From positions 1-43,761 of the forward strand of contig JAQGON010000101.1 in assembly GCA_028293565.1 (NCBI GenBank): a stretch of DNA of 43,761 bases, given 5' to 3'. Shown here in pieces: positions 1 through 43,761 of this stretch (position 1 is its first letter; every line of letters begins with the position of its first letter). The notes beneath the pieces were generated by a model. It was not told where the DNA came from and made no database searches. It worked only from the letters and a program-made list of their open reading frames with translations. The translations under genes were made by a program, and so were the position numbers. Origin of the DNA: Verrucomicrobiota bacterium (GTDB taxonomy: Bacteria > Verrucomicrobiota > Verrucomicrobiia > Opitutales > Opitutaceae).

Positions 1-129
1 CATTCCCCGCGGATGGCGCCGCGCGGCGCCGGTCCGGAGCGGCTCTCCGCGGCGGGCGGCGCCGTTCGCGGAAGGGTTTGCCGCAGCGCAGGGTTGACGT
101 GGATTTTGCGGTCCCGTTTCCTGCACCCC

Positions 130-870
130 ATGCACGCGTCGAAGGCCAACGTCCCAAAGGTAAGGTACAAGCGCATCGTCCTGAAGCTCAGCGGCGAAGT
201 GCTGCGCGGCGGCACCAGCGGCGACCCGATCGACGCCGCGACGCTGGAAAAAATCGGCCTCCAGGTGAAGGAGATCCACGACCTCGGCGTCCAGGTCTGC
301 GTCGTGATCGGCGGCGGCAACATCTTCCGGGGCCTCAACGGCGAGAAACGGGGCGTCGACCGCACCACCGGCGACTACATGGGCATGCTCGCCACGGTCA
401 TCAACGGCCTCGCCCTGATGGATTGCCTGGAGAAGATGGGCGTGACCACGCGGGTCCAGAGCGCCATCCCGATGAACCAGATCGCGGAGCCGTTCATCCT
501 GCGCCGCGCGATGCGCCACCTCGAGAAGCTCCGCGTGGTGATCTTCGTCGCCGGCACCGGCAACCCGTATTTCTCCACCGACACCACGGCCGCGCTGCGC
601 GCGTCCGAGATGCACGCCGACATCATCATGAAGGCCACGAAGGTCGACGGCATCTATAACAAGGACCCGAAGAAGTATCCCGACGCGGTGAAATACGACG
701 AGCTGACCTTCATCGACGCGCTCAAGCAGCGGCTCAACGTCATGGATTCGACCGCGTTTTCCCTCTGCCTCGACAACAACGTCCCGATCCTCGTGTTCAA
801 CCTGAACGACGAGCACGCGATCCGCCGCGCCGTGCTCGGCGAGAAAATCGGAACCCTGGTCAAAAACTGA
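130..870 (+). CDS. pyrH: UMP kinase (uridylate kinase)
   Basis: Phosphorylates UMP to UDP with ATP in the cytoplasm, feeding pyrimidine nucleotide synthesis. The 246-residue product has the normal family length. Visible landmarks of the bacterial amino-acid-kinase-fold UMP kinases are KLSGE at residues 19-23, GGGNIFRG at 61-68, [11 protein letters not shown] at 142-152 and [10 protein letters not shown] at 171-180. The frame stays open upstream to base 13, but the ATG at 130 is chosen because [10 protein letters not shown] then falls where it does in other family members. The leader is pyrimidine-rich with no Shine-Dalgarno motif. The frr gene follows 35 bases downstream, the usual pyrH-frr pairing, so co-transcription is likely. 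Any upstream tsf lies outside the window. Confidence 0.96.
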
Positions 871-905
871 CCGGCTCCGGGTAAACCCAAAATCCGCCAT
901 CCCCC

Positions 906-1451
906 ATGTCCCATCCCATCCTCAACGACGCCGCGGCCAAAATGAAGAAGGCCGTGGATTACACCCTGCACGAATTCAGCGCGATCCACACCGGCAAGGC
1001 CACGCCGGCGATGGTCGAGGGCGTCATGGTCGAAGCCTACGGGTCCAACCTGCGCCTCAAGGAATGCGCCGCCATCAGCACGCCCGACGCGCGCATGATC
1101 CAGATCCAGCCGTGGGACGCCGGGCTCTCGAAGGCGATCGCGAAGGGCATCCAGGAAGCGAACCTGGGCTTCAATCCCATCGTCGACGGCAAGCTCATCC
1201 GCATCCCGCTTCCCGAAATGAGCCGCGAGCGCCGGCTGGAGTTTGTGAAGACCGCGCACAAGCTGGCCGAGGACGGCCGCGTGCACGTCCGCAACGTCCG
1301 CCGCGACGCGCTGGAGGCGCTGAAAAAAGCCAAGCCGCCGGAGGACGAGGCGAAGCGCCTGGAGAAGGACATCCAGACGATGACCGACAAGGCGATCAAG
1401 GACATCGGCGACCACCTCGCCCACAAGGAAAAGGATCTCCTCGCCGTCTGA
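906..1451 (+). CDS. frr: Ribosome recycling factor
   Basis: Releases the 70S post-termination complex together with EF-G so that ribosomes can start again. The product is 181 residues, typical of the family. The elongated helical domain shows PLPEMSRERR at residues 101-110 and VRNVRRDA at 128-135, both family hallmarks. The usual RTGRA motif near residue 30 reads HTGKA here, a mild deviation. The gene sits 35 bases after pyrH and has no recognisable Shine-Dalgarno sequence before its ATG. Confidence 0.96.
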   Translation: MSHPILNDAAAKMKKAVDYTLHEFSAIHTGKATPAMVEGVMVEAYGSNLRLKECAAISTPDARMIQIQPWDAGLSKAIAKGIQEANLGFNPIVDGKLIRIPLPEMSRERRLEFVKTAHKLAEDGRVHVRNVRRDALEALKKAKPPEDEAKRLEKDIQTMTDKAIKDIGDHLAHKEKDLLAV

Positions 1452-1476
1452 GCGAACGGCGCGCAGCGCGCAGCGC

Positions 1477-1573
1477 GATTTGAGATTCAAGGACGAAGGT
1501 TGAAGAAGGCGCCGGCAACGGCGCGGCGCGCAGTCTCCTTGATTCTGGAATCTTGAACCTTGAATCCGGAATC
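1477..1573. repeat. Imperfect inverted repeat filling the frr-proB gap
   Basis: An A/T-richer spacer in otherwise very GC-rich DNA. The left arm (1477-1499, GATTTGAGATTCAAGG...) and right arm (1558-1573, CCTTGAATCCGGAATC) are reverse-complement related with mismatches. The right arm ends directly at the proposed GTG start of proB, taking the place a ribosome binding site would occupy. Similar spacers lie before sufD and livH. Confidence 0.55.
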
Positions 1574-2689
1574 GTGAAAACCTCCACCCATCCGCGCCGC
1601 GTCGTCGTCAAGCTGGGCACCGGCGTGCTCACGTCGGGCGTCGGCGAGCTCAACACCGCGCGGATCGCCGCCGTCTGCGCCGACATCGCGGCGCTGCGCG
1701 CGCGCGGCACCGAGGTCATCGTCGTCTCGTCGGGCGCCGTCGGGCTGGGGATGGGCCGCCTCGGCCTCGCCAAGAAGCCGAAGGAGATCGCCCGCAAGCA
1801 GGCCTGTGCCGCCATCGGCCAGTCGCTCCTGATGCAGACCTGGCAGGCGGGGTTCGCCCCGCACGGACTCACCGTGGCGCAGGTGCTGCTCACGCACGAC
1901 GACCTCCGCCACCGCTCCCGTTACCTCGGCGTGCGCGAGACGCTCCGGCAGCTGATCCGCTACGGCACGATCCCGGTCATCAACGAAAACGACACCGTGA
2001 GCGCCGCGGAAATCCACGCGATGCTGAAGTTCGGCGACAACGACACGCTCTCGGCGATGGTCGCCAGCCTGACGGCGGCCGAGTATCTCATCATCCTTTC
2101 CACCGCTCCCGGCCTCGTCGATTTCCGAGGGAGCGGCCGCATCGTGCCCGTCGTCGAGCGCATCACGCCCGAGATCGAGGCGATGGCCGGCGGCACGACC
2201 AGCGAGACCGCGACCGGCGGGATGATCAGCAAGATCGCGGCGGCGCGGCTCGCCACCAAATCCGGCTGCGGCGTCTTCGTGGCGAGCGGCGCCGAACCGG
2301 AGATTCTCGCGCGCCTGCTCGCCGGGCGCGGGCCGGGCACGTTTTTCGTCCCCAGCGGCCTCCCGCTGGAATCGAAGAAACACTGGCTCGCCTATTTCCA
2401 ACGCCCGGCCGGCACGCTCCTGGTCGACGAACGCGCCGTGCCCGTGCTCCGCGAGCAGGGCCGCAGCCTCCTCGCCGTCGGCGTCACCGGGACCCGCGGC
2501 GAGTTCGCCGCCGGCGACATCGTCAACCTCGCCGGCCCGGACGGCATCGTGTTCGCCCGCGGCAAGGCCGCCTACGGCAGCGAGGAGATCCCCGCGCTCG
2601 CGGGAAAAAACGGCGGCGAGCTGTCCGCGCTCTTTCCTTCCCGGAAACGCCTCGAGGTCATCCACCGCAACGACCTGGTGCTGCTCTGA
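1574..2689 (+). CDS. proB: Glutamate 5-kinase
   Basis: First enzyme of proline biosynthesis: ATP-dependent phosphorylation of glutamate to glutamyl 5-phosphate. The protein begins with an amino-acid-kinase domain (VVKLGTG at residues 11-17, SSGAV at 52-56, INENDTVS near 135) and ends in a PUA domain from about residue 278, the two-domain layout of full-length ProB. The GTG at 1574 is preferred; a TTG at 1553 is in frame but lies inside the spacer repeat and adds only residues without family support. The product from GTG is 371 residues. No proA is visible nearby. Regulation by proline feedback is known for the family; nothing in the DNA shows it. Confidence 0.93.
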   Translation: MKTSTHPRRVVVKLGTGVLTSGVGELNTARIAAVCADIAALRARGTEVIVVSSGAVGLGMGRLGLAKKPKEIARKQACAAIGQSLLMQTWQAGFAPHGLTVAQVLLTHDDLRHRSRYLGVRETLRQLIRYGTIPVINENDTVSAAEIHAMLKFGDNDTLSAMVASLTAAEYLIILSTAPGLVDFRGSGRIVPVVERITPEIEAMAGGTTSETATGGMISKIAAARLATKSGCGVFVASGAEPEILARLLAGRGPGTFFVPSGLPLESKKHWLAYFQRPAGTLLVDERAVPVLREQGRSLLAVGVTGTRGEFAAGDIVNLAGPDGIVFARGKAAYGSEEIPALAGKNGGELSALFPSRKRLEVIHRNDLVLL

Positions 2690-2759
2690 GCCGGAGACGC
2701 CGGCGGACGGGCAGATTCTTCTTTGCGTCCTTCCGGGTTTGCGCGAGCGTCTTCCGCGA

Positions 2760-4769
2760 ATGGATGTTTCCCTCGACGCCCCGCGCCCCCCCGATGGCAT
2801 CCCGCCGATCGATTTCCGGGCGTCGCTCAACGACGAGCAGTTCGCGGCGGTGACCGCCCCGCCCGGCCCGCTGCTCGTGCTCGCGGGCGCCGGCTCGGGC
2901 AAGACGCGCACCCTGACCTATCGCGTCGCCTACCTCCTCTCGCAGGGCGTCCGGCCCGGCGAGATCCTCCTCCTCACCTTCACCAACAAGGCCGCGAAGG
3001 AAATGCTGCACCGCGTGCAGGACCTCACCGGCGTCGAGCCCCCGCGGTTCTGGGGCGGCACGTTTCACTCGCTCGGCCACCGGGCGCTCCGGATGTTCGG
3101 CGAGGCCCTCGGGTTGCCGCGGAATTTCACGATCCTGGACGCCGACGAATCCGAGACGCTGCTCAAGCACTCGGTCGAGGCGGAGGACAAGATGTTCTTC
3201 AAGGACAAGACCCATCCCCGCCCCGGTCCGCTGTTCGACGTTCTCTCCCTCGCGCGGAACACCCAGCTGGCGCTGGCCGACACCGTCGCGAAGAACTTTC
3301 CGCAGTACACGGAGATTTCCCACCGCTTTCCCGCGTTTGCCGCCGCCTACACGGCGAAAAAACGGACCCAGAACGTCGTCGACTACGACGATCTCCTCGA
3401 GCTCTGGCTGGACCTCCTCACGCGGTCGGCGGAGGTCGCGCAGTATTTCGCGCACCGCTTCCGCCACGTGCTGGTCGACGAGTACCAGGACACCAACACG
3501 ATCCAGGCGCAGATCGTCGACCGGCTCGCGGCGCACCACTGCATCATGGCGGTGGGCGACGACGCGCAGTGCATCTACTCGTGGCGCGGCGCGGATTTCG
3601 AGAACATCATGACCTTTCCCGACCGGCACCCGGGAACGGTGATCCACCGGATCGAGACGAACTACCGCTCGACGCCGGAGATCCTGAATCTCGCCAACGG
3701 CGTCCTCCTCGCCCAGCCCAAGGGCCGGCACTTCGACAAGGAGCTGCGCGCGGCACGCGGCCACGCCCAGAAGCCGTTTTTCGTGCAGCCGATGGACGAG
3801 CGCGAGCAGGCGGAGTTCATCCTCAAGCGCATCCGCTCGCTCGTGGAGGACGACGGCGTGGCGATGAACGAGATCGCCGTGCTCTACCGCTCGCATTTCC
3901 TCGCGCTCGAGGTGCAGCTGGCGCTGTCGCGCGCCGGCATTCCCTACCACATCACGAGCGGCGTGAAATTTTTCGAGCGCCAGCACATCCGCGACGCCAT
4001 CGCCCTCCTGCGGTTCGTCTACAACCCCAGCGACACGCTCGCCTGGCAGCGCATCGCCGTCCTGCTGCCCAAGGTCGGCGAGAAAGGCGCGCAGAAAATC
4101 TACACCGCCGCGCACGACCAGGCCCGGCTCCTGCAGAAAAACTTCCTCGACGTGCTGCCCGGCGACGACGTGAAGTCCAAGGTCGCGAAGGACGCCCGCG
4201 ACGACTGGGCGAATTTCTGCGAGTCCCTCCGGCAGGTCGCCGAGGTGATGGGCACCGGCCGGCCCAGCCAGGCCGTCGAAGCGACGATCGACGGCTGGTA
4301 CGGCGATTATCTCAAGGGCGCCTTCGCCGACTACATCGACCGCCTCGAGGAACTGAAGGCGCTCGTCGGCTTCGCCAGCCGGTTCACCGAGATGCAGGAT
4401 TTCCTCGCGCAGATCATGCTGCTCAACTCGGAGACGAGCGACCGTCACGTCGACCCCGAGGCCGAGGCGATCAAGCTCACCACCGTCCACCAGGCCAAGG
4501 GCCTGGAGTATGACGTCGTCTTCCTGATCGGCCTCGCCGATGGACAGTTTCCGGGCCGCCGGTCGATCGAAGCCGGGGACGTGGAGGAGGAGCGCCGGCT
4601 TTTCTACGTGGCAGTCACCCGCGCCCGCAACGAGCTCTACCTCAGCCAGCCCAAGATCGCGTCGCGCGCCGGTCCCGGCGGAATGATGCTGACGCCGAGC
4701 CGCTTCCTCCTCGAATTGTCGCCGGACCTGTACGAGCCGCTGAAGATCAAGCGCAGTTACGCGTGGTGA
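2760..4769 (+). CDS. UvrD/Rep/PcrA-type ATP-dependent DNA helicase
   Basis: Superfamily 1A 3'-5' DNA helicase, expected to act in repair or replication restart. Visible motifs: Walker A AGAGSGKTR at residues 42-50, motif Ia TFTNKAAKEM, Walker B LVDEYQDTN around 238-246, GDDAQCIYSWRGA (motif III), the motif V region TTVHQAKGLEYD near 573, and VAVTRAR (motif VI) toward the end. The 669-residue length is closer to Rep than to the longer UvrD/PcrA, which carry an extra C-terminal tail; the exact subfamily cannot be settled by eye. An in-frame TTG lies at 2739, but the ATG at 2760 is the more natural start. The gene stands 70 bases after proB and ends only 3 bases from the convergent dipeptidase gene. 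Confidence 0.94.
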   Translation: MDVSLDAPRPPDGIPPIDFRASLNDEQFAAVTAPPGPLLVLAGAGSGKTRTLTYRVAYLLSQGVRPGEILLLTFTNKAAKEMLHRVQDLTGVEPPRFWGGTFHSLGHRALRMFGEALGLPRNFTILDADESETLLKHSVEAEDKMFFKDKTHPRPGPLFDVLSLARNTQLALADTVAKNFPQYTEISHRFPAFAAAYTAKKRTQNVVDYDDLLELWLDLLTRSAEVAQYFAHRFRHVLVDEYQDTNTIQAQIVDRLAAHHCIMAVGDDAQCIYSWRGADFENIMTFPDRHPGTVIHRIETNYRSTPEILNLANGVLLAQPKGRHFDKELRAARGHAQKPFFVQPMDEREQAEFILKRIRSLVEDDGVAMNEIAVLYRSHFLALEVQLALSRAGIPYHITSGVKFFERQHIRDAIALLRFVYNPSDTLAWQRIAVLLPKVGEKGAQKIYTAAHDQARLLQKNFLDVLPGDDVKSKVAKDARDDWANFCESLRQVAEVMGTGRPSQAVEATIDGWYGDYLKGAFADYIDRLEELKALVGFASRFTEMQDFLAQIMLLNSETSDRHVDPEAEAIKLTTVHQAKGLEYDVVFLIGLADGQFPGRRSIEAGDVEEERRLFYVAVTRARNELYLSQPKIASRAGPGGMMLTPSRFLLELSPDLYEPLKIKRSYAW

Positions 4770-4772
4770 AAC

Positions 4773-5927
4773 TCAGCCTGTCGCCGCGGCCTGGGCGCAG
4801 GCGCCAAACACGCGCAGGGTGTTCCCGCCCCAGATTTTCTCGAGATCGCTCCCGTCGAATCCCTTCGCGAGCAGCGCGCGCGTCAGGTTCGGATAGTCGC
4901 TGACGTCGTTCAGCCCCGCCACTCCGCCGCCTCCGTCGAAATCGCAGCCCACGCCGACATGGTCGATGCTGGCGACGCTCACGGCGTGCTCGAGGTGCTT
5001 CACGTAATCGTCGAGCGTCGCGGCCGGATTGGGATACGTCGTCTCGATTCGTCGCCACTCCTTCTCCGTCTCCGCCAGGACGTCGGGGGTGAGAATGGCC
5101 CCCCCCAGCTTCAACAGCATCGCGGACAGCGCGGCCGTCCGGCCGTCTTCACGCGTGGGGACCACCGCGATCGGCAGCGCATTGATCTGGATCACCCCGC
5201 CCTGTCGCGCCAGGGCCCGAAGAAGCTCGTCGCCGATGTTGCGCGGATGATCGCACACCGCCCTGCACCCGCTGTGGGACAGGATCACCGGCGACCGGGA
5301 GGATTGCAGCAGGTCGCGCAGCGCGTCGTCGGAGGCGTGCGATGCGTCGACCACCATTCCGAGCCGGTTGCACTCGGCGAGCACCTCGCGTCCGAACGGA
5401 CTCAATCCGCCCCACTCCGGGCCGCGCGGATCCGTCGACGAGTCGGCGAGGTCGTTGTTCAACATGTGGGTGAGGCCGAGCATGCGCACGCCGGACTGGT
5501 GGAAGGCGCGGACATTCGCCAGGTCGCGGCCGACCGAATAACCGTTTTCGATGCTGAGATAAATCGCGCGGCGCCCGGCGGCTTTCAGCCTGATCGCGTC
5601 GCCGGCCGTGAGCGCGAGACCGCAACGGTCGGGAATCCCTTCGACGATCTCCCGCGTCCGCGCGAGCACCTCGAGCGCCCGTCTCGTCGCCATCGCATAG
5701 CCCGCGGGAACCCGCGCCGCCTGGGTGCTGTAGACGGCAAAGACCATCGCATCGATTCCGCCCTGCTCCATCCGCGGCAGGTCGCATTGCGTGTGATCGT
5801 CCGCGAAGGAGTGCCGGGCGCCGAAGTCCCAGCCCTCGCGCATCAGGCTCGCCGTCGGCGTGTCGACGTGGGTGTCGATCTTGAAGATTTCGGAGGGCGG
5901 AAGCCGGCGGCCGGAAAGTTCAGGCAT
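4773..5927 (-). CDS. Membrane dipeptidase-like protein (peptidase family M19)
   Basis: A zinc-dependent amidohydrolase-fold dipeptidase related to renal dipeptidase. Family signals in order: the HxD metal motif KIDTHVDTP (His20, Asp22), the bridging glutamate in SIENGYS, histidines in LTHMLNND and VDASHASD, and the highly diagnostic [18 protein letters not shown]. The length of 384 residues from the ATG whose complement is at 5925-5927 is typical. The open frame extends to 6071, but that part is low-complexity and overlaps the trxB leader. No signal peptide is seen, so it is probably cytoplasmic despite the family name. Substrate is not predictable; D-amino-acid-containing dipeptides are possible. 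It is convergent with the helicase gene and divergent from trxB. Confidence 0.92.
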
Positions 5928-6085
5928 GGAAAAGGGATGAAGGGCAGACCAAAGACGATGGGCAAGCGCAGGTCCGGCGCGCGCCACCCGTCCCGCCTCG
6001 CCCGAGGTTCCGCCATCGCGGCGCCGCGGCCGCGGGTTTGCGCTTGGCGGGTTTCGGCCCACCCTGTTCAACTTCCCGCTTCACC

Positions 6086-7030
6086 ATGTCTTCCACCGTT
6101 GAAAATGTCGTCATCATCGGCACCGGCTGCGCGGGCCTCACGGCCGCGATTTACGCGGCGCGGTCCAGCTTGAATCCGCTGGTGCTCGAAGGCTCGCTGC
6201 CCGGCGGTCAGCTCACGACGACGAGCGAAGTGGAGAATTTTCCCGGGTTTCCGCACGGCGTGGACGGCTTCCAGCTCACGCAGAACATGCGGGAGCAGGC
6301 GACGCGCTTCGGCACGCGGTTCGAGCAGGCGCTGGTCACGTCGGTCGATTTTTCGTCGATGCCGCGCCGGCTGGTCGTCGCCGACCGCACGATCCTCGCC
6401 AAGACGGTGATCATCGCGACTGGCGCGTCGCCGCGCATGACGGGCATTCCGGGCGAGAAGGAGCTTTACGGCGGCAAGGGTGTGACCACCTGCGCGACCT
6501 GCGACGGCGCGTTCTACCGGAAAATGGACGTGGCCGTGATCGGCGGCGGCGACAGCGCCGCGGAGGAGGCGCTTTTCCTCACGCGTTTCGCGAGCAAGGT
6601 TTATCTCGTGCATCGGCGCGACTCCTTGCGCGCCTCGAAGATCATGGCCGACCGGGCCATTGCGCACGAAAAAATCCATCCGGTGTGGGACAGTGTTCCC
6701 CTCGAGGTGCACGGCGTCGCCGAAGGCGCGGTCAGCGGCCTGCGGGTCAGGCACGTCAGGACGCAGGCGGAAACGATCCTGCCGGTGAAGGGAATTTTCG
6801 TGGCGATCGGGCACATCCCGAACACCGGCCCGTTCGCGCCGCCGCTCGAAGTGGATGAAGGCGGCTACTTCAAGCCGCAGCCCGGCTCCCAGGTGCTGAC
6901 CAATATTCCCGGGATTTACGTCGCGGGCGATTGCTCGGATCACGTGTACCGTCAGGCCATCACCGCCGCCGGCATGGGCTGCGCGGCGGCGATCGAGGCC
7001 GAGCGCTGGCTGGCCGAGCACGGCGGCTGA
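6086..7030 (+). CDS. trxB: Thioredoxin-disulfide reductase
   Basis: NADPH-dependent flavoenzyme that keeps thioredoxin reduced. The 314-residue product has the N-terminal FAD-binding GxGxxG (GTGCAG at residues 12-17), the redox-active CATC pair (Cys136, Cys139) inside [12 protein letters not shown], the NADPH-binding GGGDSA at 153-158, and the C-terminal FAD motif [10 protein letters not shown]. The ATG at 6086 places the FAD motif at the normal distance from the N-terminus. Cys15 inside the FAD motif, where proline is usual, is a small oddity. The leader CCCGCTTCACC has no Shine-Dalgarno motif. Downstream lies a long repeat-filled spacer. Confidence 0.96.
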
Positions 7031-7525
7031 TTTTTTTCACCGCAAAGGGCGCGAGGACCGCGAAGGTCGATCCATCGGATCGGGTGGCCTTCGTGTGCTT
7101 CGTGTCCTTCGTGGTAAAACAAAAAGCGCCCGGATTATTTTCACCCACGAAGAGCACAAAGAGCACCAAGGCCAAACCGGTACTCCACCCGATCGATCGG
7201 CCTTCGCGTGCTTCGCGTCCTTTGCGTTGAACCGATCGCCGGACGATTCTAGGAGGCCAGCACTTCCGCGTGGAATTCCTGCCAGCTGTCGAGGTCGTTC
7301 AGGCGCACCCGAACCTTTTTTCACCGCGAAGGATGCGAGGAACGCGAAGGTCAATTCACGGGGACGGGGCACAGAACCGGTTTGGCCTTCGTGCCCTTGG
7401 TGATCTTCGTGGTGAAAATCATCGGTCGAGCTCAGGTCCGGGAGCTTTTTGTTTTACCACGAAGCACACAAAGGTCACCCCATCCGATGGATCGGCCTTC
7501 GCGGTCCTCGCGCCCTTTGCGGTGA
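7031..7525. repeat. Cluster of imperfect hairpin repeats (CCGCAAAG/CCTTCGCGG type)
   Basis: The 554-base gap between trxB and the DUF5069 gene holds four hairpin units (about 7031-7133, 7138-7232, 7317-7419 and 7452-7525). Each begins with a T-run and a TTCACCGCAAAG- or TTACCACGAAG-like arm and ends with the complementary TTTGCGGTGAA- or TTCGTGGTAAA-like arm. Within the arms GCGAAGG- or CACAAAGG-like words recur every 9 bases or so. All six frames give low-complexity conceptual peptides, so I call no genes here. Related units stand at 16520-16620, 35711-35830 and 36287-36423. Confidence 0.85.
7234..7308. repeat. Partial duplication of the DUF5069 gene 3' end
   Basis: These 75 bases match 7570-7644 at 73 of 75 positions. 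The source block holds the last about 20 codons and the stop codon of the DUF5069 gene plus 15 bases beyond. The copy is a fragment without a coding frame of its own and is embedded in the hairpin-repeat cluster, which suggests repeat-mediated rearrangement. Confidence 0.85.
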
Positions 7526-7557
7526 AAATAAAAACGCCGCCCAGGCCGGGCGGCGTT
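7526..7557 (-). terminator. Rho-independent terminator of the DUF5069 gene
   Basis: A perfect 10-bp stem (AACGCCGCCC at 7533-7542, GGGCGGCGTT at 7548-7557) with a 5-base loop. Read on the minus strand it runs into TTTTATTTT. It lies 28 bases after the stop codon of the DUF5069 gene. Confidence 0.8.
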
Positions 7558-7584
7558 GAACCGATCACCGATCGCCGGACGATC

Positions 7585-8028
7585 CTAGGACGCCAGCACT
7601 TCCGCGTGGAATTCCTGCCAGCTGTCGAGGTCGTTCAGGCGCACGGCGTCCTTGACCGAGCCGTCATCGGACATGCCGTTGCTCTTGAGGACACCCTGGC
7701 GCGTCGCGTCGTCGTGATTGTAGCCGCGCACCGCCGCGTTGTGTTTCTCGACCGCCGCCTTGTCCAGTTTCACGCCGGGTTGCTTTTTGACCCAGGCCTC
7801 GAACTGCGGATAGGTGGGCTTGCTTTCCTTGATGTATTTCAAGGCCGCCTCGCGGTTCAGCCCGAGCGCATCGAGCGTCATCTGGTCGAATCCCTTGCCG
7901 CATCCGGGATAACGTGAATCGAGTTTGCCGCGGGCCTCCAGCGAAGCCTTTTGCCAGAAACGGGGCAGATGCAGCACTCCGAGCGGGCCGGGTGTGCCAG
8001 AGCTGATCAGGGGAACATACGTTGCCAT
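7585..8028 (-). CDS. DUF5069 domain-containing protein
   Basis: A 147-residue cytoplasmic-looking protein with no signal peptide or membrane segment. The stretch LHLPRFWQKASLEARGKL followed by GCGKGFDQMTLDALGL and PTYPQFEAWV matches the DUF5069 pattern as I know it; that family is common in Verrucomicrobia and Planctomycetes and has no established function. The ATG at 8028 gives a full-length domain. Its last 60 coding bases are duplicated at 7234-7308. A strong terminator follows. It stands alone, divergent from the Fur-suf block, so context says little about its job. Confidence 0.8.
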   Translation of the reverse strand: MATYVPLISSGTPGPLGVLHLPRFWQKASLEARGKLDSRYPGCGKGFDQMTLDALGLNREAALKYIKESKPTYPQFEAWVKKQPGVKLDKAAVEKHNAAVRGYNHDDATRQGVLKSNGMSDDGSVKDAVRLNDLDSWQEFHAEVLAS

Positions 8029-8356
8029 TTTAGTGTGTGTGGTTGGGGGTTGAAGTTTCGCGATCGCTCCGACCGCAGGAGAAAAATCCTAGGGATCGCC
8101 CAAGGTTTGTCTAGGGCGCTGAGAAAAAAATTCGGATTCCGGCTCTCCCACCCGCGGAATAATCCTCACCGCATCGCGCACGAGCCATGACATTGGTCCT
8201 GGAGCGGTCCGGGCCTCCGCATCGCCCGTGCTCAACCGGGTTTCGCACGAGCCGATCCGCGTGCGACCTTCCGCGCCGATTTCCTGCGCAGATGTTTAAT
8301 CGCGGACCGACCTCTTGCGATTCGCCAGACCTATGGCACCGAGGACAACTGATTGG
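8029..8356. other. Intergenic stretch without recognised features
   Basis: The gap between the divergent DUF5069 and fur-like genes. I find no convincing ORF, RNA gene or member of the window's repeat families in this part. The leader next to the DUF5069 start is rich in GTGTG on the plus strand and shows no Shine-Dalgarno motif. It presumably carries the DUF5069 promoter, which I could not locate with confidence. Confidence 0.4.
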
Positions 8357-8423
8357 TTGCTCGTGTTATGTGTCTTAACTTAGAATAGTTCTAATTATCA
8401 CTTGCTACTTAGAACCATTCCAA
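8357..8423 (+). promoter_or_regulatory. Promoter and twin palindromic operators of the fur-like gene
   Basis: An A/T-rich island in GC-rich DNA. Box 1 at 8380-8394 is TTAGAATAGTTCTAA, a perfect 6-3-6 palindrome. Box 2 at 8409-8423 is TTAGAACCATTCCAA, the same palindrome with one mismatch. Their centres are 29 bases apart. A possible promoter is TTGCTC (8357-8362) and TAGAAT (8381-8386) with an 18-base spacer, which puts the -10 element inside box 1. The layout resembles Fur/PerR operators and suggests autorepression; the motif is not identical to a canonical Fur or PerR box. Confidence 0.65.
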
Positions 8424-8442
8424 TTGCTTGAACCTCCCGATC

Positions 8443-8877
8443 ATGTCCCCCGCCATTTCAGCTACCCCTGACGCACTCGCCCAGCGCCTCGCCACCAGTG
8501 GGCTTCGCTCCACGCCGCAGCGCGAGGTCATCTATGGCGTGCTCCTCAAAAAGCGCGACCATCCGACCGCTGACGAGGTGTACGCCCGGGTGCGGACCGA
8601 CATGCCGACGATCTCGCTGGCGACGGTTTATAACTGCCTGGAAACGCTGGTGCAGTGCGATCTCGTGCGCGCCGTCAATTTCGAGCGCGGGCCGACGCGC
8701 TATTGCCCGAATCTCCGTCCGCACGCGCATTTCCACGACGAATCGAGCGGCTCGACGCACGACATCGACCTTCCCGCCGACCTGCTGGAAAAAGTCAGCG
8801 CCGTCCTTCCTCCCGGCTACGACGCCAAGTCCGTCGAAATCACCTTCCGCGGCCGGGCCACAAAGAACAGCAGTTAA
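8443..8877 (+). CDS. Fur/PerR-family transcriptional regulator lacking the CxxC zinc site
   Basis: A 144-residue Fur-family repressor. The N-terminal winged helix is clear: LRSTPQREVIY, then HPTADEVYARV and the recognition region TISLATVYNCLETL (residues 57-70). The C-terminal metal and dimer domain retains a histidine cluster (His94, His96, His98) and Asp107/Asp109, but where Fur and PerR carry structural CxxC pairs this protein has ESSG, and the only cysteines are Cys65, Cys72 and Cys88. Start: the ATG at 8443 is chosen over the TTG at 8428. It lies 57 bases upstream of sufC in the same direction and behind two palindromic operators, so it probably controls itself and the suf operon in response to iron or oxidants, by analogy with SufR/IscR; that role is inferred. 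Confidence 0.88.
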   Translation: MSPAISATPDALAQRLATSGLRSTPQREVIYGVLLKKRDHPTADEVYARVRTDMPTISLATVYNCLETLVQCDLVRAVNFERGPTRYCPNLRPHAHFHDESSGSTHDIDLPADLLEKVSAVLPPGYDAKSVEITFRGRATKNSS

Positions 8878-8934
8878 GCGATTCTCCCCCGCCGTTCCGA
8901 TCCCTCGTCCCACCCGCCCTCTCCGCCTTTCATC

Positions 8935-9694
8935 ATGTCCCAGCTCGATATCAAGGATCTCCACGTCTCCATTGGCGAAAAGCACATCGTCAAGGGCCTC
9001 ACGCTGACCGTCCGCAGCGGCGAGGTGCATGCCATCATGGGCCCGAATGGCACCGGCAAATCGACGCTGGCCAAGGCGGTGGCCGGACATCCCAGTTTCA
9101 CGATCACCTCGGGCGACGTCCTGCTGGACGGCCGCTCGATCCTCGCGATGCAGCCCGACGAACGCGCGCGCCGGCCTTTTTCTCGCCTTCCAGTATCCCA
9201 GCGAGATTCCGGGAGTCTCGATCGCCAATTTCCTCCGCGCCGCCGTCCAGGCCCGCATGGGCGAAGGCGAGGAACTCAACGCCGCCGCTTACTACAAGCG
9301 GCTCTACTCGAAAATGGACCTGCTCCAGATCGACCGGAAATTCACCTCGCGGGCGATCAACGACGGTTTTTCGGGCGGCGAGAAGAAGCGCTGCGAGATC
9401 CTCCAGATGGCCATGCTCGAGCCGAAATTCGCGCTGATGGACGAGACCGACTCCGGCCTGGACATCGACGCGCTCCGGATTGTCGCCGACGGCGTGAACG
9501 CCCTCCGCAACCCGAACCTCGGCGTGCTCATGATCACGCACTACCAGCGCCTCCTCAGCTACATCGTGCCGGACCAGGTCCACGTCATGTACGACGGCCG
9601 CATCGTGAAGAGCGGCGACAAGGACCTTGCCCTCGAGCTCGAGGCCAAGGGCTACGACTGGCTCAAGAACGAACTCGTGCCGGCCACGGCGTGA
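8935..9694 (+). CDS. sufC: SufC, Fe-S assembly ATPase (frame interrupted)
   Basis: ABC-type ATPase of the SufBCD scaffold. The first part, from the ATG at 8935, runs [16 protein letters not shown] and has Walker [10 protein letters not shown] at residues 36-44. After about residue 79 homology jumps to the next frame, which continues [16 protein letters not shown], then the ABC signature SGGEKKR, Walker [13 protein letters not shown] and the H-loop MITHYQR, ending at 9694. The switch falls in the CG run CGCGCGCGC at 9163-9171; two extra bases there would restore one frame of 253 residues, the normal SufC size. Everything on both sides is well conserved, so this is either a sequencing error, a very recent mutation, or recoding. 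It is annotated as one gene across the break. Confidence 0.85.
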
Positions 9695-9703
9695 CGCCTT
9701 AAG

Positions 9704-11161
9704 ATGAATCCTCCCACCGACACCGAGATCCTCTCGGCCCCCGCCGCCGACGACCCGGCCGTCAATCCCGTCCAGGGGATCGACCAGACCGCGGGCAATT
9801 TCAGCTACAAGATGGACTACGAATTCGACGCGGGCACCGGCCTGTCCGAGAAGACGGTTCGGTACATCAGCACGGTCAAGAAGGAGGCTCCGTGGATCCT
9901 CGAGTTTCGCCTGAACGCCTTGAAGCAGTTTTTCGCGAAGCCGCTGCCGACGCATTGGGCGACGAAGGATCTCGAGAACATCAATTTCGACAAGATCCGG
10001 TATTACCTGTCGCAGGGCCAGAAGCCGAAGCGGACCTGGGACGAGGTGCCGGACGACATCAAGAAGACCTTCGAGCGTCTCGGCATCCCCGAGCAGGAGC
10101 GCAAGTTCCTCGCCGGCGTCGAGGCGCAGTTCGACTCCGAGGCCGCGTATTCCAACATCAAGGACATCGTCGCGAAACAGGGCGTGATCTTCGCGAATTC
10201 GACCGAGGCGCTGCGCGAGCATCCGGAAATCTTCCGCAAATATTTCGGCAAGGTCATCCCCACCGGCGACAACAAGTTCTCCGCGCTGAACAGCGCCGTG
10301 TTCTCCGGCGGCTCGTTCATCTACGTGCCGAAGGGCGTGAAGGTGACCCATCCCCTCCAGGCCTACTTCCGGATCAACGCCGAAAACTTCGGCCAGTTCG
10401 AACGCACGCTCATCATCGCCGACGAGGGCGCCGAGCTGACCTACATGGAAGGCTGCACCGCGCCGAAGTTCTCCACATCGACGCTGCACTCCGCCGTGGT
10501 GGAACTCGTCGCGCTGAAGGGCGCCAAGATCCAGTACATCACCGTCCAGAACTGGGCCAACAACGTCTTCAATCTCGTGACCAAGCGCGGCGTCGCGCAC
10601 GAGGAAGCGGAGATCAAGTGGATCGACTGCAACATCGGCAGCCGGCTGACGATGAAGTACCCCGGCGTCGTCCTCAAGGGCCGCAAGGCCCGCGGCGAGG
10701 TCATCTCGATCGCGCTCGCGAACGACGGCCAGCACCAGGACACCGGCGCCAAGATGATCCACGCCGCCGATGAGACGACGTCGAACATCGTGGCCAAGTC
10801 CATTTCCGTCGGCCAGGGCCGGAGCACCTACCGGGGAACCGTCCACATCCCGAAGCACCTCAAGGGCTGCAAGAACAACACCGAGTGCGATGCGCTGCTG
10901 ATCAACACCAACAGCCGCACCGACACGTATCCCGCGATCACCGTCCGGGGCGACGCCAACAGCGTCCAGCACGAGGCGAGCGTTTCCAAGGTGAGCGAGG
11001 AACAGATTTTCTACATGCAGCAGCGCGGGCTGACCGAGGGACAGGCGATGAGCCTTTCCGTCAACGGCTTCGTCAACGACCTCGCGAGCCAGTTTCCGAT
11101 GGAGTACTCCGTGGAGCTCAAGCGGCTGATCGACCTCGAGATGGAAGGCAGCGTTGGCTAG
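9704..11161 (+). CDS. sufB: Fe-S cluster assembly scaffold protein SufB
   Basis: Core subunit of the SufBC2D scaffold on which Fe-S clusters form. The 485-residue product is collinear with SufB proteins: the N-terminal region SEKTVRYIS, the central parallel beta-helix domain (from about residue 190), and the C-terminal part with [10 protein letters not shown], whose Cys395 corresponds to the functionally important cysteine near position 405 of E. coli SufB, followed by [21 protein letters not shown]. It starts 9 bases after sufC and is separated from sufD by an 87-base repeat-like spacer. No Shine-Dalgarno motif is evident. Confidence 0.97.
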
Positions 11162-11248
11162 CGCCAGGATTGCGGAATCGCGGATTTCGGACGGCGGATT
11201 GCCGGCCGCCTCCAATCCGGGAATCGCAATGCGTAATTCGAAATCGCC
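11162..11248. repeat. Imperfect inverted repeat in the sufB-sufD gap
   Basis: Arms ATTGCGGAATCGCGGA (11169-11184) and TCCGGGAATCGCAAT (11216-11230) can pair with mismatches. The element resembles the spacers before proB and livH in being A/T-richer, rich in GGAATC/GATTC words, and ending within about 20 bases of the downstream start codon. It may tune sufD translation or mRNA stability; that is conjecture. Confidence 0.45.
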
Positions 11249-12571
11249 ATGACTGAAACCCAGAATCTGGCCGGGAGTTTTTCTCCGGCGATGTTCGCCG
11301 AGCACCTCGCGGCGGTGGCCCATCTTCCCGCCTGGTGGCTCGACCGGAAGCGCGCGGCCTACGCCTCGTTCGCCGCGTTGCCGCTGCCGAAGCGCACGGA
11401 CGAAGCCTGGCGCTTCGCGACGCTGGCCGGAATCCAGCTCGACGGCTACACGCTGCCGCCGCCGGTGGCGACCGCGGCGCTGGGACACCTGGCCATCGGC
11501 GTCGCCAAGGCCGGCAAGTTCGTGTTCGCGAACAACCGCCTCACCGCGAGCGAGGCCATCAGCCCCGAGCTCTCCCGGCAGGGTGTGATCTTCGAAACGC
11601 TGGAGAACGCCCTGCTGAAGCATGGCGACCTGGTGAAGTCGCACCTGCTCGCGCACCCCCCGAGGCAGGGCTCCGAAAAGTTTTCCGCGCTGCACACCGC
11701 GTTTCTCCACGATGGCGCCTTCGTTTACCTGCCCCGCGGGGTCGAGGTGGCGGATCCCCTGGTCGTGTTCCATTATGCCCACGGCCACGGCGCGGCGGTT
11801 TTTCCGCACACGCTCGTGATCGCCGAGCAGAACGCGAAGGCCACGGTCGTGGATTTTTTCCGTTCCGCCGACGCCGGCACCCATTTCGCCTGCGGGCAGA
11901 ACGACCTCTATGCCAGCCATGGCGCGCAGCTGACCTACCTCGCGGCGCAGACCTGGTCGCCCACCACGCTCGCGTTCCAGTCGAATTCAACCGTCGCGCG
12001 CCGCGACGCGCGCGTGCTGTCGCTGAACCTCCACCTCGGCGGCCGGCAGTCGCGCCACGAAAGCCACAGCCAGCTCCAGGCGCCCGGCGCGCACACCGAG
12101 ATGCTCGCCTTGACCGTCGCGGACGGCGCGCAGGAGTTCGACCAGCGCACGCTCCAGATCCACCAGGCTCCGCACACGAGCTCGAACCTGCTCTACAAGA
12201 ATGCCCTCCTCGGGCGGGCCAAGACGATTTTCTCGGGCCTGATCGTGGTGGACCCGGACGCCCAGAAAACGGACGCCTACCAGAGCAACCGGAACCTGAT
12301 GCTGAGCGACGACGCCGAGGCCAATTCGCTTCCCGGCCTCGAAATCCAGGCCAACGACGTCCGCTGCAGCCACGGCGCCACCAGCAGCCGCATCGATCCC
12401 GAGCAGGAATTTTATCTCCAGAGCCGCGGCATCACCAAACCCGACGCCGACGAACTCCTGACCTTCGGCTTTTTCGAGGAGGTTCTCAGCAAGCTGGCCA
12501 GCCCGGCGCTGCACGACGTCTTCCACGGACTGATCCGCACGAAGTTCAAGATCGTCCCGCCCGCGCCATGA
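11249..12571 (+). CDS. sufD: Fe-S cluster assembly protein SufD
   Basis: Partner of SufB and SufC in the scaffold complex. The 440-residue product has the SufD N-terminal helical region (LPLPKRTDEAWRFATL near residue 50, diagnostic), the beta-helix core, and the C-terminal motif NDVRCSHGATSSRIDPEQEFYLQSRGI shared by SufB/SufD family members, here with HGAT as in SufD. The stop codon overlaps the sufT start in an ATGA junction (12568-12571), which indicates translational coupling. Confidence 0.95.
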   Translation: MTETQNLAGSFSPAMFAEHLAAVAHLPAWWLDRKRAAYASFAALPLPKRTDEAWRFATLAGIQLDGYTLPPPVATAALGHLAIGVAKAGKFVFANNRLTASEAISPELSRQGVIFETLENALLKHGDLVKSHLLAHPPRQGSEKFSALHTAFLHDGAFVYLPRGVEVADPLVVFHYAHGHGAAVFPHTLVIAEQNAKATVVDFFRSADAGTHFACGQNDLYASHGAQLTYLAAQTWSPTTLAFQSNSTVARRDARVLSLNLHLGGRQSRHESHSQLQAPGAHTEMLALTVADGAQEFDQRTLQIHQAPHTSSNLLYKNALLGRAKTIFSGLIVVDPDAQKTDAYQSNRNLMLSDDAEANSLPGLEIQANDVRCSHGATSSRIDPEQEFYLQSRGITKPDADELLTFGFFEEVLSKLASPALHDVFHGLIRTKFKIVPPAP

Positions 12572-13110
12572 CCACCGACCGCATCCTCTCCCGCGAAGTC
12601 ATCGCCACGCAGATCCCGTCCGGCGACAAGACGCCGCTCGCCTCGGGAACGCGGATCACCATTTCCCAGACGCTCGGCGGCACCTACACGGTCTCGACCG
12701 ATTTCGGCCTTTTTCGCATCGAGGGAAAGGACGGCGACGCCCTGGGTGAAACCGTCGCGGACCAGACGGTGAAGGCCGCGGTGCTGCCCGGCGGCGCGCC
12801 GGACCCGGAGGCGATCTGGTCGCAACTGCGGCAGGTCTTCGACCCGGAAATCCCGGTGAACATCGTCGACCTCGGACTGGTTTATTCCATGGATATCTCC
12901 GGCGGCGCCGCCGACGGCTACAAGGTCGACGTGGCCATGACGCTGACCGCCCCCGGCTGCGGAATGGGACCGGCGATCGCCGAGGACGCGAAGACGAAAA
13001 TCCTGCAGGTGCCGGGGGTCGGCGTCGCCGATGTCCGCATCACGTGGGAGCCGGCGTGGAACCAGTCGATGATCAGCGAAGAGGGCAAGATGAAGCTCGG
13101 GCTGATCTGA
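12568..13110 (+). CDS. sufT: SufT-like Fe-S maturation factor (DUF59/MIP18 domain)
   Basis: A 180-residue protein with an N-terminal region of about 80 residues, ASGTRITISQTLGGTYTV, typical of the long SufT type, followed by a DUF59/MIP18 domain (DPEAIWSQLRQVFDPEIP, then NIVDLGLVYS, and TLTAPGCGMG with the conserved cysteine). SufT proteins help mature Fe-S enzymes under high demand. The ATG overlaps the sufD stop by 4 bases. It closes the operon fur-like, sufC, sufB, sufD, sufT; no sufS or sufE is in the window. Confidence 0.9.
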   Translation: MTTDRILSREVIATQIPSGDKTPLASGTRITISQTLGGTYTVSTDFGLFRIEGKDGDALGETVADQTVKAAVLPGGAPDPEAIWSQLRQVFDPEIPVNIVDLGLVYSMDISGGAADGYKVDVAMTLTAPGCGMGPAIAEDAKTKILQVPGVGVADVRITWEPAWNQSMISEEGKMKLGLI

Positions 13111-13147
13111 CGCTCTCGAAAATTCTGGCCTTCGCCGGTGGTTCGTC

Positions 13148-14749
13148 ATGCGCTGGACGCACATGCATTTGACGACGCTTTCCCGCTCCCCTGCCGGCAT
13201 GATCCTTGCGATCGCCCTTTCCGCCGCCGGCTTCACCCTGCGCGCGGCGGACGCCCCGCCCGTCTCCCCGCCGCCCGCGGCCCAGCCCGCGCCGGTCGTC
13301 AATCCCACCCCGGTCCAGGTCGAAAACTCCGTTGTGAAGGTGTTCGCGACGATGCGTTATCCGGACATGATGAAGCCCTGGACCAAGCAGGCTCCCACCG
13401 AGGCGACCGGCACCGGAATCGTGATCGAGGGAAAACGGATCCTCACGAACGCGCACGTGGTCCTCTACGCGAGCCAGGTCCAGGTCCAGGCCAACCAGGC
13501 CGGCGACAAGCTCTCCGCCACCGTCGTCGCGATCGCGCCCGGCATCGACCTCGCCGTTCTCAAGCTCGACGACGAGTCGTTCTTCGAGACGCACGCCCCG
13601 CTCGCCCGCGCCACCGTGCTGCCGGAGATCAAGGACACCGTGCTCGCCTACGGATTTCCCGCGGGCGGCAACAGCCTTTCGATCACCAAGGGGATCATCT
13701 CGCGCATCGAGTTCATGCCGTATAATTTTCCGGTCTGGGGCCTGCGCATCCAGATCGACGCCGCCATCAACCCGGGCAACAGCGGCGGACCGGCCCTGGT
13801 CGGCGACAAGATGATCGGCGTCGCGTTCAGCCACCTCGGCAACGCCGACAACATCGGCTACATCATCCCCTGTGAGGAGGTCGACCTCTTCCTCGCCGAC
13901 GTCGCGTCCGGCGTCTACGACGGGAAGCCCGCGATGTTCGACGACCTGCAGACCCTCGAAAACGACGCCCTGCGGGCCTACCTGAAACTCGACAAATCCG
14001 TCCAGGGTATCGTCGTGCACGAACCCTTCCACAACACGCCGGATTACCCGCTGAAGAAATGGGACGTGATCACGAAGATCGCCGACACGCCCGTCGACGA
14101 CCAGGGCATGATCAAGCTGCCCGGCACGTACCTACGGGTGCGGTTCCAGTATTTGATCCAGAAAAAAGCGGCGAACGGGCATATCCCGCTGACGGTTTTT
14201 CGCGCGGGCAAGTTCGTCACGGTCGACCTGCCGGTTTCCTCGGACCGCCCGCTGGTGATGCGGGACCTGCATGGCTCCTATCCGCCGTACTTCGTCTTCG
14301 GCCCGCTCGTTTTTTCCACCGCGACGATGCAGTACGCCGGAGGTTTCGGCAGCAACGCCGGGCTCATGAACATGCTGAGCTTCGCGCACAGCCCGCTCAT
14401 CACGCGCCGCAGCGATCCGCCCGCGTTCGACGGCGAGGAACTGGTCATCGTCTCGTCGCCGTTCTTTCCCCACAAGCTCTCCAAGGGCTACTCTAATCCG
14501 ATGTCGCAGGTGGTGAAATCCGTGAACGGCACCCCGATCAAAAATCTGCACCACCTCGTGGAGGTGCTGCGGGATTCGACCGCGGAGTTCCTCGCATTTG
14601 AATTCGACAACCGCGGCGGCGAGACGCCGGTTGTGCGCCGCCGGGAGGCGCTCGAGGCGACCGAGGAGATCCTCGGCGACAACGGCGTGCGCGCCCAGGG
14701 TTCGCCGGACACGATGGCCGTCTGGAACGAAAAACGCGCGGTGAAGTAG
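13148..14749 (+). CDS. Secreted trypsin-like serine protease with PDZ-like C-terminal region
   Basis: HtrA/Deg-type protease, predicted periplasmic. A signal peptide is visible (hydrophobic GMILAIALSAAGFTL at about 17-31, cleavage likely near ADA at 34-36), followed by a proline/alanine-rich linker. The catalytic triad is intact: His103 in LTNAHVV, Asp134 in GIDLAVLKL and Ser212 in NPGNSGGPAL. The remaining about 300 residues contain PDZ-like segments (for example KKWDVITKIADTPVDDQG and MSQVVKSVNGTPIKNLHHLVEVL), an arrangement like plant Deg-type proteases. A second in-frame ATG at 13163 is an alternative start. It follows sufT by 37 bases but is probably not functionally part of suf. Confidence 0.88.
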   Translation: MRWTHMHLTTLSRSPAGMILAIALSAAGFTLRAADAPPVSPPPAAQPAPVVNPTPVQVENSVVKVFATMRYPDMMKPWTKQAPTEATGTGIVIEGKRILTNAHVVLYASQVQVQANQAGDKLSATVVAIAPGIDLAVLKLDDESFFETHAPLARATVLPEIKDTVLAYGFPAGGNSLSITKGIISRIEFMPYNFPVWGLRIQIDAAINPGNSGGPALVGDKMIGVAFSHLGNADNIGYIIPCEEVDLFLADVASGVYDGKPAMFDDLQTLENDALRAYLKLDKSVQGIVVHEPFHNTPDYPLKKWDVITKIADTPVDDQGMIKLPGTYLRVRFQYLIQKKAANGHIPLTVFRAGKFVTVDLPVSSDRPLVMRDLHGSYPPYFVFGPLVFSTATMQYAGGFGSNAGLMNMLSFAHSPLITRRSDPPAFDGEELVIVSSPFFPHKLSKGYSNPMSQVVKSVNGTPIKNLHHLVEVLRDSTAEFLAFEFDNRGGETPVVRRREALEATEEILGDNGVRAQGSPDTMAVWNEKRAVK

Positions 14750-14765
14750 TGCCGCCCTTCTCCGG

Positions 14766-16433
14766 TCACGGACGCGCTGCCCGCACGGGCGCCAAGCTGC
14801 GACCGGCGAGCGGCACGAAGCCCCACTTCCGCCCCGAAAACAACCCGCGGTCGCTCAGCTTCAGGTCGGGAATCACCAGCAGCGCCATGAACGACAGCGT
14901 CATGAACGGCGCATCGAGCCTGGAGCCGAGGCGTTTCGCCAGGCGGTCGAGCTCCGTATAACGCCGCGCGACCGAGCGGCCGTCGGCGTCGGACATCAGG
15001 CCCGCGATCGGCAGCGGCAGGATTCGCCTCCGGCCCAATCCCACCGCGCTGAGCCCGCCGCGGTGGGAAATCACGAGGTTCACCGCGGCCGCCAGCGCGT
15101 CGTCGTCGGCTCCGACGGCGACGACGTTGTGCGAGTCGTGCGCGACCGACGACGCCAGGGCGCCTGATTTCAAACCGAATCCGCGCACGAACCCGACCGC
15201 CACCGGAGTCAGCGGCCGGTAGCGATTCACCACGGCGATCTTCAGGATATCACGGCGGACGTCGCTCACGATCGCGCCCTCGACCTGCTTCGGAACGACC
15301 TGCGACCACCGTGTGACCAGCTGTCCGTTGAGCGCCTCGATGACGTTGAGTTTTCCCGGGAGCGCCGGCACCGCGAAATCCTGCGCCTGGCGCGGACGCG
15401 CGCGAAATTTGTTCACGATCCGCGCCGGTTGCCGCGGCAGGAGGGTCCGTCCGTGGGCGGCGACCAGTTTTCCGCCCAGCCACGTCCGGCGCACCACGAA
15501 CCGCCGCCAGCTTTCCACCTCGATGAAATCGGCCCGGTCCCCCGCCCGCAGCAGGCCGATCTCGAGGCCGTAATGTTTGACCGGGTTGACCGACGCGCAG
15601 GCCAGCACGTCATAGCGGTCGGCGCCCAGTTTCAGCGCGCGGCGGACGTGCTCGTCGAGATGGCGCCGCATCAGGAGATCCGGGTGGAGATCGTCGCAGC
15701 AAAACATGCAGCGCGCCGGATCGGTCCTGAGCAGGGGCGCGAGCGCCGCGAAGTTTTTCGCGGCCGAACCCTCCCGGATCAGGATCTGCATCCCCGCCGC
15801 CAGTTTGTCCCGCGCCTCGGGCAGGGTGAAACACTCGTGGTCCGTGGTGATCCCCGCCACCGCATAGTTTGCCGCGCTTTCGCCGCGCAGGCCCGGGGCG
15901 TGTCCGTCAACGGGTTTCCCCAGCTCTCTGGCGGCGGCGATCATCGCATGAAGCTCCGGATCGCCGCCGAGGACGCCGGGGAAATTCATCACTTCGGCCA
16001 GGAACCCCACATCCTTCCGCCGGAGCAGCCGTGCCACCGCCTTCGCCCCGAGCCGGGCTCCCGCGGTTTCGAACACCGTGGCCGGCACGCAGGAGGGCGC
16101 GCCAAATGTGAATCTGAAAGGGGTCCTCCGGGCGTCCGCGATCATGTAGCGCACGCCCGCCTCGCCGAGCACGTTGGCGATCTCATGCGGATCCGAAACG
16201 GTCCCGACCGTCCCGTGAACCACCGCGTGCCGCGCAAATTCCGCCGGCGGCAGGAGCGAGCTTTCGATGTGGATGTGGGCGTCGACGAACCCCGGCAAGA
16301 GCAGGCGGCGGCCGCGCGGCCGCGCATCGCGGACAATGCGGCGGATGACGCCGCCCGAAACCTCGATCGTTCCCGGAAATTCGGTCCGGTTCAGCACGTC
16401 GACGATGATTCCCGAAATTCGCTGCGCCCTCAT
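14766..16433 (-). CDS. ade: Adenine deaminase
   Basis: Deaminates adenine to hypoxanthine in purine salvage. The amidohydrolase metal motif FVDAHIHIESS is near residue 60, followed by the family-specific VVHGTVGTVSDPHEIANVLG, GHAPGLRG, TTDHECF and FCCDDLHPDLL, which together distinguish the Ade family from dihydroorotases. The C-terminal domain includes VGADDDALAAAVN. The product is 555 residues from the ATG whose complement is at 16431-16433; an in-frame upstream extension to 16469 is not supported. It is divergent from clpP across a perfect 25-bp inverted repeat and convergent with the protease gene. Confidence 0.93.
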   Translation of the reverse strand: MRAQRISGIIVDVLNRTEFPGTIEVSGGVIRRIVRDARPRGRRLLLPGFVDAHIHIESSLLPPAEFARHAVVHGTVGTVSDPHEIANVLGEAGVRYMIADARRTPFRFTFGAPSCVPATVFETAGARLGAKAVARLLRRKDVGFLAEVMNFPGVLGGDPELHAMIAAARELGKPVDGHAPGLRGESAANYAVAGITTDHECFTLPEARDKLAAGMQILIREGSAAKNFAALAPLLRTDPARCMFCCDDLHPDLLMRRHLDEHVRRALKLGADRYDVLACASVNPVKHYGLEIGLLRAGDRADFIEVESWRRFVVRRTWLGGKLVAAHGRTLLPRQPARIVNKFRARPRQAQDFAVPALPGKLNVIEALNGQLVTRWSQVVPKQVEGAIVSDVRRDILKIAVVNRYRPLTPVAVGFVRGFGLKSGALASSVAHDSHNVVAVGADDDALAAAVNLVISHRGGLSAVGLGRRRILPLPIAGLMSDADGRSVARRYTELDRLAKRLGSRLDAPFMTLSFMALLVIPDLKLSDRGLFSGRKWGFVPLAGRSLAPVRAARP

Positions 16434-16519
16434 CGCTGGGAGAAATGCCGCCCGCCCCGCCGATGGCAACCGGCAACACTCCCGTCCTCCGTGGTCTTGG
16501 TGGAAACAGGCCTGATTTA

Positions 16520-16620
16520 TTCACCGCAAAGATCGCAAAGGTCGCGAAGGTCGCGAAGAACCAATCCCGGTCCCGGCTGAAAAATCCGAACGGATCGACC
16601 TTTGCGATCTTTGCGGTGAA
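16520..16620. repeat. Long hairpin element with perfect 25-bp arms
   Basis: The left arm 16520-16544 starts TTCACCGCAAAGATCG and the right arm 16596-16620 is its exact reverse complement over all 25 bases. Inside, GGTCGCGAA is iterated at 9-base spacing. It belongs to the same family as the cluster at 7031-7525. It lies between the divergent ade and clpP genes, so it cannot be a simple transcription terminator of either. Confidence 0.9.
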
Positions 16621-16697
16621 AACAACGCCGCCAAGGGACGCGGCCAACTTCGAGCTTCCACTTGCCAAGCCGGCGAAGGCCGACAGGTTGGAAACCT

Positions 16698-17351
16698 ATG
16701 CATTTCGACAACCTCCAGCCCAGTCTCAATGCTCCGCTTCCGCGTGCCGACGAGGACGACGATGACGAGGAGGAAAAGGAAGTCCCGACCAAGCCGAGCG
16801 CTCATCCGGTCGCAATGCTCGTGCAGAAAAAATTCCTCGAGCAGCGCAAGATCTTCCTGTGGGGCGCGGTGACCGACGAGACCGCCAAGGAGATCACCGA
16901 GAAACTGCTCTACCTCGAGACCGTCGACCCGGGAAAGCCGATCACGTTTTATATCAATTCGCCCGGCGGCTCGATCACCGCGGGCATGGCCGTGTACGAC
17001 ACGATGAAGCTCGTCACCTCGCCGATCACCGTGGTCGTGACCGGCATGGCCGCATCGATGGGATCGATTCTCCTCTCCGGCGCCCCGAAGGGCCGTCGCC
17101 TGCTCTATCCCCACTCGCGCGTGCTCATCCACCAGCCGCTCATCTCCGGCCGCATGGTCGGACCCGCGACGGACATCAACATTCAGGCCAAGGAAATGGA
17201 AAAAATCCGGGCCGAGCTGAACCAGATCCTCGCCACCGCCTCCGGACAGTCGCTGGAAAAGATCAACCAGGACACCGATCGCGATTTCTATCTCAACGCC
17301 AAGGAAGCGATCGAGTACGGCCTCGCGGATCGCATCGTCGACAAAGTCTGA
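16698..17351 (+). CDS. clpP: ATP-dependent Clp protease proteolytic subunit
   Basis: Serine protease subunit that degrades unfolded or tagged proteins with ClpX or ClpA ATPases. The triad is intact: Ser120 in TGMAASMGSILL, His145 in SRVLIHQPL and Asp196 in DTDRDFYLNA. FYINSPGGSITAGMAVYDTM and the C-terminal EAIEYGLADRI are canonical. The first 45 residues are unusual: the axial-loop region is preceded by an acidic run, DEDDDDEEEKE (residues 18-28), in place of the usual short N-terminus. The ATG at 16698 gives 217 residues; an in-frame start at 16662 would add only 12. No clpX or tig is adjacent. Confidence 0.95.
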   Translation: MHFDNLQPSLNAPLPRADEDDDDEEEKEVPTKPSAHPVAMLVQKKFLEQRKIFLWGAVTDETAKEITEKLLYLETVDPGKPITFYINSPGGSITAGMAVYDTMKLVTSPITVVVTGMAASMGSILLSGAPKGRRLLYPHSRVLIHQPLISGRMVGPATDINIQAKEMEKIRAELNQILATASGQSLEKINQDTDRDFYLNAKEAIEYGLADRIVDKV

Positions 17352-17378
17352 GCCGTGTCCGGCGCGAAATGCCGGGCG

Positions 17379-17414
17379 ATTAGCGCGGCCCACCCGGGCC
17401 GCGCTAATTTTTTT
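17379..17414 (+). terminator. Rho-independent terminator of clpP
   Basis: A perfect 13-bp stem (ATTAGCGCGGCCC at 17379-17391, GGGCCGCGCTAAT at 17396-17408) with a 4-base loop and a run of seven T at 17408-17414. The right arm includes the stop codon of the convergent TIGR03790 gene (complement of TAG at 17404-17406). Confidence 0.93.
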
Positions 17415-19044
17415 CCTGGTTTCGGAGCGCCTCGAGCTCGGCCGCCCACGCCGCCGCCTGATCGACCTGTCCCGCCGCCGCTGCGGCGTCTCGCGCATCC
17501 GCCAGCCACAGCGCCCGCAATGCCGCCGGCAGCGCGGGGTCGCGCAGCAGGTGCCGCAGGAGTTTCGCCCCGTCGTCCGGCGCTCCGGCCTGGCGCAGAA
17601 GCCGCGCCGCTTCATGCGCCAGCGCCCATTCGTCCGGCGGGAAAGTTTCCAGCGCCGCGGCAAACCGGAGCGCCCGCGCCGCGGCCGGGAAATTTCCCGC
17701 CTGCACGCCCCGCCGCGCCAGCTCACACCCAACGGCGAGGGTCGGCCGCGCGGCCTGCGCCGCCTCCCCCAGCGCGAGCGCCTCGGCGGATCGCCGCAGG
17801 GAATCGAGACGGCGTATTTCCCGCAGGGTGACGTAGCCCGCCGCCCGGCGCGGAAGCGCCGCCCGGTTCCTGACCTGCTCCGGCAACGGCACCGCGAAGG
17901 GACGGTACAGCGGGTCCCCGATTGCGATCGCCTGCCAGCTCAGGGCCGGCAGGGAATAGCACGCCGCGTCCCCGAACCGGTCGCCGCGCGCCAGCGAATA
18001 CAGCAGCAGATCCGGACGATGGAGCAGCTGGAGGTAAGGCTCGAAGACATTGCCGACGGTCGCCGTCACGCCGCGCGCCACGAGCGGCCCGCTCCAGCCC
18101 GCTTCCGCCGACCGCAGCGTCGTCGCGGATTCGCTGTGGATGTGGATCGCAATGGCGCCCGGCGGAAATCGAAAACCCGGAAGGGCGAACGGTCCGTTCA
18201 GACGGCTCGCGTACCATCCGAAATAGAATGCCGGCGCGTCGGACCGCGCGGTGGAGGGCATCGTCGCGGGCGCTTCGTCGACGTCGACGTCGAAATCCAT
18301 TTCGCGCAGCTGCGCCGCCGTCGACCGGAGCCAGGTGTCGCCGTCGGGGTGAACTCCCCCCACGTCGACATAGGCCCGGCCGATGAGTCCGGTCTTTTCC
18401 GCCTCGACCGCGCGATCCACCAGCACGAAGGCGTCGTCCGCCGTCGGCCCGTCGAGCCGCGAAACCTTGATCACCCGCGAGAGATCCGCCGCCGAGGGGT
18501 GGTCGTTGCGAAAGAGCGGATTGGCGAGGAAGGCGTTGATCGGGCTTTCGTTCACCGCCAGCAGGCTCAGTTCCGAATCCACGGCCGCGGCATTGGTCCG
18601 AAAGATGGGATTGTCCGTGATCGGCGGCTTCGGACGGTAGAGCGACGGATCGTGGCTGATCCGCAGCGGCACGCCGCGGCAGACGACCAGATACGCGATG
18701 CGGTGCCCGTTGATCGCGGCCTTGGCGCGGCCGGCGTCGTCGGTCGTGGTCATCGGAATGGCGTCGATCCATTGGCCGCGAATGAGCGCGGTTTCGAGCG
18801 GACGCCAGATCGTCGAGACGAACTCGGCCCAGGAAAGCGTTTCGACCGCCGGCATCGCGAGGGAAATGACGTTGGTCACGGGCACGCCGCGCACCTCGGC
18901 GTAATGGCGCGCAATCCGGACGGAATCCGGGTCGGCGCTGTTGGCGAGAATCACGACGCGCGCCGCCAGCGGATCCGCCGCGTGCAATCGCGAGGCCAGC
19001 AGGACGACCGCCAGCATCGGGGAAAAATTTCGCCGCCTGCTCAA
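17404..19044 (-). CDS. TIGR03790 family protein (secreted, function unknown)
   Basis: A large protein of the TIGR03790 type, found in Verrucomicrobia, Planctomycetes and Acidobacteria, with no established function. Signs include VVILANSADPDSVRIARHYAEVRGVP near the mature N-terminus, AYLVVCRGVPLRIS, FYFGWYASRLNGPF, the run GAIAIHIHSESATTLR, and SWQAIAIGDPLYRPF. The C-terminal about 150 residues are alanine-rich and helical, TPR-like. Start: a TTG at 19044 yields MSRRRNFSPMLAVVLLASRLHAA, a proper signal peptide with a basic N-region, and is preferred to the internal ATG at 19017, which would lose the basic residues. The product is 546 residues, likely periplasmic or surface-exposed. It is convergent with clpP and overlaps that gene's terminator. 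Confidence 0.82.
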   Translation of the reverse strand: MSRRRNFSPMLAVVLLASRLHAADPLAARVVILANSADPDSVRIARHYAEVRGVPVTNVISLAMPAVETLSWAEFVSTIWRPLETALIRGQWIDAIPMTTTDDAGRAKAAINGHRIAYLVVCRGVPLRISHDPSLYRPKPPITDNPIFRTNAAAVDSELSLLAVNESPINAFLANPLFRNDHPSAADLSRVIKVSRLDGPTADDAFVLVDRAVEAEKTGLIGRAYVDVGGVHPDGDTWLRSTAAQLREMDFDVDVDEAPATMPSTARSDAPAFYFGWYASRLNGPFALPGFRFPPGAIAIHIHSESATTLRSAEAGWSGPLVARGVTATVGNVFEPYLQLLHRPDLLLYSLARGDRFGDAACYSLPALSWQAIAIGDPLYRPFAVPLPEQVRNRAALPRRAAGYVTLREIRRLDSLRRSAEALALGEAAQAARPTLAVGCELARRGVQAGNFPAAARALRFAAALETFPPDEWALAHEAARLLRQAGAPDDGAKLLRHLLRDPALPAALRALWLADARDAAAAAGQVDQAAAWAAELEALRNQEKN

Positions 19045-19099
19045 GTTTTTCCACTCTGCATGGCGAAGGGGCGATTTCGAGGCTGATTCAGGAGGATGC

Positions 19100-19412
19100 C
19101 GGGTTCGAAAGTAAAACGCGTTTTCAACGCGTTGGACGCTCCGTCGGCCCCTCGAGTCCCGCTCGCACCTCCAGCGCATAGAAACCCGTTCGACAACCTC
19201 AGGGTCTCCGACAACACGCTGCACCTCCCCTCCCGGTAGCAGCCGCCGTCAGGCGGCTGGGCTGATTGCGCTTATTCGGTCGAACGCAGCCGACAGCCGC
19301 CTGACGGCAGCTGCTACCGGGAGGTGGCGTGTTCCCCTCAACGCGCTGGGGCCGCAGGCTTGGGTTTGATCGTTGACGGAGCGGCCAGCGCGTTGGGGCA
19401 ACGCGCTCCACC
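19100..19412. repeat. CAACGCGCTCCACC-type palindromic repeats, interrupted by a REPIN
   Basis: The gap before crcB contains pieces of a repeat built from CCAGCGCGTTG...CAACGCGCTCCACC palindromes and CCGTTGACGGAGCGGCC-like words (19128-19190 and 19325-19412). A different palindromic element is inserted at 19236-19317. The same family makes an array at 27491-27772 and a single remnant at 38868-38932. The last unit ends about 60 bases before the crcB start. No fluoride riboswitch was recognised in this leader. Confidence 0.75.
19236..19317. repeat. REPIN of REP family 2 (GTAG + CAGCCGCC hairpin)
   Basis: Two REP-like units face each other. Each starts with GTAG followed by a hairpin: left CAGCCGCC-GTCA-GGCGGCTG, and on the other strand CAGCTGCC-GTCA-GGCGGCTG. 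The outer arms extend to CTCCCGGTAGCAGC (19230-19243) and its exact complement at 19310-19323. The GTAG head next to a short palindrome is the diagnostic layout of REP sequences moved by RAYT transposases. It splits a member of the surrounding repeat family, which gives a relative age. Confidence 0.85.
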
Positions 19413-19474
19413 TTGCCAAGCGCGCGTCGATCACTTTGGCTGCGCGCGGCGGCGGAATTCGCCCCGTCTTCGCA

Positions 19475-19867
19475 ATGCTCCTCTATCTGCTCATCGCTCT
19501 CGGCGGCGGACTCGGCAGCGTCACCCGGTTCTGGCTTTCGGAAATGATTTCCGCGCGAATGGACAGCCCCTTCCCGTGGGGGACGCTCGTCGTCAATCTC
19601 ACCGGCTGCTTTGCGATCGGCCTGCTCGCATTTTATTCCGGCCCGGGCGGACGCCATTTCACGAGCCAGGAAGGGCGCTTTCTCCTGCTCACCGGTTTCT
19701 GCGGCGGGTACACGACCTTCTCGGCCTTCAGCCTGCAAACCCTCACGCTGCTGCGCAGCGGAGACACCGGGCGCGCCGCGGCGTACGTCGTGGTTTCCGT
19801 CGCTCTGTGCCTGCTCGGAACCTGGCTCGGATACCGGCTGGGCTCCGGATGGATCGCCCAACGCTAA
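19475..19867 (+). CDS. crcB: Fluoride exporter CrcB/Fluc
   Basis: A small dimeric membrane channel that lets fluoride leave the cell. The 130-residue product has four hydrophobic segments, starting with LLYLLIALGGGLGSVTRFWL. The family motifs are NLTGCFAIGLL and GFCGGYTTFSAFSLQT, the latter containing the phenylalanine-lined pore helix break. The frame is open upstream, but the ATG at 19475 is the one that leaves a normal N-terminus; the upstream part lies in repeats. The EamA-type gene starts 14 bases after the stop. Confidence 0.93.
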   Translation: MLLYLLIALGGGLGSVTRFWLSEMISARMDSPFPWGTLVVNLTGCFAIGLLAFYSGPGGRHFTSQEGRFLLLTGFCGGYTTFSAFSLQTLTLLRSGDTGRAAAYVVVSVALCLLGTWLGYRLGSGWIAQR

Positions 19868-19881
19868 AGGATGCCCGCCGC

Positions 19882-20307
19882 ATGAACCACTCGTGGCTGA
19901 TCTGGGCGCTGCTTTCCGCGGTCTTCGCCGGCGCGACCGCGGTCCTCGCGAAATTCGGCGTCGCGGACGTGAACTCGAATGTGGCGACCGCGATCCGCAC
20001 GAGCGTGATCCTGATCTTCGCGTGGGCGATCGCCGCCGTGACGGCGCGGCCGCTGGCCTTGGGCGAGCTTTCCAGCCGCACCTGGCTTTTCCTGATGCTG
20101 TCCGGCCTCGCGACCGGCTTGTCGTGGCTCTGCTATTTTCGCGCGCTCCAGCTCGGGCCCGCCTCCCAGGTGGCGCCGATCGACAAGCTCAGCGTCGTCT
20201 TTGTCCTGCTCTTCGCCGCGCTTTTTTTGGGGGAACCGTTGACGATCAAGAGCGTCATCGGCGGCCTCCTCATCGTTTCAGGCGCGCTCGTCCTCGGACT
20301 GAAGTAG
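19882..20307 (+). CDS. Half-size EamA/DMT-family transporter
   Basis: A 141-residue membrane protein with about five hydrophobic segments, equivalent to a single EamA domain; full DMT exporters have two. Recognisable parts are WALLSAVFAGATAVLAKFG at the start, the middle GLSWLCYFRALQLGPASQVAPIDKLS, and the C-terminal ALFLGEPLTIKSVIGGLLIVSGALVL. Such stand-alone domains probably work as dimers. The substrate is unknown. AAAGGA stands about 10 bases before the ATG at 19882, one of the few Shine-Dalgarno-like leaders in the window. It is probably co-transcribed with crcB and is followed by a 104-bp REPIN. Confidence 0.87.
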   Translation: MNHSWLIWALLSAVFAGATAVLAKFGVADVNSNVATAIRTSVILIFAWAIAAVTARPLALGELSSRTWLFLMLSGLATGLSWLCYFRALQLGPASQVAPIDKLSVVFVLLFAALFLGEPLTIKSVIGGLLIVSGALVLGLK

Positions 20308-20370
20308 CGCCGCGCCCGGGCATTTTGGACAAGACAGCGCGGAGGATGGCCGCAGAAATGCTTGAAGCGG

Positions 20371-20474
20371 GTAGCACGGGTCTCCGACCCGTGAAGGTGG
20401 ACTCGAGCTAAACGGGTGTGCTCGACGTTCTCCGTTGGCAGAGTCCGCCCACACGGGTCGGAGACCCGTGCTAC
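20371..20474. repeat. 104-bp REPIN, copy A (GTAG + CACGGGTC hairpin)
   Basis: Both ends carry the same REP: GTAG followed by an 8-bp stem CACGGGTC/GACCCGTG around TCC, in opposite orientation, with about 58 bases between. The whole element is the reverse complement of 34375-34478 with a single difference in 104 positions. It sits between the EamA gene (+) and the S1/P1 nuclease gene (-), both of which end here. Confidence 0.95.
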
Positions 20475-20512
20475 TTCCGCTTCCTGGCGGATAGGTTCTT
20501 GTTTTAAATACC

Positions 20513-21568
20513 CTACTTCGAAACCGGCGCCGCCGCGGGAGTTTTCTCGAGCTGGCGCTTGATCAGGACCGAACGCAGGTAGGTGTCCGGCGGGGCGCTG
20601 CGCCAGGCCGTCAGCCACAGGCCGCCGAGAAGTTCGCCGCCTTTCGCGAGTTGCTGTTCGATCAGGGCGCGTCCTTCCGGCGCGACGGCGATGTCGCCGC
20701 GCCCGAGTTTGTGGTCGAGGTCGAGCTGGTAGAGCGGTTCGACGAGCTTGTTCTGCTCGACGATGAAATCGACCATCGCGACAAAAACCGGGTCCCGCCC
20801 GTCCGGGCGCGGCGCCAGCGAGAGCGGCTGGGCCGCCGTCATGCGCGGCGCGACATCCTCGATCCTGATCCCCGCCTTCGCGATCAGGCCGCTGTCGATC
20901 CACGTGTGAAATCCCTTTCCGGTGTAATAGCCGCGGGGATTCGGGCCCGTCCAGCCGTCGTGCTGGACCGTCGTGTGCAGCGGTTCGGTCATGTCGCCGA
21001 CATAGTGCCCCATCGTGCCCATCAGGTAGATCACGTCTTCCTCCGCGTTGGTGATCTCGGCGGGCGTGCCGAGCTCGCGGTAAACCTTCAGCGACGAAAA
21101 CGCGGTTTTGAGTTTCCCGAAACTCTCGGTGACCGTCCAGGGCAGGAATCCCGGCCAGCGACGAGTGCGGTCGGGATCCTTCGCCGGATCGATCGGCGGA
21201 AACTTGTCGGCGTGCGCGACGCGGGCCGCCGCAAACGCCGCGACAAATTCGTACCGGAACGACGGGAGCGTCGCGGGATCGAGGCCGGCGTCCGGCAGCT
21301 GCTCGATGTCGAGATAATGGTCGGGCCAGTTGTAGTGCTTCAGCGAAAGATCGGACGCGTGGCTCCAGCGGTCGGGCTCGCCGGCGAGGAACGCAATGCG
21401 CTCGACCGCCGCCGGCGCCCGCACGAAGTCCGGGAAATCCGGCGGAAGGCTCGAGAGCGCAAAGCGGTTGACGATGCGGTGCCCCGGCGCATCCCAGGCG
21501 AGGAGGGTTGCGGCCGAAAAAACCGGCGCGAGGACCGCGGCGAGAGAAAGAAGGCGGTGCGATTTCAT
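20513..21568 (-). CDS. S1/P1-type zinc-dependent nuclease (secreted)
   Basis: A secreted zinc enzyme of the S1/P1 nuclease and phospholipase C fold. The signal peptide ends ...TLLA, leaving Trp25 as residue 1 of the mature protein with His30 five residues later, matching Trp1 and His6 of P1 nuclease. The remaining zinc ligands can be followed: Asp66 in LAGEPDRWSH, a histidine in KHYNWPDHYLDIE, His188-Asp192-His198 in GHYVGDMTEPLH, and His221-Asp225 in FHTWIDSGL, with the exact family spacings. The length of 351 residues is somewhat above the fungal enzymes. Its start overlaps the amidase stop in an ATGA (21565-21568). Single-strand nucleic acids are the likely substrate; a phospholipid role is the alternative. 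Confidence 0.88.
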   Translation of the reverse strand: MKSHRLLSLAAVLAPVFSAATLLAWDAPGHRIVNRFALSSLPPDFPDFVRAPAAVERIAFLAGEPDRWSHASDLSLKHYNWPDHYLDIEQLPDAGLDPATLPSFRYEFVAAFAAARVAHADKFPPIDPAKDPDRTRRWPGFLPWTVTESFGKLKTAFSSLKVYRELGTPAEITNAEEDVIYLMGTMGHYVGDMTEPLHTTVQHDGWTGPNPRGYYTGKGFHTWIDSGLIAKAGIRIEDVAPRMTAAQPLSLAPRPDGRDPVFVAMVDFIVEQNKLVEPLYQLDLDHKLGRGDIAVAPEGRALIEQQLAKGGELLGGLWLTAWRSAPPDTYLRSVLIKRQLEKTPAAAPVSK

Positions 21569-22701
21569 GAAGGAGGAAGGGAAGAGACCGCGGACGCCCG
21601 CGCCGGTTTCACGTGCAGCGCCGCGATGGCGTCGGAATAGGCCTCGATACCGGCGGCCAGGGCCTCGGCAATCTGCTGCCGATACTGGGGCGTCGCGGCG
21701 CGCGTCGCCTCGGTTTCATTGGAAAGAAAAATGGATTCCACCAGGACCCCGGGGCAGTTCAGGCCGCGCAGGATCGCCGAGTGCATCGTCTTCTGCCCGC
21801 GGTCGAGGGTCTTGAGCGAGGCGATCACCTCGCGGTGCATCATCTGACCCAGAAGCGCGCTCCACGGATCGTAGCGGTTCACCGGAACCGGCTCGCGCTC
21901 GGTGTCGTCGGCCTCGAGTGGACTCCACGCGCGGTCGGAGCGCTGCGACTGCGGGGTGAACGTGTACGTCTCCGTGCCGCTCGTGCGGGTGTCGGGATAA
22001 AGCGAATTGAAGTGGATGCTGACAAAGAGATCGGCGCCGGCGCGGTTGGCGAGGTCGGACCTCCGGCGGAAATCGGTCGGCTTGTCCCGCGCCAGCGGAC
22101 GATCGTCGGTGCGCGTCAGCACCACCTTGTAGCCCCGCGCGACCAGGATTTTCTGCAGCCGCTCGGCGACGTCGAGCGTCAGGATCTTCTCCTTCAACCC
22201 GAGCCGCTTGTTTTCCATGCCGTTGTCGCTTCCGCCGTGACCGGGATCCAGCGCAATCACCCGCGGGCGCGGCGGGGGGGCTGGCACCGAACCGGGCCGG
22301 ACGCGGGCCAGGAGCGTGCGCTCGAAATCGACCTTGGTCACATAGAGCACTCCGTTTTTCAGCACGGCGGGGCGGCCGAGAAAGAGGCGCAGCCCGTCGA
22401 CGTTCGCCTCGCGGCTGTCGGCTTCGACGACGACCTTGTTTCGTCCGTCGGAAAGGGTCAGCCGGCGTTCCTTCTCCTGCCAGCTGGTCCTCATGCCCAT
22501 GAAGCCCGCGGCCTCGCGGAGGGAGACGTAATCACCGGCGACAAACCGCTGCGCCGCCAGCGGCGCGGCGAGACGGGACGGGCTCGGGGCCATCGGCGCC
22601 GGGCGGGACGGGAGGGCGCGCCCCAGGCCCGGTTCCGCACCCGCGGAAAGGGGCAGCACCAAGGCGGCGAGGAATGCGAGACGGATGGCCGCCGGCAGCA
22701 T
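21565..22701 (-). CDS. N-acetylmuramoyl-L-alanine amidase (Amidase_3)
   Basis: Cleaves the lactyl-amide bond between muramic acid and the stem peptide in the periplasm. A signal peptide (LAFLAALVLPLSAGA) is followed by a region at about residues 52-130, YVSLREAAGFMGMRTSWQ, like the copper-amine-oxidase N-terminal-type domain often attached to amidases. The catalytic domain has LDPGHGGSDNG (His155), KEK (Glu171), FVSIHFNS (third zinc ligand) and a late VESIFLSNETE with the catalytic glutamate. It starts 12 bases after infC and overlaps the nuclease gene by 4 bases, so the three are translated from one transcript. Confidence 0.93.
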   Translation of the reverse strand: MLPAAIRLAFLAALVLPLSAGAEPGLGRALPSRPAPMAPSPSRLAAPLAAQRFVAGDYVSLREAAGFMGMRTSWQEKERRLTLSDGRNKVVVEADSREANVDGLRLFLGRPAVLKNGVLYVTKVDFERTLLARVRPGSVPAPPPRPRVIALDPGHGGSDNGMENKRLGLKEKILTLDVAERLQKILVARGYKVVLTRTDDRPLARDKPTDFRRRSDLANRAGADLFVSIHFNSLYPDTRTSGTETYTFTPQSQRSDRAWSPLEADDTEREPVPVNRYDPWSALLGQMMHREVIASLKTLDRGQKTMHSAILRGLNCPGVLVESIFLSNETEATRAATPQYRQQIAEALAAGIEAYSDAIAALHVKPARASAVSSLPPS

Positions 22702-22713
22702 GGCGGCGCTGGC

Positions 22714-23379
22714 TCAGGCGCCGGTTTCGGCCGGCGGCTCGGCCGCGGCGGGTGTCTCGTCCGGCGCTTCCTCTTCCTCGACGTGAAACTTCGCCTTGCG
22801 CTTGTTGACCGGCAGCGGCGTGAGCATGACGTGGATGTTGCGCCCGATGAGCTTCGGGTCGGCATCCGGATGGCCCATGCCGGCGAGATCGGTGACGGCG
22901 CGCTTCATGACATCGAAGCCGATCTCGGTGTGCGCCATTTCGCGGCCGCGAAACTTCAGGCGGAGCTTCACCTTGTTGCCGTGCGCGAGGAACTCCTCGG
23001 CGTGGCGGAGCTTCGTGTAGAAATCGTTCTGCTCGATGCGCGCGCTGAACTCGATCTCCTTGATCTTGCTCGCGGTCGACTTCACGTGGGACGTCTTCTT
23101 CGACTCCTCGTAGACGTACTTGCCGAAGTCCATGATCCGGCACACGGGCGGCGTCGCGTTCGGCGCGACTTCGACGAGGTCCAGGCCGACCTCCAGCGCG
23201 AGATTGATGGCCTTGGCGGTGTCGATGACCCCGAGCTGCTTTCCCTCGGGCGAAATCAGGCGGACCTGCGGAACCTTGATTCGGTGGTTGCGGCGAATGG
23301 CCGCGAACGGGTCGACATTGCGTCGCTGATAAGAGCCGGTGCGGTTGCCGCCGCCGGCGGAAGGAAACGAAGTAGCCAT
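22714..23379 (-). CDS. infC: Translation initiation factor IF-3
   Basis: Binds the 30S subunit, blocks premature 50S joining and checks the start codon. The N-domain shows IRRNHRIKVPQVRLI and GKQLGVIDTAKAINLA; the linker is followed by the C-domain (PPVCRIMDFGKYVYE, KLRHAEEFLAHGNKVKLRLKFRGREM). The product is 221 residues, longer than E. coli IF-3 because of a 25-residue N-terminal extension and an acidic C-terminal tail VEEEEAPDETPAAAEPP. It starts with a normal ATG (complement 23377-23379), not the rare AUU-type start used for autoregulation in some bacteria. The usual rpmI-rplT partners do not follow. Confidence 0.95.
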   Translation of the reverse strand: MATSFPSAGGGNRTGSYQRRNVDPFAAIRRNHRIKVPQVRLISPEGKQLGVIDTAKAINLALEVGLDLVEVAPNATPPVCRIMDFGKYVYEESKKTSHVKSTASKIKEIEFSARIEQNDFYTKLRHAEEFLAHGNKVKLRLKFRGREMAHTEIGFDVMKRAVTDLAGMGHPDADPKLIGRNIHVMLTPLPVNKRKAKFHVEEEEAPDETPAAAEPPAETGA

Positions 23380-23480
23380 CAATTAGTTTGGATCAGGTGG
23401 ATTGGTCGGGCGGGTTTTCGCCGGGAAGACCGGCAATGACAACACCTATTTAACCCGTGAGTTTCCGGCCGGCCGGCACC

Positions 23481-23903
23481 TTACACACTGAAGCTTTCGC
23501 CGCAAGAACAGCTGGCCTTGGCGTTCGGGTTGCTGAACTTGAAGCCGCCGGCCACCATCGCATTCGAATAATCAAGGTGCGTCCCCTTCAGATAAAGCGC
23601 GCTCTTGCTGTCCACCAGGACGGGCACCCCGGCGGTCCGCACCACGATGTCCCCGCGTTTGGGCGCGGGCGCGAATTTCAGCTTGTAGCTCAGCCCGTTG
23701 CACCCGCCGCCCGAGATCGCCACGCGCAGGAAATCGCCCTGCCCTTCCCGCGCGAGCAGCGCCGCGATCTTCGCGCCGGCGGCCGGGCTCAGCTGGACCA
23801 GGTTCTCGTTCCCCTCGCGGACGCCTTCCGGCAACGCCGCGGCGCCGCCGACGGCGTTGGCTGTCGTCACGGGCGCTGAGGCGGTGGGAATGGATTCGGA
23901 CAT
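23481..23903 (-). CDS. A-type Fe-S cluster carrier (IscA/SufA/ErpA family)
   Basis: Carries Fe-S clusters from the assembly scaffold to target proteins. Three invariant cysteines are present: Cys68 in GGGCNG and Cys132/Cys134 in the C-terminal CSCGESFSV. The core about 110 residues match the HesB domain (VQLSPAAGAKIAALL..., FKFSNPNAKASCSCG). A non-conserved, alanine-rich extension of about 30 residues precedes it. The ATG with complement at 23901-23903 gives 140 residues. It stands apart from the suf operon, 45 bases downstream of pdxA. Confidence 0.92.
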   Translation of the reverse strand: MSESIPTASAPVTTANAVGGAAALPEGVREGNENLVQLSPAAGAKIAALLAREGQGDFLRVAISGGGCNGLSYKLKFAPAPKRGDIVVRTAGVPVLVDSKSALYLKGTHLDYSNAMVAGGFKFSNPNAKASCSCGESFSV

Positions 23904-23948
23904 GGACGCGCCGCACTGTTGGCAAGGGGCCGGGATTCGCAAGCCCCG

Positions 23949-24881
23949 CTACTTTTTCAAATCCCTCGCCCGCCACGCCAGCAGCCGGCGCGCGACCGTC
24001 ACCGCATTCGCGAAGCTCGTGCCGCGCGCGATGCCCCGGCCGGCGATGCCGAAGGCCGTGCCGTGATCGGGACTCGTGCGGATGTGCGGCAGGCCGAGCG
24101 TGACGTTCACGGCCTCGTCAAAATCCACCACCTTCAACGGCCCGAGACCCTGGTCGTGGTACAGCGCCACGACCACGTCGAATTCACCGGCTAGGGCGCG
24201 CGCGAAAAGCGTGTCCGCCGGCTCGCACCGCGACAGCCCGGGAAATTCCGCCCGGAACTTGTCCAGGGTCGGATCGAGGAAATCCCGCTCCTCCGCTCCC
24301 AGCAATCCGCCTTCGCCGGCGTGGGGGTTGAGCCCGCAGACCCCGATGCGAGGCTGCGCCACGCCCTCGGACCGCGCCAGCGCATCCGCGGCCGCCACCG
24401 TCCGCCGCAACAGGTGCGGCCCGAGCAGCCGCGACACCTGGTCGAGCGAAACGTGCCACGTCGCGAGGACCACCCGCAGGCGTCCCCCGCAAAATCCCAT
24501 GACGGGTTCGCCGCCCCAGCGCGCGGCAAAGAACTCGGTCTGGCCGGGAAAACCGTAGCCGATCCGCGCCAGCCGCTCCTTGCTCACCGGCCCGGTCACC
24601 ACCGCGGAAAATTCGCCGCCCTGGCAGCCCGCGGCGGCGCGTTCCATCGCCGCCCACGCCACGAGCGCCCCGTCCGGCCCCGGCTGTCCCGGCACCGCGG
24701 CGAAATCATCGAGGCCCACCGCGATCTTCCGCGCCGGGGTCCGCAGGCCGTCCAGCCAGCGCGCCGGCCCGATCACCGCGACGCCGGCCGCCTCCGCCAC
24801 GCGGGAGTCGAGCCAGGCCGCGATGATCTCCGGCCCCACGCCCGCGGGGTCGCCGCAGGTGATGGCGATCTCAGCCGGCAT
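23949..24881 (-). CDS. pdxA: 4-hydroxythreonine-4-phosphate dehydrogenase
   Basis: Oxidises 4-phosphohydroxy-threonine in the DXP-dependent route to pyridoxal phosphate. CGDPAGVGPEI is at residues 9-19. The three metal-binding histidines are His143 (ATWHVSLDQV), His187 (NPHAGEGG) and His242 (YHDQGLGPLK), and the active-site segment SPDHGTAF lies near the end. The length of 310 residues is usual. The start overlaps the 3' end of lpxA by 11 bases and is preceded by GAAGGAC, so translation is probably coupled to lpxA. Confidence 0.95.
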   Translation of the reverse strand: MPAEIAITCGDPAGVGPEIIAAWLDSRVAEAAGVAVIGPARWLDGLRTPARKIAVGLDDFAAVPGQPGPDGALVAWAAMERAAAGCQGGEFSAVVTGPVSKERLARIGYGFPGQTEFFAARWGGEPVMGFCGGRLRVVLATWHVSLDQVSRLLGPHLLRRTVAAADALARSEGVAQPRIGVCGLNPHAGEGGLLGAEERDFLDPTLDKFRAEFPGLSRCEPADTLFARALAGEFDVVVALYHDQGLGPLKVVDFDEAVNVTLGLPHIRTSPDHGTAFGIAGRGIARGTSFANAVTVARRLLAWRARDLKK

Positions 24882-25632
24882 CGGCGTCCTTCGCCCCGGC
24901 GCGGCGCGCGCGCGCGAAGCTCCGCTTCCCCTCCGCGAAGAACTCAAGGAACCGCCGCGCCTCCGGCGCGGCGAACTTCCCGCCGGCCTGGGCCGCCGCC
25001 GCCACCGCGCGGATGTTTCCCGGAGTGAAAAAAACGTCGTGATACGCCTGCTTGAGCTCGGCCATCGTCTCGCGGCTGAAACCGCGCCGCTTGAGCCCCA
25101 CCAGGTTGAGCCCGATCACGTCGTCGCGCTCCGCCACCATCACGAAGTGCGGCACGTCGCGCGTGATCGACGCATGCCCGGCCACCATGACGCCTTCGCC
25201 GATCCGGCAGAACTGGTGCACCGCCGCGCCCCCGCCGAAAAACGTGTGATCGCCCACCGCCACGTGCCCGGCCAGCAGTGTGGCATTGGCGAGCACGACC
25301 TGGTTCCCGACGGAGCAATCGTGCCCCACGTGCGTCGCGGCCATCAGGAAACACTGCTCCCCCACGGCGGTGAAACCGCCGGCGCGGATCGAGCGGCTGA
25401 TGGTGACGTGTTCCCGGACCACCGTGTCCGCGCCAATCCGCACGCCCGTCTCCAGCGCGCGGTCGAACTTGAGATACTGCGGATCGCCGCCGATCACGGC
25501 ATAGGGATGGACGACGACACGGTCGCCGAGGATGCAGTGCCGGGTGACGATCGCGCCGGCCATGATCTCGCAGTCGGCGCCGAGCTGCGCGCCGGATTCG
25601 ACGATCGCGGCGGGATGAATGCGGGCGGCCAT
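24871..25632 (-). CDS. lpxA: UDP-N-acetylglucosamine O-acyltransferase
   Basis: First step of lipid A synthesis: transfer of a 3-hydroxyacyl chain from ACP to UDP-GlcNAc. The first about 190 residues are left-handed beta-helix hexapeptide repeats (IHPAAIVESGAQLGADCEI..., VTISRSIRAGGFTAVGEQC). The catalytic histidine is His104 in THVGHDC. A C-terminal helical domain completes the 253 residues. The gene shows the outer membrane contains lipid A. lpxD, fabZ and lpxB are not adjacent; instead it lies between an unknown gene (4 bases upstream) and pdxA. Confidence 0.94.
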   Translation of the reverse strand: MAARIHPAAIVESGAQLGADCEIMAGAIVTRHCILGDRVVVHPYAVIGGDPQYLKFDRALETGVRIGADTVVREHVTISRSIRAGGFTAVGEQCFLMAATHVGHDCSVGNQVVLANATLLAGHVAVGDHTFFGGGAAVHQFCRIGEGVMVAGHASITRDVPHFVMVAERDDVIGLNLVGLKRRGFSRETMAELKQAYHDVFFTPGNIRAVAAAAQAGGKFAAPEARRFLEFFAEGKRSFARARRAGAKDADAG

Positions 25633-25636
25633 CGGC

Positions 25637-26269
25637 TCAGGCTTTCGCCCGCCGCGCGGCCGGGGAGCGGTCGGGAAACATGTCGAGCTGCGCGTCCTTG
25701 AGCAGGTCGTAGTTCTTCAGGATGCGCATGACCTGGAGCATGTCGCTCTTGGTGTAGTTCTGGTTGATTTCAATCTTGTCGAGAATGTCGAGGAGCATGG
25801 CGCGGAAGGAAATGATGGCGTCGACCCCGTGGGTCTTCAGGAGCTCGACGCTCTGCGAGCGAAACGGCTCCGCGGTCGGCAGGCTCGGCAGCACGAGAAT
25901 CTTGGTCAGCGCCGCGCCGCTCGCATCCGGCGCCTCCGGCGGGAAAAAACCCGCCGCCTCCCGGACCACCTTTTCCTCGAGAAACCGGAAGATCTCCGGG
26001 CTGCTGCGAAGCATCGTCGGCGTGAAGACGCCGGTATGCCAGCCCTTCACCGCAACGACCGCCTTCTGGATGTACGCCAGCTCGCTCGAAAAAAGGAAAA
26101 AATCCGGCCGCCGCGAGCCGCGCTGCCACCCCGGGTTGTAGACGACGAGGTCGATCTCCTCCTCCCCCGTCTTCCGCCGCGCCTGCACCTGGTACTTGCG
26201 CGCCTGGCGCACGAGAAACCCGTTCTGCTCGAAGTACTCGCGGACAATGCCTTCATCGATCGCCGACAT
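25637..26269 (-). CDS. Conserved-looking protein of unknown function
   Basis: 210 residues, no signal peptide, no membrane segment. I do not recognise the family. The first half, VREYFEQNGFLVRQARKYQ then EEEIDLVVYNPGWQRGSRRPDFFLFSS and KAVVAVKGWHTGVFTP, has a helix, then a strand ending in an acidic EIDLVV, then a strand ending in VAVKGW; this order is reminiscent of PD-(D/E)XK nuclease folds, although the expected glutamate two residues before the lysine is valine. The C-terminal half is helical (NQNYTKSDMLQVMRILKNYDLL). It is tightly linked to lpxA (4 bases) and 66 bases from aroB, so it is expressed with housekeeping genes. Confidence 0.75.
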   Translation of the reverse strand: MSAIDEGIVREYFEQNGFLVRQARKYQVQARRKTGEEEIDLVVYNPGWQRGSRRPDFFLFSSELAYIQKAVVAVKGWHTGVFTPTMLRSSPEIFRFLEEKVVREAAGFFPPEAPDASGAALTKILVLPSLPTAEPFRSQSVELLKTHGVDAIISFRAMLLDILDKIEINQNYTKSDMLQVMRILKNYDLLKDAQLDMFPDRSPAARRAKA

Positions 26270-26335
26270 GGTGGCGGCACGTTAGGCGTTTGAACCGCGA
26301 TAGCACATCAAATCTTGGCCGGATCCGAACGCGTT

Positions 26336-27421
26336 TCAAACCGCGCCAAGTTCGCGCCAGACCGTTTCGACGAGCTGGGGATCGATGTCCGACCGCGTCT
26401 CGGCGCGGCCGATGGGATTCATCACGACAAACCGCAGGCGGCCCGCGCGGACTTTTTTGTCGTGCTGCATCGAGCCCATCAGCGCCGCGGCCGGCAGCGG
26501 CGCGGCGAGGCGGCCAGGCAGCGCGTGCGCGGCGATCAGGCGGTCGACCCGCGCGACCTCCGCCTCGGCCACGCACCCCAGTTTTCGCGAAAGGCGCGCG
26601 GCCCCCGCCAGCCCGATGGCCACGGCCTCGCCGTGGAGATAAGTCCCGTAGCCGGTGACCTGTTCAATGGCGTGCCCAAACGTGTGGCCGAGGTTCAGCA
26701 GCGCGCGGCCGCCCTCCGGCGACGTCTCGCGTTCGTCGGCGCGGACGATCGCAGCCTTCATCTCGCAACAGCGGCGGACGACGCCCGCCAGCTCCGGGCT
26801 GCGCACGGTCAGGGGCGATTTCTCAAGCTGGTCGCACAGCGCCGCGTCGCCGAGGAGACCGTACTTGATGACCTCCGCCATCCCGGCCGCGAACTCGCGC
26901 GCCGGGAGCGTCTGCAGGAAACGGGGCGCGATCCGGACCGCCCGCGGATGATGAAAGGCGCCGACAAGATTTTTCCCGGCGGACAGATTCAGCCCGGTCT
27001 TGCCTCCGACCGAGCTGTCGACCATCGCGAGCAGCGTCGTGGGAATCTGCACATAATCGATCCCGCGGAGATAGCTGGCCGCGGCGAATCCGCCGAGATC
27101 GCCGACGACTCCGCCGCCGAGGACCCAGAGCACGCCTTGGCGCGTGAGTTTGTTTTCCGCGAGGAAATCGAGCACGCGCCCGTAGGTGGCGAGCGACTTT
27201 GACGATTCGCCGGGCGCGATCCGGAAGCAGGGCACCCCCGCGAACGCCGCCGCGATGAAGTCAGGCTGGGAGCGGGCGACCCCCTCATCGGTGAGGACCG
27301 CCGCGCCGCGGCCCTTTTGGAAATCCTCCGCGATCGCCTGCGAGATCGTCGCCGCCAGTCCATCCGAAAAATCGATGGGATAGCTGCGCGATCCCAATTC
27401 GACGGTGAGGCCGGGTGTCAT
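26336..27421 (-). CDS. aroB: 3-dehydroquinate synthase
   Basis: Second step of the shikimate pathway; NAD- and metal-dependent conversion of DAHP to 3-dehydroquinate. Motifs: VLGGGVVGDLGGFAAASYLRG (NAD and substrate site), PTTLLAMVDSSVGGKTG, KNLVGAFHHP, EVIKYGLL, and the zinc histidines in LNLGHTFGHAIEQ and YLHGEAVAIG. The length of 361 residues is typical. The frame remains open upstream to 27640, but that part is repeat-derived; the ATG with complement at 27419-27421 is preferred. First gene of the leftward cluster, with the repeat array behind its promoter region. Confidence 0.95.
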   Translation of the reverse strand: MTPGLTVELGSRSYPIDFSDGLAATISQAIAEDFQKGRGAAVLTDEGVARSQPDFIAAAFAGVPCFRIAPGESSKSLATYGRVLDFLAENKLTRQGVLWVLGGGVVGDLGGFAAASYLRGIDYVQIPTTLLAMVDSSVGGKTGLNLSAGKNLVGAFHHPRAVRIAPRFLQTLPAREFAAGMAEVIKYGLLGDAALCDQLEKSPLTVRSPELAGVVRRCCEMKAAIVRADERETSPEGGRALLNLGHTFGHAIEQVTGYGTYLHGEAVAIGLAGAARLSRKLGCVAEAEVARVDRLIAAHALPGRLAAPLPAAALMGSMQHDKKVRAGRLRFVVMNPIGRAETRSDIDPQLVETVWRELGAV

Positions 27422-27490
27422 CGAGCGGTTTAAAACCACCGTCCCGCAGGGGTCAACGTCCGTCGGGCTTCGCGGGGCGCGACTCGCCCC

Positions 27491-27772
27491 AGGTGGAACG
27501 CATTGTCGCAGACCCTGAGCTCGTCGAACGGGCCTCAATGCGTTGGCCGCTCCGTTGACGCCAAAGGACGAACTCGACTCTCCAGCGCGTTGAGGGCAAC
27601 GCGCTCCACCTTCCGATCCGGGTGGAACGCATTGCCCCAATGCGTTGGCCGCTCCGTTGACGTTTCAAGTGGGCTCAACTCTCCCGCGCATTGGACCAAT
27701 GCGTGGGCCGCTCCGTCGGTCTTCCAAGCCTGCTCGACTCTCCAGCGCGTTGAGGGCAACGCGCTCCACCTT
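27491..27772. repeat. Array of CAACGCGCTCCACC-type palindromic repeats
   Basis: Fills most of the 397-base divergent gap between aroB and xylA. Two identical 40-base blocks at 27573-27612 and 27733-27772 each contain the palindrome CCAGCGCGTTG-AGGG-CAACGCGCTCC. Two identical 25-base blocks (CAATGCGTTGGCCGCTCCG...) stand at 27536-27560 and 27638-27662. A/T-variant units GGTGGAACGCATTG alternate with them. All frames give low-complexity peptides, and no gene is called. The promoters of aroB and xylA must lie within or beside the array. Confidence 0.88.
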
Positions 27773-27818
27773 TTCCGCTGGTTCCGCCCCAAGGGCGGGT
27801 CTACCTTCGCGACCCCTC

Positions 27819-29144
27819 ATGAAAAAAGCCAAGTCGCATTTCCTCAGAATCCGCCGCATCGCGTTCGAAGGACCCCGCACGAACAACCCCCTCGCGTTCC
27901 GTCACTACAACCCGGACGAGATCGTCGACGGCAAGACGATGTCGGCGCACCTGCGTTTTTCGATCGCGTACTGGCATTCGTTCCGCGGCGTGGGCGCCGA
28001 TCCGTTCGGCCCCGGCACGATCCAGCGTCCCTGGGAAGCGGGCAAGGATCCGATCTCGATCGCGAAAAACCGGATGGATGCGGCGTTCGAGTTTTTCCAG
28101 AAGATCCGCGTCCCGTTCTATTGCTTTCACGACCGCGATATCGCCCCCGAGGGGCGCACGCTCGCTGAGTCGAACCGAAATCTCGACCGGCTGGTCGACC
28201 ATGCCAAGGCGCTCCAGCGCGCCACGGGCGTGAAACTGCTCTGGGGCACGGCGAACCTGTTCTCGAACCGGCGCTACATGTGCGGCGCGGCGACGAATCC
28301 CGACGCGCACGTGTTCGCCTACGCGGCGGCGCAGGTGAAGAAGGCGATCGACGTCACGAAGGAACTCGGCGGACAGAACTACGTCTTCTGGGGCGGCCGG
28401 GAAGGTTACGAGACGCTCCTCAACACCAACCTCAAGCGGGAGCAGGACCATCTCGCGGCGTTCCTCCACATGGCGGTGGATTACGCGAAGAGCATCGGCT
28501 TCAAGGGACAGTTCCTGATCGAGCCCAAGCCGAAGGAGCCGACGAAGCACCAGTACGATTTCGACGTCGCGAGCGGCGTCGCGTTCCTGCGCACGTACGG
28601 GCTCGAAAAATTCCTCAAGTTCAACATCGAGACCAACCACGCCACGCTCGCGGGGCATTCGTTCCAGCACGAGATCGAGGTCGCCGCCGCGCACGGGATG
28701 CTCGGCTCGATCGACGCCAACGCGGGCGACGAACTGCTCGGCTGGGACACGGACCAGTTCAACACCAACGTGAAGGAGCTCTCGCTCGCCATGGTGTCGG
28801 TGCTGCGCGCGGGCGGGCTCGGATCGGGTGGCTTGAACTTCGACGCCAAACTGCGCCGTCCGAGCATCGATCCCGAAGACCTCTTCCACGCCCATATCGG
28901 CGGCATGGACGCCTATGCGCTGGCGTTCAAGATCGCGCGGCGGATCGTCGCCGACGGCAAATTCTCGGGCTTCCTTGAGGAGCGCTACGCCAGCTACGAT
29001 TCCGGATTCGGCCGTGACATCGAAAAACAGCGCGTCGGGTTCCGCGAACTGAACCAGCTCGTCCTCCGGAAGCTCGGCGAGCCCAAGCCGCGCTCCGGCA
29101 AGCAGGAATACCTCGAGAACCTGCTGAATTCGTACCTGCACTGA
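27819..29144 (+). CDS. xylA: Xylose isomerase
   Basis: Interconverts xylose and xylulose (and glucose and fructose) with divalent metals. The 441-residue length and the N-terminus [21 protein letters not shown] are those of class II XylA. Catalytic His104 and Asp107 lie in [10 protein letters not shown]. The signature [17 protein letters not shown] and the metal-site segments [33 protein letters not shown] and [18 protein letters not shown] are all intact. The start is the ATG at 27819; the longer open frame from 27645 is repeat sequence. No xylulokinase or xylose regulator is adjacent. Confidence 0.96.
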
Positions 29145-29231
29145 GTCGCGCCGGCGAGCCCCGCGGCTTGCCGCACGGGGAAAACCCTCCACTGTCCGTC
29201 ACCGCCGACGCTCCCCGGCGTCTTCGTCCCG

Positions 29232-29645
29232 ATGAACAAGTTTTTCCTCCTCCTGCTCGCGTGTGTGCTCGTGCAGGGCTGCTCGTCGCTTTCGACGCAT
29301 CGCGAGCCCGCGCTGGGCAAGCTCAAGCGCATCTATGTCGAGCACCTGCTGACCGACGATTACCGCACCGATCAAAACATCGTCGCCGAGCTGAAACGGC
29401 TCGGCTATGATGCCTCCTGCGGCCCGCTCACCATGATGCCCGACGGCGTGGACGCGGTGCTCACCTACCGCCAGCGCTCGCAGTGGGATTTCAAGAGCTA
29501 CCTGATCGAGCTCAGCGTGGAGGTGAAAGGGAGTTTCGATGGAAAAGTCCTCGCGACGGGCCGTTATTACCAGCCGTCGATCCGCACCAAATCTCCCGAG
29601 GAAACGGTCCGCGCCGTCATCGATCCGCTTTTCAAGCCCCGGTGA
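29232..29645 (+). CDS. Small lipoprotein of unknown function
   Basis: 137 residues. The N-terminus FFLLLLACVLVQGCSS is a lipoprotein signal with the likely lipidated cysteine in VQGC. The mature part, LGKLKRIYVEHLLTDDYRTDQNIVAELKRLG and GVDAVLTYRQRSQWDFKSYLIELSVEVKG, has an alpha-beta pattern similar to small outer-membrane lipoproteins that accompany envelope machines, but I cannot assign a family. It is convergent with pldA, with a hairpin between. Confidence 0.82.
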   Translation: MNKFFLLLLACVLVQGCSSLSTHREPALGKLKRIYVEHLLTDDYRTDQNIVAELKRLGYDASCGPLTMMPDGVDAVLTYRQRSQWDFKSYLIELSVEVKGSFDGKVLATGRYYQPSIRTKSPEETVRAVIDPLFKPR

Positions 29646-29647
29646 GC

Positions 29648-29667
29648 GGCCGCCCCGCCGGGCGGCC
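29648..29667. terminator. GC-rich hairpin between convergent genes (possible terminator)
   Basis: A perfect 8-bp stem, GGCCGCCC-CGCC-GGGCGGCC, two bases after the stop of the lipoprotein gene and 15 bases before that of pldA. It lacks a T-run on either strand, so intrinsic termination would be weak; it could instead protect mRNA ends. Confidence 0.4.
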
Positions 29668-29682
29668 CGCAGCGGGTTCCGC

Positions 29683-30885
29683 CTATCGTGTGAGCATATA
29701 CCCCACCCGCACCTGGTCATCCCGCCGGCGGTTGTAATCCAGCAGGCTCTCGCCCCAGCCGTTGAAGTACTGGAGCTGCAGATATCCGCCGACGTTCGGC
29801 ATGATTGGCACCTGGCGCAACGGCCACGTCACGTTGACTTCGCCGCTGCCATAACCGGTCCCGTTCCCCTTGCGGAGCAGCGCGCTCACCTGGACGCCCT
29901 TGTCCTTCCCGAACGTCAGCAGGTATTCGATATTGCCGCGATAACGCGCCACATCGCCGTTCTCGTCCTTGTTCAAATAGGCGATAAATTTCGGCGCAAA
30001 CGTCAGCTGCCAGTTTCCGTTCACCGCCCAGACCGCCGTCGGCGTCGCATAGACCGTGTTGAGGCTGCGCGAATCCGTCGTGCCCTTGCCGTTCGACTCA
30101 TGCTGCATGCCCATCTGCACGCCGAAGCGCGACAGCCAGGAGGGTTTGAATTTCGCGGACTCGAGATAATAAAACAGCGTGGGCTTGTAGCTCGTGTCGT
30201 AGAACGGCTTGGAGGGCGCGGACAAATCCCACAGCGAGGTCTGCGTGTAGCCGAGGTAAAGCGAGCGCCACCACTGCGGCTCGTTGGTGTTCGGCCCGAC
30301 GAGAAGGTACTTGAAGCTGAACTGGAACCGCGCGTTCAACCCGCCCCGGTTTCCCACGGCAAAATAGTTCGGCTCATAACTGGAAACGTGTCGGCGCATC
30401 GTTTCCCAGTCCGTCATCAGGTCGACGTCGTCGCCCCTCTTGTCGGCCGCCGCCTCCGCCGCCTCCACCGCCCTGGGCGTGGATTGCACAATCTGCGCGG
30501 GACGCACGGCGAACATCACGGCATTCGTGTGCAGCTCCGTCAGGCGCAGCGACACGGTGCCCTCGACCGTGTCCGGAATGACGACCGCGATCTCGAACTT
30601 CGCAAAGCTCATCGGCGCCACCAGGATCGTGTCTCCCGGCGCGCGGCCGACCGCCACCACCGGCAGCTCGCGCTGCTCGCTCGCGCTCGCCAGCGCGGCT
30701 TTCATCTCGGCGGGAACCTTGAACTCGAACGCCGATGACGACGGATTGTTGAGGTAGATGCCGAGGGTCAGGGTCCGTCCCGCCGGAACTTCTCCTCCCG
30801 GCGGCACGAGCAGCGTCTCGGCCGCGGCGTGAGCCGCCGCGATCTTGACCAGCGACAGCAACGCCAGGAGGAGGAATTTGTTCAT
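29683..30885 (-). CDS. pldA: Outer membrane phospholipase A with N-terminal extra domain
   Basis: Outer-membrane beta-barrel phospholipase. The barrel part (about residues 155-400) contains the active site GMQHESNGKG with His262 and Ser264, and Asn276 in RSLNTVY, matching His142, Ser144 and Asn156 of E. coli PldA in spacing. LQYFNGWGESLLDYN near the C-terminus is also family-typical, as is the final aromatic-rich strand. After the signal peptide (LLLALLSLVKIAAAHA) there is a domain of about 130 residues, VPPGGEVPAGRTLTLGIYLNN..., beta-sandwich-like, that is absent from the 289-residue E. coli enzyme. The family is activated by dimerisation and calcium when membrane asymmetry is lost. Confidence 0.9.
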   Translation of the reverse strand: MNKFLLLALLSLVKIAAAHAAAETLLVPPGGEVPAGRTLTLGIYLNNPSSSAFEFKVPAEMKAALASASEQRELPVVAVGRAPGDTILVAPMSFAKFEIAVVIPDTVEGTVSLRLTELHTNAVMFAVRPAQIVQSTPRAVEAAEAAADKRGDDVDLMTDWETMRRHVSSYEPNYFAVGNRGGLNARFQFSFKYLLVGPNTNEPQWWRSLYLGYTQTSLWDLSAPSKPFYDTSYKPTLFYYLESAKFKPSWLSRFGVQMGMQHESNGKGTTDSRSLNTVYATPTAVWAVNGNWQLTFAPKFIAYLNKDENGDVARYRGNIEYLLTFGKDKGVQVSALLRKGNGTGYGSGEVNVTWPLRQVPIMPNVGGYLQLQYFNGWGESLLDYNRRRDDQVRVGYMLTR

Positions 30886-30993
30886 CAGCTCATGGAGTGA
30901 CCTTCAAATCGCGCGGAGGTTACACCCCGCCCGCAACCACACCCGATTTGGGCTTTGCCGGGAACGCGCCGACCGCCAAGCTCCGCCGCCAAC

Positions 30994-32514
30994 ATGAGTT
31001 CCACCCCTGGCTCTTTGCTTCCGACCGACCTCACGGCGGTGCCGCTGACCGATCCGATTCATTCCGGCGGGATCGGCGGACATCCGCGGGGCCTGACCAC
31101 GCTTTTTTTCACGGAGATGTGGGAGCGCTTCAGCTACTATGGCATGCGCGCGCTGCTGACGCTGTTCATGGTGACGGCGGCGGCGCGGGGTGGGCTCGAG
31201 TTCGACACGAAAAAAGCCGCGGCCATCTACGGCACGTACACGATGAGCGTCTACCTGCTCTCGATCCTGGGCGGCTTCATCGCGGACAATTTCATCGGCG
31301 CGCGCCGTGCGGTGCTGTGCGGCGGGATCGTCATTGCGTGCGGGCATTTCGCGATGGCCTTCGGCTCGCAGGCCACGTTCTTCGGCGGGCTGGTGCTGAT
31401 CGCGCTCGGGACCGGCCTGTTGAAACCGAACATCTCGACGATGGTGGGCAGTCTCTACCGCCCCGCCGACGAACGCCGCGACGCGGGATTCTCGATTTTC
31501 TACATGGGGATCAATCTCGGCGCCTTTCTCGCGCCGCTGATCACGGGTTATCTCGCCCAGAGCGCCGGTTGGAAAACGCAGCTCGCGGCCTGGGGCTTGA
31601 ACCCGCTGCACAGCTGGCACTGGGGATTCGCCGCGGCGGGCGTGGGCATGACCCTCGGCCTCATCGTTTACGTGGCGCAGCGCGGCCGGCTCGCGCATGT
31701 GGGCCTGGCCCCCGCCGACGGCGCGCGCCCGTGGAAGAAGCTCGGGCTCGTCGGCCTCGCCTCGCTCGCGCTGATCGCGACGATGTATGCCAGCGACGAC
31801 CATCCGAAGATCATCCTCGCGGTTTTCGCGCTCCAGGTCGTTGCCGTCCTGGGCTTCGCCTTCCGCCCCGGCCAGGACAGCAAGCGGATCGCGGCCATCC
31901 TCGTCTTCTTCATCGCGGCGGAGATCTTCTGGGCGATCTTTGAGCAGAGCGGCTCGTCGATCACGCTCTTCGCCGACCGCCTCACGCGCAACGAGGCCTT
32001 CGGGCATTCGTTCCCCTCGTCCTGGTGGCAATCGGTCAACTCGATCTGGGTGATCCTGCTCGCGCCGGTCTTTGCCTTCATGTGGATCCGCCTCGGCCCG
32101 AGGCAGCCGTCGAGCCCGCTGAAATTCGTGCTCGGCCTGCTGTTCGTCGCGCTGTCGTTCGTGCTGATGGTGCCCGCAGCCAGGCTCACGGCCGAAGGCC
32201 GGGTCGGTCCCTTCTGGCTCGTCGGCCTCTATTTCCTCCAGACCGTGGGCGAGATGCTGCTGAGTCCCGTCGGCCTGAGCACGATGACCAAGCTCGCGCC
32301 GCAGCGCCTGGTCGGCCTCGTGATGGGCATCTGGTTTCTCGCCGCCGCGCTCGGCAACAAGCTCGCGGGCGCGCTCGCCGGCGAATTCAAGAGCGAGAGC
32401 GCCGCGGAGCTCACCACGTTCTTCTGGCATCAGGCCATCGGCGTCGGGCTCTGCGCGCTCGCGCTCTTCGCCCTCGTGCCGTGGGTCCGGCGCCTCATGG
32501 GCGGCGTGAGATAA
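30994..32514 (+). CDS. Proton-dependent oligopeptide transporter (POT/PTR family)
   Basis: A 506-residue membrane protein of about 12-14 hydrophobic segments. It opens with the POT signature EMWERFSYYGMRALL (residues 41-55), containing the ExxER motif needed for proton coupling, followed by GGFIADNFIGARRAV and GTGLLKPNISTMVG, which match the PTR2 signatures. It imports di- or tripeptides with protons across the inner membrane. The ATG at 30994 is chosen; upstream in-frame codons (to 30955) are not conserved-looking. It lies 12 bases before the SMR gene and is divergent from pldA. Confidence 0.93.
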   Translation: MSSTPGSLLPTDLTAVPLTDPIHSGGIGGHPRGLTTLFFTEMWERFSYYGMRALLTLFMVTAAARGGLEFDTKKAAAIYGTYTMSVYLLSILGGFIADNFIGARRAVLCGGIVIACGHFAMAFGSQATFFGGLVLIALGTGLLKPNISTMVGSLYRPADERRDAGFSIFYMGINLGAFLAPLITGYLAQSAGWKTQLAAWGLNPLHSWHWGFAAAGVGMTLGLIVYVAQRGRLAHVGLAPADGARPWKKLGLVGLASLALIATMYASDDHPKIILAVFALQVVAVLGFAFRPGQDSKRIAAILVFFIAAEIFWAIFEQSGSSITLFADRLTRNEAFGHSFPSSWWQSVNSIWVILLAPVFAFMWIRLGPRQPSSPLKFVLGLLFVALSFVLMVPAARLTAEGRVGPFWLVGLYFLQTVGEMLLSPVGLSTMTKLAPQRLVGLVMGIWFLAAALGNKLAGALAGEFKSESAAELTTFFWHQAIGVGLCALALFALVPWVRRLMGGVR

Positions 32515-32526
32515 CGGCCGCTGACG

Positions 32527-32844
32527 ATGCACTGGACGCTCCTGTTCATCGCGGCCGCGCTGGAAATCGTCTGGGCCGTCGGCCTCAAATACACCGAAGG
32601 GTTCACCCGGCCCGGGCCGTCGGTCGTGGTCGGCGCCGCGATGGCCGGGAGCATGTTCCTGCTCGCGCTCGCCGCCCGCGGCCTGCCGATCGGCACCGCT
32701 TACGCCGTCTGGACCGGCATTGGCGCCGCCGGCACCGCGATCGCGGGCATTGTCCTTTTCCACGAGAGCGCCGCCCTGCTCCGCCTCGCCTGCATCGCCC
32801 TGATCGTCACCGGCGTCCTCGGTCTGAAGCTCCTGACGAAATAG
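32527..32844 (+). CDS. sugE: SMR-family exporter, SugE/Gdx type
   Basis: 105 residues and four transmembrane helices, with the conserved membrane glutamate in [20 protein letters not shown] (Glu13). [13 protein letters not shown] is the motif that separates the guanidinium-exporting SugE/Gdx group from EmrE-type drug exporters. Works as an antiparallel dimer exchanging cation for protons. It is only 12 bases after the POT gene, so it shares that transcript; no guanidine riboswitch can fit in the gap. Confidence 0.9.
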
Positions 32845-32847
32845 CCG

Positions 32848-32870
32848 GTGGCACGGGTCTCCCGACCCGT
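32848..32870. repeat. Degenerate single REP of the CACGGGTC family
   Basis: GTGG followed by CACGGGTC-TCCC-GACCCGT: one REP unit with a changed head and loop, three bases after the sugE stop codon. No partner in opposite orientation is visible within 200 bases. The rest of the gap to 33046 has small hairpins but no gene. Confidence 0.7.
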
Positions 32871-33046
32871 TCCGCTCCGCTCCGCCCGCGAACCAACGCG
32901 AATGTTGGACCGGTCTCAGCCTCCCAGCCTTTGGCAGCAGCCAAGCCAAGGCCACGAGGCCAAATTCGTGCCGCTCCGCATTCCCCCCGCCGCGCCACCC
33001 CTTTTTCACCGTTGCCGCCCGGAATCCCGACCGGCCAACATGCGGC

Positions 33047-33664
33047 ATGCCCGTCCGCTCCTGGTTCGCCACCTCGATCTATCAAGCGCCGCTGCGGGCC
33101 GCTGGATCCGGGCGGTTCAATGCCGAGCTGGCGGACGAATGCCGCCGGCTCCGCGATTACGACGCCGCGGGCCGGCGGTGGTCCGCGAAGAATTATCCCG
33201 GCGGTTACACGAGCTACGCGTCGATGAGCGAGCTGCACCGTTTCTCGAGCACCTTCGGCGGACTGGAAAAGAACCTGCTGGCCCACGTGCGCGCCTTCGG
33301 CCGCGCGCTCGATTTCGATCTGCGGGGGCGCACCGTGCGGATGTCCGACTGCTGGGTGAACATCATGCCGCCGCGCGTCGCGCACTCGCTTCATCTGCAT
33401 CCGCTTTCCTTCGTCAGCGGCACGTATTACGTCGTCACGCCGCGCGGATGCCCCGGCCTGAAATTCGAGGACCCGCGCCTGAGCCGGTTCATGGCCGCCC
33501 CGCCGCGGACGGCCGCCGCCGGCGCCGCCAATCGCGCCCACGTGACTTATCCGGCGAAGGCGGGAGAGGTGATCCTGTTCGAAAGCTGGCTCCGCCACGA
33601 AGTGGCCGCCAACCAATCCGAAGACGAGCGCATCAGCATCAGTTTCAATTTCAGCTGGGCTTGA
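33047..33664 (+). CDS. TIGR02466-type putative 2-oxoglutarate/Fe(II) oxygenase
   Basis: 205 residues. The pattern VNIMPPRVAHSLHLHPLSFVSGTYYV followed by VILFESWLRHEV and DERISISFNFSW matches the TIGR02466 group of double-stranded beta-helix proteins, in which the HxH-like pair and a later histidine bind iron. FxSWLxHxV and RxSISFN are the most diagnostic parts. The substrate is unknown. The ATG at 33047 is used; an ATG at 33040 is out of frame. The next gene starts 48 bases downstream. Confidence 0.82.
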   Translation: MPVRSWFATSIYQAPLRAAGSGRFNAELADECRRLRDYDAAGRRWSAKNYPGGYTSYASMSELHRFSSTFGGLEKNLLAHVRAFGRALDFDLRGRTVRMSDCWVNIMPPRVAHSLHLHPLSFVSGTYYVVTPRGCPGLKFEDPRLSRFMAAPPRTAAAGAANRAHVTYPAKAGEVILFESWLRHEVAANQSEDERISISFNFSWA

Positions 33665-33712
33665 GCGGCTTTGCGGAACAATCCGCCTGCCCAAGCGTCA
33701 CCAGACCCCGCC

Positions 33713-34378
33713 ATGAAAATCCCCCGCTCGATCTGCCTGCCGGCGCTGCCCTTCGCGATCCTCGTCCTGTCGCTCGCCGGCTGCCAATCGCCCGCCGAGC
33801 GCCGCTCGGCCGCAATGGAGGAGGCCCGCCGCTCCGTCCCGGCAATGTCCGCCCAGGAAACATTTTTCGACGGAAGGATCGCCGCCCGCATTTCCCTCGG
33901 AAGTTCCGTGGTGGCGCGCGACGACGAATCCAAGGGCCCCGGCGAAAAGGGCAAGGGCGGTCACGCCGGTGGCGGACGCCACCACGGCGGCGGCGGGCGG
34001 CGTGGAGGTGGCGGCGGCGAATCCATGGGCGGCGAATCGTCCGGCGCCGACGCAGGGAGCTCCGATTCGGGCGGCTCCGAGGATCTCCGGCCGCGTTATG
34101 TCGACAGTCCCATGCCGCCCGCGCTGCTCCAGCTTCGCTTGGAAAACACGTCGGCCGAAGCCGTCACCGTCGAGATCCACGACCTGAATTCCGAGCTCGG
34201 AAACTTTGCGACGCGGCCCGACACCTTCACGATCGAACCCGGCGGCAGCGCCGCGCCGGGCGCGATGAAATCCCTGCTCGGGGTCGATTCGCTGGCGCTC
34301 CCGGTCACGCTCACCCTGCGCGTCAGCGGGAAGCTGGAGACGAAGGTGCTGACCCTGCGCCCCGATCCGCAAAAGTAG
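33713..34378 (+). CDS. Lipoprotein with Gly/His-rich linker
   Basis: 221 residues. The N-terminus PALPFAILVLSLAGCQS is a lipoprotein signal with the LAGC lipobox. Residues of about 70-120 are a low-complexity segment rich in glycine, histidine, serine and arginine (GGGRHHGGGGRRGGGGG), which could bind metal ions or act as a flexible tether. The C-terminal about 90 residues (PPALLQLRLENTSAEAVTVEIHDLNSELGNF...) look like a small beta-sandwich similar to Ig-like modules. Family not recognised. Its TAG stop codon is part of the GTAG head of the REPIN that follows. Confidence 0.8.
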   Translation: MKIPRSICLPALPFAILVLSLAGCQSPAERRSAAMEEARRSVPAMSAQETFFDGRIAARISLGSSVVARDDESKGPGEKGKGGHAGGGRHHGGGGRRGGGGGESMGGESSGADAGSSDSGGSEDLRPRYVDSPMPPALLQLRLENTSAEAVTVEIHDLNSELGNFATRPDTFTIEPGGSAAPGAMKSLLGVDSLALPVTLTLRVSGKLETKVLTLRPDPQK

Positions 34379-34478
34379 CACGGGTCTCCGACCCGTGTGG
34401 GCGGACTCTGCCAACGGAGAACGTCGAGCCCACCCGTTTAGCTCGAGTCCACCTTCACGGGTCGGAGACCCGTGCTAC
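34375..34478. repeat. 104-bp REPIN, copy B
   Basis: The same element as 20371-20474 in opposite orientation, with one difference (C in place of A after CGAGC on this strand). The outer REPs are GTAG plus the CACGGGTC/GACCCGTG hairpin. The first GTAG supplies the stop codon of the preceding lipoprotein gene. Confidence 0.95.
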
Positions 34479-34484
34479 CCGAGC

Positions 34485-34513
34485 AAAAAACCCGCCGCGA
34501 TCAACGCGGCGGG
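34485..34513 (-). terminator. Rho-independent terminator of the glycine-zipper gene
   Basis: A perfect 9-bp stem (CCCGCCGCG 34491-34499, CGCGGCGGG 34505-34513) with a 5-base loop, running into TTTTTT on the minus strand (34485-34490). It lies 18 bases after the stop codon of the minus-strand gene. Confidence 0.9.
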
Positions 34514-34531
34514 TTGGTTCGACACCCGGCT

Positions 34532-35008
34532 TCAGTCGCGGCGGCGGTCGCGCGACCGCGAGTCGACGACCGTCTGGCGGCGGTGCGATTCATCGGGCCG
34601 AACCACCACAATCGGTGCGCGGGGCGCATAACGCGGCGCGTAACGCTGGGTGTAGACGACCCGGGGAACCGGCGCCATCCGCACATAACGGACGGGCGGA
34701 TTTTCCACGACAACGACCCGCCTTGGCTGACTGTAGTCCACGCACGAATCATAGCCCACGTCGCGCGAGCCGGCGTAAGCCGCCGGCTGCGAGTACCAGG
34801 ACCGATCCGCGACGGCGCCGAGCAGCGCCCCGGCGGCAGCGCCGACCGCGGCGCCTTCGCTCCAGCGGTCGTTGCTGTGTCCACCGATAAAGGCGCCGGC
34901 GATTCCGCCGAGCACAGCACCTTGCCTGACATTGGGAGAATAGTACTGGGCGCGAGCCGAGCTCACTCCGGCGGCGGCCAGTGCTAGCGTGAGGATTAGG
35001 GTTTTCAT
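34532..35008 (-). CDS. Glycine-zipper envelope protein
   Basis: 158 residues with a signal peptide (LILTLALAAAGVSSARA) and then a glycine-zipper segment, GAVLGGIAGAFIGG...GAAVGAAAGALLGAV (about residues 28-66), a pattern used for membrane insertion in small envelope proteins. The C-terminal about 70 residues are rich in tyrosine, arginine and proline (RYAPRYAPRAP) and end in a very basic tail, RSRDRRRD. Function unknown. The ATG with complement at 35006-35008 is used; an extension to 35032 lacks signal-peptide character. Confidence 0.82.
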   Translation of the reverse strand: MKTLILTLALAAAGVSSARAQYYSPNVRQGAVLGGIAGAFIGGHSNDRWSEGAAVGAAAGALLGAVADRSWYSQPAAYAGSRDVGYDSCVDYSQPRRVVVVENPPVRYVRMAPVPRVVYTQRYAPRYAPRAPIVVVRPDESHRRQTVVDSRSRDRRRD

Positions 35009-35177
35009 GATGAAGGTGACGTTCCGTACCACAGAAAGTTTGCATCAAAACAAACTGATCCAAACTAATTGCTGTAACCTCCCGGGCCGCGGGACGTCGG
35101 CGAAAATCCCCAATGCCCGAGCGAAATCCGTCGCGCCGGCCTGTCGTTCGTCGCAAGGCGCTTTAAAAAACCGCACA

Positions 35178-35195
35178 AACCGGTTTTAACCGGTT
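35178..35195 (+). promoter_or_regulatory. Twin AACCGGTT palindromes at the SeqA-like start codon
   Basis: Two perfect 8-bp palindromes AACCGGTT (35178-35185 and 35188-35195) separated by TT, ending one base before the ATG at 35197. They occupy the place of a ribosome binding site. They could be an operator or an RNA hairpin that controls translation of the SeqA-like protein; neither is shown. Confidence 0.5.
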
Positions 35196-35196
35196 C

Positions 35197-35706
35197 ATGA
35201 AAACCATCGAGCTGAGCGATGAGGTTTATGATGAGCTGCAGAAATTGGCGACGGGATTTCACCGGTCGCCTGACGAGGTTCTCGCCTCGCTGCTCAACGT
35301 TCCGGGCGGATCCGCGGAAGCGGCCGAACCCCTGGCGGTTTTTATCCTGGGCGCGGAGTTTCGCTCGAGGTTCACCGACGCCGATCGTTATCTCGCGCTG
35401 CTCGGTTGGGTGGCATCGAAGCACACGGCCGATTTTGCCGAATTCATCCGCAGTCTTCCGGGAGGCCGCCGTTTCCTGGGCATGAACCAGGCAGAGATCC
35501 TCGCGACGTGCCGCCACAATCAGGCGCGGCAGATCGACGGCACGCAGTACTGGGCGATCATGAACATCGATGCCGCGACCAAGCGCCGTTTTCTCGCGCG
35601 GGTGCTGGAGTTCGTCGGCTACCGCGAGGAAGTGATCGAATTCGCGTGCGGCTTCATCGGCCAGAAGCGCGCCCCGCGCCGCGCCCGCATCGCGGCAGGA
35701 GCCTGA
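35197..35706 (+). CDS. seqA: SeqA-like replication/hemimethylated-DNA-binding protein
   Basis: 169 residues that align end to end with E. coli SeqA (181 residues). The N-terminus MKTIELSDEVYDELQKLA corresponds to the SeqA oligomerisation domain, which starts MKTIEVDDELYSYI. The C-terminal domain keeps DRYLALLGWV, FAEFIRSLPGGRR, the segment GTQYWAIMNIDAATK (SeqA: GTPYWVITNTNTGRK) and EEVIEFACGFI (SeqA: AELIEKVCGTI). Asn123 matches a SeqA residue (Asn150) that contacts hemimethylated GATC; the second (Asn152) is Asp125. SeqA delays re-initiation and organises new DNA behind forks in Dam-methylating Gammaproteobacteria. Whether this protein reads GATC methylation is unknown; no dam gene is in the window. 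It is a single gene, 131 bases before dgkA, with palindromes at its start. Confidence 0.85.
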   Translation: MKTIELSDEVYDELQKLATGFHRSPDEVLASLLNVPGGSAEAAEPLAVFILGAEFRSRFTDADRYLALLGWVASKHTADFAEFIRSLPGGRRFLGMNQAEILATCRHNQARQIDGTQYWAIMNIDAATKRRFLARVLEFVGYREEVIEFACGFIGQKRAPRRARIAAGA

Positions 35707-35710
35707 GCGA

Positions 35711-35830
35711 CCCGGTTCACCACGAAGGACGCGAAGGTCACGAAAGCCGATCCTTCGGCGTCCCGAACGCCACACGAGGAATCGGACTTCGCGCCCTGCG
35801 TTCTTCGCGGCAGCCGAACTTTCTTTCGTC
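35711..35830. repeat. Degenerate hairpin repeat (CACGAAGGACGCGAAGG type)
   Basis: The arms TTCACCACGAAGGACGCGAAGG (from 35717) and, near 35785-35825, CTTCGCGCCCTGCGTTCTTCGCGG are reverse-complement related with mismatches. Same family as 7031-7525 but more eroded. It fills the gap between the SeqA-like gene and dgkA. Confidence 0.65.
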
Positions 35831-35837
35831 GCACGGG

Positions 35838-36269
35838 ATGATGGTTAACCTGCCGGCTGTGGATGATCCCGTCGAGCAGGTCGAATCCAAGCGCCGCAGC
35901 TTCCGGAATTTCGTCGCGTCGGTTCGCTACTCGGTCGACGGGTTTTTCGCGGCGTTCCAGCACGAGCCTTCATTCCGCGAGGACCTGCTGTTCGCCATCC
36001 TGCTCGTTCCGCTCGCCATCATCCTGCCGGTCAACGCGGTCTCGACCGCCCTGATGATCGCGTCGCTGATCCTGATCCTGATCGTCGAGCTCCTGAATTC
36101 CGCGATCGAATGGATCATCGACTACCTGCGGCCCGAGCGGCATCCGCTGGCCAAGCGCATCAAGGACATGGCGAGCGCCGCCGTCTTTCTCAGCTACATC
36201 AACTGCATCGTCGTCTGGACAATCATGCTGTGGCCCAGCAACGCCGTGTGGCGCCGCCTGCTCACCTGA
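35838..36269 (+). CDS. dgkA: Diacylglycerol/undecaprenol kinase
   Basis: A small integral-membrane kinase phosphorylating diacylglycerol or undecaprenol. 143 residues: an N-terminal amphipathic part (SFRNFVASVRYSVDGFFAAFQHEPSFREDLL), then three hydrophobic segments. The catalytic signature VELLNSAIEWIIDYL with Glu and Asn, followed by KRIKDMASAAVFLS, is diagnostic. Two adjacent in-frame ATGs (35838 and 35841) could start it. The much longer upstream open frame overlaps the SeqA-like gene and is a shadow. It is convergent with the LptF/LptG-type gene across a hairpin element. Confidence 0.93.
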   Translation: MMVNLPAVDDPVEQVESKRRSFRNFVASVRYSVDGFFAAFQHEPSFREDLLFAILLVPLAIILPVNAVSTALMIASLILILIVELLNSAIEWIIDYLRPERHPLAKRIKDMASAAVFLSYINCIVVWTIMLWPSNAVWRRLLT

Positions 36270-36286
36270 ACCGATCCCCGGATTTT

Positions 36287-36423
36287 TTTGAACAGATGGT
36301 AACCAAGGTAACGAAGCGGTTTTCGTTAGACGGGATCGATCAGTGCCGGCTTGGGTCCAGGCCAAGGCATTTGATCCGATGGCTCCAGAGCCGCTTCGTT
36401 GCCTTTGTTCTCTTCTGTTCAAA
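36287..36423. repeat. Hairpin element with 33-base arms between convergent genes
   Basis: The left arm 36287-36319 (TTTGAACAGATGG...) and right arm 36391-36423 (...TTCTGTTCAAA) are reverse complements at 28 of 33 positions. A T-run precedes the left arm. Related in style to the CCGCAAAG elements (AACGAAGCGG core). It could end transcription from both sides. Confidence 0.8.
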
Positions 36424-36434
36424 CCGGATCGGAC

Positions 36435-37547
36435 TCACCGCAGCTTTGCGAAGAGCCATGCCGCCAGGATCGTCATGCCGAGGTTGGGCAGCCATGCCGC
36501 AAGCAGCGGATCGATCAGTTGCTTCGTCGCCAGCGAGCCGGCGATGTTCGCGAAGATATAATAGAGAAAGAACAGCCCGAAGGACTTCGACACCCCGACC
36601 GCCGGATTCACCCGCACGCCGGAAATCGCGAACGGGATCGCGATCGCGATCACGATCAGCGGACCGAGCGTGTCGGCGATCAGGCTGAAATACCGCACTG
36701 CATAGGGCGTCGCCTTCTGCGCGTTTTCAAACTCCAGGTAATCGATCAGCCGGCGGAGCTCCGCAAACGACAGATCCACCGGCCGCCGGTCGATCAGGAG
36801 CATCAGCTTCGGGTCCTCGCGGTACTGGCTGCGCGTTTCCGCCTTGAAGGAGCGTTCGGCGATCCGTTCGCCATTGTCGGGATTGAACGACATCTCGCGT
36901 CCGTCCTTGAAGACCCATCCCGCGCCGCCCGAGGCAAACGACGCCTCGGAGGCCACCAGGCGGCTGACCTCGCGCCGCTGGTCGTCGAGTTCCGAAATGG
37001 TCACGCCGTAGGCCCGCTGGAGAAACTGGCTGTAGCGGTTGAAAAACCACATGCGGTGCGCGCGGTGGTTGTCGAAGGCGACGCTGTCGATCACCCCGAT
37101 GCGATCGGCGGCCAGCGTCGTCGCCTGCTTCCGGAATTCCAGCGCCTCGCGCAGCTCGCGCGAGGTCTCGACCGACCACGGCACGACCGCGGAATTCAGC
37201 CACCACGAGAGTCCGCACGCGAGGACGCCCACGCACCAGATCGGCGCCGTGATCCGGAGGAATCCCATGCCGGCCGCGCGCAGCGCGGTGAACTCGTTCG
37301 CGCGGTGCAGCTTTCCGAGCACGAAGAGGAGCGACAACAGCAGCGCCAGCGGCAGGACCACCGCGAGGAAGCTCGGCATCGTCACGAAAAAATACATCCA
37401 CATGTCGAGCCCGCGCGCACCGAGTTCGCGCAGCGACCGGAAATCGTCGTACATCACCTGGACCAGCATCAGCCCGACGGTCGCCCCCAGGACGAGGCCC
37501 AGGATCGAAAGCCACTCGCGCAGAAGATGCCGGTCAAACGTGTTCAA
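36435..37547 (-). CDS. LptF/LptG-family permease (YjgP/YjgQ)
   Basis: An inner-membrane component of the lipopolysaccharide export bridge. 370 residues: N-terminal FDRHLLREWLSILGLVLGATV, three early hydrophobic segments with the typical ANEFTALRAAGMGFLRI coupling region, a periplasmic domain of about 170 residues, and three C-terminal hydrophobic segments (GPLIVIAIAIPFAIS...). No ATG is available at the right place; the TTG with complement at 37545-37547 gives MNTFDRHLLRE, which fits the family, with GGGAG just upstream. Which of LptF or LptG it is cannot be told by eye. Only one of the usual pair is in the window. Confidence 0.85.
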   Translation of the reverse strand: MNTFDRHLLREWLSILGLVLGATVGLMLVQVMYDDFRSLRELGARGLDMWMYFFVTMPSFLAVVLPLALLLSLLFVLGKLHRANEFTALRAAGMGFLRITAPIWCVGVLACGLSWWLNSAVVPWSVETSRELREALEFRKQATTLAADRIGVIDSVAFDNHRAHRMWFFNRYSQFLQRAYGVTISELDDQRREVSRLVASEASFASGGAGWVFKDGREMSFNPDNGERIAERSFKAETRSQYREDPKLMLLIDRRPVDLSFAELRRLIDYLEFENAQKATPYAVRYFSLIADTLGPLIVIAIAIPFAISGVRVNPAVGVSKSFGLFFLYYIFANIAGSLATKQLIDPLLAAWLPNLGMTILAAWLFAKLR

Positions 37548-37623
37548 CGCTCCCGAGCACAACGGCCGGCCGCGGCGAAAGCAAACCTCGGAGTGGCCCG
37601 GCACAGCGGCTGCTGTTCCCCGT

Positions 37624-37636
37624 CCAATTAGATTGG
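37624..37636. promoter_or_regulatory. Short palindrome upstream of the liv cluster
   Basis: CCAATTAGATTGG is a perfect 5-3-5 palindrome in the 151-base divergent gap between the LptF/LptG-type gene and the first substrate-binding protein gene, about 62 bases before the latter's ATG. It stands out as A/T-rich. It is a possible operator; the evidence is only position and symmetry. Confidence 0.3.
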
Positions 37637-37698
37637 TTGAAAACACCGCCTCCCTCGCCTTCGCTGCTCGTTTCAAAAACCCAGCCGCCTGCCTCCCT

Positions 37699-38826
37699 AT
37701 GATCAAAGTTCTCCGCGCTCTCGTTCTTCCCGTCGCCGCGGCCTGCGCCATCGCGGCCTCCGCCCAGAATCCCATCAAGGTCGGCGAGTTCGCCTCGCTG
37801 ACCGGCAAGGAGGCCGCCTTCGGCCAGTCCTCGCACAAGGGCACGCTCCTCGCGATCGAGGAACTGAACGCCACGGGCGGCGCCCTCGGACGTCCGTTCG
37901 AGCTCATCACCGAGGACAACCAGTCGAAACAGGGTGAATCCGCCACCATCGCGAAAAAGCTGATCTCCCGCGACAAGATCGTCGCGCTGCTCGGCGAAGT
38001 CGCCTCCGGCCGCTCCCTCGAAGCCGCACCGATCGCGCAGAATGCCAGGATCCCGATGATCTCCCCGTCGTCGACCAACCCCAAGGTCACCGAGATGGGC
38101 AGCTACGTCTTCCGCGTGTGCTTCATCGATCCGCTCCAGGGCCGCCTGCTCGCGAAATTCGCCCGCTCCACCCTCAAGGCCCAGCGCGTAGCCCTCCTCA
38201 CCTCCGTGTCGTCGCCCTACAGCGTCGGCCTCGCCAAATATTTCAAGGAGCCGTTCGTCGAGGGCGGCGGGGAAATCATCATCGAGCAGAAATACTCGGA
38301 GAACGACAAGGACTTCAAGGCGCAGCTGACGGCGATCAAGCCGACCAAGCCCGACGCGGTCTTCGTCCCCGGTTACTACACCGAGGCCGCGCTGATCTGC
38401 AAACAGGCGCGCGACCTGGGCATCGATGTCCCCATCTTCGGCGGCGACGGCTGGGAAGCCCCGCAGCTGATCGAGATCGGCGGAACGGCGGTCGAGGGAA
38501 CCTATTACACGACACATTACTCGCCCGAAAGCACGTCGGCCGCCGTCCAGAAGTTCGTGAAGGATTTCCGCGCGAAATTCGCCGGCGAAACCCCCGACGC
38601 CATGTCCGCCCTCGGCTACGATTCCGCCATGGTGCTCGCCGACGCGATCAAGCGCGCCGGAACCACCGACGGCCCGAAGGTGCGCGACGCCCTCGCCGCC
38701 ACGAAGAATTACAGCGGCATCACCGGTTCGATCACGATCGACCGCCAGCGGAACGCCACCAAGTCGGCCGTGGTGGTGACGGTGAAGGACGGGAAGTTCA
38801 AATTCGTCGAAACGATCGCGCCCTGA
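37699..38826 (+). CDS. Branched-chain-amino-acid-type substrate-binding protein 1
   Basis: Periplasmic binding protein of the LivJ/AmiC type. The signal peptide MIKVLRALVLPVAAACAIAASA is followed by the mature start PIKVGEFASLTGKEAAFG. SSTNPKVTEMGSYVFRVCFIDPLQG and FGGDGWEAPQLIEIGG are typical of the family. 375 residues. The leader before the ATG at 37699 is pyrimidine-rich. It is the first of two tandem binding-protein genes ahead of livHMGF. Ligand: branched-chain or other aliphatic amino acids, amides or urea are all possible. Confidence 0.92.
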   Translation: MIKVLRALVLPVAAACAIAASAQNPIKVGEFASLTGKEAAFGQSSHKGTLLAIEELNATGGALGRPFELITEDNQSKQGESATIAKKLISRDKIVALLGEVASGRSLEAAPIAQNARIPMISPSSTNPKVTEMGSYVFRVCFIDPLQGRLLAKFARSTLKAQRVALLTSVSSPYSVGLAKYFKEPFVEGGGEIIIEQKYSENDKDFKAQLTAIKPTKPDAVFVPGYYTEAALICKQARDLGIDVPIFGGDGWEAPQLIEIGGTAVEGTYYTTHYSPESTSAAVQKFVKDFRAKFAGETPDAMSALGYDSAMVLADAIKRAGTTDGPKVRDALAATKNYSGITGSITIDRQRNATKSAVVVTVKDGKFKFVETIAP

Positions 38827-38867
38827 GCGAGGCAAAGCGGGACGCGCCCGAAGACGTCGGACGGTCC

Positions 38868-38932
38868 GTCGGCCCCTCTAGGTCGGCCGAGCCTCCAGCG
38901 CGTTGGGGCAACGCACTCCACCTCGGATCCTG
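38868..38932. repeat. Single CAACGCGCTCCACC-type repeat remnant
   Basis: GGTCCGTCGGCCCCTC, then CCAGCGCGTTGGGGCAACG and CACTCCACCTC: one unit of the family seen at 19100-19412 and 27491-27772, placed between the two substrate-binding protein genes and ending about 16 bases before the start of the second. Confidence 0.7.
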
Positions 38933-38947
38933 CTGCGCCCCATTTTC

Positions 38948-40156
38948 ATGAATTCTCCTCACCGTGTCGTTGCGAGGCTTGGTCGCGCGGCACTCCCGCT
39001 GAAATCGGCGGCACTCCTGATGACCGGGTTCCTTCTCGGATCGGTCGTCGGCCTCGGCGCCCTTCCTCCCGGCGCCATCAAAGTCGGGCAGTTCGCCTCG
39101 CTCACCGGCAAGGAAGCGTCCTTCGGCGTGGCCGCGCACAAGGGCATCGTCCTCGCCGTCGACGAGCTGAATTCCCGCGGAGGCGTGCTGGGGCACCCGG
39201 TGGAATTCCTCGTCGAGGACATCCAGTCGAAGGACGGCGCCTCCGCCACCGCCGTGAAAAAACTCATCGCCCGGGACAAGGTGGTCGCCGTGCTCGGCGG
39301 CAACGCCTCGAGCAACTCCCTCGAGGCCGCGCCGATCTGCCAGGCCGCGCACGTCCCGATGATCGCGATCTCGTCCACCAATCCCAAGGTGACGGAAATG
39401 GGGACCTATATTTTCCGGGCCTGCTTCATCGATCCCTTCCAGGGCGCCGTCCTGGCCAAATTCGCCGCCGGCACCCTCCACGCGAAACGCGTGGCGCTGC
39501 TGACCTCCGTGTCTGCTCCGTATAGCGTCGGGCTTTCCCGGGTGTTTCGCGAGCGCTTCGTCGCGGCGGGCGGCCAAATTGTCGCCGAGCAGCGATATTC
39601 CGAGGGTGACAAGGATTTTCGCGCCCAGCTGACCGCGATCAAGGCCCTGGCCCCCGACGCGATCGCCGCCACCGGCTACTATTCCGAGGCGGCGCTGATC
39701 TGCCGGCAGGCGCGCGCGCTGGGAATCGACGTGCCCCTCTTCGGCGGCGACGGCTGGGAGGCGCCGCAGCTGATCGAACTAGGCGGCCAAGCCGTCGAAG
39801 GAACCTACTATTCCACCCATTATTCGGCCGAGTCGCCGGCGCCGGAAGTCCGCGCGTTCATCCGGAAATTCCAGGCCCGTTACGACAACGAGATTCCCGA
39901 TGCCGTCGCCGCGCTCGGCTACGACGCGATGATGCTGCTCGCGGACGCGATGCGCCGCGCCGGCACGACCGAGGGTCCGAAAGTGCGCGACGCGCTCGCC
40001 ACGACCAGGGACTTCCCCGGCATCACCGGCCGGACAACGATCGACGCCCGGCGAAACACCTCGAAGCCGGCGGTGATCCTGAAAGTGAAGGACGGGCGCA
40101 TGGAGTTTGTGGAGGCGGTCAGGCCGGACCCGGAGAGATTGAAAGCTGAAGAGTGA
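38948..40156 (+). CDS. Branched-chain-amino-acid-type substrate-binding protein 2
   Basis: A close paralogue of the preceding gene: IKVGQFASLTGKEASFG, SSTNPKVTEMGTYIFRACFIDPFQG and FGGDGWEAPQLIELGG repeat the first protein's segments almost word for word. 402 residues, with a longer N-terminal region of about 45 residues containing a hydrophobic stretch LLMTGFLLGSVVGLG that can serve as a signal peptide. Its final residues (LKAEE and the stop) are encoded by the left arm of the spacer repeat that follows. Probably a second ligand specificity for the same permease. Confidence 0.92.
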   Translation: MNSPHRVVARLGRAALPLKSAALLMTGFLLGSVVGLGALPPGAIKVGQFASLTGKEASFGVAAHKGIVLAVDELNSRGGVLGHPVEFLVEDIQSKDGASATAVKKLIARDKVVAVLGGNASSNSLEAAPICQAAHVPMIAISSTNPKVTEMGTYIFRACFIDPFQGAVLAKFAAGTLHAKRVALLTSVSAPYSVGLSRVFRERFVAAGGQIVAEQRYSEGDKDFRAQLTAIKALAPDAIAATGYYSEAALICRQARALGIDVPLFGGDGWEAPQLIELGGQAVEGTYYSTHYSAESPAPEVRAFIRKFQARYDNEIPDAVAALGYDAMMLLADAMRRAGTTEGPKVRDALATTRDFPGITGRTTIDARRNTSKPAVILKVKDGRMEFVEAVRPDPERLKAEE

Positions 40157-40280
40157 AGGTTGAAGAGCGAACCCGGCGTGACGGTCCGCGGACCCGTTTT
40201 ACCGTCTCCCATCTCCGATCGTGGTTCGCAGCGTGATTGAGGCTTTCAACTTTCCGCTTTCACCCTTCAACTTTTTCAGC
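40139..40280. repeat. Imperfect inverted repeat between the binding-protein gene and livH
   Basis: The left arm 40139-40167 (TTGAAAGCTGAAGAGTG...) and right arm 40243-40280 (...CACCCTTCAACTTTTTCAGC) are made of alternating GAAGGTTGAA and TTCAACTTTC words and can pair imperfectly. The left arm encodes the end of the upstream protein; the right arm ends exactly at the proposed GTG start of livH. Confidence 0.6.
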
Positions 40281-41171
40281 GTGTCCGAATTCCTCCAACA
40301 GCTCCTCAACGGTGTTTCGCTCGGTGCGATCTACGCGCTGATCGCGCTCGGCTACACGATGGTTTACGGCGTGCTGCGGTTCATCAATTTCGCTCATTCC
40401 GACGTGTTCATGGTCGGCGCGTTCATCGGCTACTACATGGGAAAGCTCGTGCCGGAGGGCACGCTCTGGGGCGGGCTTGGCGTGCTCGCGGTGTCCATGA
40501 TCGGCTGCGCCATTCTCGGCATGACCATCGAGCGTCTCGCCTACCGCCGCCTGCGCAGCGCCCCCACGCTCAACGTCCTGATCACCGCCATCGGCGTCTC
40601 GCTCCTGCTCGAATACAGCGGCCAGGTCTTCTTCGGGGCCGCGCCGCGGAACTTCCCCGCGCTTTTCCCCGTGCGCAATTTCGCCGTCGGCGGGCTGATC
40701 GTCGGCAGCAACCAGCTCATCGTCATCGCCGTGTCCGTGATCCTGATGATCGTCCTCCAGCTGATCGTCTACCGCACGAGGATCGGCACCGCCATGCGCG
40801 CCGTGTCGCTCAACCCGAAGGCCGCGGTGCTGATGGGCGTGAACAACGACGTCGTGATCTCCTTCACCTTCGGCCTCGGCTCCGCGCTCGCCGCCGCCGG
40901 CGGGATTCTGTACGCGCTCAATTATCCTTCGATCGACCCGCTGATGGGCGTCATGCCGGGGCTCAAGGCCTTCGTCGCCGCCATCCTCGGCGGCATCGGC
41001 AACATCCCCGGCGCCGCGCTCGGCGGCCTGATCCTCGGCACCGTCGAAACCTTCGTGAGCGGCAGCCAGTGGTCGACCTACAAGGACGCGATCGCCTTCG
41101 CGATCCTCATCATCATCCTGCTCTTCCGCCCCGCCGGACTGCTCGGGCGGTTCACGGTCGAAAAAGTCTGA
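40281..41171 (+). CDS. livH: Branched-chain amino acid ABC transporter permease LivH
   Basis: First membrane subunit of the importer. 296 residues from the GTG at 40281: SEFLQQLLNGVSLGAIYALIALGYTMVYGVLRFINFAH is the characteristic LivH N-terminus. Further on are RAVSLNPKAAVLMGVNNDVVISFTFGLGSALAAAGGIL, containing the coupling loop, and GGIGNIPGAALGGLILG. A longer form starting at 40221 would add 20 residues encoded by the spacer repeat and is rejected. livM starts 6 bases downstream. Confidence 0.94.
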   Translation: MSEFLQQLLNGVSLGAIYALIALGYTMVYGVLRFINFAHSDVFMVGAFIGYYMGKLVPEGTLWGGLGVLAVSMIGCAILGMTIERLAYRRLRSAPTLNVLITAIGVSLLLEYSGQVFFGAAPRNFPALFPVRNFAVGGLIVGSNQLIVIAVSVILMIVLQLIVYRTRIGTAMRAVSLNPKAAVLMGVNNDVVISFTFGLGSALAAAGGILYALNYPSIDPLMGVMPGLKAFVAAILGGIGNIPGAALGGLILGTVETFVSGSQWSTYKDAIAFAILIIILLFRPAGLLGRFTVEKV

Positions 41172-41177
41172 CGCGTC

Positions 41178-42119
41178 ATGCCGAAGCCGCATCTCGCCCT
41201 GCTCGCCGCCCTGCTCGCGGCCTATGGCATCCAGCATTTCTCCGACCACATCGACCCGTACCACCTCGATGTCCTCACCGGCATCGGCATCAATGTGATC
41301 CTCGCAGTGTCCCTCAACCTCGTGAACGGATACACCGGCCAGTTCTCGCTTGGCCACGCGGGCTTCATGTCCGTGGGAGCGTACCTGTCGGCGGCGGTCA
41401 CGCTGTTCCTCGGGCCCAAGCTTCTCGGCGAGGACGGCGGCACCGCCCTGCAGCAGGGCGGATTGTTCCTTGGCGCGCTGCTCGTCGGCGGACTGAGCGC
41501 CGCCCTCGCGGGGCTGGTGGTCGGCGTGCCGTCCCTGCGCCTGAAGGGGGATTATCTCGCGCTCGTCACGCTCGGCTTCGGGGAAATCATCCGCGTGACT
41601 TTCCAGAACGTCGAGTTCCTCGGCGGCGCCCTCGGCATGAACGGCATTCCGCCCTACACGTCGATTTTCTGGGTGCTGGCCTTCGTCGCCCTCACCGTGT
41701 TCGTCGTGACGTGCCTCGTGCACTCGACCTACGGCCGGGGATTTCTCGCCACGCACGACGACGAGATCGCCTCCGAAGCGGTGGGCCTGAACACGACGCG
41801 GTACAAGATCGTCGCCTTTGTCATCGGCGCTTTTTTCGCCGGGATCGCGGGCGGGCTCTACGGCCATTTCAAGCTCACGATCACGCCGACCGGCTTCGAT
41901 TTCACCAAGTCGATCGAGATCGTCGTGATGGTCATCCTCGGCGGCATGGGCAACACGGTGGGCGTGATCCTCGCGGCGATCCTGCTGACGCTGCTGCCGG
42001 AGGTGCTCCGCCCCATCGCCGAATACCGGATGGTGCTCTATTCGTTCCTCCTGATCGTGCTGATGCTCGTTCGCCCGCAGGGCCTGTTCAACTTCCGGAT
42101 GCGAAAAGCGAAAGCCTGA
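41178..42119 (+). CDS. livM: Branched-chain amino acid ABC transporter permease LivM
   Basis: Second membrane subunit, 313 residues with about eight hydrophobic segments. The LivM hallmarks NLVNGYTGQFSLGHAGFMSVGAY, GDYLALVTLGFGEIIRV and the coupling-loop segment ATHDDEIASEAVGLNTTRYKI are intact, as is VVMVILGGMGNTVGVILAA. It is tightly packed between livH (6 bases) and livG (26 bases). Confidence 0.95.
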   Translation: MPKPHLALLAALLAAYGIQHFSDHIDPYHLDVLTGIGINVILAVSLNLVNGYTGQFSLGHAGFMSVGAYLSAAVTLFLGPKLLGEDGGTALQQGGLFLGALLVGGLSAALAGLVVGVPSLRLKGDYLALVTLGFGEIIRVTFQNVEFLGGALGMNGIPPYTSIFWVLAFVALTVFVVTCLVHSTYGRGFLATHDDEIASEAVGLNTTRYKIVAFVIGAFFAGIAGGLYGHFKLTITPTGFDFTKSIEIVVMVILGGMGNTVGVILAAILLTLLPEVLRPIAEYRMVLYSFLLIVLMLVRPQGLFNFRMRKAKA

Positions 42120-42145
42120 GCCGATCTTCCGCCGCCCTCGCGATC

Positions 42146-42937
42146 ATGCCCGCTCCGCTCCTCCAGCTCGACAAGACCACGATCCGCTTCGGGGGGCTGA
42201 CGGCGGTGAACGGCGTCGATTTCACCGTCGGCGAGGGCGAGCTCTGCGGCCTGATCGGTCCCAACGGCGCCGGCAAGACCACCGTGTTCAACGTCATCAC
42301 CGGCGTCTACCAGCCCACCGACGGCACGGTGACGTTCTGCGGCCGCAACCTCGCCGGCCTGGCCGTCAACGAGATCGTCGAGTGCGGCATCGCGCGCACC
42401 TTCCAGAACATCCGGCTCTTCGGCAGCCTCTCCGTTTTCGACAACGTCCGCGTCGCCTGCAACCTCCACCGCGCGACCAGCCCGATCCACGCCCTGGTGC
42501 GGCTCGGCGCGTTCCGCTCCGACGAGGCGGCCGTGACCAGGGTCGCGGAGGAGCTTCTCGAGATCTTCAACCTCCGGCGCTTCCGCGACGCGCCGGCGAA
42601 GAGCCTGCCTTACGGCGAGCAGCGCCGGCTCGAGATCGTCCGCTGCCTCGCCACCCGTCCGAAGCTGCTCCTGCTCGATGAACCCGCCGCCGGCATGAAT
42701 CCGTCCGAGAAGGTGGACCTGATCCGGCTGATCCAGCAGATCCAGAAACAGTTCAACCTCTCGATTCTTTTGGTGGAGCACTCGATGAAAGTCGTGATGG
42801 GCGTCTGCCAGCGCATCGCCGTCCTCGACTACGGTGTGAAAATCGCCGAAGGCGATCCCGCCGCCATCCAGGGCGACCCCAAGGTGATCGAGGCCTACCT
42901 CGGCGAGGACCACACCAGCAACCTGTCGCACCACTGA
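42146..42937 (+). CDS. livG: Branched-chain amino acid ABC transporter ATPase LivG
   Basis: Cytoplasmic ATPase subunit. 263 residues with Walker A GPNGAGKTT, the Q-loop in ARTFQNIRLF typical of LivG, a signature region LPYGEQRR (where classical ABC proteins have LSGGQ), Walker B LLLLDEPAAGMNP and the H-loop VEHSMKVVM. The ATG at 42146 is chosen. livF follows after a 103-base spacer. Confidence 0.95.
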   Translation: MPAPLLQLDKTTIRFGGLTAVNGVDFTVGEGELCGLIGPNGAGKTTVFNVITGVYQPTDGTVTFCGRNLAGLAVNEIVECGIARTFQNIRLFGSLSVFDNVRVACNLHRATSPIHALVRLGAFRSDEAAVTRVAEELLEIFNLRRFRDAPAKSLPYGEQRRLEIVRCLATRPKLLLLDEPAAGMNPSEKVDLIRLIQQIQKQFNLSILLVEHSMKVVMGVCQRIAVLDYGVKIAEGDPAAIQGDPKVIEAYLGEDHTSNLSHH

Positions 42938-43040
42938 TTCAATTGCGGACCTTTGGGCTTTCACGATCCCATCGCCGGCCTTCCACTCTTTTTCTCGACG
43001 CCGGAATCACCTTTCCGGTTTCCGGTCTCCGCACTCCGCA
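42938..43040. other. Spacer between livG and livF
   Basis: No gene. Contains a small hairpin CCGGAATCACCTTTCCGG and pyrimidine-rich words (TTTCCGGTCTCCGCACTCCGCA) that end at the livF ATG. In composition it resembles the spacers before proB and sufD, but no long arms can be aligned. Confidence 0.4.
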
Positions 43041-43748
43041 ATGCTCAAAGTTTCCGACCTCTCCGTTTCCTACGGCGCCATTTCAGCGCTGGCCGGGATT
43101 TCCTTCCAGATCGAGGCCGGCTCGATCGTCACGCTGATCGGCGGGAACGGCGCGGGGAAGACCACCACCCTGCGCACGATCTCCGGCCTGCTGCGGCCGA
43201 AGTCGGGGCAGATCACCTTCCTCGGCGAGGACATCACGCGGCTGCCGGCCCACAAGATCGTCGCGCGCGGGCTCTGCCATGTGCCGGAGGGCCGGATGAT
43301 ATTCTCCAATCTCACTGTCGATGAAAACCTCGCGATGGGCGCGTACCTCCAGAAGGACGCCGCGCTCGTCGCGAAAAACCGGGAGTACGTGTTCAGCGTT
43401 TTTCCCCGTCTCAAGGAGCGCATCAGGCAGATGGCCGGCACGCTCTCCGGCGGCGAGCAGCAGATGCTCGCCATCGGGCGCGCGCTGATGGGCAGCCCGA
43501 AATTCCTGATGCTCGACGAGCCGTCGCTGGGCATCGCGCCGAGGCTGATCAGCACGATTTTCGAGAAGATCGTCGAAATCAACCGGAAGCAGGGAATCAC
43601 CATCCTCCTCGTCGAGCAGAACGCGAACCTCGCGCTCGAAGTCAGCCAGCAGGCCTACGTCCTTGAAACCGGCCACATCGTGATGCAGGGCGAAAGCAAG
43701 CAGCTCCGCAACGACCCCCAGCTGAAAGCGACCTACCTCGGAGGGTAG
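43041..43748 (+). CDS. livF: Branched-chain amino acid ABC transporter ATPase LivF
   Basis: Second ATPase of the importer, 235 residues. Walker A GGNGAGKTT, Q-loop region GLCHVPEGRMIFSNLTV (LivF-typical), signature LSGGEQQML, Walker B FLMLDEPSLGIAP and H-loop VEQNANLALEVSQQAYVLETG are all present. It completes the set SBP1-SBP2-livH-livM-livG-livF, one operon in layout. The TAG stop at 43746-43748 is part of the GTAG head of a REP that runs off the window. Confidence 0.96.
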   Translation: MLKVSDLSVSYGAISALAGISFQIEAGSIVTLIGGNGAGKTTTLRTISGLLRPKSGQITFLGEDITRLPAHKIVARGLCHVPEGRMIFSNLTVDENLAMGAYLQKDAALVAKNREYVFSVFPRLKERIRQMAGTLSGGEQQMLAIGRALMGSPKFLMLDEPSLGIAPRLISTIFEKIVEINRKQGITILLVEQNANLALEVSQQAYVLETGHIVMQGESKQLRNDPQLKATYLGG

Positions 43749-43761
43749 AACGGGTCTCCGA
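43745..43761. repeat. REP of the CACGGGTC family, cut by the window end
   Basis: GTAG followed by AACGGGTCTCCGA, the same head, stem start and loop as the REPs bounding the 104-bp elements apart from one base. The right part of the stem and any partner lie beyond the window. The GTAG overlaps the livF stop codon. Confidence 0.7.

Follow-up and report, generated by a model that had tools for sequence, protein, structure and literature searches.

A family of 104-bp REPINs in a verrucomicrobial genome and the RAYT that probably mobilizes it

Two inverted repeats in a verrucomicrobial DNA are, with high probability, REPINs, i.e. mobile, non-autonomous units which are 104 bp long, have GTAG and CTAC ends and would be moved by a RAYT encoded elsewhere in the genome (G000:C197:15016-15657). 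The DNA analysed, a stretch of 43,761 nucleotides here called the window, corresponds to contig C92 in a genome assembly of 4.155 Mb and 239 contigs. The REPINs and the RAYT constitute a new pair of an already known type, and the evidence for its recent arrival in one species is good. The elements in the window are the following.

20371-20474, plus strand: REPIN copy 1, 104 bp, equal to the family consensus
20371-20393, plus strand: left REP of copy 1 with GTAG tag, 8-bp stem and TCC loop
20452-20474, minus strand: right REP of copy 1, inward-facing
34375-34478, minus strand: REPIN copy 2, orientation opposite to copy 1, 1 mismatch to copy 1
34375-34397, plus strand: REP at the low-coordinate end of copy 2
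34456-34478, minus strand: REP at the high-coordinate end of copy 2
34376-34378, plus strand: TAG stop codon of the upstream gene 33671-34378, taken from the GTAG of copy 2

The inverted pair had originally been predicted as 103/104 identical, and its coordinates and sequence were right; the interpretation drawn from it also holds up, insofar as sequence permits a judgement. Aligned as reverse complements, the copies had 1 mismatch over 104 bp, located at unit position 49 (T at window 20419 in copy 1 versus window 34430 in copy 2, which is G in the direction of copy 1). The inverted match as a whole covered 109 nt at 99%. Each unit carries the 23-nt REP GTAG-CACGGGTC-TCC-GACCCGTG facing inward at both ends; the GTAG tag with a perfect 8-bp hairpin claimed for each REP was found at all four ends. 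These four REPs had 0 mismatches and 100 shuffles produced none; further REPs within 3 mismatches were absent from the window. A single REP folds into the tag, an 8-bp perfect stem and a 3-nt loop. As single-stranded DNA the whole 104-bp unit forms one long hairpin (-45.1 kcal/mol; z = -10.5, 200 shuffles), and its terminal inverted repeats extend over 34 nt at 91%. Copy 1 is flanked by GAAGCGG on one side and by TTCCGCTTC on the other. Both window copies are located between convergent genes.

The exact REP was present 115 times in the genome (59 + 56) and 246 times when up to 3 mismatches were allowed (122 + 124); the reversed control was 0 in both cases. A count of the 104-bp element and its divergence, as had been suggested, yielded at least 42 places with at least 96% identity to copy 1; in 41 of them the match spans the full 104 bases, in one it spans bases 1-100. 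The number is a lower bound since 40 of 159 candidates were scored. Among the matches listed, 165 REPs with up to 4 mismatches resolved into 71 inward pairs and 23 singles. Exactly 104 bp were measured in 52 of these 71 pairs, which were drawn from the places listed, not from the entire genome. Flanks differed between the 104-bp units, and dozens of copies were distributed across many contigs. Some REPs were at contig ends, e.g. C145:2 and C149:5650 of 5700. Some neighbouring units abutted exactly, CTAC against GTAG or GTGG (C85, C143). This fits unit ends at GTAG and CTAC.

Two of the 52 units were identical to the consensus, window copy 1 and the unit at C5:28633; window copy 2 had 1 mismatch. 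In 48 units the distance to the consensus was at most 8 mismatches, in the remaining four it was 19-27. Because divergence from the consensus varies to this extent, the copies differ in age. The window pair is near the master sequence of a family with copies of varied age. The near identity of the pair had been read as a sign of recent mobilization. This needs a refinement: the similarity of the two is not special because both are near the consensus (0 and 1 mismatch).

In agreement with the claim, no Y1/RAYT gene was found in the window. Genome-wide, the Y1-type genes were all on other contigs, i.e. C197, C33 and C78; PF01797 detected two of them and a protein search added the third, on C78. 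The gene on C197 (G000:C197:15016-15657) codes for a Y1/HUH protein of 213 amino acids. It scored 28 bits with PF01797 (cut-off 23) and 78 bits with NF047646, the REP-associated tyrosine transposase model, slightly short of its cut-off of 80. The best solved match was 4er8, the E. coli TnpA-REP (E = 2.4e-4). H125 and H127 of the MPNHVH motif and Y185 were invariant across 27 aligned relatives. Y185 aligns with a tyrosine of 4er8 which we take to be the catalytic one. In an IS200/IS605 element the transposase gene itself is multi-copy as a mobile unit. Here, the assembly contained a single close match to the RAYT; the next one, on C78, was 30% identical over 101 residues.

The search for a Y1-type RAYT flanked by the same REPs, which the original prediction had placed elsewhere in the genome, ended at this gene. 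A 125-bp REPIN of the window family lies on either side of it, the two inverted relative to each other (C197:14794-14918 and 15654-15778), and the stop codon TAG of the gene is within the GTAG of the right-hand REPIN. The 125-bp REPINs have their ends and arms in common with the 104-bp unit. Their middle parts are only weakly alike, and the 104-bp unit is without 20 bp of this middle. The inner REPs of the 125-bp REPINs have a CATGGGTC stem and a 4-nt loop and differ from the stem of the 104-bp unit. More members of 125-127 bp with at least 83% identity to the left REPIN were on C73, C135, C203, C30 and C197; two of them abut in tandem at C197:19604-19857. A tagged palindromic REP, inverted REP pairs which fold together, many copies mostly outside genes and a RAYT flanked by the same REPs, the sequence features by which REPINs are recognized, were all observed. 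Most likely, the C197 RAYT moves this REPIN family. The prediction had called the RAYT active. The gene was present with its reading frame and active-site residues intact and is putatively active.

The other two Y1-type genes were considered as mobilizers and rejected. In 3.0 and 3.8 kb around the C33 and C78 genes, respectively, no REP of the window family was closer than 9 mismatches, and C78 is bracketed by another REP family. The C33 gene (L062:724-1758, minus strand) codes for a Y1-type protein of 345 amino acids (PF01797, 31.7 bits). The Y1-like gene on C78 (G000:C78:19657-20193; L165:1657-2193) had no Pfam match at E 0.001. The family around it, GGAG-CGCGTTG..CAACGCG, is also represented in the window (19389-19409, 27586-27607 and 27746-27767). 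Its exact pattern matched 29 times in this genome, and matches were also present in 7 of 11 congeners and in 2 of the 17 other genomes examined. This family gives the impression of an older resident that is common to the genus. Further repeats were noted in the window. At 19236-19317 there is a third REPIN-like element, GTAG-CAGCCGCC..GGCGGCTG, which faces an inverted partner ending with CTGCTAC; its 38-nt arms are separated by 34 nt. CACCGCGAAGGACGCGAAGG-type repeats, both direct and inverted, are dense at 7031-7644, 16516-16632 and 35699-35764, and positions 7231-7308 and 7567-7644 are a 78-bp duplication at 97%.

How would such a unit move? By analogy with other TnpA-REP proteins, the REP hairpins would form when the DNA is single-stranded. 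The RAYT would then read the GTAG tag together with the hairpin, and its tyrosine would nick near the hairpin and transfer the unit to a new site. For the TnpA-REP proteins of E. coli, S. maltophilia and Marinomonas, GTAG-guided cutting at a dinucleotide beside the REP and strand transfer are described (PMC8266576). The copies are located chiefly a short way downstream of genes, beyond their 3' ends. Gaps between convergent genes are the most frequent site, and an insertion is least harmful there.

The system has several known counterparts. The REPINs of P. fluorescens SBW25 similarly consist of inward REPs and a spacer in one hairpin, have a high copy number and are tied to a specific RAYT which is present once; the REP and spacer sequences are different, however, and the host examined here is probably not a pseudomonad (PMC3116915). 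The GTAG REPs described in Opitutus terrae, likewise a verrucomicrobial genome, are tagged hairpins which occur as dimers, supply TAG stop codons and belong to repeat-specific REPtrons, and the same study reports a family with a GTGG tag, GTAG-20 (PMC3733652). REPtron Sm of S. maltophilia, with a group 3 TnpA-REP, has a 23-nt REP with a perfect 8-bp palindrome and a 3-nt loop, of which loop positions matter for cutting (PMC8266576). The C197 protein differs from it by about 110 residues which precede the part matching 4er8. A literature search returned no publication on the window REP; sequences within figures are not searchable, so it may equal one of the O. terrae families (PMC3733652). A search with the REP strings matched solely a cattle paper.

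Whether a RAYT is matched to its own REP was analyzed at 45 RAYT loci (34 of 41 species-collection loci, those of 10 relatives and that of the C197 gene). Perfect 8-bp hairpins were preceded most frequently by the tags GTGG (20), GTAG (19) and GGAG (14), and TCC (26) was the most frequent loop; each perfect hairpin was counted on both strands and clusters inflate these numbers. Read by eye, 20 of the 45 loci had a tagged hairpin (GTAG, GTGG, GGAG, GTAA or GTAT) whose loop consists mostly of pyrimidines, within 600 bp of the gene, and 25 had no such tagged hairpin within this distance. Shuffled loci contained 0.05 GTAG hairpins per locus. The two closest RAYTs (L063 and G016) are accompanied by CACGGGC stems, the nearest to the stem of the window family. 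In G016, a genome from the same bacterial family, we counted 228 REPs of the form GTGG-CACGGGCN-TCC-NGCCCGTG within 1 mismatch (control 0). Its RAYT is 51% identical to that of C197 and the REP format is similar; the GTGG tag and the last base pair of the stem are different, and the core pattern of the window family had 0 matches there. With one hairpin per locus chosen by eye, RAYT distance and REP distance were correlated (rho 0.44, p = 2e-4, n = 17 loci). After thinning to n = 14, rho was 0.30 (p = 0.015) for tag plus stem and 0.22 (p = 0.059) for the stem alone. This correlation supports the notion that each RAYT serves its own REP. Relatives of the RAYT in other phyla are often accompanied by hairpins which keep this design but have different stems. 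A recurring tag and a pyrimidine-rich loop with stems which change across phyla are a hint at what the enzyme recognizes.

The placement of the units was derived from codon composition, not from gene calls, for 51 of the 71 pairs (18 with short flanks and 2 undetermined ones were left out; a tandem pair on C143 was counted twice). Between convergent coding stretches 27 were located, 21 were between co-directional and 3 between divergent ones. A circular chromosome has the same number of convergent as of divergent gaps, so 27 versus 3 is strongly biased (two-sided, about 8e-6). Published REP placement agrees with it (PMC3733652). This distribution, the convergent position of both window copies and the strong hairpin of the unit may be accounted for in another way. 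The family might be immobile, i.e. consist of relics that are retained because a long hairpin between convergent genes serves as a transcription end or an RNA stabilizer. However, selection which removes insertions elsewhere would generate the same bias. Further, the family hardly occurs outside this species, both the reading frame and the active site of the RAYT are undamaged, and two copies show no difference from the consensus. We consider immobile relics unlikely.

The insertion sites bear on a second alternative. Duplication and flank tests were carried out with 46 of the 52 units; two duplicate C70 flanks and four units called REP-adjacent were excluded; among the latter, a loose text filter had picked out C122:34601. 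Target-site duplications of 2, 3 and 4 bp were seen in 0, 2 and 1 units versus 2.24, 0.80 and 0.20 expected; those of 5-9 bp were absent from the 46 units. A MITE moved by cut-and-paste with a DDE transposase that uses terminal inverted repeats would explain the fixed length and the inverted repeats at the ends. Yet target-site duplications did not exceed chance, the ends are GTAG-tagged hairpins and the bracketed gene codes for a HUH/Y1 protein, which leaves this reading with a very low probability. The flanks of the putative RAYT-mobilized units showed G preferentially at position -2 before GTAG (36 of 46 units). Insertion inside palindromic targets was not supported, despite the flanks of copy 1 given above: left-right flank complementarity was 3.04 on average versus 2.91 in shuffled pairings, and 523 of 2000 shuffles were as good. 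A CGTACG palindrome as target was also dismissed. With 47 of the 52 units, CGT terminated 16 left flanks and ACG started 12 right flanks, and both together occurred in 6 units versus 4.1 expected. The coupling is weak, and CGT and ACG are retained solely as a flank preference. Directly outside 8 of the 46 units (6 right, 2 left) we observed GCTCCAAGG.

C52:8512, C89:4422, C122:3825, C134:30887, C134:45729, C144:551, C186:9769, C194:788: units touching GCTCCAAGG

These eight units have different internal changes. The outside repeat was discarded as a target, as the longer pattern GACCNNNGCCTTGGAGCG was not enriched genome-wide (43 matches versus 45 in the reversed control). GCTCCAAGG at the unit edge is unexplained, either a flank which was carried along or a target preference. 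Finally, simple segmental duplication, i.e. recombinational copying of a 104-bp piece within the window, would produce two near-identical inverted copies 14 kb apart but is hardly credible, as homology stops within about 5 nt of the unit's ends and the copy number and the diversity of flanks exclude it; the original prediction would have preferred it for a genome with only two copies and no RAYT, and this genome contains 246 near REPs and a REPIN-bracketed RAYT.

When did the REPINs arrive? The core REP pattern GTAGNNCGGGTCTCCGACCCG had 131 matches in this genome, and 13 in 5 of 11 congeners, all of them the GTAGGG variant; the 26 other genomes searched had 0. The best RAYT match in a congener was 37% identical (G006), and three congeners (G001, G007 and G011) had none at E 0.001. 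The best match among 37 genomes was in G016 (51%), and among 41 species-collection loci 50% was reached. The gene pair flanking copy 1 is present in 11 congeners, and its spacer is without the REPIN in 11 of 11. The gene before copy 2 (33671-34378) was matched in 11 congeners as far as window 34350-34364. Beyond this, the congeners run into other C-terminal tails; here the gene stops within a few codons on the TAG of the REP. The best REP match in all 22 congener loci had 6-9 mismatches (8 in one shuffled locus). A comparison with empty sites in relatives had been recommended. At the corresponding loci, all 11 congeners lacked both insertions; the spacers were too diverged for an exact empty site. 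In G004 (L198) a different GTAG-tagged palindromic element follows the ortholog of gene 33671-34378 in the same gap as copy 2, as though elements had landed there more than once. G011 contains a 46-bp piece which resembles the unit's end (85%, E = 4.2e-5); accordingly, something related to the unit may have reached the genus. Absence from all congeners and the location of the RAYT's nearest relatives elsewhere favour recent acquisition over loss in 11 species. Probably the RAYT entered the species recently together with its REPs and then seeded the genome, as far as can be judged from sequence comparison.

RAYTs are described as single-copy, vertically inherited genes and REPINs as old, with very low movement rates (PMC8049555). 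Tentatively, and with slightly less conviction than would be needed to prefer it, we suggest that a complete REPtron, a RAYT with two inverted full REPINs, reached this one species from beyond its genus and continues to expand. The same genome would then also house an older, genus-wide REP family with its own Y1-type gene. If true, this would contrast with the published view of RAYTs as vertically inherited, domesticated genes, and nature would offer, side by side, a young and invading REPIN population to compare with an old and resident one. How REPINs spread is an unsolved problem. A RAYT and a REPIN which are missing from 11 sister species, with more than 100 exact REPs in one species, point to a young family, and a young family lets insertion sites, unit ends and cognate specificity be read.
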